Shown: in pieces, positions 1 to 64,000 of the stretch | Layout of the letters: each line of letters starts with the position of its first letter | Numbering within the stretch: the first letter of the stretch is position 1 | Assembly: GCA_009692205.1 (NCBI GenBank) | Contig: SHZR01000001.1 | Location: forward strand, 1-64,000 | Direction: 5' to 3' | DNA: 64,000 nucleotides | From: Gemmatimonadota bacterium | GTDB lineage: Bacteria > Gemmatimonadota > Gemmatimonadetes > Longimicrobiales > Gaopeijiaceae | Position numbers and translations under genes: made by a program | Notes under the pieces: model-generated | Seen by the model: the letters and a program-made list of their open reading frames with translations, nothing else | The model's database searches: none | Told to the model about the DNA's origin: nothing

Positions 1-87
1 GGCGAACGACTTGGTCGAGACTGCCCCCCGCACCCTTGTCCCGGATCCTGGAGCCGTGGCCTAGGGGAACGCCCCTACCGCGGCCTC

Positions 88-585
88 GTGGATCCGGGCG
101 CTAGTGCGCTTGCATCGTCAACTTCGCTGGATCGTAGCGTTCTCCTTTCCTTGGCAGCGGGCAGCTCGCATACATGCGGGATCAGCGGCGGACAGGTCCT
201 CTGCTGGGGAGACAATCGATTCGGCCAGGTCGGAGACGCCTCGACGGAAGGGCGCGCGCAGCCCGTCCAAGTGGTCGGCCTCCCCGCCCCGGCCACTCAG
301 CTCGTCGCCGGCGCCGTGCACACCTGTGCTCTCCTCGACAATGGCTCCGCCTACTGCTGGAGGCAGAACCTCCAAGGGCAGCTAGGCGACGGCACCACCG
401 GGAACCGGACGACGGCTACGCTCGTGACCGGGGGCCGGCGATTCCAATCGCTCTTCGCGGGGGGCGCGCTCACCTGTGGCATCACGGTGGACGAGTCGCA
501 GTACTGCTGGGGCCTCAACCAAAACGGTCAGCTCGGCGACGGAAGTCGCCAGAGCCGCTCCGTCCCCACCGCCGTCGTCAGATAG
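88..585 (+). CDS. RCC1-repeat protein, probably 5'-incomplete
   Basis: Three RCC1-type repeats are visible, each with a histidine/threonine/cysteine turn (SSHTCG, AVHTCA, GALTCG) followed by a tryptophan turn (YCW or LCWGDN) and GQLGDG. RCC1 repeats fold into a beta-propeller blade array; secreted bacterial versions are often surface or adhesion proteins, and the cysteine pairs fit an exported protein. Only about three of the usual seven blades are present. The chosen start is a GTG at 88, but the frame stays open to base 1 and the residues upstream do not look like RCC1, so this is either the tail of a larger gene cut by the window edge or a degraded copy. No signal peptide is seen. Confidence 0.6.
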   Translation: MDPGASALASSTSLDRSVLLSLAAGSSHTCGISGGQVLCWGDNRFGQVGDASTEGRAQPVQVVGLPAPATQLVAGAVHTCALLDNGSAYCWRQNLQGQLGDGTTGNRTTATLVTGGRRFQSLFAGGALTCGITVDESQYCWGLNQNGQLGDGSRQSRSVPTAVVR

Positions 586-610
586 GGACCAGTAGGACGT
601 TTCTGGTCCG
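585..610. terminator. Possible bidirectional hairpin between convergent genes
   Basis: GGACCAG (586-592) and CTGGTCC (603-609) form a 7-bp stem with a 10-nt loop in the 36-bp gap between the RCC1 gene and the end of copD. Placement between two convergent stops suggests a shared terminator. There is no clear U-tract, so support is structural only. Confidence 0.3.
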
Positions 611-621
611 GCGAGCTCCGC

Positions 622-1572
622 CTACGGCTTCACCGAATGCACGAGGATGGCGGTGAGGAGCAGCACGCCGGCAGCCAGAGCCACCTCGAAGGCCGCCCTA
701 CGCCTCACCGCGGCCGCTCCGTCCGAGGTCTCACAAGAGGGCAATCCCACGCGCCAGTTCCACAGGCCAGCCGCGAATACCATGCCCGCCACGGCGATCT
801 TGGCGGAGAGGATCCGCCCGTAACCGGTGGTCCAGAGGCTCGACGGGACATCGAGGTGCGTCCAGGCGAGCACCACGCCCATCGCGATGAGTGTAGACAC
901 GCTCACGAGAGCCCCGGTCGAGAAGCCGCGGAGCTGAGCGGCGAACAGGGCGACGTCCTCTCCATTTCGCTCCATGGGGTGCCCAACCGTCAGGATGATG
1001 CACAGGGAGCCGATCCAACTTCCCGAGGCCAGCGTGTGCAGCGCATCCGCCGCGACGATGAAGGGCCTCCCGGAGTCGACCCCCATGGCGTGACCCGACA
1101 GCGCGAGCGTCGCCACGAGCATCAGGACGAGCGCCAGGGCGACGCCCCAGGCCGCAGAGAAGCGAAAAGAAATCCTCTGCCCCGCTTCCTCGGTCAGAGG
1201 GCCGCGCGCACGCCAGAAGGCCGCCGCCAGGAGCGGGAGAATGGCTCCCTGCGCCATCCAAACGGTGCCCCAGAAGGTCTCGAACATGAGGAACGAGACA
1301 TCCTCGGAGAGAGGCACGAACGGGTCGCGGAACCCCATCACCTGCACCACCATCCTCAGGGCCCACGCTGCGACCAGCACCAGGACCGTGATCGCCCCCA
1401 CGCCGGCAACCCGACGCTCGATCAAGCGCAGCCGAGCCGTGTGGGTGTCGCCCACCATCCGTGCCGCGCGCGGAGCAACGAGCGCGCGCCACGCCACGCA
1501 TCCGACCGCGACCCCGACGCCGGCGAAGAGAACCCACTGCTGGAGGGTCGCGAGGACCCGCTCCAACGTCAC
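622..1572 (-). CDS. copD: CopD-family copper resistance membrane protein
   Basis: A 316-residue polytopic membrane protein with roughly eight hydrophobic segments and the CopD-type pattern: an N-terminal membrane block, a long cytosolic/periplasmic loop with arginines, and histidine-containing helices (SGHAMG, DALHTLASGSWIG). CopD proteins sit in the inner membrane and move copper between periplasm and cytoplasm. The start is GTG at 1572 and shares a GTGA overlap with the stop of the CopC-like gene just upstream, so the two are translationally coupled. The pairing with CopC is the main support; the direction of copper movement cannot be read from sequence. Confidence 0.85.
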   Translation of the reverse strand: MTLERVLATLQQWVLFAGVGVAVGCVAWRALVAPRAARMVGDTHTARLRLIERRVAGVGAITVLVLVAAWALRMVVQVMGFRDPFVPLSEDVSFLMFETFWGTVWMAQGAILPLLAAAFWRARGPLTEEAGQRISFRFSAAWGVALALVLMLVATLALSGHAMGVDSGRPFIVAADALHTLASGSWIGSLCIILTVGHPMERNGEDVALFAAQLRGFSTGALVSVSTLIAMGVVLAWTHLDVPSSLWTTGYGRILSAKIAVAGMVFAAGLWNWRVGLPSCETSDGAAAVRRRAAFEVALAAGVLLLTAILVHSVKP

Positions 1573-1958
1573 CCCGTCACCTCGAAAGTGAAGTCTCCCC
1601 TCATCACGTGCCCGTCATCGGCGATGCATCGCCATTGAACGACATACGCCCCCGGCGGCAGCGGCGGACTGACCTCGACAAAGATCTGCCGTGGGTCATG
1701 GGGGTCGGCAGCGGGCGGGCTGCTCCGCATGAGCGAGCGTCCGGTGGTGACGACGCGGACGGAGGCCCCCCGCATGAGGGGGGCACCCGTGAAGAAGAGG
1801 CGAATCTCAGAAACCGCAGACACGGTCGAGGTGTCGGCAGGAACCGACTTCTCGAGGGTGATATGCGGCAAGTCCGCGCGTGCGGCGTGGCCAGGTACGG
1901 CGAGGGCAGACAGCGTAGCCAACAACGCCACGATCCCCTTGTCACCTCCGAATCTCAT
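1569..1958 (-). CDS. copC: CopC-domain periplasmic copper-binding protein
   Basis: 129 residues with a Sec signal peptide ending near ARA (about residue 28), then a CopC beta-sandwich. Putative Cu(II) ligands are visible: a histidine three residues into the mature protein (DLPHITL) and the C-terminal D-G-H of ADDGHVMRG, which matches the family's DxH. CopC carries copper in the periplasm and delivers it to CopD, encoded immediately downstream with a GTGA overlap. A GGGAG Shine-Dalgarno lies 7 nt before the ATG at 1958. The 163-bp gap to the divergent gene at 2122 must hold its promoter; no clear operator was found. Confidence 0.85.
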   Translation of the reverse strand: MRFGGDKGIVALLATLSALAVPGHAARADLPHITLEKSVPADTSTVSAVSEIRLFFTGAPLMRGASVRVVTTGRSLMRSSPPAADPHDPRQIFVEVSPPLPPGAYVVQWRCIADDGHVMRGDFTFEVTG

Positions 1959-2121
1959 CCATCTACTCCCGTCATCGTGTGATGCTCGAAGAATACACCT
2001 TCGCGGGCGCCGCGTGCCTGTGTTTCACCAGTGTCGGGCCCGGTTGCCTTAGGGAAGCCCCGTGGCGATTCTGGGGTAGAGGTGTTGCAGAATCCACTCC
2101 GCTCCCAGACAGCGGGTCAAA

Positions 2122-3210
2122 ATGACACTCAAGATTGGCTTCGCGCCGCTCCTCGCGGGACTCGTGCTCGCCTTGGTCTTCCCCGATCCAGGCACGGCAC
2201 AGGGCACCGCCGACTCGGCCCACGGGGCTTCGGTCCTCGAGCGCGAATACCCGGACTTGTACGACCTCCTCCTCCGCGTCGAACGCGCCCACGGCGTCCT
2301 CTTCGGGCAACTCGCCGCCGAAGGGGATGCGGTACGGGCCACGGGCGGCGACGTCCCGACGTTCGGCTTCGAGCTCGACATGGTCGAGCGGCTCACGGCC
2401 CTGGTCGGGGCCGAGGGCGCAGCGGACGACGTCGCGGCCGAAGCGGAGCGCGGGTACGCAGTCCTCGGAGAGCGCGCCGCGGGGGTCATCGCGCATGCCA
2501 ACGCCTTCTACCGTGACATGTTGGGTGTCTTGGCCGATCCGAGCATAGGCGTAAGAGATCGGAGCGCCGCGCTGGACGGGGCGGTGCAGCGGTACCTGAG
2601 CCGCCCCGACCTTGCGCTCCCGAGCGCGCCGAAGGACATGGGGGTCCTCTACGATCATCCCTATACGCTGGCCTTCAGGACCGGGTATGCCGACCTCGAT
2701 GGCCTCACCTGGGCCGGCCATTGGTTGAAGCTCGCTGCCACCGAACCCCTCACGGACTTCCCCGGACGGGAGCAGCGAGCGGCAGGAGTCGATACCGTCA
2801 CGACGCGCTACTTCGCGAAGCTCAGCTACGGAGAACCTCCCCTGTTCTTCCCCAGTGAGCTCCCCTTGGCTCCTTCCATCTCCCCGGGGATCATCTTCAT
2901 CAGCCCGGAGGCAGCGATGATCTGGGATAACGCGAGCATCATGCAGGAGGTGCTCGCGGATGTCCTGGCCTCGCCGGCCGTGAAGGACGTGCGCGCGGCC
3001 CTCGACGAGGCGGTCGACCACTTCATGGACCCGACCTACCGCATGACGGTCCAAGGTGAATGGGAGATCATGGCACTGCGCCACGGGATCTTCTTTCAAG
3101 GCGGCTATCCGCTCGGCGTGCTGCTGGAGAGTGAGCTGAACGTCGGTGGACACTTCGCGCACCTCCAGGGTGGAGGCGCCATCACCATCCCCGGAATGCC
3201 GGGACAGTGA
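2122..3210 (+). CDS. Uncharacterised exported protein
   Basis: A 362-residue protein with a clear N-terminal signal peptide (hydrophobic core around residues 8-22, cleavage near GTAQG). The mature part is largely alpha-helical in composition, rich in Ala, Glu and Leu, with no cysteine motif, membrane segment or enzyme signature that I recognise. Its stop overlaps the GTG start of the beta-propeller gene downstream (GTGA), so the two are probably made together. It is divergent from copC, but nothing in the sequence ties it to copper. Function unknown. Confidence 0.7.
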   Translation: MTLKIGFAPLLAGLVLALVFPDPGTAQGTADSAHGASVLEREYPDLYDLLLRVERAHGVLFGQLAAEGDAVRATGGDVPTFGFELDMVERLTALVGAEGAADDVAAEAERGYAVLGERAAGVIAHANAFYRDMLGVLADPSIGVRDRSAALDGAVQRYLSRPDLALPSAPKDMGVLYDHPYTLAFRTGYADLDGLTWAGHWLKLAATEPLTDFPGREQRAAGVDTVTTRYFAKLSYGEPPLFFPSELPLAPSISPGIIFISPEAAMIWDNASIMQEVLADVLASPAVKDVRAALDEAVDHFMDPTYRMTVQGEWEIMALRHGIFFQGGYPLGVLLESELNVGGHFAHLQGGGAITIPGMPGQ

Positions 3211-4274
3211 GAGGGTCGGGAGGCCGGGCGGCAACGCTCGCTACGGCCGCGGTCGCCGTATTCTACGGGTGCGGGGCGGAAGGTGGCCCCTCGGAGCCAC
3301 CGCCGACCCTGCAGGCCCTCGCGCTCGACACTCTGTTCGTGGTCGGCGCCGCGGAGGGCGACGCGTGGGAGGTATTCGGCGGGATCTGGGACGTCGAGGC
3401 GGCGCCGGATGGCCACTTCGCGGTCCTCGACCTGGAGGCGCCGGCCGTCCACGTCTTCGATGAGGACGGCGCGCACGTCGGCTCCGTCACCGAAACCGGG
3501 CTCGATGCCGGAGCGCTGGATCGTCCGTCGGGCATCACGTGGAGCGCCGCGGGGGAGCTACTGGTCTGGGATCCTGGCAGCTCGTGGATCTCGCGCTTCT
3601 CGGTGGGTGATGCGGGCGTCGAGTTCGCGGATCGCTTTCGGGCGTTCGCCTTCGGCGAGACCGGCTTCTGCTCGGCCGCGGGGCGGACCTACATGAGCTA
3701 CTTCCAGGAGGGCCAGGTCGTGCATGAGACCGGCCCCGACGGGCCCGTCCGCTCCTTCGCCCCCGCCCCACCCGTCGTGGGAGTGGAGACGCTCGGCGTG
3801 GAGCTCCAAGAGATCGCCATCGAGGAGCTCACGCCGTCCGGCCTCCTGTGCACCTCTCGTGGAGTTCTCGACGTGAGCTTCGTCCAGTCGAGCATCCGCC
3901 TCCACGACTGGGGCGGCACGCTGCTTTGGGGCCGGGAGCTCGCCGACTTCCACCCGATCGTCGTCTACACGCCCGATGGGATGGGGCTCGGACGCCGCTT
4001 CGACGCCAACGAGGGATCCCACCTGCTCCGCTCGATCGTTCCCTGGGGGGAATCGATGGCGCTCGTCCAGCACGATCTCCGCACCCAGGAAGTGCCGGAA
4101 GAGGGCGAGGTCGAGGTACTCGAGTCGCGCCTGATCAGGCTCGAGGACGGCGTCGAGGTGGACCGCACGCGAGACCTTCCGCTCATTCTGGCCGCGCACG
4201 GCAACCGACTCTATGAGGTGCGAAAGAGCCCGTTCCCGCAGGTCATCGTGATGGAGATTTTCGCTCAACCGTAG
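3207..4274 (+). CDS. Secreted 6-bladed beta-propeller (NHL-like) protein
   Basis: 355 residues starting at a GTG that overlaps the previous stop. A hydrophobic N-terminus ends at a cysteine (FYGCG), a loose lipobox, so this may be a lipoprotein. The body carries repeated blade signatures: D-V-E-A-A-P-D-G-H-F-A-V-L-D, then V-F-D-E-D-G, then P-S-G-I-T-W-S-A-A-G-E, typical of the 6-bladed beta-propeller/NHL group found in many secreted proteins. Such propellers usually bind partners or ligands. It is cotranscribed with the uncharacterised exported protein at 2122. No catalytic residues can be assigned. Confidence 0.65.
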   Translation: MRGSGGRAATLATAAVAVFYGCGAEGGPSEPPPTLQALALDTLFVVGAAEGDAWEVFGGIWDVEAAPDGHFAVLDLEAPAVHVFDEDGAHVGSVTETGLDAGALDRPSGITWSAAGELLVWDPGSSWISRFSVGDAGVEFADRFRAFAFGETGFCSAAGRTYMSYFQEGQVVHETGPDGPVRSFAPAPPVVGVETLGVELQEIAIEELTPSGLLCTSRGVLDVSFVQSSIRLHDWGGTLLWGRELADFHPIVVYTPDGMGLGRRFDANEGSHLLRSIVPWGESMALVQHDLRTQEVPEEGEVEVLESRLIRLEDGVEVDRTRDLPLILAAHGNRLYEVRKSPFPQVIVMEIFAQP

Positions 4275-4290
4275 CACAGCGCGCGCTTCC

Positions 4291-4533
4291 TCACCCCCCC
4301 GCGATGCGGGGGACGAAGTGGATCTCGCTGTTCTCCCCGAGCTTCAGATAGTCCGGCTCCTGGTAGACCTCGCCGTCCACCGCGATCGCCATGATCTCGA
4401 TCGGGTCGGCGAGGTCCGGGAAGCGCTCGGTCACCGCCTGCATGAGCTCGCGCACACGCGGGACGTCCACCGTCAGCGACTCGATGCCGCCGGTGAAGTC
4501 GGTGAGCGCGGCCGAGAAGTAGATCGTCGCCAC
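4291..4533 (-). CDS. MoaD/ThiS-like sulfur carrier protein
   Basis: An 80-residue ubiquitin-like protein ending in Gly-Gly (RIAGG), the residue pair that is adenylated and thiocarboxylated in MoaD and ThiS. The preceding pattern (P-D-Y-L-K-L-G-E-N-S-E-I-H-F-V-P) matches MoaD better than ThiS. MoaD donates sulfur for the dithiolene of molybdopterin. The gene begins with GTG and lies 4 bp downstream of the Mo-binding subunit of a xanthine dehydrogenase-type enzyme, so it may serve that enzyme's cofactor. No MoaE or MoeB is in the window. Whether it replaces or adds to a general MoaD elsewhere is unknown. Confidence 0.8.
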   Translation of the reverse strand: MATIYFSAALTDFTGGIESLTVDVPRVRELMQAVTERFPDLADPIEIMAIAVDGEVYQEPDYLKLGENSEIHFVPRIAGG

Positions 4534-4537
4534 CGAT

Positions 4538-6796
4538 CTACGCTCCGCTCAGCGCCTTCAGCACGCGCGGAGGCGACAACGGCAGATCGGTGAAGCGGAC
4601 TCCCGTGGCTCCCGCCATCGCGTTGGCCACCGCGGCGAGCGGCGGCACGATCGGGACCTCGCCCACGCCGCGCACCCCATAGGGATGCAACGGGTTCGCC
4701 ACCTCGATGAGCACGGTGTCGATCATGGGCAGGTCCGATGCGACCGGCATCCGGTAGTCGAGGAAGCCGGCGTTCTCGAGGTGGCCGGCCTCGTCGTAGA
4801 TGTACTCCTCGTTGAGGGCCCAGCCGATCCCCTGCACCGCGCCGCCCTGCATCTGACCCTCCACGTAGCTCGGATGCACCGCCTTGCCGACGTCCTGGAT
4901 CGCCGTGTAGCGAACCACGCGGCTCACGCCTGTCTCCTTGTCGACCTCGATGTCGCAGATGTTGGTAGCGAATCCGGGCCCGGCCATCGGCGCGCTGACC
5001 GCGCCCCGACCCACGATGGGTCCACCCGTCGCGGTCATCTTCGCGGCAAGCGCGCTCACCGTGAGTGGCTCCTTGTCGCTCGCGCCGTTGAGCGGGATCG
5101 CCCGCCCACGCTCCCAGGCCACGCAGCTCGGATCCACATCCCAGATCTTCGCCGCGCGAGCGCAGAGTTGGTCGCGCGCGTCCTGCGCTGCCTTGATGAC
5201 CGCCATGCCTGTCGCATAGCAGACGCGGCTTCCGCCGGTCAGGTCGTTGTAGCCGATGCTGTCGGTGTCGGCCACGGTCGGCCGTACGCGCTCGACCGGG
5301 ATCCCCAACTCCTCGGACACCATCATGGCTTGCGCGACGCGCGTGCCTCCAATGTCCGGGTTCCCGGTGACGACGGTCGCGCTGCCGTCCGCGCTCAGCG
5401 ACACCGTCGCGGTCGAGTTGAGCCCCGCGTTGAACCAGAAGCCGCACGCGACGCCCCGGCCCTGGTTCGGGCCCAGCGGCGCCTTCCAATGCGGATGAGC
5501 CTTGGTGGCCTCGAGCACCTGCTTGAGACCGATGGGACCGTACTTGGGCCCGTACGGGGCTGAGTCACCCTCCTGGGCCGCGTTCTTCAGGCGCAGGTCG
5601 ATCGGATCCATGCCCAGCTTCTGCGCGATCTCGTCGATGACCGACTCGGTCGCGAACATCGCCGCCGGAGAGCCCGGCGCCCGATACGCCGCCACCTTCG
5701 GGCGGTTCACGACGATGTCGTAGGCCTCGATCATGAAGTTCGGGATGGTGTAGGGTGCGATCACGCACATCGCCCCCGCCCCGGCCGGCGAGCCCGGGTA
5801 CGCGCCCGCCTCGTAGTAGAGCGATGCGCTCGCCGCGACTAGGGTGCCGTCCTTCTTCGCCCCAATCTTCATGCGCACCTTCGTGCCCGAAGTCGGACCG
5901 CTGGCACGGAAGACGTCGTCTCGCGACATCACCATCTTCACGGGCCGGTGGGCCTTGCGGGAGAGCACGATGGCGAGGGGCTCGAGGTACACGGGGATCT
6001 TGCCGCCGAAGCCCCCGCCGATCTCGCTGGGCACGACTTTCACTTTCGCGGCATCGATGCCGAGGATGCCGGCCGAGGCGTCGCGCACGATGAAGTGCCC
6101 CTGCGTCGTCGTCCAGACGAGGACCTGCCCATCCTCACCGTAGCGTGCGACGCATGCGTGCGGCTCGATGTACCCTTGGTGGACCATGGGCGTGGTGAAC
6201 GTCCGCTCGACGATCAGGTCGGCCGCCGCGAAGCCAGCCTCGAGGTCGCCGCGCTTGAGCTCCATGCGCAGCGCCACGTTGGTGTGCTTCGGGGCGTCGG
6301 CCAGCGGCTTTCCCTTCGTGACCAGGTCGTCGTGCAGGATCGTGGCGCCGGGCGCGAGGGCCTGGTCGACCGTCATCACCGGCTTCAGCACCTCATAGAC
6401 GACGACAATCTTCTCGGCGGCCTCACGTGCGATCTCGGGGGACGTCGCCGCGACCGCCGCCACCGCGTGACCCTCGTAGAGCGCCTTGTCGTGAGCCAGG
6501 GCGTTGTCGCCCATGGGCCCGAGCTCCATCGCGGCCTCGCCCAACGAGAGCTTCGCGTTCGTCTTCGGGATGTCCTTCCCGGTGATCACCGCCTTCACGC
6601 CCGGCGTGGCCTCTGCCGCCGACGTGTCGATCGAAACGATGCGGGCGTGCGCGTGCGGGCTCCGCAGCACGTGGCCGTGGAGCATGCCCGGGAGAGTGAA
6701 GTCCGCACCGTAGTTGGCACGCCCGGTGACCTTGTCCAGACCGTCGTGGCGGATCGGCCGCGTGCCGATGTACTCGAAGGTTCGCTCCGCGCTCAT
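4538..6796 (-). CDS. Xanthine dehydrogenase family, molybdopterin-binding subunit
   Basis: 752 residues, full length for the Mo subunit of the xanthine oxidase family. Recognisable parts are the N-terminal a/b hammerhead domain (about 15-130), the pterin-contact motif IGGGFGGK at 259-266, and GVGE at 710-713, whose Glu713 corresponds to the catalytic base. These enzymes hydroxylate purines, aldehydes or aromatic heterocycles with water as oxygen donor. The start ATG overlaps the stop of the 2Fe-2S subunit (ATGA), giving the order FAD, 2Fe-2S, Mo, MoaD-like. Substrate cannot be inferred; a CO dehydrogenase is unlikely because the AYxCSFR loop is not seen. Confidence 0.92.
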   Translation of the reverse strand: MSAERTFEYIGTRPIRHDGLDKVTGRANYGADFTLPGMLHGHVLRSPHAHARIVSIDTSAAEATPGVKAVITGKDIPKTNAKLSLGEAAMELGPMGDNALAHDKALYEGHAVAAVAATSPEIAREAAEKIVVVYEVLKPVMTVDQALAPGATILHDDLVTKGKPLADAPKHTNVALRMELKRGDLEAGFAAADLIVERTFTTPMVHQGYIEPHACVARYGEDGQVLVWTTTQGHFIVRDASAGILGIDAAKVKVVPSEIGGGFGGKIPVYLEPLAIVLSRKAHRPVKMVMSRDDVFRASGPTSGTKVRMKIGAKKDGTLVAASASLYYEAGAYPGSPAGAGAMCVIAPYTIPNFMIEAYDIVVNRPKVAAYRAPGSPAAMFATESVIDEIAQKLGMDPIDLRLKNAAQEGDSAPYGPKYGPIGLKQVLEATKAHPHWKAPLGPNQGRGVACGFWFNAGLNSTATVSLSADGSATVVTGNPDIGGTRVAQAMMVSEELGIPVERVRPTVADTDSIGYNDLTGGSRVCYATGMAVIKAAQDARDQLCARAAKIWDVDPSCVAWERGRAIPLNGASDKEPLTVSALAAKMTATGGPIVGRGAVSAPMAGPGFATNICDIEVDKETGVSRVVRYTAIQDVGKAVHPSYVEGQMQGGAVQGIGWALNEEYIYDEAGHLENAGFLDYRMPVASDLPMIDTVLIEVANPLHPYGVRGVGEVPIVPPLAAVANAMAGATGVRFTDLPLSPPRVLKALSGA

Positions 6797-7287
6797 GCCC
6801 TCACCTCGCTGGTCTCGTTTCGCATGACTTCGGCCGCGTCCATCACGGCCCGCACGATCTTATCGTAGCCCGTGCAACGACACAGGTTACCCGCCAACCA
6901 AAAGCGAACCTCCTGCTCCGTCGGATTCGTGTTCCGATCGAGCAGCGACTTGGCCGCCACGACAAGGCCCGGTGTGCATATCCCGCATTGCAGGGCCGCC
7001 TGCTCGAGAAACGCCTGCTGCACGGGATGAAGTGCGTCGCCAACCGCGACGCCCTCCACGGTGAGCACCTCCCGATCGATCGCTTCGGCGGCGAGCACCA
7101 AGCAGGACGGGACGAGTCGGCCCTCCAGCAGCACCGAGCAGGAGCCACAGTCGCCCGTGCCACACCCTTCCTTCGTGCCCGTGAGCCCGAGTCGGTTGCG
7201 GAGCGCATCGAGGAGGGTCTCGGCGGGCTCGCAGAGGAACTCGGTGGGCTCGCCGTTGACGGTCGTGCGTACGTGTATCGTCGACAC
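6793..7287 (-). CDS. Xanthine dehydrogenase family, (2Fe-2S) small subunit
   Basis: 164 residues with both iron-sulfur domains of the family. The plant-ferredoxin type cluster uses Cys42, 47, 50 and 62 (GCGTGDCGSC...C), and the helical domain uses Cys101, 104, 136 and 138 (QCGIC and LCRC). It passes electrons from the Mo centre to the FAD subunit. The GTG start at 7287 has an AGGA Shine-Dalgarno 8 nt upstream; the stop overlaps the Mo-subunit start. It is cytoplasmic, since there is no Tat signal, unlike some periplasmic aldehyde oxidoreductases. Confidence 0.93.
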   Translation of the reverse strand: MSTIHVRTTVNGEPTEFLCEPAETLLDALRNRLGLTGTKEGCGTGDCGSCSVLLEGRLVPSCLVLAAEAIDREVLTVEGVAVGDALHPVQQAFLEQAALQCGICTPGLVVAAKSLLDRNTNPTEQEVRFWLAGNLCRCTGYDKIVRAVMDAAEVMRNETSEVRA

Positions 7288-7311
7288 TGATCTCTTCCTG
7301 GTGGTGGCGTT

Positions 7312-8181
7312 CTAGTGGCTGGCGCGGGCGCGCGCGGCGGCGATCGACGCCGCGCGACGGGTGAGCACGCCCACGACCGTTCTCCGGTAGGCGGCCGTGC
7401 CGCGTTTGTCGCCGATCGACCTGGCGGCGGCGCTGGCGGCCTCGCCCGCGCGCACCAGAGCCGCGTCGTCCAGCTTGGTCCCGATGAGCGCCTCCGCGGC
7501 CGCGGGCACGAGCAGCGCCGTCGGCGCGACGGCGGCGATGGCGACGCGAGCCGCCGTGCACGTCCCGCCCTTGTCCAACGTCACGCTCACCGCAGCGCCG
7601 GCGGCCGCGATGTCCATCTCGGATCGCGGTATGAGCCGCAGGTAGGCGTCCCCGGTCCCAGCTGCCGGACGAGGAACCCACAGGGCCACGAGCACCTCGC
7701 CCGGTGCAAGCACCGTCTTGTGGGGCCCGGTCGTGAAGCCGTCTACATCGACGGTGCGCTCACCCTGGGGCCCCGCGATCACGGCGCGCGCCCGATTCAC
7801 GATGAGCGGGCACGTCGTGTCGGCCGCAGGTGACCCGTTGCAGAGATTCCCCCCCACGCTCCCCCGACCCTGGATCTGCGTCGAGCCCAACAGGCCCACC
7901 GCCTCGACGAGCCCCGGCCAGAGACGACGGGCTTCCCCATGCTCGCAGACCTCGGCGGCCGACGTCGCCGCGCCGAGCCGCATGCCCACTTCGTCCAGGG
8001 TGATTCCTACCAGGCCGGGAATTCGCTTCAAGTCGACGAACGCGGAAGGGCGGCGCAGGCCCACTCGGTATTGGACGAGCAGGTCGGTTCCGCCCGCCAG
8101 CGGCGTCGCCTGCGGATCGGCCTGCATCAGTCGAACCGCGTCGGCGACCGTGGTCGGCGCTTCGTAGCGTTGGGTCAGCAT
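7312..8181 (-). CDS. Xanthine dehydrogenase family, FAD-binding subunit
   Basis: 289 residues from the ATG at 8181, chosen because family members begin close to the FEYxxP-type segment (here RYEAPTTV); the frame is open ten codons further upstream. FAD contacts are AGGTDLL at 29-35 and SVGGNLCNGSPAADT at 108-122, followed by the C-terminal CO dehydrogenase flavoprotein domain. It delivers electrons to the external acceptor, usually NAD+ or a quinone-linked carrier. First gene of the four-gene Mo hydroxylase operon, 24 bp before the 2Fe-2S gene. Confidence 0.92.
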   Translation of the reverse strand: MLTQRYEAPTTVADAVRLMQADPQATPLAGGTDLLVQYRVGLRRPSAFVDLKRIPGLVGITLDEVGMRLGAATSAAEVCEHGEARRLWPGLVEAVGLLGSTQIQGRGSVGGNLCNGSPAADTTCPLIVNRARAVIAGPQGERTVDVDGFTTGPHKTVLAPGEVLVALWVPRPAAGTGDAYLRLIPRSEMDIAAAGAAVSVTLDKGGTCTAARVAIAAVAPTALLVPAAAEALIGTKLDDAALVRAGEAASAAARSIGDKRGTAAYRRTVVGVLTRRAASIAAARARASH

Positions 8182-8243
8182 GGCGTCGTTTCCATTCTCG
8201 GGAGATGGCAACCCCCGCGGGGGTCGCGCTGACGCCCCGCGAT

Positions 8244-8843
8244 TCAGGGCGTGAGCGTTGCGGAAAACTCGATGCGAATCTGCGGTCGCACGCGCATCAT
8301 CCCGAGCATGACCACCGGCGGCTCCACGCCGTAGGTCGTCATATCGAGCGGCAGCCCGCCTTCGATCCGGACACTCGACCCCGACGGTGTCAGGGTGATG
8401 GGCAGGCTGACCTCTCGGGTGGCATCGAGAATGGTGAGCGTACCCGTCGCGACGACGCCCTGGCCACTCGCCTGGTAGCTCTGGAGTCGGAAAGTGATCT
8501 CCGGGAACTGCGTCGCCCTCATCGCCTCCAGGAGATGCTGCCTCATCTCGTCCTCAGGACAGACGAAGTCGTTCAGCCGAACCGTGAGCGTGGCCGCCTG
8601 GACTCCGTCGGCGAGACCCCGCACCGGGGTAGCCGAGCCCGGGGTGATCTGGGCGGTGCCGGGCACCGTACACGTCCAGCCTCGGATGGTCGAGTTGCCC
8701 GACACCGTGAATGCTACGCTCGACTGCTGTGCGGCCACTGCGTGCGGCTGCGCGAGAGACAGGCCGACCATGCCGGCCGTCAGCATCCGCCCAAGACCCG
8801 CCCCAGAAGCCATCTGCATCACTCGCATGCGTACCGTCCTCAT
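8244..8843 (-). CDS. YceI-like periplasmic protein
   Basis: 199 residues with a signal peptide (hydrophobic core about 18-32, ending AVAAQ). The mature part has the YceI lipocalin-like signature: S-V-A-F-T-V-S-G-N-S near the start, a central segment on spread and rank of strand pairs (EITFRLQSY), then GTLTILDATREVSLPI. YceI proteins bind polyisoprenoid-like lipids; some act in stress or quinone-linked electron transfer. It is coupled by an ATGA overlap to the Tat-exported hydroxyacid oxidase upstream, so both probably work in the same compartment. No direct link between them is established. Confidence 0.75.
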   Translation of the reverse strand: MRTVRMRVMQMASGAGLGRMLTAGMVGLSLAQPHAVAAQQSSVAFTVSGNSTIRGWTCTVPGTAQITPGSATPVRGLADGVQAATLTVRLNDFVCPEDEMRQHLLEAMRATQFPEITFRLQSYQASGQGVVATGTLTILDATREVSLPITLTPSGSSVRIEGGLPLDMTTYGVEPPVVMLGMMRVRPQIRIEFSATLTP

Positions 8844-10267
8844 AGCCCGAAGCCGAACTGGTTATGCCGCGTCATGATGGGACCGTGCCCTTCCACCACG
8901 AAGCGAGACGTGATCTCGGCGAGCGAGTTGGTCCGCGTCTGCCCCATGACGATCCTGAGCTCGGCCAAGATCATTTCGATGACCTTGTCGACCCCGTCCT
9001 CGCCGAACGCGCCGAGGCCCCACACATAGGGGCGACCGATTCCAACCGCGTCTGCGCCCAGAGCGAGAGCCTTGAAGACATCGCCGCCGCGACGCACGCC
9101 GCTGTCGATCATTACGGGCACCCGCCCCCGGACCGCGGCGACCACTTCGGGCAACGAGTCGATCGTCGCCCACATGCTGTTCTCGGCCCGTCCACCGTGG
9201 TTCGACACGTAGATGATGTCGGCGCCGTGCTCGATCGCCTGCTCCGCGTCCTCGGCGGTGACGATGCCCTTCACGGCGAGGTTCATGTCGCTCGCGTCCT
9301 TGAGGCGCGACACGTAGTCCCACGTGTAGGGGGGACGCTCGCCCGCCGGCCCCTCCAGCCCGCGAGCCATCGGCCTCTGGTAGCCCTGTTGATGGTTGTG
9401 GCAGTTCTGGCAGAGCGGCCCACTCGTGCCCTCGCCGACGACCGAGCGGCGCGCCAGCTCCCGGTTGCTGCCGCCGAGGAGGTCCACGGTCCACACGAGC
9501 GTCGGGCAGCCCGCTGCCGCCACGCGGTCGATCACACGCTGATTCCGGTTCCAGTCGAGATTGGAATAGAGCTGGAACCAGTGCGGCTCGCCCCGCGCCT
9601 CGGCGATCTCCTCGTACGACATGGAGCTGACGTTCGACTGGATCTGCAGGATGCCACGGCGCCGAGCCGCCCGGCCTGCGCCGGCTTCCCCCTGCGTGTG
9701 GTACGCCTGGAGGGCCGCGACGGGGCAGAGAAACAAGGGTGCATTGAAGCGCTGGCCGAGAAGCTCGATCGACATGTCCGGGGCGGTCGGCGGCTCGTCG
9801 CTGAGCCGACGAGGGCGAAGCGTCAAGCGCTGGTAGCCCTCCCTGTTCGCCACGCGCGTCTCGTAGTCGTCGACGCCCATGTGCAGGTAGTCCCAGTGCT
9901 GGGCCAGGTTGTTCTCGTGGGCCACGCGCTCCATGTCCCACACATTGACCGCGTCGTCGGGCGACCCGATGAGGCTGCCCGTCAGCTGCTCTTCCTGGGC
10001 CTGCTGAGGAGGGATCTCCTGCGGGAACGCCGGGGCCGAGGGAGGCTCGACGAGCGTCGCCGGCGGAATGACCGGCGCGCCGCAACCGACGCATGGTACG
10101 GGACCCGTCCTGGGGGGCGCCGACTCGCCCGCGAGAGGTTCGAGCCAGCGCGAGGGCACCGCGGCATAGGCCAAGGCCGCCAGCGGGCTAGCTGCCAGGA
10201 ACTTGAAGAAGAGCCGCCGACTCGCCCCCTGATCAGGGACGTTCGCGTCTGAACTGGATCGAGTCAT
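8840..10267 (-). CDS. Tat-exported FMN alpha-hydroxyacid oxidase with a CxxCH motif
   Basis: 475 residues from the ATG at 10267 (the frame is open to 10297). A Tat signal is clear: SRRLFFKFLAA followed by a hydrophobic stretch. The body is an FMN alpha-hydroxyacid oxidase/dehydrogenase barrel: catalytic His and Arg in SNHGGR (about 357-360), the FMN-binding Lys in AVKGI, and the C-terminal DSGVRRGGD and GIGRP motifs. The family oxidises lactate, glycolate or related acids. Unusually, a CQNCH motif, the pattern for covalent haem c, sits in the variable loop at residues 286-290 (9398-9412), and a second cysteine pair (PCVGCG) lies near the mature N-terminus. The stop overlaps the YceI start. 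Export fits electron transfer to a respiratory acceptor. Confidence 0.85.
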   Translation of the reverse strand: MTRSSSDANVPDQGASRRLFFKFLAASPLAALAYAAVPSRWLEPLAGESAPPRTGPVPCVGCGAPVIPPATLVEPPSAPAFPQEIPPQQAQEEQLTGSLIGSPDDAVNVWDMERVAHENNLAQHWDYLHMGVDDYETRVANREGYQRLTLRPRRLSDEPPTAPDMSIELLGQRFNAPLFLCPVAALQAYHTQGEAGAGRAARRRGILQIQSNVSSMSYEEIAEARGEPHWFQLYSNLDWNRNQRVIDRVAAAGCPTLVWTVDLLGGSNRELARRSVVGEGTSGPLCQNCHNHQQGYQRPMARGLEGPAGERPPYTWDYVSRLKDASDMNLAVKGIVTAEDAEQAIEHGADIIYVSNHGGRAENSMWATIDSLPEVVAAVRGRVPVMIDSGVRRGGDVFKALALGADAVGIGRPYVWGLGAFGEDGVDKVIEMILAELRIVMGQTRTNSLAEITSRFVVEGHGPIMTRHNQFGFGL

Positions 10268-10421
10268 TGCCCGTCTCCTCGAATGTGAGGGCCCCACCGG
10301 CCTTCGGCCGAAAGTGCAGCGGGACGGCCACCCGTGGCAACAGGTGCCCCCCTCACTCCGCGCTCGCTACCTTGTGCCGCCATTCCCCCCGCGGACGGAG
10401 CGACCCCCGAACGGGTACACG

Positions 10422-11096
10422 ATGGCTCACGCCCCTTGTCCCGTCTGCCGCAAAGCGAATCCATCCCCGCTCATGACCCTCGGTGGGGTCACCTACTGGT
10501 CTTGCGGGACGTGTGAAGCGCGGTTCCTCGATCCGCTGCATCACCCGTCGCCTGGGGAGGAATACCGTCGCTATCTCAGCCATCAGAATGATCCCGACGA
10601 CCCCGGCTATCGGAAGTTTCTCGGCCGGTTGACGGACCCACTGCTGGCGAGGCTTCTCCCGGAGTCGTCCGGGCTGGACTACGGCTGCGGCCCTGGCCCA
10701 GCCCTCGCGGCCGTCCTGCGCGAGGCCGGGCATCGAATGGCGCTCTACGACCCCTTCTTCTGCCCTGACGAGGCGCCCCTGGCGGAGCACTACGACTTCG
10801 TGACCTGCACGGAGACCGCCGAGCACTTCCACAGGCCGGCGGATGAGTTCGACCGGCTCTTCGGGCTCGTGAGGCCGGGCGGCTGGCTCGCGATCATGAC
10901 CACCTTCCAGACCGATGACGCATCCTTCGCCGACTGGCGCTACCGGAGGGATCCGACGCACGTGGTCTTCTATCGACACGCCACACTCGTTCACCTCGCC
11001 GACCAGCGCGGCTGGACATGCGAGGTGCCGATGAACAATGTGGCCCTGATGAGACGCCCACCGAACCCCGGCGACAACGAGGGCATCGTTGCGTAA
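10422..11096 (+). CDS. Class I SAM-dependent methyltransferase with N-terminal zinc ribbon
   Basis: 224 residues from the ATG at 10422, chosen so that the protein starts just before a CPVC...CGTC zinc ribbon (about residues 5-32). A Rossmann methyltransferase follows with motif I LDYGCGPG (about 85-92), an acidic post-I turn and the TETAEHF segment. The layout, ribbon plus Methyltransf_23-like domain, resembles methyltransferases of small molecules or sugar/peptide biosynthesis, but nothing around it indicates the substrate. Monocistronic: the divergent oxidase is 154 bp upstream and the DUF5916 gene begins 11 bp downstream. Confidence 0.75.
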   Translation: MAHAPCPVCRKANPSPLMTLGGVTYWSCGTCEARFLDPLHHPSPGEEYRRYLSHQNDPDDPGYRKFLGRLTDPLLARLLPESSGLDYGCGPGPALAAVLREAGHRMALYDPFFCPDEAPLAEHYDFVTCTETAEHFHRPADEFDRLFGLVRPGGWLAIMTTFQTDDASFADWRYRRDPTHVVFYRHATLVHLADQRGWTCEVPMNNVALMRRPPNPGDNEGIVA

Positions 11097-11107
11097 AGTT
11101 CCCGACC

Positions 11108-11143
11108 ATGAATAGGACCATGCGCAACATGAATAGGACCATG
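11108..11143 (+). repeat. Duplicated 15-bp start region
   Basis: ATGAATAGGACCATG occurs at 11108-11122 and again at 11129-11143, separated by CGCAAC, all in frame. This gives four consecutive candidate ATG codons before the signal peptide. No good Shine-Dalgarno precedes the first one, so the real initiation site cannot be chosen from sequence. Confidence 0.85.
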
Positions 11144-13363
11144 CCAAGAGGGTGGGCGGTCATCCTCGCCGCCGTGATCGCCCCGTGTCCGGCGTTCGCC
11201 CAGTCCGTCGATGGAGGCGCCCCGACGGGCGTCCGCTCCGGGGCGGCAGCCCGAGTGGACGCCGGGCCGATCATCGACGGCCGCCTCGACGAGGCGGCCT
11301 GGGCGGCAGCCGAGCCGCTCACCGGCTTCGTCCAATACGAGCCGGTGGCGGGCGCGCCTTCCTCCGAGACCACCGAGGTGCGCATTCTCACGGATGGGGA
11401 CGCTCTGTACATCGGCGCGTGGATGTTCGACAGCGAGCCCGACCAGATCATCGTCGGGGAGCGGAGGCGCGACACCAACCTCTCCGATTCGGACGCCTTC
11501 CTCGTCGTGTTCGACACGTACCTCGATCGTCAGACCGGCTTCGTCTTCGGGACGAACCCCGGCGCCATCGAGTACGACGGTCAGGTGCGCGGAGACGCCG
11601 GGGCCAACCTCAGTTGGGATGGAAGCTGGACCGTCGCCAGCTCCCAGGACGCGCGGGGCTGGTACGCCGAGATGCGGATACCCTTCTCGACACTGCGGTA
11701 CGGCGCCGGCGCGGACCAGGTGTGGGGGCTCAACCTCACGCGCTACATCAGGCGCAAGAACGAGCAGGTCGTGTGGTCACCCGTGCCGCGTCAGTTCGGG
11801 TTCTATCGGCTGACCGAGGCGGGGCAGCTCACGGCGGTCCAACCGCCTCCCCGCCGCGTGACCACCGTGACTCCGTACGTGCTGGGCGCCGCGAGCCGGA
11901 TCCCGCGCGTGGAGCCCGGCGTGACGTACCCGCTCGAGGCGGGCGCCGACGCGAAGATCGGGATCACCCAGGGGCTCGCGCTCGACCTCACCGTGAACAC
12001 GGACTTCGCCCAGGTCGAGGTCGACGACCAGCAGGTGGACCTGACGCGCTTCAATCTGTTCTTCCCCGAGAAGCGCCCGTTCTTCCTCGAGAACGCGGAC
12101 CTCTTCTCCGTCGGGCTGGACTTCCTCCCGGGCCGCACCAACGGGAGGACCTCGCTCTTCCACAGCCGCCGCATCGGCGTAGCGGCGGGCGACCAGGTGC
12201 CGATCCAGTGGGGGAGCCGCCTCTCTGGCCGAGCCGCGGGAATGGACGTCGGCCTCCTCCACATGCGGACCGACGGGCTGACCGGCCTTCAGGACCCCAC
12301 GGGGTGGACTGTCGCACGCCTCGCGCGCGAGCTGCCCAGCCGCTCGCGCGTGGGGGCCATCTACACCTCTCGCGTCTCGTCGGACGACTCCGGAGACTAC
12401 AGCCGCACGTATGGTGCGGATGCGCGCCTGGGTATCGGAGAGCGGTGGACGTTCAATGCCCTCGCGGGACTCACCGACGAGCCCGGCGTGAGCGGCGGGA
12501 GCGAGCTCGTGAGCGTGGTCGGGGAGTACCTGACCCCGAGTTGGTACGTGCGGGCCTACCACGATCGCGTCGGAGAGAGCTTCGATCCGCAGTCGGGCTT
12601 CATTCCGGACAACGGTTTCCACGAGAGCAGCATGCGGGTCGAGCGCATCGAGCGGCCGGAGGCGCGCTCGTGGTGGAGGGAGTTCAGAACGCACGTCCGC
12701 CGGACGTGGGCGTACGACCAGGCCGGCTTCAAGGAGCTGGAGTTCCGGCACCTGCACTCGAACTTGAGCTTCGAGGATGGGAGCCAGCTCTCTCCGGCGC
12801 TCCAGTGGGTCGAGGAGGGACTCAGCTCTCCGTTCGCCATCCGGGGAACTCCCATTGTCGTGCCCGCCGGCAGCTACACGGGCTGGAACTCTTACGGCAA
12901 CTTCAGGACGAACCCGTCCGCGGCCCTGTCGTTCAACGGGCGCTGGGACCTGGGCAAGTTCCTGAGCGGCAACCGCTGGGGGGGGTCGCTGGGGGTCTCG
13001 ATCCGCAGGGGCGACATCCTGACGGGAAGCCTGAGCGTCGCGCACAATCGCATCCGGCTGCCTGAGGGAGACTACAACACCTCGCTCACACGTCTGAGCC
13101 TCCGGTACGCGTTCTCTCCCGACATCTTTCTCCAGTCCCTCATCCAGTACAGCGACCAGACCGGCGTCTGGTCCGGCAACATCCGCTTCGGGTGGCTCGA
13201 CACCGCAGGCACGGGCCTGTTCGTGGTCTACAACGAGCGTCTGGAGATGGACGTCACCGGCGTCACCGGGCTTCTTCCGCGCGACGCCTTGGCTCCGTCG
13301 GAACGAACGCTCGCCATCAAGTTCACGAGGCAGTTCGACCTGTCGGAGCTGACCGACTTCTGA
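11108..13363 (+). CDS. Outer-membrane CBM9/DUF5916 protein
   Basis: 751 residues from ATG 11108. After a signal peptide (PRGWAVILAAVIAPCPAFAQ) comes a CBM9-like carbohydrate-binding domain, marked by IIDGRLDEAAW, and then the DUF5916 region with NTDFAQVEVDDQQVDLTRF and LFFPEKRPFFLEN, hallmark strings of this family. The C-terminal half alternates strands as in an outer-membrane beta-barrel and ends in an aromatic-terminated segment (LSELTDF). These proteins occur in Bacteroidota, Gemmatimonadota and relatives next to peptidases or TonB receptors; their exact role is not known. Four in-frame ATGs lie within a duplicated 15-bp stretch at the start. Confidence 0.85.
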   Translation: MNRTMRNMNRTMPRGWAVILAAVIAPCPAFAQSVDGGAPTGVRSGAAARVDAGPIIDGRLDEAAWAAAEPLTGFVQYEPVAGAPSSETTEVRILTDGDALYIGAWMFDSEPDQIIVGERRRDTNLSDSDAFLVVFDTYLDRQTGFVFGTNPGAIEYDGQVRGDAGANLSWDGSWTVASSQDARGWYAEMRIPFSTLRYGAGADQVWGLNLTRYIRRKNEQVVWSPVPRQFGFYRLTEAGQLTAVQPPPRRVTTVTPYVLGAASRIPRVEPGVTYPLEAGADAKIGITQGLALDLTVNTDFAQVEVDDQQVDLTRFNLFFPEKRPFFLENADLFSVGLDFLPGRTNGRTSLFHSRRIGVAAGDQVPIQWGSRLSGRAAGMDVGLLHMRTDGLTGLQDPTGWTVARLARELPSRSRVGAIYTSRVSSDDSGDYSRTYGADARLGIGERWTFNALAGLTDEPGVSGGSELVSVVGEYLTPSWYVRAYHDRVGESFDPQSGFIPDNGFHESSMRVERIERPEARSWWREFRTHVRRTWAYDQAGFKELEFRHLHSNLSFEDGSQLSPALQWVEEGLSSPFAIRGTPIVVPAGSYTGWNSYGNFRTNPSAALSFNGRWDLGKFLSGNRWGGSLGVSIRRGDILTGSLSVAHNRIRLPEGDYNTSLTRLSLRYAFSPDIFLQSLIQYSDQTGVWSGNIRFGWLDTAGTGLFVVYNERLEMDVTGVTGLLPRDALAPSERTLAIKFTRQFDLSELTDF

Positions 13364-13402
13364 CCCCAGACCGCTCTCCGAAACCACCCTGGAGATATTC
13401 TT

Positions 13403-14140
13403 ATGCGACGATTCCTGATCGGGCTGCTTACCTTGGCCGCCGCCGGATGTGGCGGCTCGGAGGAGGCGGCGGATATGCCGCCCCAGGCCCAGCCCGCGAG
13501 CACGCCCGCCCCAGCGCCGAGGCCACCCGCCTTTCCCGCGGCGGATCAGTTCCGCCTGGGTGACGCGGTCTCGCTCCGCCAAACGGCTGGGGGCTCGGCC
13601 ATCGCGTGCAACAAGCTGCACTTCGGGGACGCCGTGGTCGCAGTCGTCCAGAGGTACGCGCACGCGGGCCGCGGAGCGCTCGCCCTCCGGTGCCTGGCCG
13701 ACGGTTGGGCCACGCCTTCGGCGCCGACGCCGGCGGATCTCCAGGCCGTCGGGGCGACGCTCCAGGGCGGGCTAGCGCCGGAGTACGAGGGGATCGTGAT
13801 GCAGCCGGACGGCTCGCTGTCGTTCGTCGCGCTCGACCTTCCCGGGCGGGCCTCGGACATGTCTTGGGCGGGTCGCTGGGCTGCGTACGTCTCGATTCAG
13901 AACGCTCGGGACGCAGCCGGTGGGCAGAGAGAGGCGGACGCCATCGGCATCGTGTACGACATCCCCGGCCGGTTCGCTATCCAGCAGTACTTGCTGGGCA
14001 CGTGCAGACTATCCGCCGCGGGTGCCGCCGACCAGTCGGCGTTCTCCGTCCCGACCTGGGCCAGCGACGGGAGGAGCCTCGTATTCCACGGTGACGCGGC
14101 GCGCTGCAGCTTCGGAGAGGTGGAAGCCCACCCCGAATGA
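13403..14140 (+). CDS. Putative lipoprotein of unknown function
   Basis: 245 residues beginning MRRFLIGLLTLAAAGCGG, a textbook lipoprotein signal with lipobox AAGC. A proline/alanine-rich linker (about 28-45) leads into a globular domain with no family that I recognise. It has several possible beta-strand stretches (GIVMQPDGSLSFVALDLPG; WASDGRSLVFHGD), reminiscent of WD40/TolB-type repeats but too few to call. A GGAG Shine-Dalgarno lies 8 nt before the ATG. Its stop overlaps the MmgE/PrpD start (ATGA), so it heads that four-gene operon. Confidence 0.65.
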   Translation: MRRFLIGLLTLAAAGCGGSEEAADMPPQAQPASTPAPAPRPPAFPAADQFRLGDAVSLRQTAGGSAIACNKLHFGDAVVAVVQRYAHAGRGALALRCLADGWATPSAPTPADLQAVGATLQGGLAPEYEGIVMQPDGSLSFVALDLPGRASDMSWAGRWAAYVSIQNARDAAGGQREADAIGIVYDIPGRFAIQQYLLGTCRLSAAGAADQSAFSVPTWASDGRSLVFHGDAARCSFGEVEAHPE

Positions 14141-15543
14141 TCCCATCCACCGCCACGGGTGCGGTCGTCGAGTTCATCTGCCGCTCGCGACTGCGCGACT
14201 TCCCGGCCGAGGCGCTCGAGATCGCCAAGCGCTGCATCATCGACGGCCTCGGCGTGATGCTCGCGGGCTCCACTCAGGACGCCGGCCGTATCCTCAGCGA
14301 GCACGTGCGGGGCTCCGATCCGCGCACCGAGGCCACGGTGTTCGGACCCGGGCCGTTCCGGACGGGCTCTGCCTCCGCCGCGCTCGTCAACGGCACGGCC
14401 GGCCACGCCCTCGACTGGGACGACACGCAGCTCGCGACGAGCGCCGACCGCATCTTCGGCCTGCTCACGCACCCGACGATTCCGCCGCTCGTCGCCGCGA
14501 TGGCACTCGGCGAGCCACGCCGCGTCTCGGGCGCGCGGTTCCTCGAGGCCTTTCTCACCGGCTTCGAAGTGGAATGCAAGATCGCGGAGGCGATTCACCC
14601 GGATCACTACAAGAAGGGCTTCCATTCCTCGGGCACGGTGGGCACGTTCGGCGCGGGAGTGGCCGCCGCGAAGCTACTCGGGCTCGACGCCACGGCGACC
14701 GCGCACATGCTGGCGATCGCCGCGAGTTCGGCCTCCGGCATTCGCGTGAGCTTCGGCAGCATGACGAAGCCGTTGCACGTCGGCCGCGCGGCCCAGAACG
14801 GTGTGACGGCCGCCGAGCTCGCGGGTCGCGGGCTCACCGGCGGCAAGGACGCACTCGATCCCCCGTGGGGCTTCTTCCAGACGTTCAGCCACGGCTCGGG
14901 CTTCGACCCGGAGCGGATCATCCCGGTGCTTGGGCAGCCTCACACGATCGTGTCGCCCGGAGTGTCGATCAAACCCTATCCGTGCGGCGTGCTCGGCCAC
15001 CCGACCATGGATGCGATGCGCCGGCTCGTGATCGCGCACGACGTCAAACCCGAGCACATCAAGGCCATCCGTGTACGGGCGGGCTCGAACATCCTCAACC
15101 CGCTGCGCTACGCGATCGCGACCAACGAGCTCGAGGCGAAGTTCTGCCCTGCGTTCATGGTGAGCGCCATCGCGTTGCGCCGCAAAGCCGGCATCCACGA
15201 GTTCAACGACGAGTTCGTGCAGAGCGCGCCCGTGCAAGCACTCATGCGTAAGGTCGAGCGCGTACTGGATCCGGTGATCGAGGCCAAGGGGTGGGAGAAG
15301 ATCAGAAGCACCGTAGAAGTCGACCTGCTCGACGGCCGTACGCTCGTCGAGCACGCCGACGAGAGGTACCGCGGGGGTCCTGACCTGCCGTTTACCCGCG
15401 ACGAGCTCTACGACAAGTGGAGCGACTGCGCCTCGCTCGTCCTTGGGAAGGCGGCCGTCGACGAAGCGTTCGAGCTCGTCGACGGGATCGAGGCGCTCCC
15501 CGACATCACGACACTCACGCGAGTGCTCGGCTCACCCGCATGA
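14137..15543 (+). CDS. MmgE/PrpD family protein
   Basis: 468 residues matching the MmgE/PrpD fold throughout: an N-terminal helical domain with GLGVMLAGS and NGTAGHALDWDDT (about 82-94), and a C-terminal domain with KPYPCGVLGHPTMDA (about 284-298). Known members are 2-methylcitrate dehydratase, cis-aconitate decarboxylase and iminodisuccinate epimerase; the paralogue group cannot be fixed here. It is coupled on both sides (ATGA overlaps) to a lipoprotein and to a MatC-like transporter, followed by a 2-hydroxyacid dehydrogenase. This suggests uptake and catabolism of a di- or tricarboxylate or a related hydroxyacid. Confidence 0.88.
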   Translation: MIPSTATGAVVEFICRSRLRDFPAEALEIAKRCIIDGLGVMLAGSTQDAGRILSEHVRGSDPRTEATVFGPGPFRTGSASAALVNGTAGHALDWDDTQLATSADRIFGLLTHPTIPPLVAAMALGEPRRVSGARFLEAFLTGFEVECKIAEAIHPDHYKKGFHSSGTVGTFGAGVAAAKLLGLDATATAHMLAIAASSASGIRVSFGSMTKPLHVGRAAQNGVTAAELAGRGLTGGKDALDPPWGFFQTFSHGSGFDPERIIPVLGQPHTIVSPGVSIKPYPCGVLGHPTMDAMRRLVIAHDVKPEHIKAIRVRAGSNILNPLRYAIATNELEAKFCPAFMVSAIALRRKAGIHEFNDEFVQSAPVQALMRKVERVLDPVIEAKGWEKIRSTVEVDLLDGRTLVEHADERYRGGPDLPFTRDELYDKWSDCASLVLGKAAVDEAFELVDGIEALPDITTLTRVLGSPA

Positions 15544-16787
15544 GCCTAGCCTGGATCTCCGTCGCGGCGCTCGTCCTGGCCGTCACGCTGAGCATCACCA
15601 GCACCCTCAACGTCGGCGTGGTATCCCTCGCGCTCGCGCTCATCGTCGGCGTCGGCCTGGGCGACATGTCGCCGGCGCAGGTCCTCGAAGGCTTCCCGAC
15701 GGGCCTCTTCGTGACGCTGGTCGGCGTCACGTTGTTGTTCGCCATCGCGGATGTGAACGGCACGCTCGCGCGCTTTACCGAGCGTGCCGTGCGCCTATGT
15801 CGCGGCCACGCTGGCCTGCTGCCCATCATGTTCTTCCTGATCGGTTTCGTCCTCTCGACGATCGGCGCCGGCGCGACGCCCGCGAGCGCGCTGCTCGCGC
15901 CCCCGGCGATGGCCGTCGCTGCGGCCGCTGGGGTGCCGCCGCTGCTCATGGTCATCATGACGGGCAACGGCGCGCTCGCCGGGACGCTTTCTCCGTTCGC
16001 ACCGACGGGCATCGTGGCACACGGCGTCATGGAGCGCATCGGCCTCGGCGGGGTCGAGTGGCAAACGTTCGCCTACAACGCGTTCGCGCATACGCTCGTC
16101 GGCTTCGGCGGATTCTTCCTGCTGGGTGGGTGGCGACTATTTCGTCCCGACGCCGCGCGCGGAGACGCGGCTCAGCTCGGTCTCGCGAGCCAGCCGATGG
16201 AGACGCGTCACTGGCTCACGGCCGCGGGCATCGCGGCGCTCATCGTCGGCGTGGCCGGGTTCCGTCAGGACGTCGGCATGGTAGCGCTCATCGTCGCGAC
16301 CGCGCTGATTCTGTTGCGCACGGTCGAGGAATCGAAGGCGATCGCGCGCATGCCGTGGGGCGTGATTCTCATGGTCACCGGCGTCACCGTGCTCGTCGCG
16401 CTGTTGCAGGAGACGCAGGGACTCGCGCTGATCACCTCGGGCATCGCGAATCTCTCGACGCCCACGACCATCGAACCCGTGGTCGGGTTCGGGGTCGGGC
16501 TCGTGTCGGTTTACAGCAGCACCTCGGGCGTGGTGCTACCGGCGTTCTTGCCGATGGCGCCCGAGCTGGCCGCACGGCTCGGCGGCCTCGATCCCCTGCC
16601 CATCGCCTGGTCGATGAACGTGGCGGCGAGCCTCGTCGACCTCTCCTCGCTCTCGACCGTCGGCGCCCTGTACATCGCGGGGGCCGCGTTGGGGACCGAC
16701 AGCCGGAAACTCTTCAACGGGCTGCTCGCGTGGGGCCTGTCGATGTGCGTCGTGGGTGCGCTTCTCTGCTATTTGCTGTTCGGCTGA
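15540..16787 (+). CDS. MatC-like dicarboxylate/SLC13-type permease
   Basis: 415 residues from the ATG that overlaps the previous stop. About eleven hydrophobic segments are visible. The first 150 residues match the MatC N-terminal domain (NVGVVSLALALIVGVGLG, EGFPTGLFVTLVGVTLLF, STIGAGATPAS), known from malonate/dicarboxylate carriers. The second half repeats the architecture, as in ion-transporter superfamily proteins. It is predicted to be an inner-membrane carrier for a small dicarboxylate that feeds the flanking MmgE/PrpD protein and 2-hydroxyacid dehydrogenase. Substrate is inference. Confidence 0.82.
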   Translation: MSLAWISVAALVLAVTLSITSTLNVGVVSLALALIVGVGLGDMSPAQVLEGFPTGLFVTLVGVTLLFAIADVNGTLARFTERAVRLCRGHAGLLPIMFFLIGFVLSTIGAGATPASALLAPPAMAVAAAAGVPPLLMVIMTGNGALAGTLSPFAPTGIVAHGVMERIGLGGVEWQTFAYNAFAHTLVGFGGFFLLGGWRLFRPDAARGDAAQLGLASQPMETRHWLTAAGIAALIVGVAGFRQDVGMVALIVATALILLRTVEESKAIARMPWGVILMVTGVTVLVALLQETQGLALITSGIANLSTPTTIEPVVGFGVGLVSVYSSTSGVVLPAFLPMAPELAARLGGLDPLPIAWSMNVAASLVDLSSLSTVGALYIAGAALGTDSRKLFNGLLAWGLSMCVVGALLCYLLFG

Positions 16788-16792
16788 GGGGG

Positions 16793-17752
16793 ATGCGAGT
16801 CGCCATCCTCGACGACCTACACGACGTGTGGGCAAGCACCGACGACGTGCGCCGCCTACGCGAGCGCGCAGCGGTCGAAGTCTTCACGGCGCCGTTCGGC
16901 TCTCCTGCCGTTCTGCGCGGGTTCGACGCGCTGATCGCGAACAGGGAGCGCACACGCTTCACGCGCGAGCTCCTCGAGCAGCTCGCCGACGTGCGGCTGA
17001 TCGTGCAGACCGGCAATCACGCGGCTCACATCGACCTCGCGGCCGCGCGCGAGTGCGGGATCGTCGTCGCGCAGGCGTCGGGTGGTTACTCGATTGGCGC
17101 TGCCGAGCTCGCGATCGGGCTCGCGCTCGCGCTCATGCGCCGGATTCCCGAACAGGACGCGGCCGTCCGCCGCGGCGACTGGCAAACGCCCACGACGCCC
17201 GTGCTCCATGGGAAGACGCTCGGCGTGATCGGCTTTGGACGCGTGGGCAGCCATGTTGCACGCATCGGCCATGCGTTCGGCATGCGGGTGCTCGGCTGGA
17301 GCCCGCGGCTCACCGACGCCGGGGCGGCCGTCGCAGGCGCCGAGCGGTGCGATCTCGACGCGCTGCTCGCCCAAGCGGACGTCGTCACGATCCACGCCTC
17401 GCTCACGCCCACGTCGCGCGGGTTGCTCGACGCGCGCCGCCTCGCGCTCATGAAGCCGAGCGCTTACCTCGTCAATACCGCGCGCGGCCCGATCGTGGAC
17501 GAGAAGGCGCTACTCACCGCGCTCACGGAGCGGCGCATCGCGGGTGCCGGCCTCGACGTGTTCGACGTCGAGCCGTTGCCCGCCGGCCATCGCTTCACCG
17601 GGCTCGACAACGTGGTGCTCACGCCGCACCTGGGTTGGCCAACCGACGACGGCTATCGGCGCTTCGCGGCGGCGGCGTGCGAGGTCCTGTTCGCCCATCT
17701 CGAAGGACGGCCGGTGCCGACGTTCGAAGAGCACGACCATCTACGACCCTAG
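16793..17752 (+). CDS. D-2-hydroxyacid dehydrogenase (NAD-dependent)
   Basis: 319 residues; ATG 16793 has a GAGGGGG Shine-Dalgarno that overlaps the transporter stop. The protein has the full D-isomer-specific 2-hydroxyacid dehydrogenase layout: Rossmann motif GFGRVG (about 143-148), catalytic Arg in NTARGPIVDE, Glu in DVFDVEPLP and His in TPHLGW. It interconverts a 2-keto and a 2-hydroxy acid with NAD(P)H. It is last in the lipoprotein / MmgE-PrpD / transporter operon. The stop TAG is within CTAG, which also encodes the stop of the convergent hydrolase. Confidence 0.9.
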   Translation: MRVAILDDLHDVWASTDDVRRLRERAAVEVFTAPFGSPAVLRGFDALIANRERTRFTRELLEQLADVRLIVQTGNHAAHIDLAAARECGIVVAQASGGYSIGAAELAIGLALALMRRIPEQDAAVRRGDWQTPTTPVLHGKTLGVIGFGRVGSHVARIGHAFGMRVLGWSPRLTDAGAAVAGAERCDLDALLAQADVVTIHASLTPTSRGLLDARRLALMKPSAYLVNTARGPIVDEKALLTALTERRIAGAGLDVFDVEPLPAGHRFTGLDNVVLTPHLGWPTDDGYRRFAAAACEVLFAHLEGRPVPTFEEHDHLRP

Positions 17753-19782
17753 CGTCGCACGTCGCTCGCCGCCGCGGCCTGCTTGATCGATTCGGCATCT
17801 TCCTGGAGCATGATGCCTTCGGAGACCAGCCTATCCGCCGCCTCTCCAACCTTGGTCACGTACTCGGCGTGCGAGGCGTAGCGCTCCTCGATCGATAGGC
17901 GTGGGTCACGGTTGGCTGCACGCTCCGCCCCGGTGCGGGCGAAGGGAATGAACTGGCCCGTGAGCGCGCAGTCCTCGCCTTCCGCGAACGGTGCACGCCG
18001 GAGGGCCCAGCCCGTGTAGGTCCCGATCGGGACCTGGACCTCGACCGTGCGGATCCCGGCAAGATCGTTCCCGTCGGCGTCCGTCTTCGGCACGAGCACT
18101 GTGTACTCCTTCCCTTCGATGAACCGGTTCGGAAGGCTCGTCTTGTCCTTCACGGCGACGTTGACGTGCCAGCCCGTGTACCGCACGCCCGGGATCTCGG
18201 GAAAGCCCATGCCGGCCTGCGGCAGCGAAGGCACCAGCGTGCCGTCCCCGACGCGCGCGTGACGGCTGGCCGGTGGCAGAGTGCCCGCGGTGGACCAGGC
18301 ATCGAGCGCGAGGAGGAGCGCCCGCAGGTGTGGGCGACTCTGGTTCGGGTTCGTGAGTTGCTGGCAGGTCGCGGTCGGGCGGGCGGCCTGGGCCGGGCCG
18401 TGCTGGACGCTGGCGACCTGGTACACGCGCACGTTGGGCGGGAGCTCGATGTCGTTGCCGAGCCCGTCCGTCGTCAACAGACCATGGCCCTTGAGGAATA
18501 CCTCGTTGGCGCCGTCCACGTGGATCACGTTCGGGCAGGTGTCGCTGGTCTGGCAGCGAGCGAGCAGGCCGTCGGTGAACCCGGTGACGGCGTCGGTCTG
18601 CACGCCGTATGTGAATGGGAACTCCAGCTTCGAGGTGAGCTCTCTCTCGTAGCTGCGGCCGGTCGCGTCGGCATCGCCCCAGCGCTCGTTCAGGGGCATC
18701 CCGTGAGCGCCCGAGACCACGGGCATCATCCCCTCGAAGACCTTCCGTCCCTGCGAGTCTTCGTTGAAGCCCCAGTAGAGGAAGTCCTTCAGGTACCTCC
18801 CGCTCTGGGAGTTGCCCGTGGAGATCGCATACTGGATCGCTCCGCGGAGGGGGTTGGCCTCGCTGGTGTCGTGACGCAAGAATTCGACGAGGTCTCGGGT
18901 GGCTGCGTGCCCCAAGGCCAGCACCGTGGGATCCTTTGCCTGATAGATGAGCTCGAACGCGGCTCCCGCGTCGTACGGGGCGAGGAACGGATCGCGGCGG
19001 TTGATCTTCACCGTCGATTCGTCCACGAACGACCATGCGCTCCTCGGCACCTCGGCGCGCTCGACGAGCGGTCCGCCGACCCACTTCGTGTGGTTGCGGA
19101 CGAGCATCCGAGCCTGAGGCTGCTCGAGGCTCGCGGCCTTGTAGAACGGCAGAGTGAACGTGCTGTCCGTCGTGTCGTCGAAGATCGTCTCGAAGATCGT
19201 CTCCCCGACGATCGAGCTGCCATCGGCATTACGGGCGACCGGGAGGGTCGCGACCACGCCATGGTCCCCCCGAGGCCTGAGCCTCTCGTCTTCCCAGCCG
19301 GACCACACCATCGCGTAGCCCTGCCGCATGAGGAGGCCGTCCCCAGCCGCGGCGCTTAGGCTCGGGTCGTTATCGCCCACGCCGTTGAAGCCGCCCTTGT
19401 TGCCGCGGTTGACGACCTCGTAGAACATCCTGCCGTTCGCCCGCGACATGTCGACCGGCTTGATGATGTGCACGTCGGTCGAGAACTCGACCATGCCGTC
19501 GGCGTTGCGGGGCGCCTTGTCGATATCGGTGATGAGCGCGTTGCGGCGGTCCGCGGGATCGAGCGTGAACCACGCCGTGGCGTAGATCACCTCATAAGTG
19601 CCTACGTCGCCGAACGACCGTCCCTCGTAGGTCGGCGACTCGACGTCGATGACCTCGAGACGGGTGAGCGTCGGCCGCCCTCCGGACGCGGCATCGCCGG
19701 GAGCGCACCCGAGGAAGACGGCGGATCCGGAAAGAGCGACGCCTGCCAACACCCGGACGGTCCGACTGATCGAGACGGCCAT
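17749..19782 (-). CDS. Large alpha/beta hydrolase-domain lipoprotein
   Basis: 677 residues from ATG 19782, chosen because GGAGG lies 8 nt upstream and a lipoprotein signal follows (lipobox FLGC, about residues 21-24). The rest matches the alpha/beta hydrolase domain family (Abhydrolase_10 type): early strands TRLEVIDVESPTYEG and TYEVIYATAWFTLDP, the nucleophile elbow in STGNSQSGRYLKDF (Ser in GNSQSG), and a later HVDGANEVF. Homologues act on unknown, probably hydrophobic or lactone, substrates. Its position convergent to the MmgE/PrpD operon may be chance. The two stop codons overlap in CTAG. Confidence 0.8.
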   Translation of the reverse strand: MAVSISRTVRVLAGVALSGSAVFLGCAPGDAASGGRPTLTRLEVIDVESPTYEGRSFGDVGTYEVIYATAWFTLDPADRRNALITDIDKAPRNADGMVEFSTDVHIIKPVDMSRANGRMFYEVVNRGNKGGFNGVGDNDPSLSAAAGDGLLMRQGYAMVWSGWEDERLRPRGDHGVVATLPVARNADGSSIVGETIFETIFDDTTDSTFTLPFYKAASLEQPQARMLVRNHTKWVGGPLVERAEVPRSAWSFVDESTVKINRRDPFLAPYDAGAAFELIYQAKDPTVLALGHAATRDLVEFLRHDTSEANPLRGAIQYAISTGNSQSGRYLKDFLYWGFNEDSQGRKVFEGMMPVVSGAHGMPLNERWGDADATGRSYERELTSKLEFPFTYGVQTDAVTGFTDGLLARCQTSDTCPNVIHVDGANEVFLKGHGLLTTDGLGNDIELPPNVRVYQVASVQHGPAQAARPTATCQQLTNPNQSRPHLRALLLALDAWSTAGTLPPASRHARVGDGTLVPSLPQAGMGFPEIPGVRYTGWHVNVAVKDKTSLPNRFIEGKEYTVLVPKTDADGNDLAGIRTVEVQVPIGTYTGWALRRAPFAEGEDCALTGQFIPFARTGAERAANRDPRLSIEERYASHAEYVTKVGEAADRLVSEGIMLQEDAESIKQAAAASDVRR

Positions 19783-19945
19783 ACTTGCGTCCTCCGATGG
19801 AGCCCCCCGGTCGGGACCGAGACGCGTGGTACGCGCGGTCCGGCTGGGATTGAGGGGGGAGAAACTAGCTCGGCGCGGGGGGCGGCGCGACATGCTACTA
19901 CCTGGCGACCGACCGCATCCGAGAAGGCCCCGTCGAGGTTGGCGC

Positions 19946-20060
19946 CTAGGCAGACCCTGCGGCGGCATCGAGGCGTGCATCGGCGGTTAGGATGGCGAAT
20001 GTCATCCATGCCGCGACGCGCCAGCAGGTACGTGGCGAGGTGAAGGGCATCGACCGTGCG
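19946..20060 (-). pseudogene. Frameshifted remnant of a VapC-like PIN-domain toxin
   Basis: Reading leftward from 20060, one frame gives RTVDALHLATYLLARRGMDD, the hallmark penultimate segment of VapC PIN ribonucleases (DALHLA). After about 20005 the similarity continues in another frame as FAILTADARLDAAA, the final catalytic-Asp segment (TADxRL), stopping at 19946. A one- or two-base indel therefore splits it. The N-terminal half of a PIN domain is not seen to the right, where the sequence is GC-rich and uninformative. No VapB antitoxin is adjacent. It lies just beyond the 3' end of ssrA, a common insertion site for mobile elements. Confidence 0.6.
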
Positions 20061-20189
20061 GAGGCGGCGGAGGCGGCGGGAGTGACGGCGGCCTGCGGCC
20101 GCCGTCGTCTCCTCGGTCGATCGGCTGGCTGAAGGTCGACGCCTCTGCTCGTCGGCTCGAGCCCGCCAAGCGTCCCGCTGCGCGGGCCG

Positions 20190-20300
20190 CGCGGGTTCGC
20201 CTCCCGCCGCACGCCCTCGAGTGACTTGAAACGAAGAAGCCCGAGCCAACCTTCTGGCTCGGGCATCTTCTTGATGGAGGCGGCGGGAGTCGAACCCGCG
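20190..20300. repeat. 21-bp imperfect inverted repeat: copy of the ssrA T-arm
   Basis: Positions 20190-20210 on the plus strand match the minus-strand sequence of 20280-20300 at 20 of 21 positions, the one mismatch being C for A within the T-loop. The right arm is the T-stem/loop of tmRNA (GCGGG/CCCGC around TTCGACT); the left arm keeps the same stem around TTCGCCT. The two face each other around the terminator hairpin. Similarity does not extend beyond the arms. Confidence 0.85.
20233..20270 (-). terminator. Rho-independent-like terminator of ssrA
   Basis: GCCCGAGCCA (20239-20248) pairs perfectly with TGGCTCGGGC (20255-20264) around a 6-nt loop; GAAGA/TCTTC extends the stem after a small bulge. 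Read on the minus strand the hairpin starts just after the mature tmRNA 3' end and runs into TTCTTCGTTT, a loose U-rich tail. Confidence 0.8.
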
Positions 20301-20625
20301 TCCGCGAAAGGATCCAGCAGAGCCGCTACGTGCGTAGATCGCTGTTAGTCTCGCCGCGGGCGGTCAGCGACCGACCGACCCCACGACCAGCCACCTAGAG
20401 TCTCGTCCCCGAACTCGGCGGCACAGCCCGGGGACCAGCCCGATTTATCGACATCTCAAGGAACGCCTCGGGCGGGCGAACCAGGAGACGGGCCAGTAAG
20501 CGAAGCTTACGCGGCCAGCGCCATGTTGTTGTTGGCAGCTATGAATTTTCCCAAGGATTAACGAGGATCGGGTCCTCGGCACGCTACTCCGCGTTCACCA
20601 GACACGTCGAGACCGTGACGCCCCC
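20275..20625 (-). ncRNA. ssrA: Transfer-messenger RNA (tmRNA)
   Basis: About 351 nt. The 5' end reads GGGGGCGTCACGGTCTCGAC and the 3' end has the T-arm CGGGTTCGACTCCCG followed by CGCCTCC and discriminator A; the two ends pair as the tRNA-Ala-like acceptor stem with one G-U. CCA is not encoded. The tag reading frame is at 20507-20536: resume codon GCC, then AAC AAC AAC ATG GCG CTG GCC GCG TAA, giving the tag AANNNMALAA once the charged alanine is added. UAG lies 5 to 3 nt before the resume codon, as in E. coli. A TATGAT (20642-20647) upstream could be the -10 of a promoter with a leader removed by RNase P. Confidence 0.95.
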
Positions 20626-20679
20626 AGTTCACACGACATTCATCATACCCGATGCGGGGGGGTGGGGTCCACCCACGCG

Positions 20680-21678
20680 TCAGACGGACGCCAGCGCACC
20701 CTGCTCGGAGCGGTAGCGCTCCAGCATCGACTCCACATCCTCGAGCGTGTTGGACTGGAAAAGCTCGGTGCGTAGCCGCCGCCCGTCCGGCAGACCCTTC
20801 GTATACCAGCCGAGGTGCTTGCGGAAGTCGACGATCGCCCTGTCGGAGTCGTTCTCGAAGGCGATCGCGTTGCGGGCGTGCTCGAGGCACACCGCGAACC
20901 GTTCGTCGACGTCGGGCTCCGAAGGCATGGGGTCGCCATCCAGGGCGGCACGGGCGCGCCGGAAGATCCACGGATCTCCGTGCGAACCCCTGGCGATCAT
21001 CACACCCGCGCATCCGGTCTCGTCGCGCATCCGCCGCGCGTCTTCGCCGCACGCGATGTCGCCGTTTCCGATCACCGGAATCTCCAGCGCCGCGGCGACA
21101 TCACGAATCTCCGACCAGCGCGCGTGACCGCCGTACATGTCCGCGCGCGTGCGTGCATGCAGGCACAATACCCTCGCACCCGCGTCCTGACAGCGGAGCG
21201 CGATGCCGACAGGATCGCGCGTGGCTTCGTCGAATCCGCTGCGGATCTTCACGGTCGTGGGCAACGGCGTCGCGGCGACGACCGCGCGAATGATGCGCTC
21301 CACGAGATCGAGATCGCGGAGGCAGCCCGACCCGCCGTTGCGCTTCACCACCTTCTTCACGGGGCATCCGAAGTTGATGTCGATGAAGTCAGGGGCGTAC
21401 ACCTCGGCCACCAGCGCGGCGGCATCGGCCATCACGCTCGGGTCGGCCCCGAAGATCTGGATGCCGATGGGACGCTCGGCGTCGTCGAAGCGCAGGTAGC
21501 CGTGCGAGCGCTCAGTGTTGCGAACAATTCCGGCCGCGCTCACGAACTCGCTCACGACCACGTCCGCGCCGAATCGGCGGCAGAGCCGCCGGAAGGGCGA
21601 CTCGCTCACGCCGGCCTGCGGCGCCAAGTAGAGCGGCGTCGATCCGTCGGTGAGCCACGAGAGGAATTCGGGAGCCAT
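20680..21678 (-). CDS. dus: tRNA-dihydrouridine synthase (DusB-like)
   Basis: 332 residues from ATG 21678; upstream codons in the same open frame are not family-like. It is an FMN TIM barrel with the Dus signatures: APQAGVSESPFRRLC near the start, DINFGCPVKKVVKRNGGSG containing the catalytic Cys, TVKIRSGFD, LHARTR, IPVIGNGDI and MIARGSHGDPW. The enzyme reduces uridines in the tRNA D-loop using NADPH. The C-terminal helical tRNA-binding domain is present (about 250-332). It stands alone, with 54 bp to ssrA on one side and a divergent PTS gene on the other. Confidence 0.93.
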   Translation of the reverse strand: MAPEFLSWLTDGSTPLYLAPQAGVSESPFRRLCRRFGADVVVSEFVSAAGIVRNTERSHGYLRFDDAERPIGIQIFGADPSVMADAAALVAEVYAPDFIDINFGCPVKKVVKRNGGSGCLRDLDLVERIIRAVVAATPLPTTVKIRSGFDEATRDPVGIALRCQDAGARVLCLHARTRADMYGGHARWSEIRDVAAALEIPVIGNGDIACGEDARRMRDETGCAGVMIARGSHGDPWIFRRARAALDGDPMPSEPDVDERFAVCLEHARNAIAFENDSDRAIVDFRKHLGWYTKGLPDGRRLRTELFQSNTLEDVESMLERYRSEQGALASV

Positions 21679-21804
21679 GTCCGAAGCTAGCGAGCGCCCA
21701 AGAGGCCGAGAAGCTTGGGTAGTGCGGGGATCGACGCACGGCGCGGGACGCGGTATTGTCGGGTTCCTGAGATTCGAGAACTGCCTGAGCGGACGCCCCA
21801 CACC

Positions 21805-22257
21805 ATGCGCCTCAGAGAGCTCTTCACCGCCGACGCCGTGAAGCTCGACCTGCAAGCCAAGACCAAGGACGACTTGCTGCAGGAGATGGTGACGCTCCTG
21901 GGGCTCGACAAGAAGTCCGAGGCGACGCTGTTCAAGACGCTGAAGCGACGAGAGAGCCTAGGGTCTACGGGCATCGGCCACGGCATCGCTATCCCCCACT
22001 GTCGTACCCTGGTGGTGAACCACCTGCGGCTCGCCTATGGGCGCAACGTGGGTGGCATGGACTTCAACGCGATCGACGACGCGCCCGTCCACCACTTCTT
22101 CTTGATCGTCGCACCGCCGCTCGAGGTATCGAACCAGTACCTGCCGGTCCTGGGCAAGATCGCGCAGTTCTGCAAGGACCCTGATGTGGCGAAGCAACTC
22201 CTCGCGCTCAAAGAACCGTCCGACTTCCTGGAGCTGCTGAACAGCAAGGCGCCCTAG
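21805..22257 (+). CDS. PTS EIIA of the fructose/nitrogen (PtsN) type
   Basis: 150 residues from ATG 21805, the start that begins the domain at its usual MRLRELF-like residues. The phosphoryl-accepting His is at 65 in GIGHGIAIPHCR. EIIA-Ntr proteins are regulatory phosphocarriers that report on PEP and nitrogen status rather than transporting sugar; no EIIB/EIIC-Fru accompanies it. The likely phosphate donors, HPr and EI, are encoded at 28546-30608. The only plus-strand gene between 20 and 49 kb, divergent from dus. Confidence 0.85.
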   Translation: MRLRELFTADAVKLDLQAKTKDDLLQEMVTLLGLDKKSEATLFKTLKRRESLGSTGIGHGIAIPHCRTLVVNHLRLAYGRNVGGMDFNAIDDAPVHHFFLIVAPPLEVSNQYLPVLGKIAQFCKDPDVAKQLLALKEPSDFLELLNSKAP

Positions 22258-22298
22258 CAGGTCGCTGAAGTCGCGTCGCTCCGCCGCACCCTGACGTC

Positions 22299-22742
22299 CT
22301 ACTTCAGGACGTACATCCGCCGCGAGACGCTCTGCCCGTTGACGGTGAGCTGCATGAAGTAGATCCCGGAGGCGACCTGGCGCCCCGATTGGTCGGTCCC
22401 ATCCCAGAACGCCCCGTGACGCCCGGGCTGCGCGTACTCCAGGGACCGCACCTCCACGCCCGCGCCTGCCGGGTGGGAGAGGGCAACCGGAAACGCCACG
22501 GGCTGCGAAAGCAGGTTGAAGATGCGCAGCGATACCACGACCGCGTTCCCGTCGACGAAGAGCTCATCCCCGAGCGTAAAGGGGATCGTCGTCTCCGGAT
22601 TGAACGGGTTCGGGTAGTTCTGCTCGAGATCGAAAGCACCTCCGCCGCCGGCCCGCGATGGGAACGCGGGAGCCTGGGCAGAGGCGTTTTCAGTCGCGAC
22701 GAGCAGAGTGAGGGTGGCCAGCAGACAGTAGCTAAGCTTCAA
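22299..22742 (-). CDS. Short exported protein made of a FlgD-like/T9SS-type C-terminal domain
   Basis: 147 residues if translation starts at TTG 22742, which has GGGGAG 5 nt upstream and gives an immediate signal peptide (MKLSYCLLATLTLL...ASAQ). The open frame extends to 22814 (171 residues) without a better start. The mature part contains LEQNYPNPFNPETTIPF, an Ig-like sandwich, WDGTDQSGRQVASGIYF and the terminal SRRMYVLK. This is the FlgD-Ig/type IX sorting-domain pattern normally found at the end of large secreted proteins, here almost alone. Function unknown. Confidence 0.75.
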   Translation of the reverse strand: MKLSYCLLATLTLLVATENASAQAPAFPSRAGGGGAFDLEQNYPNPFNPETTIPFTLGDELFVDGNAVVVSLRIFNLLSQPVAFPVALSHPAGAGVEVRSLEYAQPGRHGAFWDGTDQSGRQVASGIYFMQLTVNGQSVSRRMYVLK

Positions 22743-22820
22743 TCGCGCTCCCCGAGTGGGTGCCCTTCCTTTGGTACCTTGACGACCCGATTTCGTTGCA
22801 GGTTTCGGGCCCACTCCGCG

Positions 22821-24710
22821 TCATTCCGGCACGTCCCTGCCCTCCCCTCGCCTGAGGGTCGTGCCCAGACCGTCGAAGTAGGCGAGAAGCGGGAGCAGTC
22901 GCTTCCTGGTCACCGGCAGCACGTCGCGAAACGCCGTGGGCCCGAGGTTCGTTTGACCGCCGAGCGCAGCGCGGATCCTCGCCGCCGCCGCGTCTAACTC
23001 GGCACCTCCCAGGAAGAGCCCATCGGCCACCAGCCGAACGACACCGAGCGACTCCAGCCGACGCAGCAGCGGCCACAGGTCCCGCCTCGCGCGAAGTTCC
23101 TCCGGAAGCTCGTCCACGGCAGGAGCGCCGAGCCCGCCGGACAGGAAGATCTCCTCGAGCCGCGCCGAGGCCGCGTCCTGCTCCTGCGACAGGGCCGGGC
23201 GATGGCCGGGACGGCGCACACCGCCCTCCGCGGCCTCCAGTCGGCCCTCCGCGACCAGACCGCCCACGACGGCGTCGGCGAGGTCGGGGGGAGCCCAGCT
23301 CGGGAACGCCGAACGCACCGCAGCCAGGGGGATCGTCGGCCGGAGCGGGTCCTCGGCGTGCCCCTCCTCCACCGCCCGCAGCACGAGCTCCTGGGCGTCT
23401 GCTCGCACCTCAGGCCCGAAGCCACGCTGCGCGGTGACGAGGATCCGCGTGGCGCCCAACTCCGCCAGCCCGGACCCCACGAGCACCGGGGCGAAGCCCG
23501 TGTGCACAGGCAAGGCCTGCTTCGCCGCGCCCGCCCATCCCTGCAGCTCCACGTGAGCCGCGATCGCCTCGGCGGGCGAGCCTTCGACGAGCGCCTCCAG
23601 CGCCGCGCGCGTGCGATCGTCCAGCCGATTCCGTTTGGGTGGCATCGCCTCGGCGACGACCCCCCCGCCGATCGTCGTTACGGGCGAGTAGGCCCGGATC
23701 ACGACGCGGTCGCGCGCGCGCACGGTCAGGGGCTCTTCCAAACGGAACTGGACCCACCCGGACTCCCCCGGGCCAATCTCCTCCGCGCCCAGCAGCGCGC
23801 ATCGCGCCAAGACCCCCGCGGTGCCGTGGTGGAAGTGCACGCGCTGGTGGTGCACGAGGCTCCACCCCGCGTCGGGCAACACGCGCACTCGCGCCGTGAC
23901 CATCCAAGTCACCGTCCAGTCGGGGGACGTCACGAGGGTCGCGCCCCGCGCCACGAGCGTTCGGTCGGCGCCCTCCCCCGAGAGCGATACCGCCGTGCGG
24001 TCTCCAGCCCGGGCCTCCTCCACGTCCCGCTCGTGCACCTGGATGCCCCGCACCTTCGCGTCGAGGCCCTGGGGTAGGACGTGCACCCGATCTCCGACCC
24101 TCAGCGTTCCGCTCCAGAGCGTCCCCGTCACGACCGTTCCCGTGCCCTGAATCGTGAACACGCGGTCGAGCGGTAGTCGGACCAGATCCGCCGCCTCGGC
24201 GGTCTGAACGCGGGCCGCGGCGTCGAGCAATGCATCGAGCAAGGCGTCGAGGCCCGACTCCTTCGTGGCCGACGTCGGCACGCGGCGCGCATCGGCGTAA
24301 CGAGTGCCGGCCAGGAGCTCGGCGATGTCCGCATCGACCAGCTCGAGCCATTCGGGATCCACCAGGTCGCACTTCGTGACCGCCACGACGAGCTCCTGCA
24401 CGTCGAGTAGGTCGACGATGGCCAGATGCTCTCGCGTCTGCGGCATCACCCCCTCGTCGGCGGCGATCGCCAGCAGCACGACGTCCATGCCCGCCGCCCC
24501 CGCGACCATGGCGCGCACGAAGTCCTCGTGGCCCGGCACGTCCACTACGCCGAACCGTACCCGCCCCCGGAGGTCGAGCTCGGCGAAGCCGAGTTCGATG
24601 GTGATCCCTCGCGCCTTCTCTTCCTTCAGGCGGTCGGTGTCGACCCCCGTCAGCGCACGGACGAGCGCGGTCTTGCCGTGGTCGACGTGGCCCGCGGTGC
24701 CGAGGATCAC
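22821..24710 (-). CDS. selB: Selenocysteine-specific elongation factor SelB
   Basis: 629 residues from GTG 24710. The GTPase domain has GHVDHGKT (7-14), DVPGH (57-61) and TKCD (112-115). EF-Tu-like domains II and III follow, then a long C-terminal region with the winged-helix layout that binds SECIS hairpins ([12 protein letters not shown]...; [25 protein letters not shown] near the end). SelB brings Sec-tRNA to UGA codons. The start overlaps the recO stop (GTGA), so the two are coupled. selA, selD and tRNA-Sec are not in this window, and I saw no selenoprotein gene here. Confidence 0.95.
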
Positions 24711-25459
24711 GGCGCCTCGGTCGGGAGGAGGCTGCTCAGGAAGGGAAGCGACTTGAGCGGCCTGGGGACCACGTGGTACGCGACGAAGTCGGCGACCAGC
24801 GTCACGTGCTGACGCGCGTGGGTCAGCGGCCGCGGGACCCCACCCTCCAGCATCTCCACCAGTTGAGCGCGGGCGACCGGACCAATGCGTGGCCCCTGCG
24901 AGGTGTCGGCGCAGGCGGGGCACCGCACGCCACCCCCGACGATGTCAAAGCGGCCGACGTCCCCGGAACCCAGCGGCGTGCCGCAACGGACGCACGCCTC
25001 GATCTGGGGTGCGAACCCGAGGGCCTCGATCAGCCTCCAGAGTCCCGAGAGAACCGCCCAGGGCAGATGCACCGGGTCGGCGCCCTCGACCTCGTCCAGC
25101 GCGCGCCCGAGCGCTTCGAAGAGTCCCTCGTGCCTCTCCTGCTCCGCGTGGGACAGCACGAGCTCCGCCGCCACCGCGGCACCCGCGAAGCGCAGCGTGT
25201 CTCGCGCGAGTCCTTCGCGCATCCGGGTCGAGGAGAAGTCCTTCATGGTGTGGAGGTCTCGGTGCGGCCTCACGTAAGCCGTGAGCTCCCCGGAGGCGAA
25301 GCTCGCCACGCCCCCCGCTCCCTTCCCCGTCCTGCCGCGCACGCCGTGCGCGACGACGCTCAGGAGCCCGAACCCCTCCGTGTAGAAGCGCAGGATCCGG
25401 CTCGAGTCCCCATAGTCGTGCGCTCGCAACACGATGGCGCGCGTGCTGACCGCGGCCAC
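24707..25459 (-). CDS. recO: DNA repair protein RecO
   Basis: 250 residues. The N-terminal OB fold begins [19 protein letters not shown], as in RecO. A zinc site is formed by Cys156, 159, 180 and 183 (CVRC...CPAC), inserted in the helical domain. RecO anneals single strands and loads RecA with RecR in gap repair. The GTG start follows the previous stop after 1 nt, and the stop overlaps the selB start, an unusual partner for recO. Confidence 0.93.
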
Positions 25460-25460
25460 C

Positions 25461-26609
25461 TCACGTGCTCGTTTTCAGTCGGCGAATGAGCTCGGCTCGG
25501 CGACTCTGGTACTCCTGCTGCGCCGCCTTGGACGGTGACCGCCGACCCTGGAATTCCTCGTCCAGGCGGGCGAGCTCTAGGAGCAGCCCGTGGCGGGGGT
25601 CTACCCGTACCGGTACGGGCGTCGACCTGCGGGACCCGCCTCGGAACGCGAGGAGCCCCCCGACCGCGAGGACGGCCGCGAGGACCACGGCGATCCACCG
25701 CACCGGCGGGGGGCCCTGCTCCTCGCCCAACGCGACCCGCAGAAACGGAGTCGCGACGTCCTCCCCCGCGAACCGCCGATAGGTGCCGCCACCCTCGAGC
25801 TCGATGCTCTCCGCCGGCACCAGACCCTCGATCTCGAGCGGAGGCGCGGGCTCCCTCACCAGCACGTCGAACATCTCCGTGGCGCCGGGGGTCGGGATCT
25901 CCACCTCCGGAGAGGGGAGCGTATAGCGAACCACGAACATCCGCTCACCCGGTGGCAACGCCGCCCGCACGACGAGCGACCCCTCCTCGTACGTGATCAC
26001 GTCGGCCGAGATCTCTCCCTCGCCGGTGATGACTTCGGTCGCGACGTCGGGGAGCGGATAGCTCCACACTCGGCCACCCGGCCTCGCGACCAGGGTCCGA
26101 TCCAGATCGTTGCGCAGCTGGAAGACATCCGTGATCCGCCAGGAGGCGCCGTCGGGCTCGAAGAAGATATTGCGCGCCTCGAGGGTCACCGGCACGCCTT
26201 CGGCAGGTGCGACCAGCGTATCGTACGCCTGGATCTGGTAGAGCGAATCCAGTTGGATGGCTTCCGTTACGGCGTATCCGAAGTACATCACTCCGGCGTG
26301 CCGAACGGCCGCAAAATAGAGTTCGCCGCGGGTCGGGTTCGGGACGCCCGGCAGACGCAGCGAGAAGGTCCCGTCGGACGCCACGCGCGTCGAGTCGATC
26401 TCCCCCTGAGTCACGTCGTTGATTTGGTGTAGAACGACCGTGCCCACCGTCAGGGGCACGTCGCCGACGAGCACCCGCCCGTGGAGAACCGCGTCGACCG
26501 CGACCTGTCCGCGCACGTCGCGCGCGGTGAGCGCCACCGCCAGCAGCGGTAGCAGGACGGAGGCGCCGAACCGCGGCAAGCGGCGGGCGCTAAGGAGTGA
26601 AGCGCCCAA
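25461..26609 (-). CDS. Exported, C-terminally anchored protein of unknown function
   Basis: Up to 382 residues. The frame opens with TTG at 26609, inside the upstream gene; a second TTG at 26579 would start directly at a signal peptide (MPRFGASVLLPLLAVAL). After the signal come beta-rich Ig-like or carboxypeptidase-regulatory-like segments (LHGRVLVGDVPLTVGTVVLHQ; DGTFSLRLPG), then one transmembrane helix (WIAVVLAAVLAVGGLLAF, about 305-322) and a short charged cytoplasmic tail with a possible coiled coil. The layout suggests an inner-membrane protein with a periplasmic sensor or adaptor domain. No family recognised. Confidence 0.65.
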   Translation of the reverse strand: MGASLLSARRLPRFGASVLLPLLAVALTARDVRGQVAVDAVLHGRVLVGDVPLTVGTVVLHQINDVTQGEIDSTRVASDGTFSLRLPGVPNPTRGELYFAAVRHAGVMYFGYAVTEAIQLDSLYQIQAYDTLVAPAEGVPVTLEARNIFFEPDGASWRITDVFQLRNDLDRTLVARPGGRVWSYPLPDVATEVITGEGEISADVITYEEGSLVVRAALPPGERMFVVRYTLPSPEVEIPTPGATEMFDVLVREPAPPLEIEGLVPAESIELEGGGTYRRFAGEDVATPFLRVALGEEQGPPPVRWIAVVLAAVLAVGGLLAFRGGSRRSTPVPVRVDPRHGLLLELARLDEEFQGRRSPSKAAQQEYQSRRAELIRRLKTST

Positions 26610-27126
26610 AGTCCTCGGGATTCAGCTTCCGCAGGTGTTCCTTGAGCTCCTCTGGACCCATCGCCTCGTGCGGCGCCGCGTCGCCCTTGCCCGCGGCGGA
26701 CGCTCCGCCCGCCGACTCGTCTTCGGCAATCTCGATGGCGGCGACCTCGAGGAGGTCGTCCTGCGCGAAGATGCGCGCCGCCACGCGGAGCGCGACCGCA
26801 ATCGAGTCCGAGGGGCGCGCATCGAGCGAGAAGACCTCGCCGTTTCGCCTCACGATCATCTCGGCGTAGTACGTGCTCGCCTCGACCTTCGTGATGATCA
26901 CTTTCTGGAGGTTGCCCCCGAGGCCCTTCATGACCGCGCAAATGAGGTCATGGGTGAGGGGCCGCGAAAACTCCATGTCGGCGAGCTGCATCGCGATCGC
27001 GCTCGCCTCGCCCGGACCGATCCAGATGGGCAGGACGCGTTCGCCATCGAGCTCCTGCAGGATCACGACCGGCGTGTTCGTCGTGCGGTCCAGGGCCAGA
27101 CTCTGGACTTTGACCTCGACCAGCAC
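26590..27126 (-). CDS. BFN-domain bifunctional nuclease family protein
   Basis: 178 residues from GTG 27126, preceded by GGAGG at 10 nt; the frame is open further upstream but the residues there are low-complexity. The BFN (DUF151) domain is clear: V-E-V-K-V-Q-S-L-A-L-D, LPIWIGPGEASAIA, ADMEFSRPLTHDL, DARPSDSIAVALR. Family members have been described with DNase/RNase activity. A charged C-terminal extension (about 130-178) is added beyond the domain. It overlaps the following gene by about 20 bp if that gene starts at 26609. Confidence 0.85.
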   Translation of the reverse strand: MLVEVKVQSLALDRTTNTPVVILQELDGERVLPIWIGPGEASAIAMQLADMEFSRPLTHDLICAVMKGLGGNLQKVIITKVEASTYYAEMIVRRNGEVFSLDARPSDSIAVALRVAARIFAQDDLLEVAAIEIAEDESAGGASAAGKGDAAPHEAMGPEELKEHLRKLNPEDFGRFTP

Positions 27127-27292
27127 CTGGAGCAGACCTCCGCGCGGGGGACGCCCCGGGACTCGTCTCCCGGGTGCCCCCACCAGTACTCCGCAACGCC
27201 TGTCGGGTTCTCTCGCCGAGCGCCGGCGCCCTGTGCCGGCCCCCGGGCGCTCCCTCACTCCCTTTCGCCTACCCGTCGTGGGGGGCGCGACG

Positions 27293-28477
27293 TCAGGCCC
27301 TGACCGCCTTCCTGAGCTCTTCGACGCGGTCGGTCAGCTCCCAGGGGAAGAACTGCACGGGCTCCGTGCCCCCAGCGTCGGGCACCCGCTTCTCGGGTGT
27401 GCGACCGAAGTGGCCGTACGCCGCGGTGGGCGTGTAGATCGGATTCCGCAGCTGGAGCCGGTCGATGATCGCCCGCGGCCTGAAGTCGAAGACCTCGGAG
27501 ACGGCGTCGGCGAGATCGACGTCGGACACCTCGCCGGTGCCGAACGATTGGAGGTGCACGGACACCGGTTCCACGACGCCGATCGCGTAGGCCAACTGAA
27601 TCTCGCAGCGACGCGCGAGGCCCGCGGCGACGACGTTCTTCGCGGCCCAGCGCGCAGCGTAGGCGCCCGAACGATCGACCTTTGTCGGATCCTTGCCCGA
27701 GAACGCACCCCCGCCGTGTCGTCCGACACCGCCGTAGGTATCGACGATGATCTTCCGGCCCGTGAGCCCGCAGTCCCCGTGGGGACCGCCGATGACGAAG
27801 CGGCCGGTGGGGTTGATGTGCAGGATGCAGTTGTTCTCGTCGTAGAGCTCGGGGGGCAACGCCGGCTTGATGATCTTCTCGCGAACGATCGCCTTGATCT
27901 CACCGTCGCTCACATCGGGGTCGTGCTGCGTGCTCACGACCACGGTGTGGACACGGACGGGCTTGTCCCCATCGAACTCCACGGTGACCTGCGCCTTGCC
28001 GTCCGGCCGGATCCATGGCACTTCACCGCTCTTCCGCACCTGCGCGAGCCGGAGCGTGAGGGCGTGCGCGAACTGGAGCGTCGCCGGCATCAGCTCGGGG
28101 GTCTCGTTCGTCGCGTATCCGAACATCATGCCCTGGTCGCCCGCACCCCCGGTGTCGACGCCCATGGCGATGTCGAGAGACTGCTGATCCAGGTTGGTGA
28201 GCACGGCGCACGTCGTCGCGTCGATGCCCAGCGCCGCGTTCGTGTAGCCGATCCGCTGGAGCGTGCCGCGCACGATGTCGGGGAGGTGCACGTAGCCCTC
28301 CGTCGTCACCTCGCCGGCGACCAGCGCGAGGCCCGTCGTCACGAGCGTCTCGCAGGCGACCCGCGAACGGGGGTCGACCGCGAGGAGGTGGTCGAGAACG
28401 GCGTCGGAGATCTGGTCCGCGATCTTGTCGGGATGGCCTTCCGTGACCGACTCCGACGTGAAGAGCGTGTGGCGCAC
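27293..28477 (-). CDS. metK: S-adenosylmethionine synthase
   Basis: 394 residues from GTG 28477, chosen because the protein then begins [19 protein letters not shown] like its homologues; a TTG at 28534 would add 19 proline-rich residues, and neither start has a strong Shine-Dalgarno. MAT signatures are complete: [28 protein letters not shown] and [16 protein letters not shown]. It makes SAM from methionine and ATP. It sits 68 bp after ptsI at the end of the long minus-strand run; no SAM riboswitch is visible in that gap. Confidence 0.96.
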
Positions 28478-28545
28478 CTGGTCTGACTCGGCTTCTGGGG
28501 GAGGAGGACGGACCGATAGATCCGGCGGGGCCAAACGCTACGCGA

Positions 28546-30324
28546 TCACTCGGGGACCGACAAGCTCCAGCGGCCGGAAAACACCTTCAGGTCCACGGAG
28601 GTCCCGATGCCCTCGAGGAGACACGCGGCCACGTCGCGGCTCGTGTCCGCGGCGAGAGCCTTGCGGGCCGCTCGGCGCGCGTCCTCGATGCGGATGTCTC
28701 GCACCATCTTCTTGATCTCGGGCAGCGAGGGCCATCCCATGGACAGGACGGTGATGTCGAGCCCGAGCAGTAGAAACGCGCCCAGGGGATGGGCGGCCAT
28801 CTCGCCGCACACGCTGACCTCGATCCCGGCGGCACGCCCAACGCGGGCGACCTGGTGGATCTGCCGCACGACCGCCGGATGGAACGGGTTGTACAGTTTC
28901 GCCAGGCGCGTATTGGTGCGATCGACCGCGAGCGTGTATTGGACGAGGTCGTTCGTGCCGATTGAGAAGAAGTCGCAGTGACGCGCGAGCTCGGCCGCGT
29001 CGAGCGCCGCCGCGGGGGTCTCGATCATCACGCCGAGCTTGTAGCCCGTGTTGAACGGAATCCCCTCCTGGACGAGGCGCTCGCTCTCCTCGTCGAGAAG
29101 CGTCCTCACCGCGCGCACTTCGTCTACGTCGTTGACGAGGGGCAGCATCATGCGCACGTCGCCATGCGCCGTGGCGCGGAGCAGCGCGCGTAGCTGCGTG
29201 CGGAACAGATGTGGCTCGTCGAGGCACACGCGGATGGCGCGCCACCCGAGCATGGGATTCTCCTCGCGCGGCATATGCAGGAACATCGGGAACTTGTCGC
29301 CGCCCAAGTCGAAGGTGCGGATGAAGACCGCGCCCGACGGAAAGGCCTCGGCGACCGCGCGGTACGCCTCGTACTGTGCCTCTTCGACCGGCATGGTGTT
29401 GCGACCGACCACGAGGAACTCGGTGCGGAAGAGGCCGACGCCGACCGCACCATGCGCGCGGGCCTGAGACGCTTCCTCCGGCAAGTCGAGGTTGGCGCGC
29501 AGCTCGACGTACTGTCCGTCCGCGGTGACGGACTCGAGCGCGGCGATCTCGGCGACGTCATCCTCCCACAGGTCGATCCGGCGCTGGCGCGACCCGAAGC
29601 TGTCGCGCTCCTCAGGGCCGGGCTCCAGCACGACGCGACCGATGCGTCCGTCGAGGATCGCATCCAGTCCCTCCTTCGCGCGCGTCGTCACGTCCCCGAG
29701 ACCCACCACCGCGGGGATCTCGAGCGAACGCGCCAGAATCGCCCAATGCGCGGTCCTCGTGCCGTGGTCGGTGGCGATACCAAGCACGGTCCGCGGATCC
29801 AGCTGCATCATCAAGCTCGGCGTCAGGTCCCGCGAGACGATGATCACGCCCTCCTCGAGCGTGGCGAGGTCGGTCGGGTCGTGGTGGCCGAGCAGACGAT
29901 GCAGCACGCGGATGACCATGTCCTGGAGGTCGTTGAGCCGGTCGAGCACCATGGGATGCGACGTCCGGCTCCAGAGCGCCTGCAGCTCGAGCATCCTCCA
30001 CTCGAAGGCACGCTCGGCGCTGAGCCGATTCTCCCTCACGTAGCGCAGTGTCCCGTCCACGACCTCGACGTCGTCGAGCATCAGGATCTGGGGCTCGAAG
30101 ATGCGGGCCTCCACAGGCCCCAGCCGGATTTCTGTGGAGCGCTTGAGCTCGAGTAGACGCGCCTTGGCCCAGGAGCGGGCCGCGTGGAATCGCTCGACCT
30201 CGGCTTCGATTTGGGCCTCTGCGACGGTCACGTGCGGGACGATCGGGGCACCCCATCGGAGGTGGAATATCTTCCCGGCCGCGATCCCTTCGGAAGCGGG
30301 GAGCCCATCGAGCACGATCGTCAT
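28546..30324 (-). CDS. ptsI: PTS enzyme I (PEP-protein phosphotransferase)
   Basis: 592 residues from ATG 30324, which overlaps the HPr stop (ATGA). The phospho-histidine is His193 in DHGTRTAHWAI. The HPr-binding helical domain precedes it, and the C-terminal PEP barrel carries GLFRTEFLV, MLPLVNDVDEVRAV and VSVCGEMAAHP with the catalytic Cys. Enzyme I takes phosphate from PEP and passes it to HPr. It is the last of the hpf-hprK-EIIA-EIIB-EIIC-EIID-HPr-EI run. Confidence 0.97.
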   Translation of the reverse strand: MTIVLDGLPASEGIAAGKIFHLRWGAPIVPHVTVAEAQIEAEVERFHAARSWAKARLLELKRSTEIRLGPVEARIFEPQILMLDDVEVVDGTLRYVRENRLSAERAFEWRMLELQALWSRTSHPMVLDRLNDLQDMVIRVLHRLLGHHDPTDLATLEEGVIIVSRDLTPSLMMQLDPRTVLGIATDHGTRTAHWAILARSLEIPAVVGLGDVTTRAKEGLDAILDGRIGRVVLEPGPEERDSFGSRQRRIDLWEDDVAEIAALESVTADGQYVELRANLDLPEEASQARAHGAVGVGLFRTEFLVVGRNTMPVEEAQYEAYRAVAEAFPSGAVFIRTFDLGGDKFPMFLHMPREENPMLGWRAIRVCLDEPHLFRTQLRALLRATAHGDVRMMLPLVNDVDEVRAVRTLLDEESERLVQEGIPFNTGYKLGVMIETPAAALDAAELARHCDFFSIGTNDLVQYTLAVDRTNTRLAKLYNPFHPAVVRQIHQVARVGRAAGIEVSVCGEMAAHPLGAFLLLGLDITVLSMGWPSLPEIKKMVRDIRIEDARRAARKALAADTSRDVAACLLEGIGTSVDLKVFSGRWSLSVPE

Positions 30325-30608
30325 GCGTCCATCTCCTCGAAGCCCCGGCCCACGAGATCCGCGAGCGCGTCTACAGCAGCTTCGGCGTCTTTGCCCTGGG
30401 CCGAAAGCCGGAGCCGACTCCCCCGCTCCGCCGCGAGCATCAGGACGCCCATGACGCTCTTGCCGTTCACCTCGAGGCCGTCCTTCTCCACGCGGATCGC
30501 GGACGCGAACCGGCCCGCGATCTTCACGAACGCCGCGGCCGGACGCGCGTGCATGCCCGCTCGGTTGACGATCTCCACCTCGCGCTGCACCAAGAGCCTG
30601 TCGGTCAT
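30321..30608 (-). CDS. ptsH: PTS phosphocarrier protein HPr
   Basis: 95 residues. The catalytic His20 is in NRAGMHARPAA, and the regulatory serine is Ser51 in GKSVMGVLML, the site phosphorylated by HPr kinase. Both sites are therefore kept, which agrees with hprK in the same operon. Start and stop codons overlap those of EIID and ptsI (ATGA at both ends), so stoichiometric translation is likely. It carries phosphate from EI to EIIA of the mannose-type transporter encoded upstream and probably to the PtsN-like EIIA at 21805. Confidence 0.96.
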   Translation of the reverse strand: MTDRLLVQREVEIVNRAGMHARPAAAFVKIAGRFASAIRVEKDGLEVNGKSVMGVLMLAAERGSRLRLSAQGKDAEAAVDALADLVGRGFEEMDA

Positions 30609-31354
30609 AGGAAGAGTCCCAGAGCGGATAAGCCTGCCACAGCCACCACGACCGTAACCGCGGCGGGACGCCAGGCCCGGTGACCCACGAACAGCCCGGC
30701 CAGGCACGCGATGGCGGCGAGCGCCACCCACACCGGCCCCGCCGCCGCCAGGCCATCTGCGCCGACCAGCATCGCCCCGACCAGGGCACCGAGCAGGAGA
30801 GACGCGACGACCTGCAGTTTGCTCGTCCACCCGCCCAGATCGGCTCTCGCCAGACGTCCGCCCACCTCACGGCCGTCGGCCAGTCCCACGCGGAACGCCC
30901 ACAGCCGCAAACCGACGTGCCCGACGTTGTACACGAACAGGAACGCGATCACGGCAACCCATCCAGGCAGGCCTATCCAATACAACGTCAACGCCAGCAG
31001 CGAGACGCCCGGAAGCCACGTCGCCCAGACGAGCCCGTCGCCGAGGCTCCCCAGGGGACCGCGCACCGCCAGCTTGAAGCGCCGCACGGTTTCCGCATCC
31101 GCACCCTCCGATTCGAGCTTCACCGCCGCGCCGAGCGCGACGTTGCAGAGGTAGGGGTGTGCGTTGAAGTGCTCCAGATGGCGCTGCAGCGAGGCGTCCA
31201 TAGCGGCCGAGTCCGTGAAGATCCTCCGGAGCGCGGGCAGCATGGCGAACGCGAAGCCTCCGCCGAGCATCGTGCGGTAGTTCCACGAGCCCTGGATGAG
31301 GAACGAGCGGAGGAAGGCGGACGTGAGCGCCGTGCGTGACAGTCGCTCGGTCAA
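30605..31354 (-). CDS. PTS mannose/sorbose-family EIID
   Basis: 249 residues starting at TTG 31354, which overlaps the EIIC stop (TTGA). EIID hallmarks: the N-terminal RSFLIQGSWNYRTMLGGGFAF, HLEHFNAHPYLCNVALGAAVKLE and GPLGSLGDGLVWA, then four to five hydrophobic helices at the C-terminus. EIID pairs with EIIC to form the membrane channel of the mannose PTS family. Such genes are common in Firmicutes; here the set lies in a GC-rich operon with HprK. Confidence 0.93.
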   Translation of the reverse strand: MTERLSRTALTSAFLRSFLIQGSWNYRTMLGGGFAFAMLPALRRIFTDSAAMDASLQRHLEHFNAHPYLCNVALGAAVKLESEGADAETVRRFKLAVRGPLGSLGDGLVWATWLPGVSLLALTLYWIGLPGWVAVIAFLFVYNVGHVGLRLWAFRVGLADGREVGGRLARADLGGWTSKLQVVASLLLGALVGAMLVGADGLAAAGPVWVALAAIACLAGLFVGHRAWRPAAVTVVVAVAGLSALGLFL

Positions 31355-32007
31355 AGGAGGCGCGCCCCCAGAAGGGCCAGGGCCAGGCCGACCACGAAGG
31401 CGGTCCTGTGCCGGCGGAAGCCGCCGAAGTCCCTGAGCAGGATGCCGACCGAGACCGATCCGCCGACGAGGAGCAGCCCGAACGTCGCGCCCGGGGGGAC
31501 GGGCCAGGAGGCGACCAGTCCCCCGACGAGCGGACGGACCACGAGCACGCCCGCGAACGTCACGACGACGCCGCGCACGAAGTCCAACAGAACCGCACCC
31601 AGGTGCCCCGCCGCGAGCCGGCGCGTCGAGGTCGGCCCCTGGCCCGGATCGGGCACCAGCCGAGCGTTCGCGCGGCGCAGGTACGTGATGGAAGCCCCCG
31701 CGAGTTGGCCCCACACCAGTCCCGCCGCAACCGCTAGGGCGAGCGCACCCGGGGAGCCGGTGCCCGCAGCAGCCACCGCGACCACCGTGGCGGTCGAGCC
31801 CTCGGGAAATCGCGAGCCTCCGGTCGGGTACGACACGAGCAGATACAGCTCGAGGATCGCCCCGACTGCGACGCCGGCAGCCGGCTCGCCGACGGCCCAG
31901 CCCGTGAGCGCGCCGGCAACGAGTGGCCGCGACGTCATGAACTGGCCCACGGATGTGGCGTCCAGGGCGAGGAGGCCGCCGAGAAGGCTTACGAGGACGA
32001 TTTCCAT
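31351..32007 (-). CDS. PTS mannose/sorbose-family EIIC
   Basis: 218 residues, nearly all hydrophobic, with the EIIC-Man pattern: LLGGLLALDATSVGQFMTSRPL at the start and the GAILELYLLVSYPTGGSRFPE loop. Some arginine-rich cytoplasmic loop (about 108-122) splits the helices. It forms the sugar channel with EIID. It overlaps EIIB by 19 nt upstream and EIID by 4 nt downstream. Confidence 0.92.
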   Translation of the reverse strand: MEIVLVSLLGGLLALDATSVGQFMTSRPLVAGALTGWAVGEPAAGVAVGAILELYLLVSYPTGGSRFPEGSTATVVAVAAAGTGSPGALALAVAAGLVWGQLAGASITYLRRANARLVPDPGQGPTSTRRLAAGHLGAVLLDFVRGVVVTFAGVLVVRPLVGGLVASWPVPPGATFGLLLVGGSVSVGILLRDFGGFRRHRTAFVVGLALALLGARLL

Positions 32008-32483
32008 CGGCGCTTGAGCACGTCGAGATCCACACGGGGAGCATCCGGGAGGTCGCGCGAGTACACGTCGCTGCCCCCGGCTGCGATCGACTCCAGGTCC
32101 TGCATCTCGTGCTCGGTAAGGTGCACGTACGTGAGAGCCTCCCTTCGGCCGGGACCGTGGTGGACTCCACCGACCACGACGGCCTCACCTGCCAACCCGC
32201 CCCCCTCCGCCAGGCGCCGCATCGTGCCGACGTCTCGCGTGAGTAGGATGGTCCGCTCGGGCGCATCACGCCACTCGGCCAGGCGCGACGGGGCCTCGGC
32301 GCTGGGCACGAAGTTGGCCTCCACACCGCCCGCTCCCAGTCGGTAGAGGTCCTGTTCCCACCGGCTCTTCGCCAGGTCATCGTCGACGACCACGTACCGG
32401 TCCGGGCGAAGCTGGTTGGCCCACCCGATCACGACCTGCCCGTGGATCAACCGCTCGTCGATCCTGATGAGGACGATCGGCAC
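31989..32483 (-). CDS. PTS mannose/sorbose-family EIIB
   Basis: 164 residues from GTG 32483. The phosphorylated His14 is in RIDERLIHGQV, the EIIB-Man signature, and the Rossmann-like fold follows to RVDLDVLKRRW. It receives phosphate from EIIA and transfers it to the sugar as it passes EIIC/EIID. It lies 6 nt after EIIA and overlaps EIIC by 19 nt. Sugar specificity (mannose, sorbose, N-acetylglucosamine class) cannot be determined. Confidence 0.94.
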   Translation of the reverse strand: MPIVLIRIDERLIHGQVVIGWANQLRPDRYVVVDDDLAKSRWEQDLYRLGAGGVEANFVPSAEAPSRLAEWRDAPERTILLTRDVGTMRRLAEGGGLAGEAVVVGGVHHGPGRREALTYVHLTEHEMQDLESIAAGGSDVYSRDLPDAPRVDLDVLKRRWKSSS

Positions 32484-32489
32484 CTTACG

Positions 32490-32885
32490 CTAGCCCGAGG
32501 CCGGGGCCGCACGGATCGCGGCGCGGCCACTCTCGACCAGCCGAGGGACCAGTGCGTCCATCGACAGCTCGCGGTGGAAGACGAAGTCGAGCAGCATCGG
32601 GAGGTTCACTCCGCAGATCACCGCGCGGAGGGCTCTTCCGCGGCAGGCGTAAGCAGCCGCCGTGCCACAGCTTCCGGCCTGCAGGTCGACGAACACGATC
32701 GCGAGTCCTTCACCGGCCGCGGCATCCAACTCGCGAAGCAACACGTCCGGGCCCTTCGCATCGTTCGAGACCGCTTCGAGCCCCTCGGCGGCGTCCCCCA
32801 CGATGCGGCGCACGGCGTCCACGAGTCCGCGCGGCATGTCGCCGTGCCCCACGATCACTCCTCTCACGAGCGGCTGGTCACTCAT
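32490..32885 (-). CDS. PTS mannose-family EIIA
   Basis: 131 residues; the phospho-acceptor His14 is in VIVGHGDMPRGL, and the middle reads GLAIVFVDLQAGSCGTAA in place of the usual DLxGGSP. A single-domain EIIA, separate from EIIB, as in many non-Firmicutes. Its ATG lies inside the 3' end of hprK (8-nt overlap). In bacteria with an incomplete PTS this protein is regulatory only; here EIIB, C and D are all present downstream, so transport is plausible. Confidence 0.92.
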   Translation of the reverse strand: MSDQPLVRGVIVGHGDMPRGLVDAVRRIVGDAAEGLEAVSNDAKGPDVLLRELDAAAGEGLAIVFVDLQAGSCGTAAAYACRGRALRAVICGVNLPMLLDFVFHRELSMDALVPRLVESGRAAIRAAPASG

Positions 32886-33822
32886 AGTCCTGCTCGAGGT
32901 ACTGCCGGAGCCGGAGGTCGAATGCCTGTGCGGACTCCACCCCCGTGTAGCGAAGCAGGTGACTCATCGCCACGACCTCGGAGAGGACGGTGATGTTCTT
33001 CCCGGGGTTGAGCGGGATCGTGATCTTCGGGATGCGCACGCCGAGGATCTCCTCGTGCTCCATGTCGAGCCCCGTGCGGGAGTACTCTCGGTCCTTGTCC
33101 CAGATCTCGAGGCCGACGATCACCTCGATGCGCTTCTGTTGACGCACCGCGCGCACGCCGAAGAGGCCGGGCACATCGATGATGCCGATCCCACGGATCT
33201 CCATGTGGTGTCGCTGCAGCTCGTGGCCACGCCCGATCAAGAGGTCGTTGCCTTGCTTGGTCACGAACACGAGGTCGTCCGCCACGAGGCGGTGCCCGCG
33301 CTCCACGAGGTCGAGCACGCACTCGCTCTTCCCGACGCCGCTCTCTCCGACGAAGAGGACGCCGACGCCGTACACGTCCGCCAGCGATCCGTGCAGGGTC
33401 GTCGACGGAGCAAGCGCAACCTCGAAGTACGGCTTGATGCGGCGGTAGAAGTCCTTGGTGGTCTTCGCCGTGCGCAGCACCGGCACGGCGTGCTGGCCCG
33501 CGACATCGAGGAAGTACTCGGGGACGCGCTGACCCTTGGTGACGAACGCTGCGGGGACGTCGAACGTGAACAGCGCCGCCAGCCGAGTCCGGGCGTCATC
33601 CTCGGGCAGCGTGGCGAGGTACGTCATCTCCGTCTCGCCGAAGACCCACATCCTCCCCGAGGGCACTCGGCTGATGTGACCCGCCAGCGCGAGGCCCGGG
33701 GAGGTCAGGTCGGCGTCGTGCGTGAGTCGGTCGAGGCCGACCCCTTCGTTCAGGAGATCGAGAGCGAGGACCTCGGTCCGCTCGTCGAGGATCCTCCGCG
33801 CGGAAAGGCCCTTGACGGTCAG
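32878..33822 (-). CDS. hprK: HPr kinase/phosphorylase, predicted CTG start
   Basis: 314 residues if translation begins at CTG 33822. An in-frame GTG at 33666 would give only 262 and remove the N-terminal domain, but the 52 codons between read as a normal HprK N-terminus (LTVKGLS...EGVGLDR...DLTSPGLALAGHISR), no ATG/GTG/TTG exists there, and GGAGG sits 5 nt before the CTG. The P-loop GESGVGKSE is at about 159-167, with HGSLADVYG before it and the signature MEIRGIGIIDVPGLFGVRAVR after it. The enzyme phosphorylates and dephosphorylates HPr on its serine (Ser51 here). Confidence 0.9.
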   Translation of the reverse strand: MTVKGLSARRILDERTEVLALDLLNEGVGLDRLTHDADLTSPGLALAGHISRVPSGRMWVFGETEMTYLATLPEDDARTRLAALFTFDVPAAFVTKGQRVPEYFLDVAGQHAVPVLRTAKTTKDFYRRIKPYFEVALAPSTTLHGSLADVYGVGVLFVGESGVGKSECVLDLVERGHRLVADDLVFVTKQGNDLLIGRGHELQRHHMEIRGIGIIDVPGLFGVRAVRQQKRIEVIVGLEIWDKDREYSRTGLDMEHEEILGVRIPKITIPLNPGKNITVLSEVVAMSHLLRYTGVESAQAFDLRLRQYLEQDYE

Positions 33823-33844
33823 GCGCGCCTCCGAAGCGAGCGCA

Positions 33845-34171
33845 TCATCCCTGGCCCGCGCGATCGCGCGAGGGCGGCGCCCGGTGGTCCTTACGCAGCT
33901 CTCGCTGCCTGGTCAGCCGGCGGCTGAGGCGGTCCACGACCTTGTCGAGCGCGGCGCGAAACTCCGTGTCCTCGGCCCGGGCGACGACGGGCTCCTCGCC
34001 GTCTACATGAACGATGACCTCGACGATGCGGTCGAGCTTCTCCTCCATGAACACGCCCTCAGCCGACGTGGCCCGCGGGGAGTATTTGTCGAGCGACGCA
34101 ACGTCGGTCTCGGCGCGCTCGCGGACTTCCAAGGGCACCTCGCAGTGTCGTTCGGTAATCTGGACTCGCAC
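33845..34171 (-). CDS. hpf: Ribosome hibernation-promoting factor
   Basis: 108 residues from GTG 34171, the start that yields the usual MRVQITERHCEVP opening and has a GAGG just upstream. The core LDKYSP, EEKLDRIVEVIVHVDG and FRAALDKVVDRLSRRLTRQRELRKDH match short HPF/YfiA. It dimerises or silences 70S ribosomes in stationary phase. There is no long-form C-terminal domain. In many bacteria hpf lies beside ptsN, rapZ or hprK; the linkage is retained here, with hprK starting 22 nt downstream. Confidence 0.9.
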   Translation of the reverse strand: MRVQITERHCEVPLEVRERAETDVASLDKYSPRATSAEGVFMEEKLDRIVEVIVHVDGEEPVVARAEDTEFRAALDKVVDRLSRRLTRQRELRKDHRAPPSRDRAGQG

Positions 34172-34205
34172 CTTGCCTCGCTGCTGTGGGTTCGGATCGA
34201 AAAAG

Positions 34206-35357
34206 CTAGTGACGACCGCCCTCGGCAACCACGTCGCGGAGCACCGACTCGACGCCGTCCGCGGCGGCATCCCATGAGAATCCCTCCGCGAACGCCCGGG
34301 CCTGGCGCCCCATCTTTTCGCGGAGTGCCGCGTCACCGAGAAGAGACGCGATCGCGGCCGCGAGGGCCGGCACGTCGCCGTGCGGAACGAGCAGCCCTGT
34401 CTGCCCGTCCACCACAGATTCGCGGAGGCCCGGCGCGTCGCTCGCGACACTCGGGGTGCCGGATGCCGCGGCCTCCAGGTTGGAGATGCCCCATCCCTCC
34501 TTGGATGAGGTCAGCACGTGGACCCAAGCCCGCCGGAGTGCCTCGCGCTTCTCCTCCTCTGTCACGAAGCCCAACAGGCGCACCCGACTCTCGAGGCCCA
34601 GGCGGCGAATCTGCGCCTCGAGCGGCCCGCGCTGGTCGCCCTCCCCAACAATCAGGAACTCCACGTCGACCCCCTCGGCCGCCAGGCGAGCCACCGCGTC
34701 CACCACGAGGTCCACGCGCTTGTACCGCCTCAGGCGACCGAGAAAGAGGAGCGTGGGCCGCCCGGAGCGCCGCGACGGGTCGGGCGCGAAGTCGCCCAGG
34801 TCGATGCCGTTCGGCACGACGCGGATGCGCTCGGCGCGCATGCCCCGCTTCACCAGGTCTTGTCTTGTGCTCTCGGAGACGGCGATCACCGGGGTGGTCC
34901 TGAACACCGCCGGCACCGGACGCTCGAGCAGCCATGTGGCGAGCGCGACCGGTAGCGGGCCTGCCTGGAAGGCGGCCGTGCCGAAGAGATGATGCGCGAA
35001 GAGGACCACAGGAGCGCGCGTCCAGAACGGCGTGAACACCGGCACCTTGTTCAGATCCTCGACCACCACGTCGAAGGCCTGCGTAGCGAGGTGGCTTCGG
35101 TAGTAGCGAGGCGCGGTCAGGGAGAACGTGTACCGTCCCCCCGAGCGATGCACCGCGATGCCGTCGAGGAGCGCGCGCGGCGCGCACCCCGGCCACCCCG
35201 AGACGAGCGCCGTGACTTCGTGGCCCTTCCGCACGAACCGGCCGAAGATCTCGTGTAGATGGGTCTCCGCACCGCCGGCCTGCGGGTTCTCCCGGTCGAG
35301 CCAGTTGACCACCAGAATGCGCAGCGACCCGGAACGCGTGTCGCGCGGCGCGGTCAC
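34206..35357 (-). CDS. GT4-family glycosyltransferase
   Basis: 383 residues from GTG 35357, coupled to the nusB stop (GTGA). GT-B fold: N-terminal glycine loop AGGAETHLHE (about 28-37), an inter-domain region PVIAVSESTRQDL...RVVPNGID, and the C-terminal E-x7-E nucleotide-sugar motif EGWGISNLE. It probably transfers a hexose to a lipid or glycan acceptor in envelope polysaccharide synthesis, but no other polysaccharide gene is adjacent. Cytoplasmic, no membrane segment. Confidence 0.9.
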   Translation of the reverse strand: MTAPRDTRSGSLRILVVNWLDRENPQAGGAETHLHEIFGRFVRKGHEVTALVSGWPGCAPRALLDGIAVHRSGGRYTFSLTAPRYYRSHLATQAFDVVVEDLNKVPVFTPFWTRAPVVLFAHHLFGTAAFQAGPLPVALATWLLERPVPAVFRTTPVIAVSESTRQDLVKRGMRAERIRVVPNGIDLGDFAPDPSRRSGRPTLLFLGRLRRYKRVDLVVDAVARLAAEGVDVEFLIVGEGDQRGPLEAQIRRLGLESRVRLLGFVTEEEKREALRRAWVHVLTSSKEGWGISNLEAAASGTPSVASDAPGLRESVVDGQTGLLVPHGDVPALAAAIASLLGDAALREKMGRQARAFAEGFSWDAAADGVESVLRDVVAEGGRH

Positions 35358-35800
35358 GGCAAAGCTCTTCCCTTGTACAGAGCATCGAGCACGCCGTTGA
35401 CGAAGCGCGGCGAGTCCGGGCCGCCGTACGCCTCCGCCAGGTGGATCCCCTCCTGGATGGCGACCTTTGGGGGAACCTCGTCGACGAACAAGATCTCGGT
35501 CGCCCCGATCCGCAGCACCGCCCGGTCCATGGACGAGAGCCGCTCGAGCCGCCAGTTGTCGAGCGCCGCGCGGAGGGCTTCGTCGATCTCGCGGAGGTGG
35601 GCATCCATGAGAGCAAGCACGCGACGCACGTAGGGTAGCCGTCGTGGGGACACGTGCCTGGTGGCCATCGTGGCCCGGAGAGCCTCCGCCAGCGGCCCCT
35701 TGGAGCCCTCGCTCTCCCATTTGTAGTGGATCTGCAGGATCCACGCACGCGCGCGACTGCGGTGTAGGCGCTCGGCGCCATCCAGCTTGGCTTCGGTCAA
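35354..35800 (-). CDS. nusB: Transcription antitermination factor NusB
   Basis: 148 residues from TTG 35800, overlapping the ribH stop (TTGA). The all-helical NusB fold is recognisable from RARAWILQIHYKWE at the start, ERLSSMDRAVLRIGATEIL and PPKVAIQEGIHLAEAYGGPDSPRFVNGVLD at the end. With NusE it binds boxA in rRNA leaders. The ribH-nusB order is one of the most conserved in bacteria. Confidence 0.93.
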   Translation of the reverse strand: MTEAKLDGAERLHRSRARAWILQIHYKWESEGSKGPLAEALRATMATRHVSPRRLPYVRRVLALMDAHLREIDEALRAALDNWRLERLSSMDRAVLRIGATEILFVDEVPPKVAIQEGIHLAEAYGGPDSPRFVNGVLDALYKGRALP

Positions 35801-36285
35801 TCGGCCCCCAGCATACGGTAGACCGCCACCATCTCGAGCGCGGCCAGGGCGGCTTCGTACCCCTTGTTGTCCGGACCCGCGCCCGCACGCGCGTGGGCCT
35901 GCTCGGCGTCGTCGGTGGTGAGCACTCCGAACGCGACCGGCACGCGCGCCGCGCGCGCGACCGCGCCCAGGCCGCGACATGCCTCGCTGCACACGTACTC
36001 GAAGTGGGGCGTGTCGCCGCGGATCACACATCCGAGGGCCACGATCGCGTCGAAGCGCTCGGATTCTGCGGCCCGCGCAGCGGCCTGCGGCAACTCCCAC
36101 GCACCGGGCACGCGAATCGTCTCCACGTCCGTGGCCACCGCCCCGTGCTCGAGCAGGGCGCGCTGCGCACCCTCGACGAGCCGGTCGGTGATCTCCGAGT
36201 TGAATCGTGCCGCGAGCAGCGCGAAACGGAGACCGGCCGCTTCCCGGACGCCTCGCGACCCCGCAGTGGGTGCGCCGCCCTTCAC
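35797..36285 (-). CDS. ribH: 6,7-dimethyl-8-ribityllumazine synthase
   Basis: 162 residues from GTG 36285, coupled to ribBA. Family motifs: RFALLAARFNSEITDRL, VPGAWELPQAA, ALGCVIRGDTPHFEYVC (substrate loop with His) and FGVLTTDDAEQA. It condenses the ribityl pyrimidine with dihydroxybutanone phosphate, the step before riboflavin synthase. Forms pentameric or icosahedral shells in many species. Confidence 0.95.
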   Translation of the reverse strand: MKGGAPTAGSRGVREAAGLRFALLAARFNSEITDRLVEGAQRALLEHGAVATDVETIRVPGAWELPQAAARAAESERFDAIVALGCVIRGDTPHFEYVCSEACRGLGAVARAARVPVAFGVLTTDDAEQAHARAGAGPDNKGYEAALAALEMVAVYRMLGAD

Positions 36286-37481
36286 AGAATGTGTCCCATC
36301 TTGGCGCGCTTCGTGTCCAGGTATCGCTCGTTGTGCTCGCCGGGTTCCATGCGCAGCGGCTCCCTGCCCGTGACCTCGATGTCGTAGCCGTCGAGTCCCA
36401 CGATCTTGCGCGGGTTGTTGGTCAGGAGCCGAATCGAGTTCAGCCCGAGGTCGAGCAGGATCTGTGCGCCGATGCCGTAGTCACGGAGATCCGGCTGGAA
36501 CCCCAGCTGAGCGTTGGCCTCCACCGTATCGAGGCCTTCGTCCTGGAGTCGATAGGCCCTCAGCTTGTTCGCGAGGCCGATGCCCCTGCCCTCCTGGCGG
36601 AGGTACACGATCGCACCGACCCCCTCCTCCTCGATCCTCTGCATGGCCGCGGCGAGCTGCTCGCCACAGTCGCACCGCAGCGATCCGAAGACGTCGCCGG
36701 TCATGCACTCGGAGTGCATGCGCACGAGCACGTTGGCCTTGCCCGCGAGATCGCCCTTGACCAACGCGACGTGCTCTCGCCCGTCCAGAACGCTCTGGTA
36801 GGCCACGACGCGGAAGTCGCCGAAGCGGGTCGGGAGGCTGGCCTCGGTGAGGCGCTCGATGATGCGCGTCTTGGTGAGCCGGTAGGCGACGAGCTGCGCC
36901 ACCGTGATGAAGCGGAGCCCGTGTTCGGCGGCCAAGCTCTCGAGCTGGGGGCGCCGCGCCATCGTGCCGTCGCTGTTGAGGATCTCGCAGATCACGCCCA
37001 CGGGCGCGAGGCCGGCGAGCGTCGCGAGGTCCACGGACGCCTCGGTCTGTCCCACGCGGCGGAGAACGCCTCCCGGCTTCGCCCTCAGCGGGAAGATGTG
37101 TCCGGGACGCCGCAGGTCGGTCGGCGCGGTCGTCGAGTCCACGAGCAGCTCGATCGTCTTCGAGCGATCCTGCGCGCTGATGCCGGTCGTCACGCCGAAC
37201 CGACGGTGCGCATCCACCGAGATGGTGAACGCGGTGCCCTGCGGATCCGTGTTCTTCTCGGTCATGAGCGGCAGGTCAAGCTCGTCGGCGCGCTCAGGAG
37301 TGAGCGCGACGCAGATCAGCCCGCGCCCGTGCTTCGTCATGAAGTTGACGTGGTCCGGCGTCACCGACACGGCGGCCATGACCAGGTCGCCCTCGTTCTC
37401 GCGGTCCTCGTCGTCGGCGACGATGATCATCTCGCCTCGGCGAATGGCCTCGATGGCGTCTTCCACCCGGTCGAGCTTCAT
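36282..37481 (-). CDS. ribBA: Bifunctional 3,4-DHBP synthase / GTP cyclohydrolase II
   Basis: 399 residues from ATG 37481. Residues 1-200 are RibB, with the acidic active-site loop DDEDRENEGDLVMAA and TGISAQDRSKTI. Residues 201-399 are RibA, with the zinc cysteines in HSECMTGDVFGSLRCDCGEQ and the RQEGRGIGLANKLRAY motif. It supplies both committed substrates of riboflavin synthesis. Coupled at both ends (ATGA to ribE, GTGA to ribH). Confidence 0.96.
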   Translation of the reverse strand: MKLDRVEDAIEAIRRGEMIIVADDEDRENEGDLVMAAVSVTPDHVNFMTKHGRGLICVALTPERADELDLPLMTEKNTDPQGTAFTISVDAHRRFGVTTGISAQDRSKTIELLVDSTTAPTDLRRPGHIFPLRAKPGGVLRRVGQTEASVDLATLAGLAPVGVICEILNSDGTMARRPQLESLAAEHGLRFITVAQLVAYRLTKTRIIERLTEASLPTRFGDFRVVAYQSVLDGREHVALVKGDLAGKANVLVRMHSECMTGDVFGSLRCDCGEQLAAAMQRIEEEGVGAIVYLRQEGRGIGLANKLRAYRLQDEGLDTVEANAQLGFQPDLRDYGIGAQILLDLGLNSIRLLTNNPRKIVGLDGYDIEVTGREPLRMEPGEHNERYLDTKRAKMGHIL

Positions 37482-38077
37482 GGCGCGCGCTCCGCGAGGA
37501 CCTTGCCGACGTATTTGCCGATCAGGTCCCCCTCGACGTTGACGGGGGCGCCCGCTCGCAGCTCGCCCAAGTTCGTGTGCTCGTGCGTGAACGGGATCAC
37601 GCCGATCCGGCACACGTCGGGCTCGACAAGCTCGCTCACCGTAAGACTCACCCCGTTGATCGCGACCGACCCTCGCTCGACCGTGAGCGACGCCACGTCA
37701 CGCGGCAGCCGGACATCCATTCTCCAGAACTCTCCGTCCATAATACACTGCACGAGGTGTCCGATTCCATCCACATGTCCCTGAATGAGATGGCCGTCGA
37801 TGCGCCCGTCGGCCCGAAGCGCCCGCTCCAGGTTCACGCGGGTCCCCTCCTCGTAGGTCCCCGCGATCGTGCGCTCGAGGGTCGTGCCGATGACGTCCAC
37901 CGCGAACCGGCGCGGCGTGTGCTCCACGACCGTGAGGCATGCCCCATCCACCGCTACCGATTCGCCGGCCTTCAGCGCCGACGCCAACATGGGCGTCTCG
38001 ACCCAGAACCTCCGCGTGGTCTCGCGATTCTCGATGTCGCGCACGAGACCCGTGCCCTCGACGATGCCGGTGAACAC
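37478..38077 (-). CDS. ribE: Riboflavin synthase alpha subunit
   Basis: 199 residues from GTG 38077, sharing one base with the ribD stop. Two tandem lumazine-binding domains are seen: MFTGIVEGTGLV...GESVAVDGACLTV and HLIQGHVDGIGHL...GSVAINGVSLTV. It dismutates two lumazines to riboflavin. Third gene product of the ribD-ribE-ribBA-ribH group. Confidence 0.95.
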   Translation of the reverse strand: MFTGIVEGTGLVRDIENRETTRRFWVETPMLASALKAGESVAVDGACLTVVEHTPRRFAVDVIGTTLERTIAGTYEEGTRVNLERALRADGRIDGHLIQGHVDGIGHLVQCIMDGEFWRMDVRLPRDVASLTVERGSVAINGVSLTVSELVEPDVCRIGVIPFTHEHTNLGELRAGAPVNVEGDLIGKYVGKVLAERAP

Positions 38078-39198
38078 TAGGGATGCTCCTGGCGGTCGAG
38101 GACGATGAGCGTGTCCCGGCCGTGTTGCTGGGGCGGACCGGCCGGATCGAAGTCGTCCCAGCGGAGCACCCCCGCGTCGGAGGGGAAGGCCGCGACGCCC
38201 TCCGAGCCGTAGGTGGCAGGCGAAACGAACATGTAGAGTCGCTGGATCCGCCGCTCGCGCAACAGGGAGTCGGCGAGGCGCGCCCCACCCTCGCACAGGA
38301 TCGAGCGCACGCCGAGGTCCCCGCAGGCGGAGAGCACGTCGTCCAGGTCGAGCCCGCGCTGCGATCTCCCGACCGGATGCACGTGCGCTCCCGCCTCCTC
38401 GAGCCGCTCGATCTGCGCCTCGGCGGCGTCCTCGCGCACGAACACGTGCACGGGGGCATCCTCGCGAGCCGCGAAGAGCGCCGCGCCGGACGGCAGCGTC
38501 GCGTCGGGATCGAGCACGATCCGACGAGGCGCCTCGCGCCCCGGTGGAACCATCCGGACGGTCAGGCGAGGATTGTCGGCGCGCACCGTCCCGGCCCCGA
38601 CCAGAATGGCGTCGAAGCCCGTGCGCAGCCGGTGGACCTCCCGCTCCGCCTCGGGACCGGTCACGCGCGTCCGTTGAGCCGGGCTCGCCGCGATACGGGC
38701 ATCGAGGCTCATCGCGAGCTTGAGGGCGACGAACGGGGAGGCGTGCTTCGCCCTGTGGAAGAAGGCGGGGTTCTCCGCCCTTCCCTCCCGGTCGGCCCAC
38801 ACGGGGCCCACGACCTCGACGCCTCCCGCCCGCAGGGTGTTCGCACCTCCACCCGACTCGCGCCCCGGATCCCGCGCGCCGTAGACGACCCGACGCACGC
38901 CCGCGGCCAGCAACGCCTCCGAGCAGGGGGGCGTCTTGCCGTGATGGTTGCACGGCTCGAGCGACACGTACACGGTGGCGCCCTGCGCGTGGCTCCGAGC
39001 GTCCTCGAGCGCCACGATCTCGGCGTGTGGCCCCCCGAAGACCTCGTGGTATCCCTCCCCCACGGTGCGGTCCTCGTTCACGATCACGCAGCCGACGAGC
39101 GGGTTCGGATGCACCTGCCCCCACCCGCGGCGGCCGAGCTTACGCGCCCACTCGAGGTGCGCGGCGTCGGCGAGCGAAAGGGAGTCGGGACCGGACAC
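38077..39198 (-). CDS. ribD: Bifunctional riboflavin deaminase/reductase
   Basis: 373 residues from GTG 39198. The N-terminal deaminase has the zinc site HAE (58-60) with Cys83 and Cys92 in EPCNHHGKTPPC; the C-terminal reductase has LKLAMSLDARIA and ILVGAGTVRADNPRLTVR. It carries out the second and third steps of riboflavin synthesis. It begins right after the stop of an outer-membrane protein gene. No FMN riboswitch precedes the operon within the window. Confidence 0.94.
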   Translation of the reverse strand: MSGPDSLSLADAAHLEWARKLGRRGWGQVHPNPLVGCVIVNEDRTVGEGYHEVFGGPHAEIVALEDARSHAQGATVYVSLEPCNHHGKTPPCSEALLAAGVRRVVYGARDPGRESGGGANTLRAGGVEVVGPVWADREGRAENPAFFHRAKHASPFVALKLAMSLDARIAASPAQRTRVTGPEAEREVHRLRTGFDAILVGAGTVRADNPRLTVRMVPPGREAPRRIVLDPDATLPSGAALFAAREDAPVHVFVREDAAEAQIERLEEAGAHVHPVGRSQRGLDLDDVLSACGDLGVRSILCEGGARLADSLLRERRIQRLYMFVSPATYGSEGVAAFPSDAGVLRWDDFDPAGPPQQHGRDTLIVLDRQEHP

Positions 39199-39199
39199 G

Positions 39200-40156
39200 T
39201 CAGAGCTTGAGAACGAGGGCCACGCTCCCGTACCACGTCCGCCCGGTATCGGGCGACGCGCCCCCCCCCGCCGTGACGGGGTCGAAGCCCTGCACCCACC
39301 CCAGCTCCGCGGAAAACCACGAGAGCACGCCGAGCTGCTTCGAGAGGCCGCCGAAGTACGTGCGGCGACTCGCGTCCACGGAGGCGCGGTGGTTCGTGAA
39401 GCCGCCCACGCCATTGGTCGCGCGCACGGTGGTCTGGGAGGAGACGTCGTCCCAACCCACCCCGGCCATCACGCCGAACGCGAACAGGTCCTTGCCCACG
39501 GTGGCGCGCAGCGACGTCACGGAGGGATCCACGAGGACCTCCCCCAGGTCGGCTCCGCCGACGTCGCCGAACCGCAGCGCACCCGCGAAGCGGCGGGCCA
39601 CGGAGACGGTCACGGCGGGCAGGGTGAACGACTCGCGCAGCACTCCGACGCGAGCTCCGAAGGAGAGCACTTCCAGGCGCCCGTCGAATCCGTCCGCATC
39701 CGAGAAGAACAGGAAGCTCCCCGACCCCACGACGTCGAGAGAAAGGAGCCCACCCACCGTCGGCAGGAGGCTGAAGCCTTCGAAGACGCCGAGCGCGAGC
39801 GTGGCCTCCGCCGCCGGCACAAAGCTCGAACGCTCCCTCGCGCCTGCGGCATCCGTCAGATCCGGGGTCACCACCGAGAGCCCTGCGGCGCGGATCGAAG
39901 TGGCGATGCGGGGCATGCCCCCGAGCCGCATGCCCAGGGTCGAGCTCTGACCGGAAAGCGCCGCGCCCGGCCCCGCGAGCACGCCGACGTATCCTGCCAA
40001 GTCCCGCCCCGCACCCGCGGCGCGCGCGCATTGGCTCGCGTCGCCCCCCGAGGTGGCGCACTGACTCGCGAGATCCGCCGCGGACTGCGCCCTCGCCTCA
40101 CCCGAAGCCCAGAGGAGGAGGGCCAGTGCGAGCAGAGGGGCTGCGCGGCGCGTCAT
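39200..40156 (-). CDS. Predicted outer-membrane beta-barrel protein
   Basis: 318 residues: signal peptide ending EARAQ (about residue 24), then a short helical segment with two cysteines (SQCATSGGDASQCARAA), then alternating strands typical of an 8-12 strand barrel and a C-terminal strand ending WYGSVALVLKL. No family recognised. It lies between purM (4-nt overlap) and ribD in a housekeeping operon, so it is probably cotranscribed with them, though the tie may be positional only. Confidence 0.65.
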   Translation of the reverse strand: MTRRAAPLLALALLLWASGEARAQSAADLASQCATSGGDASQCARAAGAGRDLAGYVGVLAGPGAALSGQSSTLGMRLGGMPRIATSIRAAGLSVVTPDLTDAAGARERSSFVPAAEATLALGVFEGFSLLPTVGGLLSLDVVGSGSFLFFSDADGFDGRLEVLSFGARVGVLRESFTLPAVTVSVARRFAGALRFGDVGGADLGEVLVDPSVTSLRATVGKDLFAFGVMAGVGWDDVSSQTTVRATNGVGGFTNHRASVDASRRTYFGGLSKQLGVLSWFSAELGWVQGFDPVTAGGGASPDTGRTWYGSVALVLKL

Positions 40157-41181
40157 GTGTAGGTGACACCCTCACCCGGGCTGACGGATCCGATGACCCA
40201 TGCCTCCACGCCTTGCTTCGCCGCAGCGGCGATCACGGCCGGGGCGGACCGAGGCTCGACGACGGCGATCATGCCGATGCCCATGTTGAAGACCCTGTCC
40301 ATCTCCTCGGTCTCGACGCGGCCCGCGCGCTGGAGCGTGCGGTAGACCGCAGGCACCTCCCAGGAGGACCGGACCACCGTGGCGCCGAGCCCACTCGGGA
40401 GGATGCGCGGGAGGTTCCCGGGAATGCCTCCGCCCGTCACGTGCGCCAGCCCGCGCACGAGCCTCTCCCGCAGGGGCTCGCGCAGGGCGGGCAGATAGCT
40501 CCGATGGATGGTGAGCAGCTCGTCGGCTACGCTCCTTCCGGTGCCCGGGAGCTCATCGTTCACGCCGAGCCCCATCGCGTCGAACACGATGCGGCGCGCC
40601 AGCGTGTACCCGTTCGTGTGCAGGCCCGAGGAGGCCAGCCCGACCAGTGCATCCCCGGAGCGGACCGCGGAGCCGTCCACGAGCTGGGCGCGCTCGACGA
40701 CCCCGACGACGAAGCCCGCGAGGTCGTACTCGCCCGCGGCATAGAAGCCAGGCATCTGTGCGGTCTCGCCACCGAGGAGGGCGCACCCGTTCTGGCGGCA
40801 GGCCTCGGCCACGCCCCAGACGATGTCGTGCACGACCTGCTCGTCCATCGCGGCAGCGGCCACGTAGTCGAGGAAGAACAGCGGACGCGCCCCCTGCACG
40901 AGGATGTCGTTCACGCAGTGGTTCACGAGGCACTGCCCCACCGTGTCGTGACGACCCGCCTCGAACGCGACCTTCAGCTTGGTGCCGACCCCGTCCGCGC
41001 TCGACACGAGCACAGGCTCGGAAAGCTCGGGCGGCACCCGGTAGAGTCCTCCGAAGGCGCCGAGCTCCGACAGCGTGTGCTCGTCGCGCGTCGAGGCGAC
41101 CAGCTCCCTGAGGCGCTCCTTCGCGCGGACCGCGGCGTCGAGGTCTACCCCCGCGTCGCGGTAGGAAAGGCCGTCAGACAT
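40153..41181 (-). CDS. purM: Phosphoribosylformylglycinamidine cyclo-ligase
   Basis: 342 residues, with SYRDAGVDLDAA at the start, SSADGVGTKLKVAFEAGRHDTVGQ, VNDILVQGARPLFFLDY, GGETAQMPGFY and HVTGGGIPGNLPRILP. AIR synthetase makes aminoimidazole ribonucleotide in purine synthesis. 3 bp after the PfkB kinase gene; the start precedes and the stop overlaps the outer-membrane protein gene. Confidence 0.96.
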   Translation of the reverse strand: MSDGLSYRDAGVDLDAAVRAKERLRELVASTRDEHTLSELGAFGGLYRVPPELSEPVLVSSADGVGTKLKVAFEAGRHDTVGQCLVNHCVNDILVQGARPLFFLDYVAAAAMDEQVVHDIVWGVAEACRQNGCALLGGETAQMPGFYAAGEYDLAGFVVGVVERAQLVDGSAVRSGDALVGLASSGLHTNGYTLARRIVFDAMGLGVNDELPGTGRSVADELLTIHRSYLPALREPLRERLVRGLAHVTGGGIPGNLPRILPSGLGATVVRSSWEVPAVYRTLQRAGRVETEEMDRVFNMGIGMIAVVEPRSAPAVIAAAAKQGVEAWVIGSVSPGEGVTYT

Positions 41182-41184
41182 GGA

Positions 41185-42135
41185 TCAGCGACCCGCGAAC
41201 GTTCCGACGTGCGTCTCGAATGCGGTGATCTCCCGGAACTGGGCCACACGCCGCTCGATGTCCGCTTTCGGAAGGTCGATGAACCTACCGACGCTGAACT
41301 CCTCCACGGCGTACGATCCCATCACCGATCCATACACCATCGCGCGCCTGAGGTACTCGGGCACGAGCGAGCCCGCGCGAGCCAGGTATCCGACGAACCC
41401 TCCGGCGAAGGCGTCACCCGCGCCCGTCGGGTCGAACACCGACTCCAGCGGAAAGCCCGGCACGAAGAAGAGCCAGTCCTTCGCGAAGAGCATCGCGCCG
41501 TGCTCGCCCTTCTTCACCACGACGAGCTCGGGTCCATGCGCCTGCACCCAGCGCGCGGCCTTGAGCAGGTTCGGCTCGCCGGCGAGCTGGCGCACCTCTT
41601 CGTCGTTGATGATCAGGATGCGCACGCGCGCGAGCAGGTCGACCAGGGCATCCCGGCTCCCGTCGATCCAGTAGTTCATCGTGTCGCATGCCACGACCTC
41701 CGGAGACTCGACCTGGTCAAGCACCTCGTGCTGCAACACCGGGTCGATGTTGCCGAGGAAGACGAACCGAGCCTTGCGGAAGGACGCGGGGATCTTGGGT
41801 TGGAAGTCCGCGAAGACACCCAGTCGAGTCTCGAGCGTATCCCGCGAGTTCAGGTCGAAGTGATAGCGGCCCGCCCAGAAGAAGCTCTCGCCGTCGCCGC
41901 GCTCGATGCCGGACAGGTCGGCTCCGCGTTGGGTCAGGAAATCCAGGTCCGCGAGCGGATAGTCGGAGCCCACGACACCGACGACCTGCACCGGGTGGAA
42001 GAGCGTCGCCGCCGCAGTGAAGTAGACCGCCGAGCCGCCGAGCACCCGCTCAGCCTTGCCGAAGGGCGTCTCGACGGAGTCGAGCGCCACGCTGCCCACA
42101 CACAGGATCGACGTATCGTTCGCGCGCATCGGCAT
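41185..42135 (-). CDS. PfkB-family sugar/nucleoside kinase
   Basis: 316 residues from ATG 42135, overlapping the argS stop (TGATG). The PfkB C-terminal signature DPTGAGDAFAGGF holds the catalytic Asp and the anion-hole GAGD. The N-terminal VLGGSAVYFTAAATLF and the middle VVKKGEHGAMLF fit the ribokinase fold. Close homologues are annotated as adenosine or sugar kinases; the purM neighbour weakly suggests a nucleoside substrate. Not assignable further. Confidence 0.85.
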   Translation of the reverse strand: MPMRANDTSILCVGSVALDSVETPFGKAERVLGGSAVYFTAAATLFHPVQVVGVVGSDYPLADLDFLTQRGADLSGIERGDGESFFWAGRYHFDLNSRDTLETRLGVFADFQPKIPASFRKARFVFLGNIDPVLQHEVLDQVESPEVVACDTMNYWIDGSRDALVDLLARVRILIINDEEVRQLAGEPNLLKAARWVQAHGPELVVVKKGEHGAMLFAKDWLFFVPGFPLESVFDPTGAGDAFAGGFVGYLARAGSLVPEYLRRAMVYGSVMGSYAVEEFSVGRFIDLPKADIERRVAQFREITAFETHVGTFAGR

Positions 42136-43826
42136 CAAGCAGCGTCCGGTCCGGCCGCACGCACCATGCGCGTCGGCGCCGTGATTCCCAGAATGGTCAA
42201 GCCGTTCCGTAACACGATCTGCACGGCGCGCGCGAGCGCGAGCCGCGCGGCACGCAGCCGCGGTTCGTCCACGAGGACGGCCATCTCCGGATTCCGCGTG
42301 GGATTCCCCGAGTGGTACCAGGAGTTCGCCGCCGCCGCAGTCTGCTCGAGATAGTCGCAGAGCACGTGAGGCGAGGCCTGCGCGGCGGCGCGCTCGACGG
42401 TGGCGGGAAACTCGCCGAGATGTTTGACGAGCTCCCTCTCGAGGTCCTGCCCCAAGAGCTCGAGCGATGCCCCCGGCGCGATCGCCTCCGGGTCCAGGCC
42501 TGCCTTGGCGAAGATCGAGCACATGCGCGCGTGCGCGTACTGGACCTTGTAGACCGGGTTCTTCTCCGACTGGTCGAGCGCGATGTCGAGGTCGAAGAGG
42601 AGATGCGCGTCCGGCTTTCGCATCTGGAAGAAGTAGCGCGCCACGTCGACGCCCACTTCTTCGTAGAGCTCTCGGAGGGTGACCCCGGAGCCTGCCCGCT
42701 TCGAGAACTTCACCTCCTGGCCATCCCGCTCGACTCGCACCATCTGATGCAGCACGTACTCCGGGTAGCCCTCCGGCAGTCCGAGGGCACGCACACCGCT
42801 CAGAACGCGCGCCATGGTCCCGTGGTGATCGGACCCCTGAATGTTGATGACGCGGTGATAGCCCCGGTCCCACTTATTCTTGTGGTATGCGATGTCCGGC
42901 AGGAAGTACGTCGGCTGTCCGTTGCCGCGGATCATCACGCGGTCCTTCTGATCGCCGAACGCGGTCGTCCGCAGCCAAGTCGCGCCTTCGTGCTCGTAGA
43001 CGAGGCCCGTGGCACGAAGTGCCTTGACCGTGCCGTCGACCATCCCGTCCGCGTAGAGCGAGGACTCGAGGAAGTACTCGTCGAAGTGAACGCGGAAGTC
43101 GCTCAGATCGCGGTCCTGCTCCGCGCGGAGGAGGCGGACCGCGAAGTGTCGGATGTAGTCCAGCGCCTCGTTCGAATCGTCGTTCAGGTAGCGGTCCCCG
43201 ACTTCCTTGATCAAGTCCTCCGCGACCTCCGCGACGTACGCGCCCCGGTAGCCGTCTTCCGGCAGGAGCTCGTCGCGCCCCAGCCGCTGCCGATACCGAG
43301 CGCGCATGCTCAGCGCGAGCAGCTCCATCTGGCGGCCGCTGTCGTTGTAGTAGTACTCGCGGTGCACGTGCCATCCCGTCCACTGGAGGAGGGACGCGAC
43401 CGCGTCACCGAGCGCGGCCTGGCGACCGTGGCCGAGGTGGAGCGGTCCGGTGGGATTCGCGGACACGAACTCCACCATCACGGTGCGCCCACCCCCGACG
43501 TCATTCTTCCCGAAGTCCTCGTTGCCCTCGACGATCTCGTCCAGAACGGACGCCACCACCCCCGAGCTCAAGCGGAAATTCAGGAAGCCGGGGCCGGCGA
43601 CCTCCACCGCGTCGACGCCCGCAGCCTGGAGGTCGAGCCGGCGCGCGATCTCCTCGGCGACCTCACGGGGCGGACGTCCGAGCTGCTTGGCCACCGCGAG
43701 CGCGAGGTTGGTCGACAGGTCCCCGTGCTGTGGGTCGCGTGGCCGCTCCAGCCGGATCTCTACGCCCGAGCCGCCCAAATCGGCGAGCACCGCGCCGAGC
43801 GCGGTTCGGATCGTGTCTTGGGGCAC
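42135..43826 (-). CDS. argS: Arginyl-tRNA synthetase
   Basis: 563 residues from GTG 43826. Class I signatures: HLGHG at 130-134 in SANPTGPLHLGHGRQAALGD and the KMSKS counterpart KFSKRAG. The N-terminal Add1 domain (1-90) and the C-terminal anticodon-binding DALR domain (about 440-563) are both present. It charges tRNA-Arg. 2 bp after fmdB. Confidence 0.96.
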   Translation of the reverse strand: MPQDTIRTALGAVLADLGGSGVEIRLERPRDPQHGDLSTNLALAVAKQLGRPPREVAEEIARRLDLQAAGVDAVEVAGPGFLNFRLSSGVVASVLDEIVEGNEDFGKNDVGGGRTVMVEFVSANPTGPLHLGHGRQAALGDAVASLLQWTGWHVHREYYYNDSGRQMELLALSMRARYRQRLGRDELLPEDGYRGAYVAEVAEDLIKEVGDRYLNDDSNEALDYIRHFAVRLLRAEQDRDLSDFRVHFDEYFLESSLYADGMVDGTVKALRATGLVYEHEGATWLRTTAFGDQKDRVMIRGNGQPTYFLPDIAYHKNKWDRGYHRVINIQGSDHHGTMARVLSGVRALGLPEGYPEYVLHQMVRVERDGQEVKFSKRAGSGVTLRELYEEVGVDVARYFFQMRKPDAHLLFDLDIALDQSEKNPVYKVQYAHARMCSIFAKAGLDPEAIAPGASLELLGQDLERELVKHLGEFPATVERAAAQASPHVLCDYLEQTAAAANSWYHSGNPTRNPEMAVLVDEPRLRAARLALARAVQIVLRNGLTILGITAPTRMVRAAGPDAA

Positions 43827-43828
43827 CG

Positions 43829-44122
43829 TCAGGATTCCGACGAGGTCTTGGGGGCCTTGACCTCCGGGCCGCCCTCCGCCTTCGCCTTGGCGGGCTTGTC
43901 CGACGAAGCACCCGACTCGGCGGACGCCTTCTTCTTGTAGTCGGCCGAGCGGGAATCAGTGATGTAAAACCCCTCGCCCTTGAAGAGGAAGCCCGCGCCT
44001 CCCGTGATCTTGCGGCGCGCGCGGGCGCCGCACTTCGGGCACGAGGCGCCCGGCTTCGCGGTCATCTTCTGGATGGCCTCGAAGCGATGGCCCTTCGGGC
44101 ACTCGTAGTCGTACGTGGGCAT
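43829..44122 (-). CDS. FmdB-family zinc-ribbon protein
   Basis: 97 residues: MPTYDYECPKGHRFE then CPKCGAR give the CxxxH/CxxC zinc ribbon of the FmdB family (about residues 1-45), followed by GFLFKGEGFY and a lysine/alanine/serine-rich low-complexity tail (about 60-97). FmdB was proposed to regulate a formamidase; most members are uncharacterised. It heads the argS-pfkB-purM run, with a 67-bp gap to the mutase gene. Confidence 0.85.
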   Translation of the reverse strand: MPTYDYECPKGHRFEAIQKMTAKPGASCPKCGARARRKITGGAGFLFKGEGFYITDSRSADYKKKASAESGASSDKPAKAKAEGGPEVKAPKTSSES

Positions 44123-44189
44123 GGGGAGGGGAGGCGAGAAACCGGCACCGGAGAAAGCCTTGCAAGCTAACGAGGGGCAGCCCGGGCGC

Positions 44190-45689
44190 CTACCCGTCGA
44201 GGGTGCCCCACTCGGCCCGCAAACCGTCGCTGATCTCGCCGAGCGTTGCGCCGGCTTTCACGGCCTCGATCATCGGGGGCACGAGGTTTTCACTCCCCCG
44301 GGCAGCACCCCGAACGCGGTCGAGAGCGGCGCGCGCGGAGACCCCCTCGCGGCGGCCCCTGAATGCGGCCAGACGCTCCACCTGCCCCCGCTCGAGCGCG
44401 CTGTAATCCGGCCGGTCGATGCGCGGCGCACCCTCCGCTTCCACCTGGGTGTTCACCCCGACGACCGTCCTCTCGCGGGACTCCACCTCCAGCTGAAAGC
44501 GATACGCCGCACTCTCGATCTCGGCCTGCATGAACTCGATCGCCCGGGCCGCGCCACCGCGCCTATCGATCTCCTCCACGTACTCGCGTGCCCGGCGCTC
44601 CATCTCGTCCGTCAGGGCCTCGACGTAGTACGAGCCACCCAGGGGATCCACCGCCTGGGTCAATCCCGACTCGCCGGCGAGGATCTGCTGGGTGCGGAGC
44701 GCGAGCTTCGCGGCCGCCTCCGACGGTAACGTCAGCGCCTCGTCGTACCCGTTGGTGTGCAGCGACTGCGTGCCTCCCAGGACCGCCGCGAGCGCCTGCA
44801 CGGTCACGCGCGCCACGTTGTTCAGCGGCTGCTGTGCCGTGAGCGTGGACCCGCCCGTCTGCGTGTGGAAGCGCAAGCGACACGACGCGTCGGACGCTCC
44901 GTACCGCTCGCGGAGAAGCCGGGCCCAGAGCCGCCGCGCCGCGCGGAACTTCGCGACCTCCTCGAGCAGGTCGTTGTGCGCCGCGAAGAAGAAGGAGAGC
45001 CGCGGCGCGAACGCCTCGATCTCGAGGCCCGCACGGAGCGCGCGCTCCACGTACTCGAGCCCATTCGCGAGCGTGAAGCCCACCTCCTGGGGAGCGGTCG
45101 AGCCGGCCTCGCGCATGTGATAGCCCGAGATCGAGATCGGATTCCACTTGGGAATCTCACACGAGCAGAAGGCGATGATGTCGGCCACCAGCCGGAGGCT
45201 CTGCTCCACCGGATAGACGTACGTGCCCCGCGCGACGTACTCCTTGAGCACGTCGTTCTGGACCGTGCCGGAGAGCTTCGCCCTCGGAATGCCCTGCTCG
45301 TCGCCCACCGCGACGTAGAGCGCCAAGAGGATCGCCGCGGTGGAGTTGATCGTCATGGACGTCGACACCGCGTCGAGGCGAATGCCGTCGAACAGGCGGC
45401 GCATGTCGTCGAGCGACGCGATGGCGACACCGACCCTCCCCACTTCCCCGGCGGCCATGGGCCCGTCCGAGTCGTAGCCCATCTGCGTGGGGAGGTCGAA
45501 CGCCACGGAGAGTCCGGTCTGGCCCTGCTCCAGCAGATAGCGGAAGCGCGCGTTGGTCTCCTCGGCGGTCCCGAAGCCGGCATACTGGCGCATGGTCCAG
45601 GGCCGTCCCCGGTACATGTCGGCGTAGACGCCGCGCGTGAAGGGGTACTCGCCCGGCTCCCCTATTCCCGATATTCCCGAGCTAGCCAT
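44190..45689 (-). CDS. Methylmalonyl-CoA mutase-type large subunit, catalytic domain only
   Basis: 499 residues. The catalytic barrel of the acyl-CoA mutase family is clear: [65 protein letters not shown] and [12 protein letters not shown] with His191. The adenosylcobalamin-binding domain with DxHxxG is absent, so a separate small B12-binding subunit must be encoded elsewhere. It isomerises methylmalonyl-CoA to succinyl-CoA or a related branched acyl-CoA; the exact substrate is not settled. It lies 2 bp after the biotin carrier gene, linking it to propionyl-CoA carboxylation. Confidence 0.88.
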
Positions 45690-45691
45690 CG

Positions 45692-46207
45692 TCAGGACGC
45701 GGTCTCCAGAGGATCGAGATCGACCAGGATCTGGTCCTTCTCCACCGCGTCACCGCGGCGGACGTGGACGCGCACCACCTTTCCGGGCCCGGAAGCCTTG
45801 AGCTCGTTCTCCATCTTCATGGCCTCGACGATGACGATGCCCTGGCCGGCCTGAACCACGTCGCCCTCCACGACCTCGACTTTGACGACCATGCCGGGCA
45901 TAGGCGCGACGACCGGGCGGGGGCCCTGGGCGCCTGCGCCGGGGCCGGTCATGTCCCGGATCGCCTTGGTCCGCTCATCGACGACGTCGAGCTCGAGCGC
46001 GCGCCCCCGCAGGTGGATCTGCCAACGTCCGCGGGGGCCCCGATCCGCGACGAGCCTGTAGGTCTCCACGCCCACCATGAGGCCGCGCACGGGTGTACCC
46101 TCGGCGTGCGCGAGCACGGCCTCGACGGAGCGCCCATCGACGCGCACGCCCTCGTCGCCGAGCTCCACCTCCACCGTCCGCCCGCCGAGGTCCACGTAGT
46201 AACGCAT
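45692..46207 (-). CDS. Biotin carboxyl carrier protein
   Basis: 171 residues from ATG 46207 (TGATG overlap with the upstream gene). The C-terminal biotinyl domain has [10 protein letters not shown] with the biotinylated Lys131; the N-terminal 80 residues form the extra beta domain seen in BCCP of propionyl-/acetyl-CoA carboxylases. It moves CO2 from the biotin carboxylase encoded two genes upstream to a carboxyltransferase, most likely the one at 55316-56866. Confidence 0.9.
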
Positions 46208-47451
46208 CAGGCGGGCCCCTTCGCCTCCAACACCAGCACCGTCTCCACGTGAGCGGTCTGCGGAAAGAGATCGAAGCACCGGACGGACCGAGTCTCATAC
46301 ACGTCCGAGAGCGCGCCCACGTCACGCGCCAGGGTCGCCGGGTCGCAGCTCACGTAGATCACGCGCGCGGGCCGATGTGCGGCCATGATGCGCACGACTT
46401 CGGGATCGAGCCCCGCGCGCGGCGGATTGACGATGAGCAGATCCGCGGGGAGCGCCTCCTCGAGCAGATCCTCGACGCGCCCCTCGAGCACGAGGCATCG
46501 CTCCGGTGATCCCTGCCGCGCCGCGGCGCACGCGACCGGATCGAGCTCGAGGCCGGTCACCTCCCACCCAGTCGCCGCCAGCGAACGGGCGTACTCGCCC
46601 GCGCCACAGTAGGCGTCCACAGCCTTCCCGGCGGGCCCGACGAGCCCGAGGACGTGGTCCACCAAGAGCCTGGCAGCCTCGGGGTTCACCTGTACGAACG
46701 CCGTGGATGCAGGCCCCGCCGAGCCGGCGAGCAGGCGAGGTTCCCCGGTCTCATCCCCGGCTCGATGCCAGATGGACGCGAGCGGGATCGCCGCGGCGAG
46801 CGGGCCGACAGACCACCCCACGGCTCCACCCTCCACGACGAGAGAGACACCTCCTGCATCCTCCCGCAGCGTGAGGCGGAGACGCCCACCCGCAGGAAGC
46901 AGCCGCGCCCCCGTCCCCCAGGCCGATCGGAGCGCTCGCCAAGCCTCGAGCAGCGCGGGGCGCGGCAGCACGCACTCGCCGTGGACGTCGATGACGTGGG
47001 CGGACCGTTGGAGCGCGTGGAAGCCAGCGACGACGCGGCCGCCCGGGAGCCGGCGGAGCGTGAAGGTGAGGCGGTTCCTATAGCCCGTCTCGAGCGGAGA
47101 CGGCACCACTCCGCCGATCTCCATGGGGGTGAGCCCGCCGATCCGCGTGAGCGCGTCCCCCACGATCCGAGCCTTCCACTCGAGTTGCCGCTCGTAGGGT
47201 AGGTGCTGGAGCTGACACCCTCCACACGTGTCGTAGAGCGCGCACAGAGCGTCGCGCCGATCCTTGCTCGGCTCGAGGACCTTGCAGAGCGAACCCAGCG
47301 CCCAGCGGGGCTTGCTCCGCTCGATGCGTACGCTGACGCGATCTCCGGGCGCCGTGCGCGGCACGAACACGACACGGCCATCGGGCAAGTCCGCCACGCC
47401 CGCGCCACCAGCCGCGATGCCGCGCACCGTCACTTCTACCTGCTCTTCCAT
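46207..47451 (-). CDS. 23S rRNA (uracil-5)-methyltransferase, RlmD/RumA family
   Basis: 414 residues from ATG 47451, preceded by GGGGGA. A TRAM domain (1-60) precedes the 4Fe-4S cysteines at 70, 76 and 79 (CALYDTCGGC) with a fourth at GECVLP. The SAM-binding DAYCGAGEYA and the catalytic SCDPATLARD follow. It methylates a uridine in 23S rRNA (RlmD/RlmC type) or in tRNA (TrmA type); the cluster favours RlmD/RumA. It overlaps the biotin carboxylase gene by 16 nt, an unrelated function in the same transcript. Confidence 0.9.
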   Translation of the reverse strand: MEEQVEVTVRGIAAGGAGVADLPDGRVVFVPRTAPGDRVSVRIERSKPRWALGSLCKVLEPSKDRRDALCALYDTCGGCQLQHLPYERQLEWKARIVGDALTRIGGLTPMEIGGVVPSPLETGYRNRLTFTLRRLPGGRVVAGFHALQRSAHVIDVHGECVLPRPALLEAWRALRSAWGTGARLLPAGGRLRLTLREDAGGVSLVVEGGAVGWSVGPLAAAIPLASIWHRAGDETGEPRLLAGSAGPASTAFVQVNPEAARLLVDHVLGLVGPAGKAVDAYCGAGEYARSLAATGWEVTGLELDPVACAAARQGSPERCLVLEGRVEDLLEEALPADLLIVNPPRAGLDPEVVRIMAAHRPARVIYVSCDPATLARDVGALSDVYETRSVRCFDLFPQTAHVETVLVLEAKGPA

Positions 47452-48953
47452 TCGTTCCCCCGCCAAGGCCAGCCGGACGTACGCCAGTCCGACATTCCGT
47501 TCCGCACACCCGCTGTGATCCGCGGCGTCCGATGCCGCCCGCGGTACTCGTCCTCGAGCAGAGCCCCAGCGATCGCCGCGGCCAAGAACTCTCTCTCGGA
47601 GAGGCTTGGCGACAGAAGCTCCGGATGCTCCTCCATGTAGGCGATGGACAGATCGCCCCGGCGGAAGTCCTGCTCGTCCATGACGCTACGCAAGTAGGGC
47701 GCGCTGGTCTGCACCCCGGTCAGCACGAGTTCGTCGAGCGCGCGTGCCATACGCGCGATCGCGGCCGCTCGGTCCGGCGCGAAAACGATGAGCTTGGCGA
47801 GCAGGGGGTCGTAGTGAAGCGTAACCTCGTGGCCCCGTTGGATGCCTCCGTCCCACCGAACACCCGGACCTCCCGGCACTTCGAGGTGCGAGATCGTCCC
47901 GGTGGAGGGAAGGAATCCGGAGTAGGGGTCCTCGGAGGTGATGCGGCACTCGATGGCGTGGCCGGTGAGGCGAACGTCCGCCTGCTCGAAGTCGAGCGGC
48001 TCACCCGAAGCGACGAGGAACTGCCAGTCGACCAGGTCGAGGCCGGTCACCAGTTCCGTCACCGGATGCTCCACCTGGAGGCGCGTGTTCATCTCCAGGA
48101 AGTAGAAGTCGCCGCCGCGGTAGAGGAACTCCACGGTGCCGGCGCCCCGGTAGTCGACGGCCGCGGCGGCCCGCACGGCAGCCTCCCCCATCGCCTCACG
48201 CTCGCGCGGCGTCAGCGTGGGCGAGGGTGCCTCCTCGATGAGCTTCTGGTGGCGGCGCTGGACCGAGCACTCGCGCTCCCCGAGGTGCACGACGTGGCCG
48301 TGCGCGTCCGCGAAGACCTGGATCTCGATGTGCCGTGGGCGCTCGACGAAGCGCTCCAAGTAGATCCGCCCGTCCCCGAACGCGCCGAGCGCCTCGCGCG
48401 AGGCAGCCTCGTATCCACGCTCGACCTCGGCGGGGTCGTGCGCGACGCGCATCCCCTTCCCTCCGCCCCCCGCCGCGGCCTTCAGGAGGACCGGAAAGCC
48501 GAGCTCCTCCGCGGCGCGCCTCGCGCCCGCCGCATCGGCGACCGCGTCCGTGAGCCCCGGCACCACGGGCACGCCCGCGGCGACCATGCGGCGCCTGGCC
48601 TCCACCTTGTCCCCCATGGCCGCGATGGTGTCGGGGGCGGGGCCGATGAAGCACAGGCCCGCCGACTCCACGGCGCGCGCGAAGTCCGCGCGCTCCGCAA
48701 GGAAGCCGTATCCCGGGTGGATGGCGTCGACCCCTGCCCGCCGTGCGACCTCGATGAGCACGTCGCCCCTCAGGTAGCTCTGGGAGGCCGGCGCCGGCCC
48801 GATCGGATAGGCCTCGTCCGCCTCGAGCACGTGGGGAGCCATGCGGTCGGGCTCCGAGTAGACCGCCACCGACCGGATGCCGCGCTCCCGCGCGGCGCGG
48901 ACAATACGGAGCGCGATCTCGCCACGGTTGGCGACGAGCACGGAGCGGATCAA
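47436..48953 (-). CDS. accC: Biotin carboxylase subunit of an acyl-CoA carboxylase
   Basis: 505 residues. ATP-grasp biotin carboxylase: VLVANRGEIALRIVRAARE at the start, KAAAGGGGKGMR glycine loop, HLGERECSVQRRHQKLIEE and FLEMNTRLQVEHPVTE. It is about 50 residues longer than E. coli AccC at the C-terminus, and this tail (GRHRTPRITAGV...) looks unstructured. It carboxylates the biotin on the carrier at 45692. Its coupling to a methylmalonyl-CoA mutase subunit suggests a propionyl-CoA carboxylase rather than an acetyl-CoA one. Confidence 0.92.
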   Translation of the reverse strand: MIRSVLVANRGEIALRIVRAARERGIRSVAVYSEPDRMAPHVLEADEAYPIGPAPASQSYLRGDVLIEVARRAGVDAIHPGYGFLAERADFARAVESAGLCFIGPAPDTIAAMGDKVEARRRMVAAGVPVVPGLTDAVADAAGARRAAEELGFPVLLKAAAGGGGKGMRVAHDPAEVERGYEAASREALGAFGDGRIYLERFVERPRHIEIQVFADAHGHVVHLGERECSVQRRHQKLIEEAPSPTLTPREREAMGEAAVRAAAAVDYRGAGTVEFLYRGGDFYFLEMNTRLQVEHPVTELVTGLDLVDWQFLVASGEPLDFEQADVRLTGHAIECRITSEDPYSGFLPSTGTISHLEVPGGPGVRWDGGIQRGHEVTLHYDPLLAKLIVFAPDRAAAIARMARALDELVLTGVQTSAPYLRSVMDEQDFRRGDLSIAYMEEHPELLSPSLSEREFLAAAIAGALLEDEYRGRHRTPRITAGVRNGMSDWRTSGWPWRGNEWKSR

Positions 48954-49157
48954 CGGGCCCCTGGAAAGGCGCTGGAGCGAGAACGGCTTGCGGAGAGCCG
49001 CGAAGTTAGACGAGGCGCATCCGAGCGGAAACCCCGTCGGGACGTGGAGGCGCGGGTCATTCGGCTGGTACGCGCCGGAGGTGACGGCTCAGCGACTGCC
49101 CCGGTGAATGGCTAAGGGCCCGTCGCGATATAGACAGATATGTTGTACGATTGGGAC
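48954..49157. other. Divergent intergenic region, start of the accessory island
   Basis: 204 bp between the divergent accC and XRE genes. The right end is AT-rich (GCGATATAGACAGATATG, 49125-49142) in a GC-rich neighbourhood and may hold the promoter or operator of the XRE/nucleotidyltransferase operon. I see no conserved -35/-10 pair with certainty. Confidence 0.4.
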
Positions 49158-49469
49158 ATGGTAAGTAGTGTCTTGCTCCGCGAAGCGCGACTGAGGGCCG
49201 GACTGACCCAGTCCGGGCTGGGCGGTAGGGTCGGGGTCGCCGCCTCCGCGATCGGGCGGTGGGAGCGGGGGGAGGTGACGCCGTCCGTGGAGACGCTGCG
49301 CTCGTTGATTCGGGCGACCGGCCACGAGCTGACGCTCGGCATCGCTCCGGCCGACGACCACGACCTGGCCCTCATCCGCAGGAGTCTCGCTCAGGAGCCC
49401 GCCGAGCGGCTCTCGAGCCTCGTGGGGGTCGTGCGGACGATCCGCCGCATGACGGCCAAGCGTGTCTGA
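49158..49469 (+). CDS. XRE-family helix-turn-helix protein, probable antitoxin
   Basis: 103 residues from ATG 49158 (an in-frame ATG also exists at 49140). A lambda-repressor type HTH is at about 5-58: LLREARLRAGLTQSGLGGRVGVAASAIGRWERGEVTPS. The C-terminal half is charged and helical (IRRSLAQEPAERLSSLVGVVRTIRR). It overlaps the nucleotidyltransferase gene by 8 nt, the usual layout of HTH-antitoxin/nucleotidyltransferase-toxin pairs. It probably autoregulates from the AT-rich stretch upstream. Confidence 0.8.
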   Translation: MVSSVLLREARLRAGLTQSGLGGRVGVAASAIGRWERGEVTPSVETLRSLIRATGHELTLGIAPADDHDLALIRRSLAQEPAERLSSLVGVVRTIRRMTAKRV

Positions 49470-49965
49470 ATTCGATCCGGTCGGGATCTTCGCCACGCTG
49501 AACAGCCACGGCGTGCGCTATGTCGTCATCGGTGGGATCGCGGCACGGCTCCGGGGGGCGCCCCTCGTGACCGAAGACGTGGACGTCACAGCGGCGCTCG
49601 ACCGAGACAACCTGGTTGTGCTCTGCGCCGCGCTGACCGAGATGGGCGCGAAGCTGCGAACCGCCAGTGACCCGGACGGCGTACCCTTTCCATTGGAGCC
49701 CGAGATGCTCACGACAGCTCGATCGTGGACCCTGACGACCCGGCTCGGCGACCTCGACATCATCTTCGAGCCCGCGGGCTCGCGCGGCTACCAGGACCTG
49801 ATCCGGGATGCGGATACGCTGATGGTACAGGTCGACCCGGAGGTGTTGGCTCCCGTCGCGTCGTTGCGAGACATCATACGAACGAAAGAAGCGGCGGCTC
49901 GCGACAAGGACCGGGCCGTGCTGCCGTTGCTGCGCCGGACTCAGGAGGAGCTGGATCGGGGATAG
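49462..49965 (+). CDS. Nucleotidyltransferase-domain protein, probable AbiEii/MenT-type toxin
   Basis: 167 residues from GTG 49462. Minimal nucleotidyltransferase fold: YVVIGGIAARLRG, then the metal ligands DVDV in VTEDVDV and a third Asp in GDLDIIFE. The lack of substrate domains and the position 8 nt inside an XRE gene fit toxins that add nucleotides to tRNA or proteins (MenT, AbiEii group). No abortive-infection function is shown here. Confidence 0.75.
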   Translation: MSEFDPVGIFATLNSHGVRYVVIGGIAARLRGAPLVTEDVDVTAALDRDNLVVLCAALTEMGAKLRTASDPDGVPFPLEPEMLTTARSWTLTTRLGDLDIIFEPAGSRGYQDLIRDADTLMVQVDPEVLAPVASLRDIIRTKEAAARDKDRAVLPLLRRTQEELDRG

Positions 49966-49999
49966 CGCTGGCCGCGCGGCGGCCGGAGCGGGTCCCGGG

Positions 50000-50284
50000 T
50001 CAGTTCGGACGCCCGGTGAGCGACTCGAGAAAGGCGATCAGGTCGGCACGCTCGCCTTCCGTGAGGCTCAGGGGCCGGATGCGATGGTCCAACAGCGGGT
50101 TCGCGTTGGCGCCGCGGTCATAGAAGGCGACTACCTCCTCGAGCGTACGAACGCTGCCGTCGTGCATGTACGGTGCGGTGAGCGCGATGTCTCGCAGGCT
50201 CGGAGCACGGAAACGGCCGCGGTCGGCGGGATCCTTCGTAATGGCTTCTCGCCCGACATCGCCCCTGTTCCACAACACGGGGGT
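50000..50284 (-). pseudogene. C-terminal fragment of a di-haem cytochrome c peroxidase/MauG gene
   Basis: Reading leftward from about 50284: DVGREAITKDPADRGRFR, then SLRDIALTAPYMHDG, then VVAFYDRGANANPLLDH and a natural C-terminus LIAFLESLTGRPN. This is the end of the bacterial cytochrome c peroxidase family; the two CxxCH haem sites and all upstream sequence are missing. The frame stays open a little further (to 50344) but loses similarity where it runs into the oppositely oriented copy. Non-functional on its own. Confidence 0.75.
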
Positions 50285-50555
50285 GTCGTGGGGAGGCGAT
50301 CCGGGACGGCAGGCCGTTACAGGCGACGCGCAGGACCGGGGCAAGTTCCGAACACCGAGCCTGCGTGACGTCGCGCTGACCGCACCCTACATGCATGACG
50401 GCAGCGTTCGCTCCCTCAACGAGGTCGTGGAGTTCTACAGCGACGGTGGCAGACCCAACCCCCTGCTGGATCGGGACATCAGGAAGTTGGACCTCGCCGC
50501 CACCGAGCGGGTGGATCTGGTCGCGTTTCTGGAGGCGCTCACGGGGCGGCGGTAG
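50259..50555 (+). pseudogene. Second C-terminal cytochrome c peroxidase fragment, opposite strand
   Basis: From about 50259: LFHNTGVSWGGDPGRQAVTG, then GKFRTPSLRDVALTAPYMHDG, then VVEFYSDGGRPNPLLDRDI and LVAFLEALTGRR, stop at 50555. The same region of the same family as the minus-strand fragment, starting about ten residues earlier and about two-thirds identical to it. It too lacks haem-binding sites and a start. The fragments meet head to head around 50260-50285. Confidence 0.75.
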
Positions 50556-50603
50556 CGGCTGATTGCGCTCGACCAGGACGTGGGGTCAACGCAGATCACG
50601 GAC

Positions 50604-50837
50604 TCACCACGGTTCTCGGGCGCGGTTCTCGCCGAGCACGTCCAGGAAGACCCGGGCGTCCTCGGGCCTCAACGGCGGGAGGCCCGACAGCTCCCTAAGG
50701 ATGCTCGCCCCCGTGTGCGCGCTGGAAGCCTTGCCGAGCAATCGATCAATGACCCTCGAAAAGGACTCCCCTTCCTGCTTGGCGGCGGCCAGGCGCGCAT
50801 ACACGCGCGAGTCGACAGCGATGGTCTTGATGCTCAT
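50604..50837 (-). CDS. Orphan VapB-like antitoxin (UPF0330/DUF217 type)
   Basis: 77 residues opening MSIKTIAVDSRVYARLAAAKQEG then ESFSRVIDRLLG, the conserved N-terminus of the UPF0330 antitoxin family paired with PIN-domain VapC toxins. The C-terminal half (LRELSGLPPLRPEDARVFLDVLG) would wrap the toxin. No PIN gene follows within 600 bp downstream; the space is taken by the peroxidase fragments. It is either a relic or acts in trans. Confidence 0.7.
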   Translation of the reverse strand: MSIKTIAVDSRVYARLAAAKQEGESFSRVIDRLLGKASSAHTGASILRELSGLPPLRPEDARVFLDVLGENRAREPW

Positions 50838-50875
50838 GCATCTAAGTCTGTACGTAATGCCGGGCCGTCAAGAGG

Positions 50876-51469
50876 TCACGCGCTCTCGATGCCGAGCAGT
50901 TTCGCGCACCGCACCACCGCCGGATGCCTAAGGGTCAAGAGCTCGGGCACGCCGAAGCTGAGCTCGCCCGGGCCGACCCGGCGGGGATCCAGGAACACCA
51001 CCGTCGTATGCCAGTCACCGGTGATCGCGGACGACCAATGGAGACCGCTCCATCCTTCGTTGTGGAGACGGCGGCCGATCGCCTGTGTCGCGCTGCGATC
51101 GCTGCTCGCGAGCAGGTCGGGCCGCACATCGAGGCGGACGAGGATGGCCGGATCCGTTAGGTCGGCCACGCTCTCGACGACCCGGGATGCAGGGGTCACG
51201 GGCACGATGGCCAGTCCGTGGCCGAACTCGCGCAGGTGCAGGTTGGTGAGCCGTCGCCCCCGGAACCGCTGCAGCTTCTCCCCGAGGGCATCTTCACGGG
51301 ATTCGGCCAGATAGAGCACGGGCGGCCGGTCCCCGAGGTCGAACCGGCCACTCGTTTGGCCGGCGCTGACGAAGGTGGGACTGAAGGCTTCGCCGGGGGC
51401 TGCCGACGGATCCCAGGAAAGATCCGCCACAGCAGCGCCCCGCCGAGGGGCCTCAAGCGAAGGCGCCAC
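50876..51469 (-). CDS. RES-domain toxin (putative NAD+ phosphorylase/hydrolase)
   Basis: 197 residues from GTG 51469, inside the antitoxin 3' end (17-nt overlap). RES motifs: GRFDLGDRPPVLYLAES (Arg42, Tyr53) with Glu at about 56-64, and a late WSGLHWSSA serine motif. RES toxins deplete cellular NAD+ and are neutralised by the Xre/MbcA/ParS-type antitoxin encoded just upstream. It ends close to the orphan vapB. Confidence 0.8.
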   Translation of the reverse strand: MAPSLEAPRRGAAVADLSWDPSAAPGEAFSPTFVSAGQTSGRFDLGDRPPVLYLAESREDALGEKLQRFRGRRLTNLHLREFGHGLAIVPVTPASRVVESVADLTDPAILVRLDVRPDLLASSDRSATQAIGRRLHNEGWSGLHWSSAITGDWHTTVVFLDPRRVGPGELSFGVPELLTLRHPAVVRCAKLLGIESA

Positions 51470-51800
51470 TCCGCTCAGATTCGATGGCGGCGATGACTTC
51501 CGACAGGCGGCCCTCGCGTAGGACGTCCAGTGGGCTCCGGTGGCCGAGCTGGGCATTGACGCCGAAGAGCCAGTCGTGCGCGACCTCCGGCTCCAAGTAC
51601 GTGTTGAGCAGGGAGATCACCGTGTCCAGCCTCAGGAGCTGCTCGGCGTGGTGCGGGCCCGGCGACTCGCCTCGCTTCCAGCGCGCGATGTGACTGCGAT
51701 GAACGTGAAGCGCATCGGCCGGCGCCGCATCCGTAGGAAAGGCGCGGCGAACGGACCCGTATCGTGCGGCAGTCTCGCGAACCCGAAGAGGTCGATTCAT
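51453..51800 (-). CDS. Xre/MbcA/ParS-family antitoxin
   Basis: 115 residues from ATG 51800. The N-terminal half carries an HTH ([21 protein letters not shown]); the C-terminal toxin-binding domain ends in the signature [21 protein letters not shown]...GAFA. Antitoxin first, toxin second, with a 17-nt overlap, is the standard arrangement of RES/Xre modules. It probably represses its own promoter in the gap to glnA. Confidence 0.85.
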
Positions 51801-51991
51801 CTGCGCAACACAATTGGTGCGCGGCTCGCCGTCGGTCAAGGCGCCAGGATCAAACCTCCCCTGGAATGACGCCGGAGCCAAGGCTGACCCGAATCATCCG
51901 CCACCTTGAGGGACAGGCTCCGGCGAACGACTTTTCCTGCCTGCGGAAGTCGCGTCAGCCCCGTGAGCCCACTAAGGAGGTAGCAGCCCCA
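51801..51991. other. Divergent promoter region between RES/Xre operon and glnA
   Basis: 191 bp separating divergent starts. A GGAGG at 51976-51980 is the likely ribosome binding site of glnA, 11 nt from its ATG, a little far. No clear NtrC, sigma-54 or repressor site was recognised. Confidence 0.4.
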
Positions 51992-54178
51992 ATGTCCCGA
52001 GTCACCCCCCGCTTCGACGTGTTGGCCGCCGCCCGGTTTGCGCCGGCGACCAATGCCATCGCCAAGCACACGCGCATCGACCTAGCGGAGGTGTTCGGCG
52101 AGAACGTCTTCGGTCTGCACCAGATGAAGTCGCGACTTCCGAAAGCGCAGTACAAGGCGCTTCAGTCGACCATCCAGAGCGGAACGGAGCTCGATCCCAC
52201 GGTCGCCGACTCGGTCGCCATCGCCATGAAGGAGTGGGCGCTCGAGAAGGGCGCGACGCACTTCACGCACTGGTTCCAGCCCCTGACGGGCTCGACCGCC
52301 GAGAAGCACGACTCGTTCCTGAAGCCGACCGGCGACGGGCGCGCGATCGCGGAGTTCAGCGGGAAGGAGCTCGTACAGGGCGAGCCGGACGCCTCTTCGT
52401 TCCCGTCCGGAGGCCTGCGCGCCACGTTCGAGGCCCGCGGCTATACAGCGTGGGACCCCACCTCGCCGGCGTTCCTCATGGAGGGCCCGGGCGGGGCGTA
52501 TCTCTGCATCCCCACCGCGTTCGCATCGTGGGCGGGCGACTCGCTCGACGCCAAGACCCCGCTCCTGCGCTCCATGCACGCCGTGGACAAGCAGGCACGT
52601 CGAGCCCTCGCGCTCTTCGGCTCCGAGCCCAAGGCCGTGCGTGCGACGTGCGGACCCGAGCAGGAGTTCTTCCTGATCGACGAAGAGTTCTTCTACCGCC
52701 GCCCCGACCTCATCACGACCGGGCGCACCCTCTTCGGCACGAAGCCGCCGAAGGGTCAGGAGATGGAGGACCACTACTTCGGATCGATTCCGGCGCGCGT
52801 CCTCGAGTACATGAACGAAGTCGAGACCGAACTGTACCGGCTCGGCGTGCCGGTCATGACTCGCCACAACGAGGTCGCTCCGGCGCAGTACGAGGTGGCG
52901 CCGATCTATGAGGACGCCAACCAGGCCGCGGACCATCAGCAGCTCATGATGGCCACGATGCGCAGCGTCGCGCGGAAGTACGGGCTCGTATGCCTCCTGC
53001 ACGAGAAGCCGTTCCAGGGCGTGAACGGAAGCGGCAAGCACCTCAACTGGTCGATGGGGACGTCCGAGCAGAACCTCCTCGAGCCCGGCGAGACTCCGCA
53101 CCAGAACATGCAGTTCCTCTTCTTCTGTTCCGCGGTGCTCAAGGCGGTCGCGAGGCATCAGGACCTGCTGCGCGCCTCCGTGGCCCACGCCGGGAACGAC
53201 CATCGCCTCGGCGCAAACGAGGCGCCACCGGCGATCATCTCGGCGTTCATGGGTGAGCAGCTCGAGGACGTGTTCAAGCAGATCGAGAAGGCCGGGCACG
53301 CGAAGTCGAGCAAGTCCGGCGGCCTCATGGGGCTCGGCGTGCACGTCCTGCCGAAGCTGCCCAAGCACGCGGGCGACCGGAACCGCACCTCTCCGTTCGC
53401 GTTCACCGGGAACAAGTTCGAGTTCCGCGCGCTCGGGGGCGGCCAGAGCATCTCGTTCCCCGCCACCGTGCTGAACACCATCGTCGCCGAAGCCATCGAC
53501 GAGCTCTGCACGAAGCTCGACGGCGCCATGAAGAAGAAGGGCGCCAAGTTCGACGTCGAGCTCCGCAAGCTCCTCGCGAAGGAGATCCACGAGTTCAAGC
53601 ACATCATGTACAACGGGGACAACTACACCGAAGAGTGGGTGAAGGAGGCCAAGAAGCGCGGCCTACTGAACCTCAAGACCACCATGGAGTCTCTGCCCAG
53701 GCTCGTCGACAAGAAGAACCTGGCACTCTTCAAGAAGTACGGCGTTCTGTCGCATCGCGAGCTCGAGTCGCGCTACGAGATCTGCCTCGATCAGTACTTC
53801 AAGACGATCAACATCGAGGGCGAGACGGGCCAGCACATGGCGCAGACCATGTTCCTGCCCGCCGCGGTCCGGTACCTGAGCGACCTGCTCCAGACAGCAG
53901 AGCGCGCCGAGGACGTGGGCGTGAAGACCAAGGGCGTGCTCGCGACGGCGAAGAAGGTGAACGACCTCATCGATCAGCTGACGGAGAAGGTCGACCACCT
54001 CGCCAGCAAGAATCAGGAGCTCGGCGGGAACGACGTGCACTCGAAGGCGGAGCACATGCGCAAGGACATCGTGCCCGCGCTCACGGCGGTCCGTGACGTG
54101 GTCGATCGCCTGGAGCGCATAGTGCCGGACGACTACTGGCCCGTGCCGACGTACCGGGACATGCTGTTCGTGAAGTAG
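51992..54178 (+). CDS. glnN: Type III glutamine synthetase (GlnN)
   Basis: 728 residues, the length class of GSIII. The catalytic domain has VFGENVFG near the start, [10 protein letters not shown] (metal-binding glutamates), [34 protein letters not shown] and the ATP/ammonium loop [18 protein letters not shown]. The C-terminal helical extension (about 580-728) is typical of GSIII. It makes glutamine from glutamate and ammonium. GSI- and GSII-type genes are not in the window. Monocistronic, with a strong hairpin after the stop. Confidence 0.96.
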
Positions 54179-54197
54179 GCGTGTAGGTCGCGCGCAC

Positions 54198-54238
54198 AGA
54201 GAAGGGGCCGAGAGACTGAGTCTCTCGGCCCCTTCTCT
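54198..54238. terminator. Bidirectional terminator after glnN
   Basis: A perfect 18-bp stem (54198-54215 with 54221-54238) around the loop CTGAG, between glnN and the convergent PDZ gene. Little U-tract on the plus side (CTATTGG), but the symmetry and position support a shared terminator. Confidence 0.85.
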
Positions 54239-54250
54239 ATTGGTCGGCCG

Positions 54251-55231
54251 TCAGTTCCCGAGTCGGCCCATCACGCTGATCTCCCGTCCGTCGCGGCGAA
54301 TGTGGAGCGGGATGTCCTCGCCGGCCTCGTAGCTCCCGAGGACGCGCCGGACGCGCTCGGGCGTCGCAGCTTCGCGCTCGCCCACGCGCAAAATGACATC
54401 CCCGGCCTGGAGTCCGAGCGCCGAGTCCTCCGCGACGTCCACCACCAGCACGCCTTGGCTCGTGCCGAAGTACTGCCCCAGTCCCTCGTTGAGCGCGACC
54501 AGCTCGATCCCGTAGCGCGCGCTCGCGCCGTCGAGAAAGAGCGCACCCGGTCCGCCACCGAAGATCCTGACTTCCGGGGCGTCCGGCGGCTACGGCAGAT
54601 CCGGCGAGCGCCACTGGAATCCGCGCATGTCCTGGTCGAGGTTGCGCATCTGCTCGCGGAATCGCTCGACGTCGAAGTCCGGAACCGCGAACTCGAAGCT
54701 CCGGTCCGACAGGTCTTCCGGCAGCACGGTGGCCGTGCGCTCCTGTCCGTCGCGAAGGAACGTCACCTCGACCTCGTCCCCTGGCTCGAGTTCCCTCGCG
54801 AGCGCGAGGAGCCGCTGCACCGGAAGGGATTCGTCGAGGTCGAAGTCCTCCTCGGCGTCACCCGGGAGCGGCTCGAACAGCGAGTTGCTATCGATCCGAG
54901 TGATCACGTCGTCCTCGCGGATCCCGGCATCCCACGCCGGACCGTCCTCCAGCACGTTGGTCACGTGCGCGCCCTGCGCGTCCAGCGTGCTGCCCTGCGA
55001 CCCGTCCACCGAGATCCCCAGGCGCGGTCTCGCGCCGGGGAACGGGGCCATCATCGTGTCGAAGCGCGGCATCCGGAAGCACGCGCAGTCCTCGATCTGA
55101 TTCCCGTCGCGGTCCACGCAAAGGCAATCGTCGTCCGGCTGCTGCGCGGCCGCCGGTGCAAACGCGGCGCCGAGCGCCAGAGCGCCGACCGCCAGGATCC
55201 GCCCGACCCACCTCCCCCACCCCGTCATCAT
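54251..55231 (-). pseudogene. Exported double-PDZ protein interrupted by an in-frame amber codon
   Basis: From ATG 55231 the frame gives a signal peptide (AVGALALGAAFAPAAAQ), a cysteine-bearing segment and PDZ1 (about 58-165), then stops at TAG 54590-54592 after 213 residues. In the same frame, without any shift, 112 more residues follow to TGA at 54251: a linker (PPDAPEVRIFGGG) and PDZ2 (GIELVALNEGLG...VLVVDVAEDSALGLQAGDVILRVG). Both halves look intact, so a single GAG-to-TAG type change is likely. TAG is a normal stop in other genes here. The protein resembles HtrA minus the protease domain. If truncated, PDZ1 alone may still function. Confidence 0.8.
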
Positions 55232-55315
55232 CAGACCCTTCTCCCGAAGTATGGAGTCCCTCGCACCTACGTCTTGGATGCGGAGAGGGACTTCGGGGTT
55301 GCCGCGGCAACGTCG

Positions 55316-56865
<1,550 letters not shown>

Positions 56866-56866
<1 letters not shown>

Positions 56867-58701
56867 CAGAAGACCACCGGTACGAGGCGGCGTCTGAGGA
56901 TCCGGACGAGATCGGTGCGTCTCACCACGCGGTCGTCGACCACGGAGAAGATCCCCGTGGCGCCCTCGATGTCGCGCAGCCCCTGGAACGACGAGCGGAC
57001 GTCGGACGGGGAGAGGCGGCCCGGGCTAAGCGCTTCGAGCAACAGCAGCGCGGCGTCGTACCCGATCGCAGGCGTCGGGCTCACCAGCGTCCGTTGGAAG
57101 TGGAGCTCGTACGCGTCCTGGAAGCGAGCGAACCCGGGCGAACCCGGGCCGATGCCCGCTGGGACGGTCGCCACGACCCCGTCCAGGTAGAGCGGATCCA
57201 GCAGCTCGAGGACCTGGGGATCGGTCCACCCGGACGTACCCATCAACTCGATGGCGAGCGTATCGAGGGCGAAGTGCGCGAGCTGCGGCGCGATGTACTC
57301 CACGTCCTCGGGAGGGATCGGAAGGAAGATGCCGACCGGCTCCAACATCTCGACCCGCAGCGTATCCTCCGCACCCAATCCCAGGGCCGCGACCTCCGCG
57401 GCCCGCAGGGAGTCCCTAGCACCGAGGATCTGACTCTCGAAGAACGTCGCCTGGGGTGAATAGGCGAACCGGCCCACGATGAGGACTCCCAGCCTCTCGG
57501 CCTCCGCCTGGAATGCGTCGGCTTCTTCGTACGCCGTCTGGCTCTCCGGGAGCAGAATCGCCACCCGCTGGAACGCGCGCGAGGCCGCGTAGCGCGCCAC
57601 GACCTGGGCAGCCTGCGGGTCCGCTCCCTCGAGCGAGTACACGCCTTCGCCCGCCGCGACCGCGGTGCGCGCCGTCGGCGACACGATGGGCAGGGCACCC
57701 TGACGTGCCCGCCCCGCAGACAGGAGCGCCTCGTCTTCCAAGAACCCGATGACGCCCGCCACACCCTCGATCTCCAGCTCCGCGACGAACCCAGCCGCGA
57801 TCACGGGATCGCCCCGATCGTCGCGGGGGGTCACCGTCACCTGGTAGGGCTCTCCGAGCGCCGTAGCCGCCGCCACCTCGATGCCCTCCCGCACCAGCCG
57901 AGCGAACTCGGACAGCGCCGGCGGCCCCCCATGCGGCAGCACGGTGGCGATGGTGAACGATGTCGCTCGGCGCCGGTCCGCTGGCAGCTCGCCGCGCATG
58001 ACGCCCTCAGCCACCTCGCGCTCGGGTGCCACGGCCCCGGCGGCGATCGCCGCGGCCGCGAGTGCCGTGGCACGCTCGGCCTCTCCGCGCTCGAGAAGGT
58101 TGACCGCATGACGCACCTGAACGATCGGCGCGAGCGGGCCATCCGTCGGAGCGGCCACGAGCACAGCCTCGAGCTCTTCGGCCGACAGCGAGTCGGCCGC
58201 GGCGCGAGCGATCGGTATCGCGAGTTCGAGCTCCGCAGCGCCCGCGGTCTCGTCGATCCTCAGGAGCCGGTCGAGCTGACGCGCGGCGTTCCCCGGCCAC
58301 GCGTCGACCTGCAGCAGGCGCACGGCCGTGGCGCGTGGGTCTCCGGGCCGAAGAAGCCCTAGGTACCGCTCGGCGGCTGCATCTGCCCTGTCGCCCGATC
58401 CCAGCGCGAGTTCCACGCGGGCGCTCAGTAACAGAGCCTCCCCGGAGACGTCAGCCGCCGGAAAGCGCTCCATGAGGTCGGCGGCGGTGCGAAGTGCTTC
58501 CGGGAACCGGCGCGCCTCGAACGACGCCTCGGCCGAGCCCAGCAGTCGCTGCGCCTCGGCCTGCTCAGCCCGCGAAACCGCGCCGGGCGCGAGAACCGGC
58601 GGGGGAAGCTCGACCCCCGGGCCCGTGCCGCCCGTGATCTGGCACGCGGTCAGGGCAAAGCCGAGCCAGACCGACGCGCGACGCCCGATCACGAGCCGCA
58701 C
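56866..58701 (-). CDS. LpoA-like lipoprotein with TPR and periplasmic-binding-protein domains
   Basis: 611 residues. A lipoprotein signal ([11 protein letters not shown], Cys20) is followed by a helical TPR-like domain (about 40-220) and a periplasmic ligand-binding fold (about 235-600) with [27 protein letters not shown] and [17 protein letters not shown]-like patterns. This is the layout of LpoA, the outer-membrane activator of penicillin-binding proteins, and of branched-chain amino acid binding proteins. No ABC permease is nearby, which favours the LpoA-like reading. Confidence 0.75.
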
Positions 58702-58713
58702 GCGCTCACGTCG

Positions 58714-60816
58714 TTACTCCTCCTGCTTCGGCGCCGCCTCGCCGACGCTCGCTTCGACCACACTCGCTTCGGCCACGGCTGCTTCGGCCACGGCTGCTTC
58801 GACCACGATCGCGGGACTCGTCGGAGCGGGTCCGCGGTCTCGCGATCCCCTCGATCCGCCCTCCCTAGGAGGCTTGTTCCGCTTGCCTGCCTGGGTCGCG
58901 GCAATGAGCTCCGCGTCGTCGTCCTCTTCGCCGGCCTTCGCCGCAGCCTCGGCGGCAGCAGCGGCTGCAAGCGCTGCAGTCCGCGCGGCCTCGATCTGCT
59001 CCTGCGATTTCCGTGCGGGGCGCTCCGTGATCTCGAGCACGATGCGGCGGTTCGCCGCGTCAGACTCGACCACCCGCAGGGACACCGTGTCACCCGCGCC
59101 GTAGTACTCCTCGAGCTTCTCGGCCTCCTCGACACCCGAATGGGAGGCCGGGACGAAGCCCTCGATCTCGTCGCCGAGATCCACGACGAAGCCCTTCTCC
59201 TGGAGTCGCGCCACTTTGCCGTCCTGCTCGACCTTCGGAGCCAGTCGCTCCGAGATCGCCGGCCACGGATCCTCCTGCAGCTGCTTCATGCCGAGGCTGA
59301 TGCGCTTGTTCTCCGAGTCCACGTCCAGGACCATGACCTCGAGCTGCTGCCCCTTCTGCACGACCTCGGCCGGGTGCTCCACGCGCCGGGTCCAGCTCAT
59401 GTCGGACACGTGCACCAGCCCGTCGATTCCGGACTCGATCTCCACGAACGCGCCGAACGAAGTCAGGTTGCGGACGGCGCCGGTGAGTCGCGTGCCGGTG
59501 GGATACTTGGCCGGAAGCGCGAGCCACGGATCTTCCTCGATCTGCTTCATGCCGAGCGAGATCTTCTCGTCCTTCGGATCGACCTTCAGCACCACCGCTT
59601 CGATCTCGTTGCCGATCGTCACGACCTTCGACGGATGGCGAACGTTGCGCGTCCAGGACATCTCCGAGATGTGGACGAGGCCCTCGACGCCCTTCTCCAA
59701 CTCGACGAACGCACCGTAGTTGGTGATCGATACCACGCGACCACGCACGCGCGAGCCGACAGGATACTTCTTGTCGATGTCCGTCCACGGATACGGCAGG
59801 AGCTGCTTGAGCCCGAGCGAGATCCTTTCGCGGTTCCAGTCGATATCGAGCACCTTCACGTCGATGGTCTGCGCGATGTCGACCACCTCGGACGGATGTC
59901 CGACGCGGCCCCACGACATGTCGGTGATGTGCAGCAGCCCGTCGAGACCGCCGAGGTCGATGAAGGCGCCGAAGTCCGTGATGTTCTTCACGACGCCCTC
60001 GCGCACCTGACCGACGAGCAGCTCCTTCACCAAGGTCCCGCGCTTCGACTCGCGCTCGGCCTCGAGGATCACGCGACGCGAGACGACGATGTTCCGCCGA
60101 CGCTTGTTGAGCTTGATGATCTTGAACTTGTAGACCTCGCCGATGAGGTCTTCGATGTTCGGCACCCTGCGGAGCGCGATCTGCGAACCGGGGAGGAACG
60201 CGTCCACGCCCATGAGGTCCACGGTGACGCCGCCCTTGATCTTCCGGACCAGCGTGCCCTTGACCGGACGATCGGCTTCGTGGGCTTCCCTGATCTTCTC
60301 CCACACCCGCAGGAAATCTGCCTTCTTCTTGGAAAGGACGACGACGCCGTCATCGTCCTCGAGGCTCTCCAGCAGGACCTCGACCTCGGTGCCGGGCTCG
60401 GGTGCCTCCTTGAACTCGTCGAGCGGAACCGCGCCCTCGCTCTTGAAGCCGAACTCGAGGATGACCGACGACGCCGTTACGCGGAGCACCTTCGCGTTGA
60501 CGATCTCGCCTTCGCGGAACTCCTGGAAGTCGCCGCTGAACTGCACGAGCATCGCCTCGAACTCTTCCTTCGAGGTCTCGAGCTGCTCTTCGCCGTACGG
60601 GTCGTTGAACAGCTCGGGCGAGATTCCCTGCGCGAGCGCGACCCTCGATGACCGATCCTCGGCTTCCTCCGCCGCGATTTCCGCAGCCGTCAGGGTTCTG
60701 ACTTCGCCGGTCAACGCGTCGACCACGACTTCTTCGCCGTCTCCGGGAGAATCGTCGGAGGATGCGTCGTGTGCGAGGGTCGGGTCCGACGGGGAATTGG
60801 TGCGAGAAGGAGTCAT
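58714..60816 (-). CDS. rpsA: 30S ribosomal protein S1
   Basis: 700 residues from ATG 60816. Six S1 OB-fold repeats can be counted: EIVNAKVLRVTASSVILEF, PVKGTLVRKIKGGVTVDLMG, GVVKNITDFGAFIDLGG, GRVVSITNYGAFVELEKG, GAVRNLTSFGAFVEIESG and GKVARLQEKGFVVDLGD. Repeats 3 to 5 share the DMSWxRxxxHPxEVV motif. An acidic N-terminus (about 1-70) and a long Ala/Glu-rich C-terminus with pentapeptide repeats extend it. S1 binds mRNA leaders during initiation. It follows tyrA-aroA-cmk. Confidence 0.95.
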   Translation of the reverse strand: MTPSRTNSPSDPTLAHDASSDDSPGDGEEVVVDALTGEVRTLTAAEIAAEEAEDRSSRVALAQGISPELFNDPYGEEQLETSKEEFEAMLVQFSGDFQEFREGEIVNAKVLRVTASSVILEFGFKSEGAVPLDEFKEAPEPGTEVEVLLESLEDDDGVVVLSKKKADFLRVWEKIREAHEADRPVKGTLVRKIKGGVTVDLMGVDAFLPGSQIALRRVPNIEDLIGEVYKFKIIKLNKRRRNIVVSRRVILEAERESKRGTLVKELLVGQVREGVVKNITDFGAFIDLGGLDGLLHITDMSWGRVGHPSEVVDIAQTIDVKVLDIDWNRERISLGLKQLLPYPWTDIDKKYPVGSRVRGRVVSITNYGAFVELEKGVEGLVHISEMSWTRNVRHPSKVVTIGNEIEAVVLKVDPKDEKISLGMKQIEEDPWLALPAKYPTGTRLTGAVRNLTSFGAFVEIESGIDGLVHVSDMSWTRRVEHPAEVVQKGQQLEVMVLDVDSENKRISLGMKQLQEDPWPAISERLAPKVEQDGKVARLQEKGFVVDLGDEIEGFVPASHSGVEEAEKLEEYYGAGDTVSLRVVESDAANRRIVLEITERPARKSQEQIEAARTAALAAAAAAEAAAKAGEEDDDAELIAATQAGKRNKPPREGGSRGSRDRGPAPTSPAIVVEAAVAEAAVAEASVVEASVGEAAPKQEE
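58751..58810 (-). repeat. Four 15-bp tandem units in the rpsA 3' end
   Basis: Units at 58751, 58766, 58781 and 58796, two of them identical (GCTTCGGCCACGGCT on the plus strand), the outer two diverging at a few bases. They encode pentapeptides of the form V-A-E-A-A or V-V-E-A-S in the disordered S1 tail. Copy number could vary by replication slippage. Confidence 0.9.
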
Positions 60817-60826
60817 GGAGCCTCGG

Positions 60827-60845
60827 CTCGCGCGGAACGCGCGAG
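60827..60845 (-). promoter_or_regulatory. Hairpin immediately upstream of the rpsA start
   Basis: CTCGCGCG (60827-60834) pairs with CGCGCGAG (60838-60845) around a 3-nt loop. On the mRNA the hairpin ends 10 nt before the ATG, with a GAGG between them. Structured leaders of this kind support S1 autoregulation in E. coli; the role here is inferred. Confidence 0.5.
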
Positions 60846-60974
60846 ATCTCTGACCGGGCTCGGGAGACGAGCGCCGGGCTGCGGGTGATACGCTGCGAGC
60901 GGCTTTCGCTCGACGGCGGCCCCGCACCGCGCTTTACGCCAGGTGGGGAGCCCGGTGAAGCTAGGCCGACCCCT

Positions 60975-61676
60975 TTATAGCGTCAACCTGCGCACGAGGT
61001 CGACGACCTTGGCTACCTGCTCCTCGAAGGTGAGGCGCGTCGTGTCGATCTCCACCGCGCCTTCGGGTACCCGCAGGGGCGAGATGTCCCGGCCCGAGTC
61101 CTTGCCGTCTCGTTCCGAAATCGCGTCCGCCTGCCGGGCGACGCGCTCCTCGCTCGCCGCCCCGCCGGTCTCCAGGAGGCGTCGTCGCGCGCGCTCCGCC
61201 AGGTCGGCGACCAGATAGACCTTCACCGCCGCGTCGGGGAACACCACCGAGCCCATGTCGCGCCCGTCGGCGACCAGCCGTCCGTGCGCCCCGGCCTCCC
61301 GTTGCAGCTCGAGCAGGCACGCTCGGGCGGCCGGAAGCCGCGCGAGCGCGGCCACGCGGTCGGTCACCTTTGCGGTCCGCAGCTCGCTGACGAGCGCGCG
61401 CCCGCGCAGGCGCACCTCGAAGCCCCCCTCGGTCGGGTGCTGGGACACGCCGAACGCCTTGATCTGCTCCGTGCCGAGCCCCGCCCACGCGCTCTCCGGG
61501 ACACCCGCGTCGAGGAGCGCGAACGTGAGCGCTCGATAGAGGGCACCCGAGTCCAGGTGCCTGAAGCCCAGCCGGCGAGCGACCTCGCGCGCCGTGGTCG
61601 ACTTGCCCGACCCCGCCGGGCCGTCGAGCGTCACGACCGGGCCCTCGCGCTCAGGATTGACGCGGCCGGAAGTCAC
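60975..61676 (-). CDS. cmk: (d)CMP kinase
   Basis: 233 residues from GTG 61676, overlapping the aroA stop (GTGA). P-loop GPAGSGKST (19-27), LDSGALYRALTF for the NMP pocket, LVADGRDMGSVVFPDAAVKVYL and RDISPLR. It phosphorylates CMP and dCMP. A 158-bp gap to rpsA contains the S1 leader. Confidence 0.95.
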   Translation of the reverse strand: MTSGRVNPEREGPVVTLDGPAGSGKSTTAREVARRLGFRHLDSGALYRALTFALLDAGVPESAWAGLGTEQIKAFGVSQHPTEGGFEVRLRGRALVSELRTAKVTDRVAALARLPAARACLLELQREAGAHGRLVADGRDMGSVVFPDAAVKVYLVADLAERARRRLLETGGAASEERVARQADAISERDGKDSGRDISPLRVPEGAVEIDTTRLTFEEQVAKVVDLVRRLTL

Positions 61677-62968
61677 GCCCGCGGCCGCGCGCCTGCGAGT
61701 CGATCCAGCAGCGCCCAGAACCCGGGGAAGCTCACGTCGGCGGCGGCGCGGTCGTCCACCTCGATGTCGTTCGAGCCGATCGCACCCAATACGCCGAAGG
61801 CCATGGCGATGCGGTGGTCGCCTCGCGTGCGCACGCGCCCCCGGAGAGGCTGATTGCTCCCCTCGACGTCCAGGCCGTCGGGCCGCTCCTCCACGCGGAC
61901 GCCCAGGGCCCGGAGGTTCTCGACCATGGCCGCGATCCGGTCCGACTCCTTGGCGCGCAGCTCCTCGGCGCCCGTGATGCTCGTGACGCCCTCCGCGCGG
62001 GCACCGAGTGCGGCGATGAGCGGCAGTTCGTCGATCAGGCGAGGGACTTCCGCGCCGCCGATCTCGACGCCGCGCAGGCTGACGGGCCCCACCGACACGC
62101 GACCGACAGGTTCGACGCCCCACGCACTCGTGTCGGGCTCGACGCGCACGTCGGCCCCCATGCGCTGGAGGACCTCCAAGAACGCCGTTCGGGTCGGATT
62201 GAGGCCGACCTGCTCGACCTCGATCCCGTCTCCGGCTCCGCCCAGCACCGCGAAAGCCAGGACGAATGCTGCCGACGAGACGTCACCCGGAACGGCGAAG
62301 TCGAACGGCCAGATCCGGTCCGGCGGGGACTCGAGGCTCACCTTCCAGCCACCGGCAACCGGACCGGACTGCACCGGCACGCCGATGCTCTGGAAGAGGC
62401 GCTCCGTGTGGTCGCGCGATTGCGCCGGCTCCTGCACGTGCACCGACGCCCCCCCCGTGAGCCCGGCGAGCAGGATCGCACTCTTGACCTGTGCGCTGGC
62501 GATCGGAGTGGTCCAGTCGAGCGCGTCGAGCGGTCGCCGTCCATGCACCGTTAGGGGAAGGCGGCCGGCCTCCGCAGCATACTCGAACCGCGCGCCCATG
62601 CGCGTGAGAGGCTCGGTCACCCGTTTCATGGGTCGGGATCGCAGGGAGTCGTCTCCCGTGAGCGTCGCGCTGATCCCGCTCCCCGCGAGCACCCCGAGCA
62701 GGAGCCGGGTGCCCGTGCCGCTATTGCCGAGGTCGAGCGGTCGGTTCGATGCGGTGAGACCCGTGAAGCCGACCCCCTCGACGAGGACCTCGGACCCATC
62801 GGGCGGCAGGACGCCGATGCCCGCCCCGAGGCAGCGAAGCGCGGCCGCGGTCGAGGCGGCGTCCCCGCCGTAGAGCAACCCGGACAGACGGCTCTCGCCT
62901 TCCGCGAGCGACGCCAGGATGAGTGCTCTCTGCGTGAGCGACTTGTCTCCGGGTACGGTCACCTTCAC
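61673..62968 (-). CDS. aroA: 3-phosphoshikimate 1-carboxyvinyltransferase (EPSP synthase)
   Basis: 431 residues from GTG 62968. PGDKSLTQRALILASLA at the start (Lys and Ser bind shikimate-3-phosphate), LDLGNSGTGTRLLLGVLAG, and near the end EELRAKESDRIAAM with catalytic Glu/Lys and TRGDHRIAMAFGVLG. It makes EPSP in the shikimate pathway. Start and stop codons are overlapped by tyrA and cmk. Confidence 0.96.
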   Translation of the reverse strand: MKVTVPGDKSLTQRALILASLAEGESRLSGLLYGGDAASTAAALRCLGAGIGVLPPDGSEVLVEGVGFTGLTASNRPLDLGNSGTGTRLLLGVLAGSGISATLTGDDSLRSRPMKRVTEPLTRMGARFEYAAEAGRLPLTVHGRRPLDALDWTTPIASAQVKSAILLAGLTGGASVHVQEPAQSRDHTERLFQSIGVPVQSGPVAGGWKVSLESPPDRIWPFDFAVPGDVSSAAFVLAFAVLGGAGDGIEVEQVGLNPTRTAFLEVLQRMGADVRVEPDTSAWGVEPVGRVSVGPVSLRGVEIGGAEVPRLIDELPLIAALGARAEGVTSITGAEELRAKESDRIAAMVENLRALGVRVEERPDGLDVEGSNQPLRGRVRTRGDHRIAMAFGVLGAIGSNDIEVDDRAAADVSFPGFWALLDRLAGARPRA

Positions 62969-63801
62969 GACTGCCTCCAGGCCCGGGTCGTGCGCATCAT
63001 ATCAGCCAAGTCTTCCACGTCCTTCCGTTCCAACATATCGGCCATCCGTTCGGCGGTGCTCGCCAGCTCCCGGAGTCCCTTCGCCAGCTCGGGCGATGCG
63101 TGCTCCAGGAGGTCCTTCCATAGATCGGCGTTGCTGCCGGCCAGGCGCGTGGTGTCACGCCCTCCCGGACCCATCTGCTCCGGTCGGATGTTCGCCTCCA
63201 TCAACACGGTGGCGAGCGCGTTCGCCGTGAGCTGGGGCAGATGGCTCACCCGGGCCATCAATCGATCATGCTCGTCGGCATCGATCTCGGCAGGGCGTGC
63301 GCCGAGCGACCGCCAGAGCGCGTGCACCTGCGGCACGCGGTCGGCCGCCGCGGGGCACGCAACCGTCCAGACTCGGGCGCCCGAATAGAGATCGGGGCTC
63401 GACGCTCCGAAGCCGAACTCCTCACTTCCCGCCATCGGGTGGCAGCCCACCCACCGCTCCGCGACCCCGGCTGCGGCGGCGGCGCGGGCGAGCGGCGCCT
63501 TCAAGCTCGCCACGTCGGACAGCGTGGCGCTCGCGGACGCGGCCTCGGCCACTCCCGCCATCAGGTCACAGCTCGCGCCTAGCGGTGTGGCGAGCACCAC
63601 CAAGTCCGCGCCCCGCACCGCGTCGCGCCACTCGCTCGGCGCCTCGTCCACCACACCGGCCTCGAGCGCAGCCTCGCGCTCCTCGCGCCGCGGGGACCAT
63701 CCGATCACGCGCGGCCGCACCTCGAGCGCCGACAGGGCGCGAGCGAGCGAGCCCCCCATGACCCCGAGGCCCAGGACGGCCACCGCTGCGAACTCGCTCA
63801 C
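62965..63801 (-). CDS. tyrA: Prephenate/arogenate dehydrogenase
   Basis: 278 residues from GTG 63801. An N-terminal Rossmann domain [15 protein letters not shown] and the TyrA substrate motif GCHPMAGSE; the helical C-terminal dimerisation domain (about 165-278) completes it. No ACT domain is attached. It makes 4-hydroxyphenylpyruvate for tyrosine. The start overlaps the RNase Z stop (GTGA), and its stop overlaps the aroA start. Confidence 0.92.
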
Positions 63802-64000
63802 GGTACACCCACTTCGCCACCCCGCAAGGGGATCTCGATCACCAAGCCATCGCGCGCCACCCGCGCCGCCCCGAACACCGCGCACGCCTCTTCTTCGAGG
63901 GGGCGCGCATCTTCGGAGTAGCGAGCCGACACGTGGGTCAGGAGGAGTTGACCGACCTTGGCATCCCGGGCGACCCCTGCGGCCTCGGCGGCCGTGCTGT
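63798..64000 (-). CDS. rnz: Ribonuclease Z, 3' end only (cut by window edge)
   Basis: The last 67 residues or so: [19 protein letters not shown] then [19 protein letters not shown], ending at TGA 63798. The STAxEAA segment and the LTHxSxRY motif with its histidine are hallmarks of the RNase Z C-terminus. The enzyme trims 3' trailers of tRNA precursors. The rest lies beyond base 64000. Confidence 0.9.

Follow-up and report, generated by a model that had tools for sequence, protein, structure and literature searches.

A reverse-strand gene in a Gemmatimonadota contig (SHZR01000001.1, positions 1 to 64,000; this whole stretch of 64,000 nucleotides is called the window below) raises the question of whether a flavoenzyme can carry a c-type haem on a loop of its own catalytic domain. 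Within the open reading frame 10267..8840, the reverse strand at 9398-9412 reads TGC CAG AAC TGC CAC, translated as CQNCH. A sequence-only reading had pointed to this motif in a Tat-exported FMN hydroxyacid oxidase, a description confirmed by the sequence itself, by a twin-arginine stretch and by a full FMN_dh domain in the encoded protein, P0001 (Table 1). The bare DNA pattern for CxxCH carries no significance (1 match in the window versus 1.94 expected from shuffles), which left conservation as the yardstick for the motif.

Table 1. Features of the dehydrogenase locus, with coordinates in the window
Feature	Coordinates	Strand	Basis
Tat-type FMN-dependent 2-hydroxyacid dehydrogenase, P0001, 475 aa + stop	8840..10267	-	ORF, Pfam, fold match
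Twin-arginine motif SRRLFFK, aa 16-22, ahead of a hydrophobic stretch	10202..10222	-	sequence; kept in relatives
CVGCG, aa 59-63; sub-clade feature, outside the general site	10079..10093	-	35/36 sub-clade
His124, candidate sixth (distal) haem ligand	9896..9898	-	102/102 clade, 3/49 outside
Tyr127, aligned with active-site Tyr24 of glycolate oxidase	9887..9889	-	1gox alignment; Y in 98/102 clade, 42/49 outside
Arg154, clade-specific	9806..9808	-	101/102 clade vs 1/49 outside
Trp239, clade-specific	9551..9553	-	98/102 clade vs 0/49 outside
Loop 4 (gating loop), about aa 264-312	9332..9478	-	1gox alignment; pLDDT below that of the barrel
CQNCH, aa 286-290; proposed haem c attachment site with His290 as proposed proximal ligand	9398..9412	-	102/102 clade, 0/49 others
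Met300, frequent but not universal, C-terminal to the motif	9368..9370	-	85/102 clade
Lys333, family catalytic/FMN-site lysine	9269..9271	-	101/102 clade, 49/49 outside
His357 (catalytic base) and Arg360 (substrate-binding arginine)	9188..9199	-	each 100/102 clade, 49/49 outside
YceI-family lipocalin gene, possible quinone-carrying partner	8244..8843	-	PF04264 E 2.3e-15

The dehydrogenase and its gating loop

P0001 matches FMN_dh (PF01070) over residues 122-457 with an E value of 2.6e-101 and 339.6 bits (Pfam cut-off 24.9). It has Tyr127, Tyr234, Asp262, Arg269, Lys333, His357 and Arg360, which are largely invariant across the family alignment and whose individual roles we take to be those of the PF01070 family. 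Arg269 is substituted in 10 of 102 rows of the clade described below, while the remaining catalytic residues are kept. By domain and catalytic residues, P0001 belongs to the FMN-dependent 2-hydroxyacid dehydrogenase/oxidase family, with L-2-hydroxyacids as the putative substrate class. All ten NCBIfam models listed for P0001 score below their own cut-offs; among them, the L-lactate oxidase model reaches 218.8 bits (cut-off 645.5) and pre-mycofactocin synthase MftD (TIGR03966, actino_HemFlav), of the same FMN family, 171.5 bits, far below its cut-off of 470.85. Apart from FMN_dh, Pfam returns only weaker barrel families, with no cytochrome domain and no cytochrome b5-like domain (PF00173) on the chain. 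The earlier suggestion of a fused flavocytochrome c did not hold up: the motif lies in the enzyme's own loop, and a domain fusion with a cytochrome is ruled out by the Pfam results.

Profile alignment to spinach glycolate oxidase (1gox) places CxxCH on residues 181-185, Tyr127 on Tyr24 and His124 on Val21, in a numbering that presumes the family Asp to be residue 157, one below the printed index. A structure model built from 39 sequences predicted the barrel well and left residues 264-288 under pLDDT 50, whereas a model from 95 sequences (fragment aa 92-475) reached a mean pLDDT of 91.7 with ten-residue blocks of the loop at 68 and 76, which is moderate. In the latter model CxxCH closes a short predicted helix (aa 284-290), and His124 lies within another (aa 122-128). 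Glycolate oxidases come out as its closest structural matches, both with VIA-align (Z 47.4, rmsd 2.0, 341 residues aligned to 5zbm_A) and with Foldseek. No cytochrome is among the fold matches listed, which is uninformative since barrel matches fill the list. Going by alignment and predicted secondary structure, the grounds on which burial far from the flavin (a refuting condition of the sequence-only reading) was judged, CxxCH is placed in the active-site gating loop.

Conservation of the motif and its candidate partners

A contig scan for relatives returned 33, in metagenome-assembled genomes titled Gemmatimonadota, Acidobacteriota and, in one case (L031), Acidimicrobiia. One of the six scan patterns was CQNCHNHQ, which favors motif holders; whole-protein searches are free of that bias. 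In the window's phylum these matched 60 of 249 genomes at E <= 1e-60, and in the phylum of G249, the genome of locus L012, titled Vicinamibacterales, 48 of 297 at E <= 1e-40. The remaining listed matches of both searches were added to the sample together with five plasmid-borne homologues, so that genomes of Gemmatimonadota and Acidobacteriota were sampled directly and other phyla through one plasmid search. Window copies (L001, L065) were dropped, as were loci that were incomplete or unrelated (L002, L066, L067, L124, L125, L186), and merging identical sequences took 182 rows to 152 unique ones, 151 of them with a readable loop. Left out of the 151 were L035, whose contig ends before the loop, and L061, which gave no match in the count script and, read separately, carries CNSCH. 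Near-identical sequences were retained in the 151 and thinned to 62 + 34 rows for the tree.

In the first alignment (32 sequences including the window, with the truncated L034 and L035 excluded), both loop cysteines, His290 and His292 are invariant. Among the 151 distinct homologues, CxxCH occurs in loop 4 of 102/102 members of one clade and 0/49 sequences outside it, with both cysteines and the histidine invariant throughout the clade. This settles, by alignment, the possibility raised earlier that close homologues might lack the motif. The two residues between the cysteines take 39 different pairs among the 102 members, the loop differs in length, and third codon bases vary (TGC/TGT 89/13 and 77/25, CAC/CAT 85/17). 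Because the motif is kept while these positions vary, it is more than a chance occurrence. That it is incidental and binds nothing is compatible with the pattern being expected about twice per window by DNA alone, but conservation in all 102 members, in a loop whose other positions and length are variable, rules this out in practice and leaves the idea with virtually no likelihood.

Ranked by similarity to the window protein, the two groups are fully separate: the weakest complete CxxCH member scores 244 bits, the strongest member without CxxCH 238. In a tree of 96 rows, computed with the loop columns removed, the CxxCH rows form one side of a single branch (SH-aLRT 98) and a single change of state suffices. 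If the root lies outside the clade, the motif would have been gained once and never lost in this sample. Both CxxCH and His124 are absent from L095, the closest row beyond the clade. Overall, the clade is common in Gemmatimonadota and present in Acidobacteriota. The Acidimicrobiia title of L031 is probably a wrong label; its genome (G250) falls in the same phylum as G249 and its protein branches with Acidobacteriota. The plasmid search added one member from Alphaproteobacteria, on Methylobacterium bullatum plasmid record NZ_LR743510.1 (CTDCH; 52.8% identity to a query derived from L122). As this organism has a species name, it may be the easiest of the clade to work with.

Other positions follow the same division. 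The most informative is His124, three residues before the active-site Tyr127, which the sequence-only reading had missed. In an earlier alignment 25 clade rows were gapped at this position, while the later one gives histidine in all 102; the three outsiders that also have it are without CxxCH. Asn268 is a further marker (100/102 in the clade versus 2/49 outside). Met300 was rejected as a universal sixth ligand, being present in just 85/102.

Two cysteines and two histidines, neither more nor fewer, are invariant and clade-specific, and this speaks for a structural zinc or other metal site in which Cys286, Cys289 and His290 and/or His124 pin the gating loop to the first helix, with no haem and no new electron path. 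Such a site could already acquire its metal in the cytoplasm, making it easier to reconcile with Tat export than haem attachment is. Set against this, a bis-His c-haem requires just such a pairing of CxxCH with a distant His, and the N-terminal CxxCG that could complete a Cys4 site is missing from most of the clade. Binding of one zinc by an adjacent Cys and His, here Cys289 and His290, is unusual. We consider a zinc site made of these four residues unlikely, and it is still the main rival to haem. A redox-active or locking disulfide, in which the CxxC of the lid stiffens the gating loop or serves as an electron relay from FMN in the periplasm, appears improbable: it would accord with the classical spacing of redox disulfides, with a loop lying over the active site and with a periplasmic location, but it leaves His290 and His124, both present in 102/102, unexplained.

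The sequence-only reading had also noted a second cysteine pair near the mature N-terminus. The pair is there, as CVGCG, but as a general partner of the loop it fails, since it is confined to the window's sub-clade. In that sub-clade 35/36 members have an N-terminal CxxCG, while in the rest of the clade 2/66 have any N-terminal CxxC, neither of them confirmed as equivalent to the CVGCG site. The first alignment had N-terminal cysteines in 31 of its 32 sequences. A natural test of separability is offered by L023 (8001-9302), where the N-terminal CxxCG is deleted and CxxCH is kept. CPxCG is a typical metal knuckle, and the joint occurrence of both pairs in 35/36 of the sub-clade would fit a Cys4 metal center (zinc ribbon, rubredoxin-like iron or Fe-S) shared between N-terminus and loop. 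The 66 members of the remaining clade, with only those two N-terminal CxxC cases and yet a retained loop CxxCH, argue against it, as does L023. The sub-clade restriction refutes a Cys4 site as a general explanation and makes this reading very improbable. Judged from the alignments, His124 is the stronger partner of the CxxCH site than the N-terminal pair, and a candidate sixth ligand.

Export, maturation and a proposed built-in haem

The twin-arginine stretch of P0001 reads ASRRLFFKFLAASPLAALAYAA (aa 15-36). A regular expression finds such a signal in 96/102 clade rows and it was recognized by eye in L055, which together are all 97 rows with a complete N-terminus; the five remaining rows lack one. 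The same loose expression also matches 23/49 outsiders, and for this reason Tat-type signals alone do not define the clade. Outside the window's sub-clade, a cysteine after the Tat stretch is common among several of the loci L040-L063 (AGC, for example), and a loose Tat + lipobox expression matches 17/66 members; some of these may be membrane-anchored lipoproteins.

Genes for CcmE and CcmF lie side by side in the window's genome. A PF01578 match is found in 249/249 Gemmatimonadota genomes and in 23/23 further genomes given, so co-occurrence with Ccm is non-discriminating and only permits haem attachment. The CcmE (L186, 2933-3505, reverse strand, contig C55 of the window's genome) ends in ...TKCGSRY, with a Cys at the position that is a His in the classical HxxxY motif for haem binding. 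It is adjoined by a small ORF that has zinc-ribbon matches.

Several points speak against haem, among them the moderate pLDDT of the loop, the presence of His124 in three outsiders without CxxCH, and the lack of a cytochrome fold. The folding of Tat substrates before export would also be unusual for a Ccm substrate. This last concern, already voiced in the sequence-only reading, has a partial answer. In purified form, the bacterial haem ligase CcsBA, which belongs to a system other than Ccm, is reported to attach haem to an 11-residue CXXCH peptide, with both thiols and the His required but not the neighboring helix (PMC8112865). By analogy, a flexible loop of a folded protein would be a plausible substrate for haem attachment, with the reservation that Ccm differs from CcsBA.

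Taken together, P0001 is probably a periplasmic FMN-dependent L-2-hydroxyacid dehydrogenase that is a flavocytochrome c, with a covalent c-haem on the gating loop serving as built-in electron acceptor. In the sequence of events that we propose, FMN would be inserted and the barrel folded in the cytoplasm before Tat export, after which Ccm would attach haem to the still flexible CxxCH loop. His290 would be the proximal ligand and His124, one helical turn before Tyr127, the likely sixth ligand, an arrangement that would hold the haem between loop 4 and the first helix, next to the active site. Substrate would reduce FMN; single electrons would then move from FMN to the haem and onwards to a periplasmic acceptor, either a soluble cytochrome c or, plausibly in the window's sub-clade, the quinone of the adjacent YceI protein; no H2O2 would be made. 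We lean only slightly towards a more specific arrangement, in which the lid carries the haem c, loop 4 and helix 1 grip it through two His ligands, and Ccm loads it once the folded flavoenzyme has been exported by Tat. Support in hand consists of the motif, its place, its clade-wide invariance, the invariant His124, the catalytic residues, the Tat-type signals, the Ccm genes and the YceI synteny; from these we infer haem attachment, ligands, maturation order, electron path and substrate class. The core idea of the earlier reading, a c-haem CxxCH as a site that passes electrons on, is thus partly supported, with haem binding putative.

A close parallel is flavocytochrome b2, the yeast L-lactate dehydrogenase (EC 1.1.2.3; PDB matches 1fcb and 1kbi), which has the same FMN_dh barrel and uses a built-in haem as electron outlet, the working mode proposed here for P0001. 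Its haem is described as non-covalent and held in a separate cytochrome b5-like domain, PF00173 (PMC8491902). P0001 differs in having CxxCH in the catalytic loop in place of that domain and in its Tat export. It would work like flavocytochrome b2 by this analogy but, lacking the cytochrome b5-like domain, is not a member of that group. Glycolate oxidase, L-lactate oxidase and mandelate oxidase/dehydrogenase (PF01070), which have the fold (Z 47.4 to glycolate oxidase) and catalytic residues in common with P0001, are described as using O2 or quinone (PMC8491902). PF01070 members without CxxCH (motif 0/49) are mostly also without His124 (3/49). Flavocytochromes c such as sulfide dehydrogenase and fumarate reductase likewise combine a flavin with haem c in the periplasm, but their flavin is FAD, their folds differ, and their haems sit in cytochrome subunits or domains, whereas P0001 would combine an FMN-binding TIM barrel with a single CxxCH inside that catalytic domain. 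Among the open-licence papers searched, we found no description of a CxxCH-bearing FMN hydroxyacid dehydrogenase.

If the proposal is correct, it would represent a third way to build a flavocytochrome, one that needs no fused or recruited cytochrome domain, and a minimal haem site lacking any cytochrome fold, on the loop of an unrelated TIM barrel. It would also mean that the cytochrome c system can mature a Tat substrate whose barrel is already folded, at one of its loops, making Ccm action on folded Tat substrates directly testable with one protein. A whole clade of FMN hydroxyacid dehydrogenases in Gemmatimonadota and Acidobacteriota would call for re-annotation, and direct-electron-transfer biosensors could make use of a periplasmic hydroxyacid dehydrogenase that has its electron outlet built into one and the same chain.

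Gene neighborhood

The YceI-family gene lies directly downstream of the dehydrogenase gene and overlaps its stop by ATGA. It adjoins the dehydrogenase at 28/32 sub-clade loci, namely 28/31 of L003-L033 plus the same-genus genome G132, whose 19.9-kb region (L118) is without it; L034 and L035 end too early to be scored and are outside the 32. No YceI gene was found in 18 regions from the rest of the clade (0/18) or in the Methylobacterium region. Two cysteines of the lipocalin (about 58 and 95 in the window's numbering) are apparently invariant in the aligned partners of the 28 loci and perhaps form a disulfide. Ubiquinone-8 or other isoprenoids have been found inside the barrel of YceI lipocalins, which are described as commonly linked to a membrane cytochrome b561 (PMC9113575). 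In the window's sub-clade, a path from FMN through haem to a YceI-bound quinone is plausible and attractive.

A conserved separate cytochrome subunit in the operon was not seen among the neighbors listed for many loci. The Methylobacterium bullatum member has a cytochrome c gene directly upstream, which we did not count as support; the gene stretch around it is presumably common alphaproteobacterial synteny. In the window, a three-subunit molybdenum hydroxylase of the xanthine dehydrogenase / 4-hydroxybenzoyl-CoA reductase type is encoded just downstream on the same strand (4538-8211); it reaches no NCBIfam equivalog cut-off and its genes were not found at the relatives' loci. An organic-acid cluster at 14137-17752 encodes an MmgE/PrpD protein, a MatC/CitMHS-type carrier and a D-isomer-specific 2-hydroxyacid dehydrogenase.
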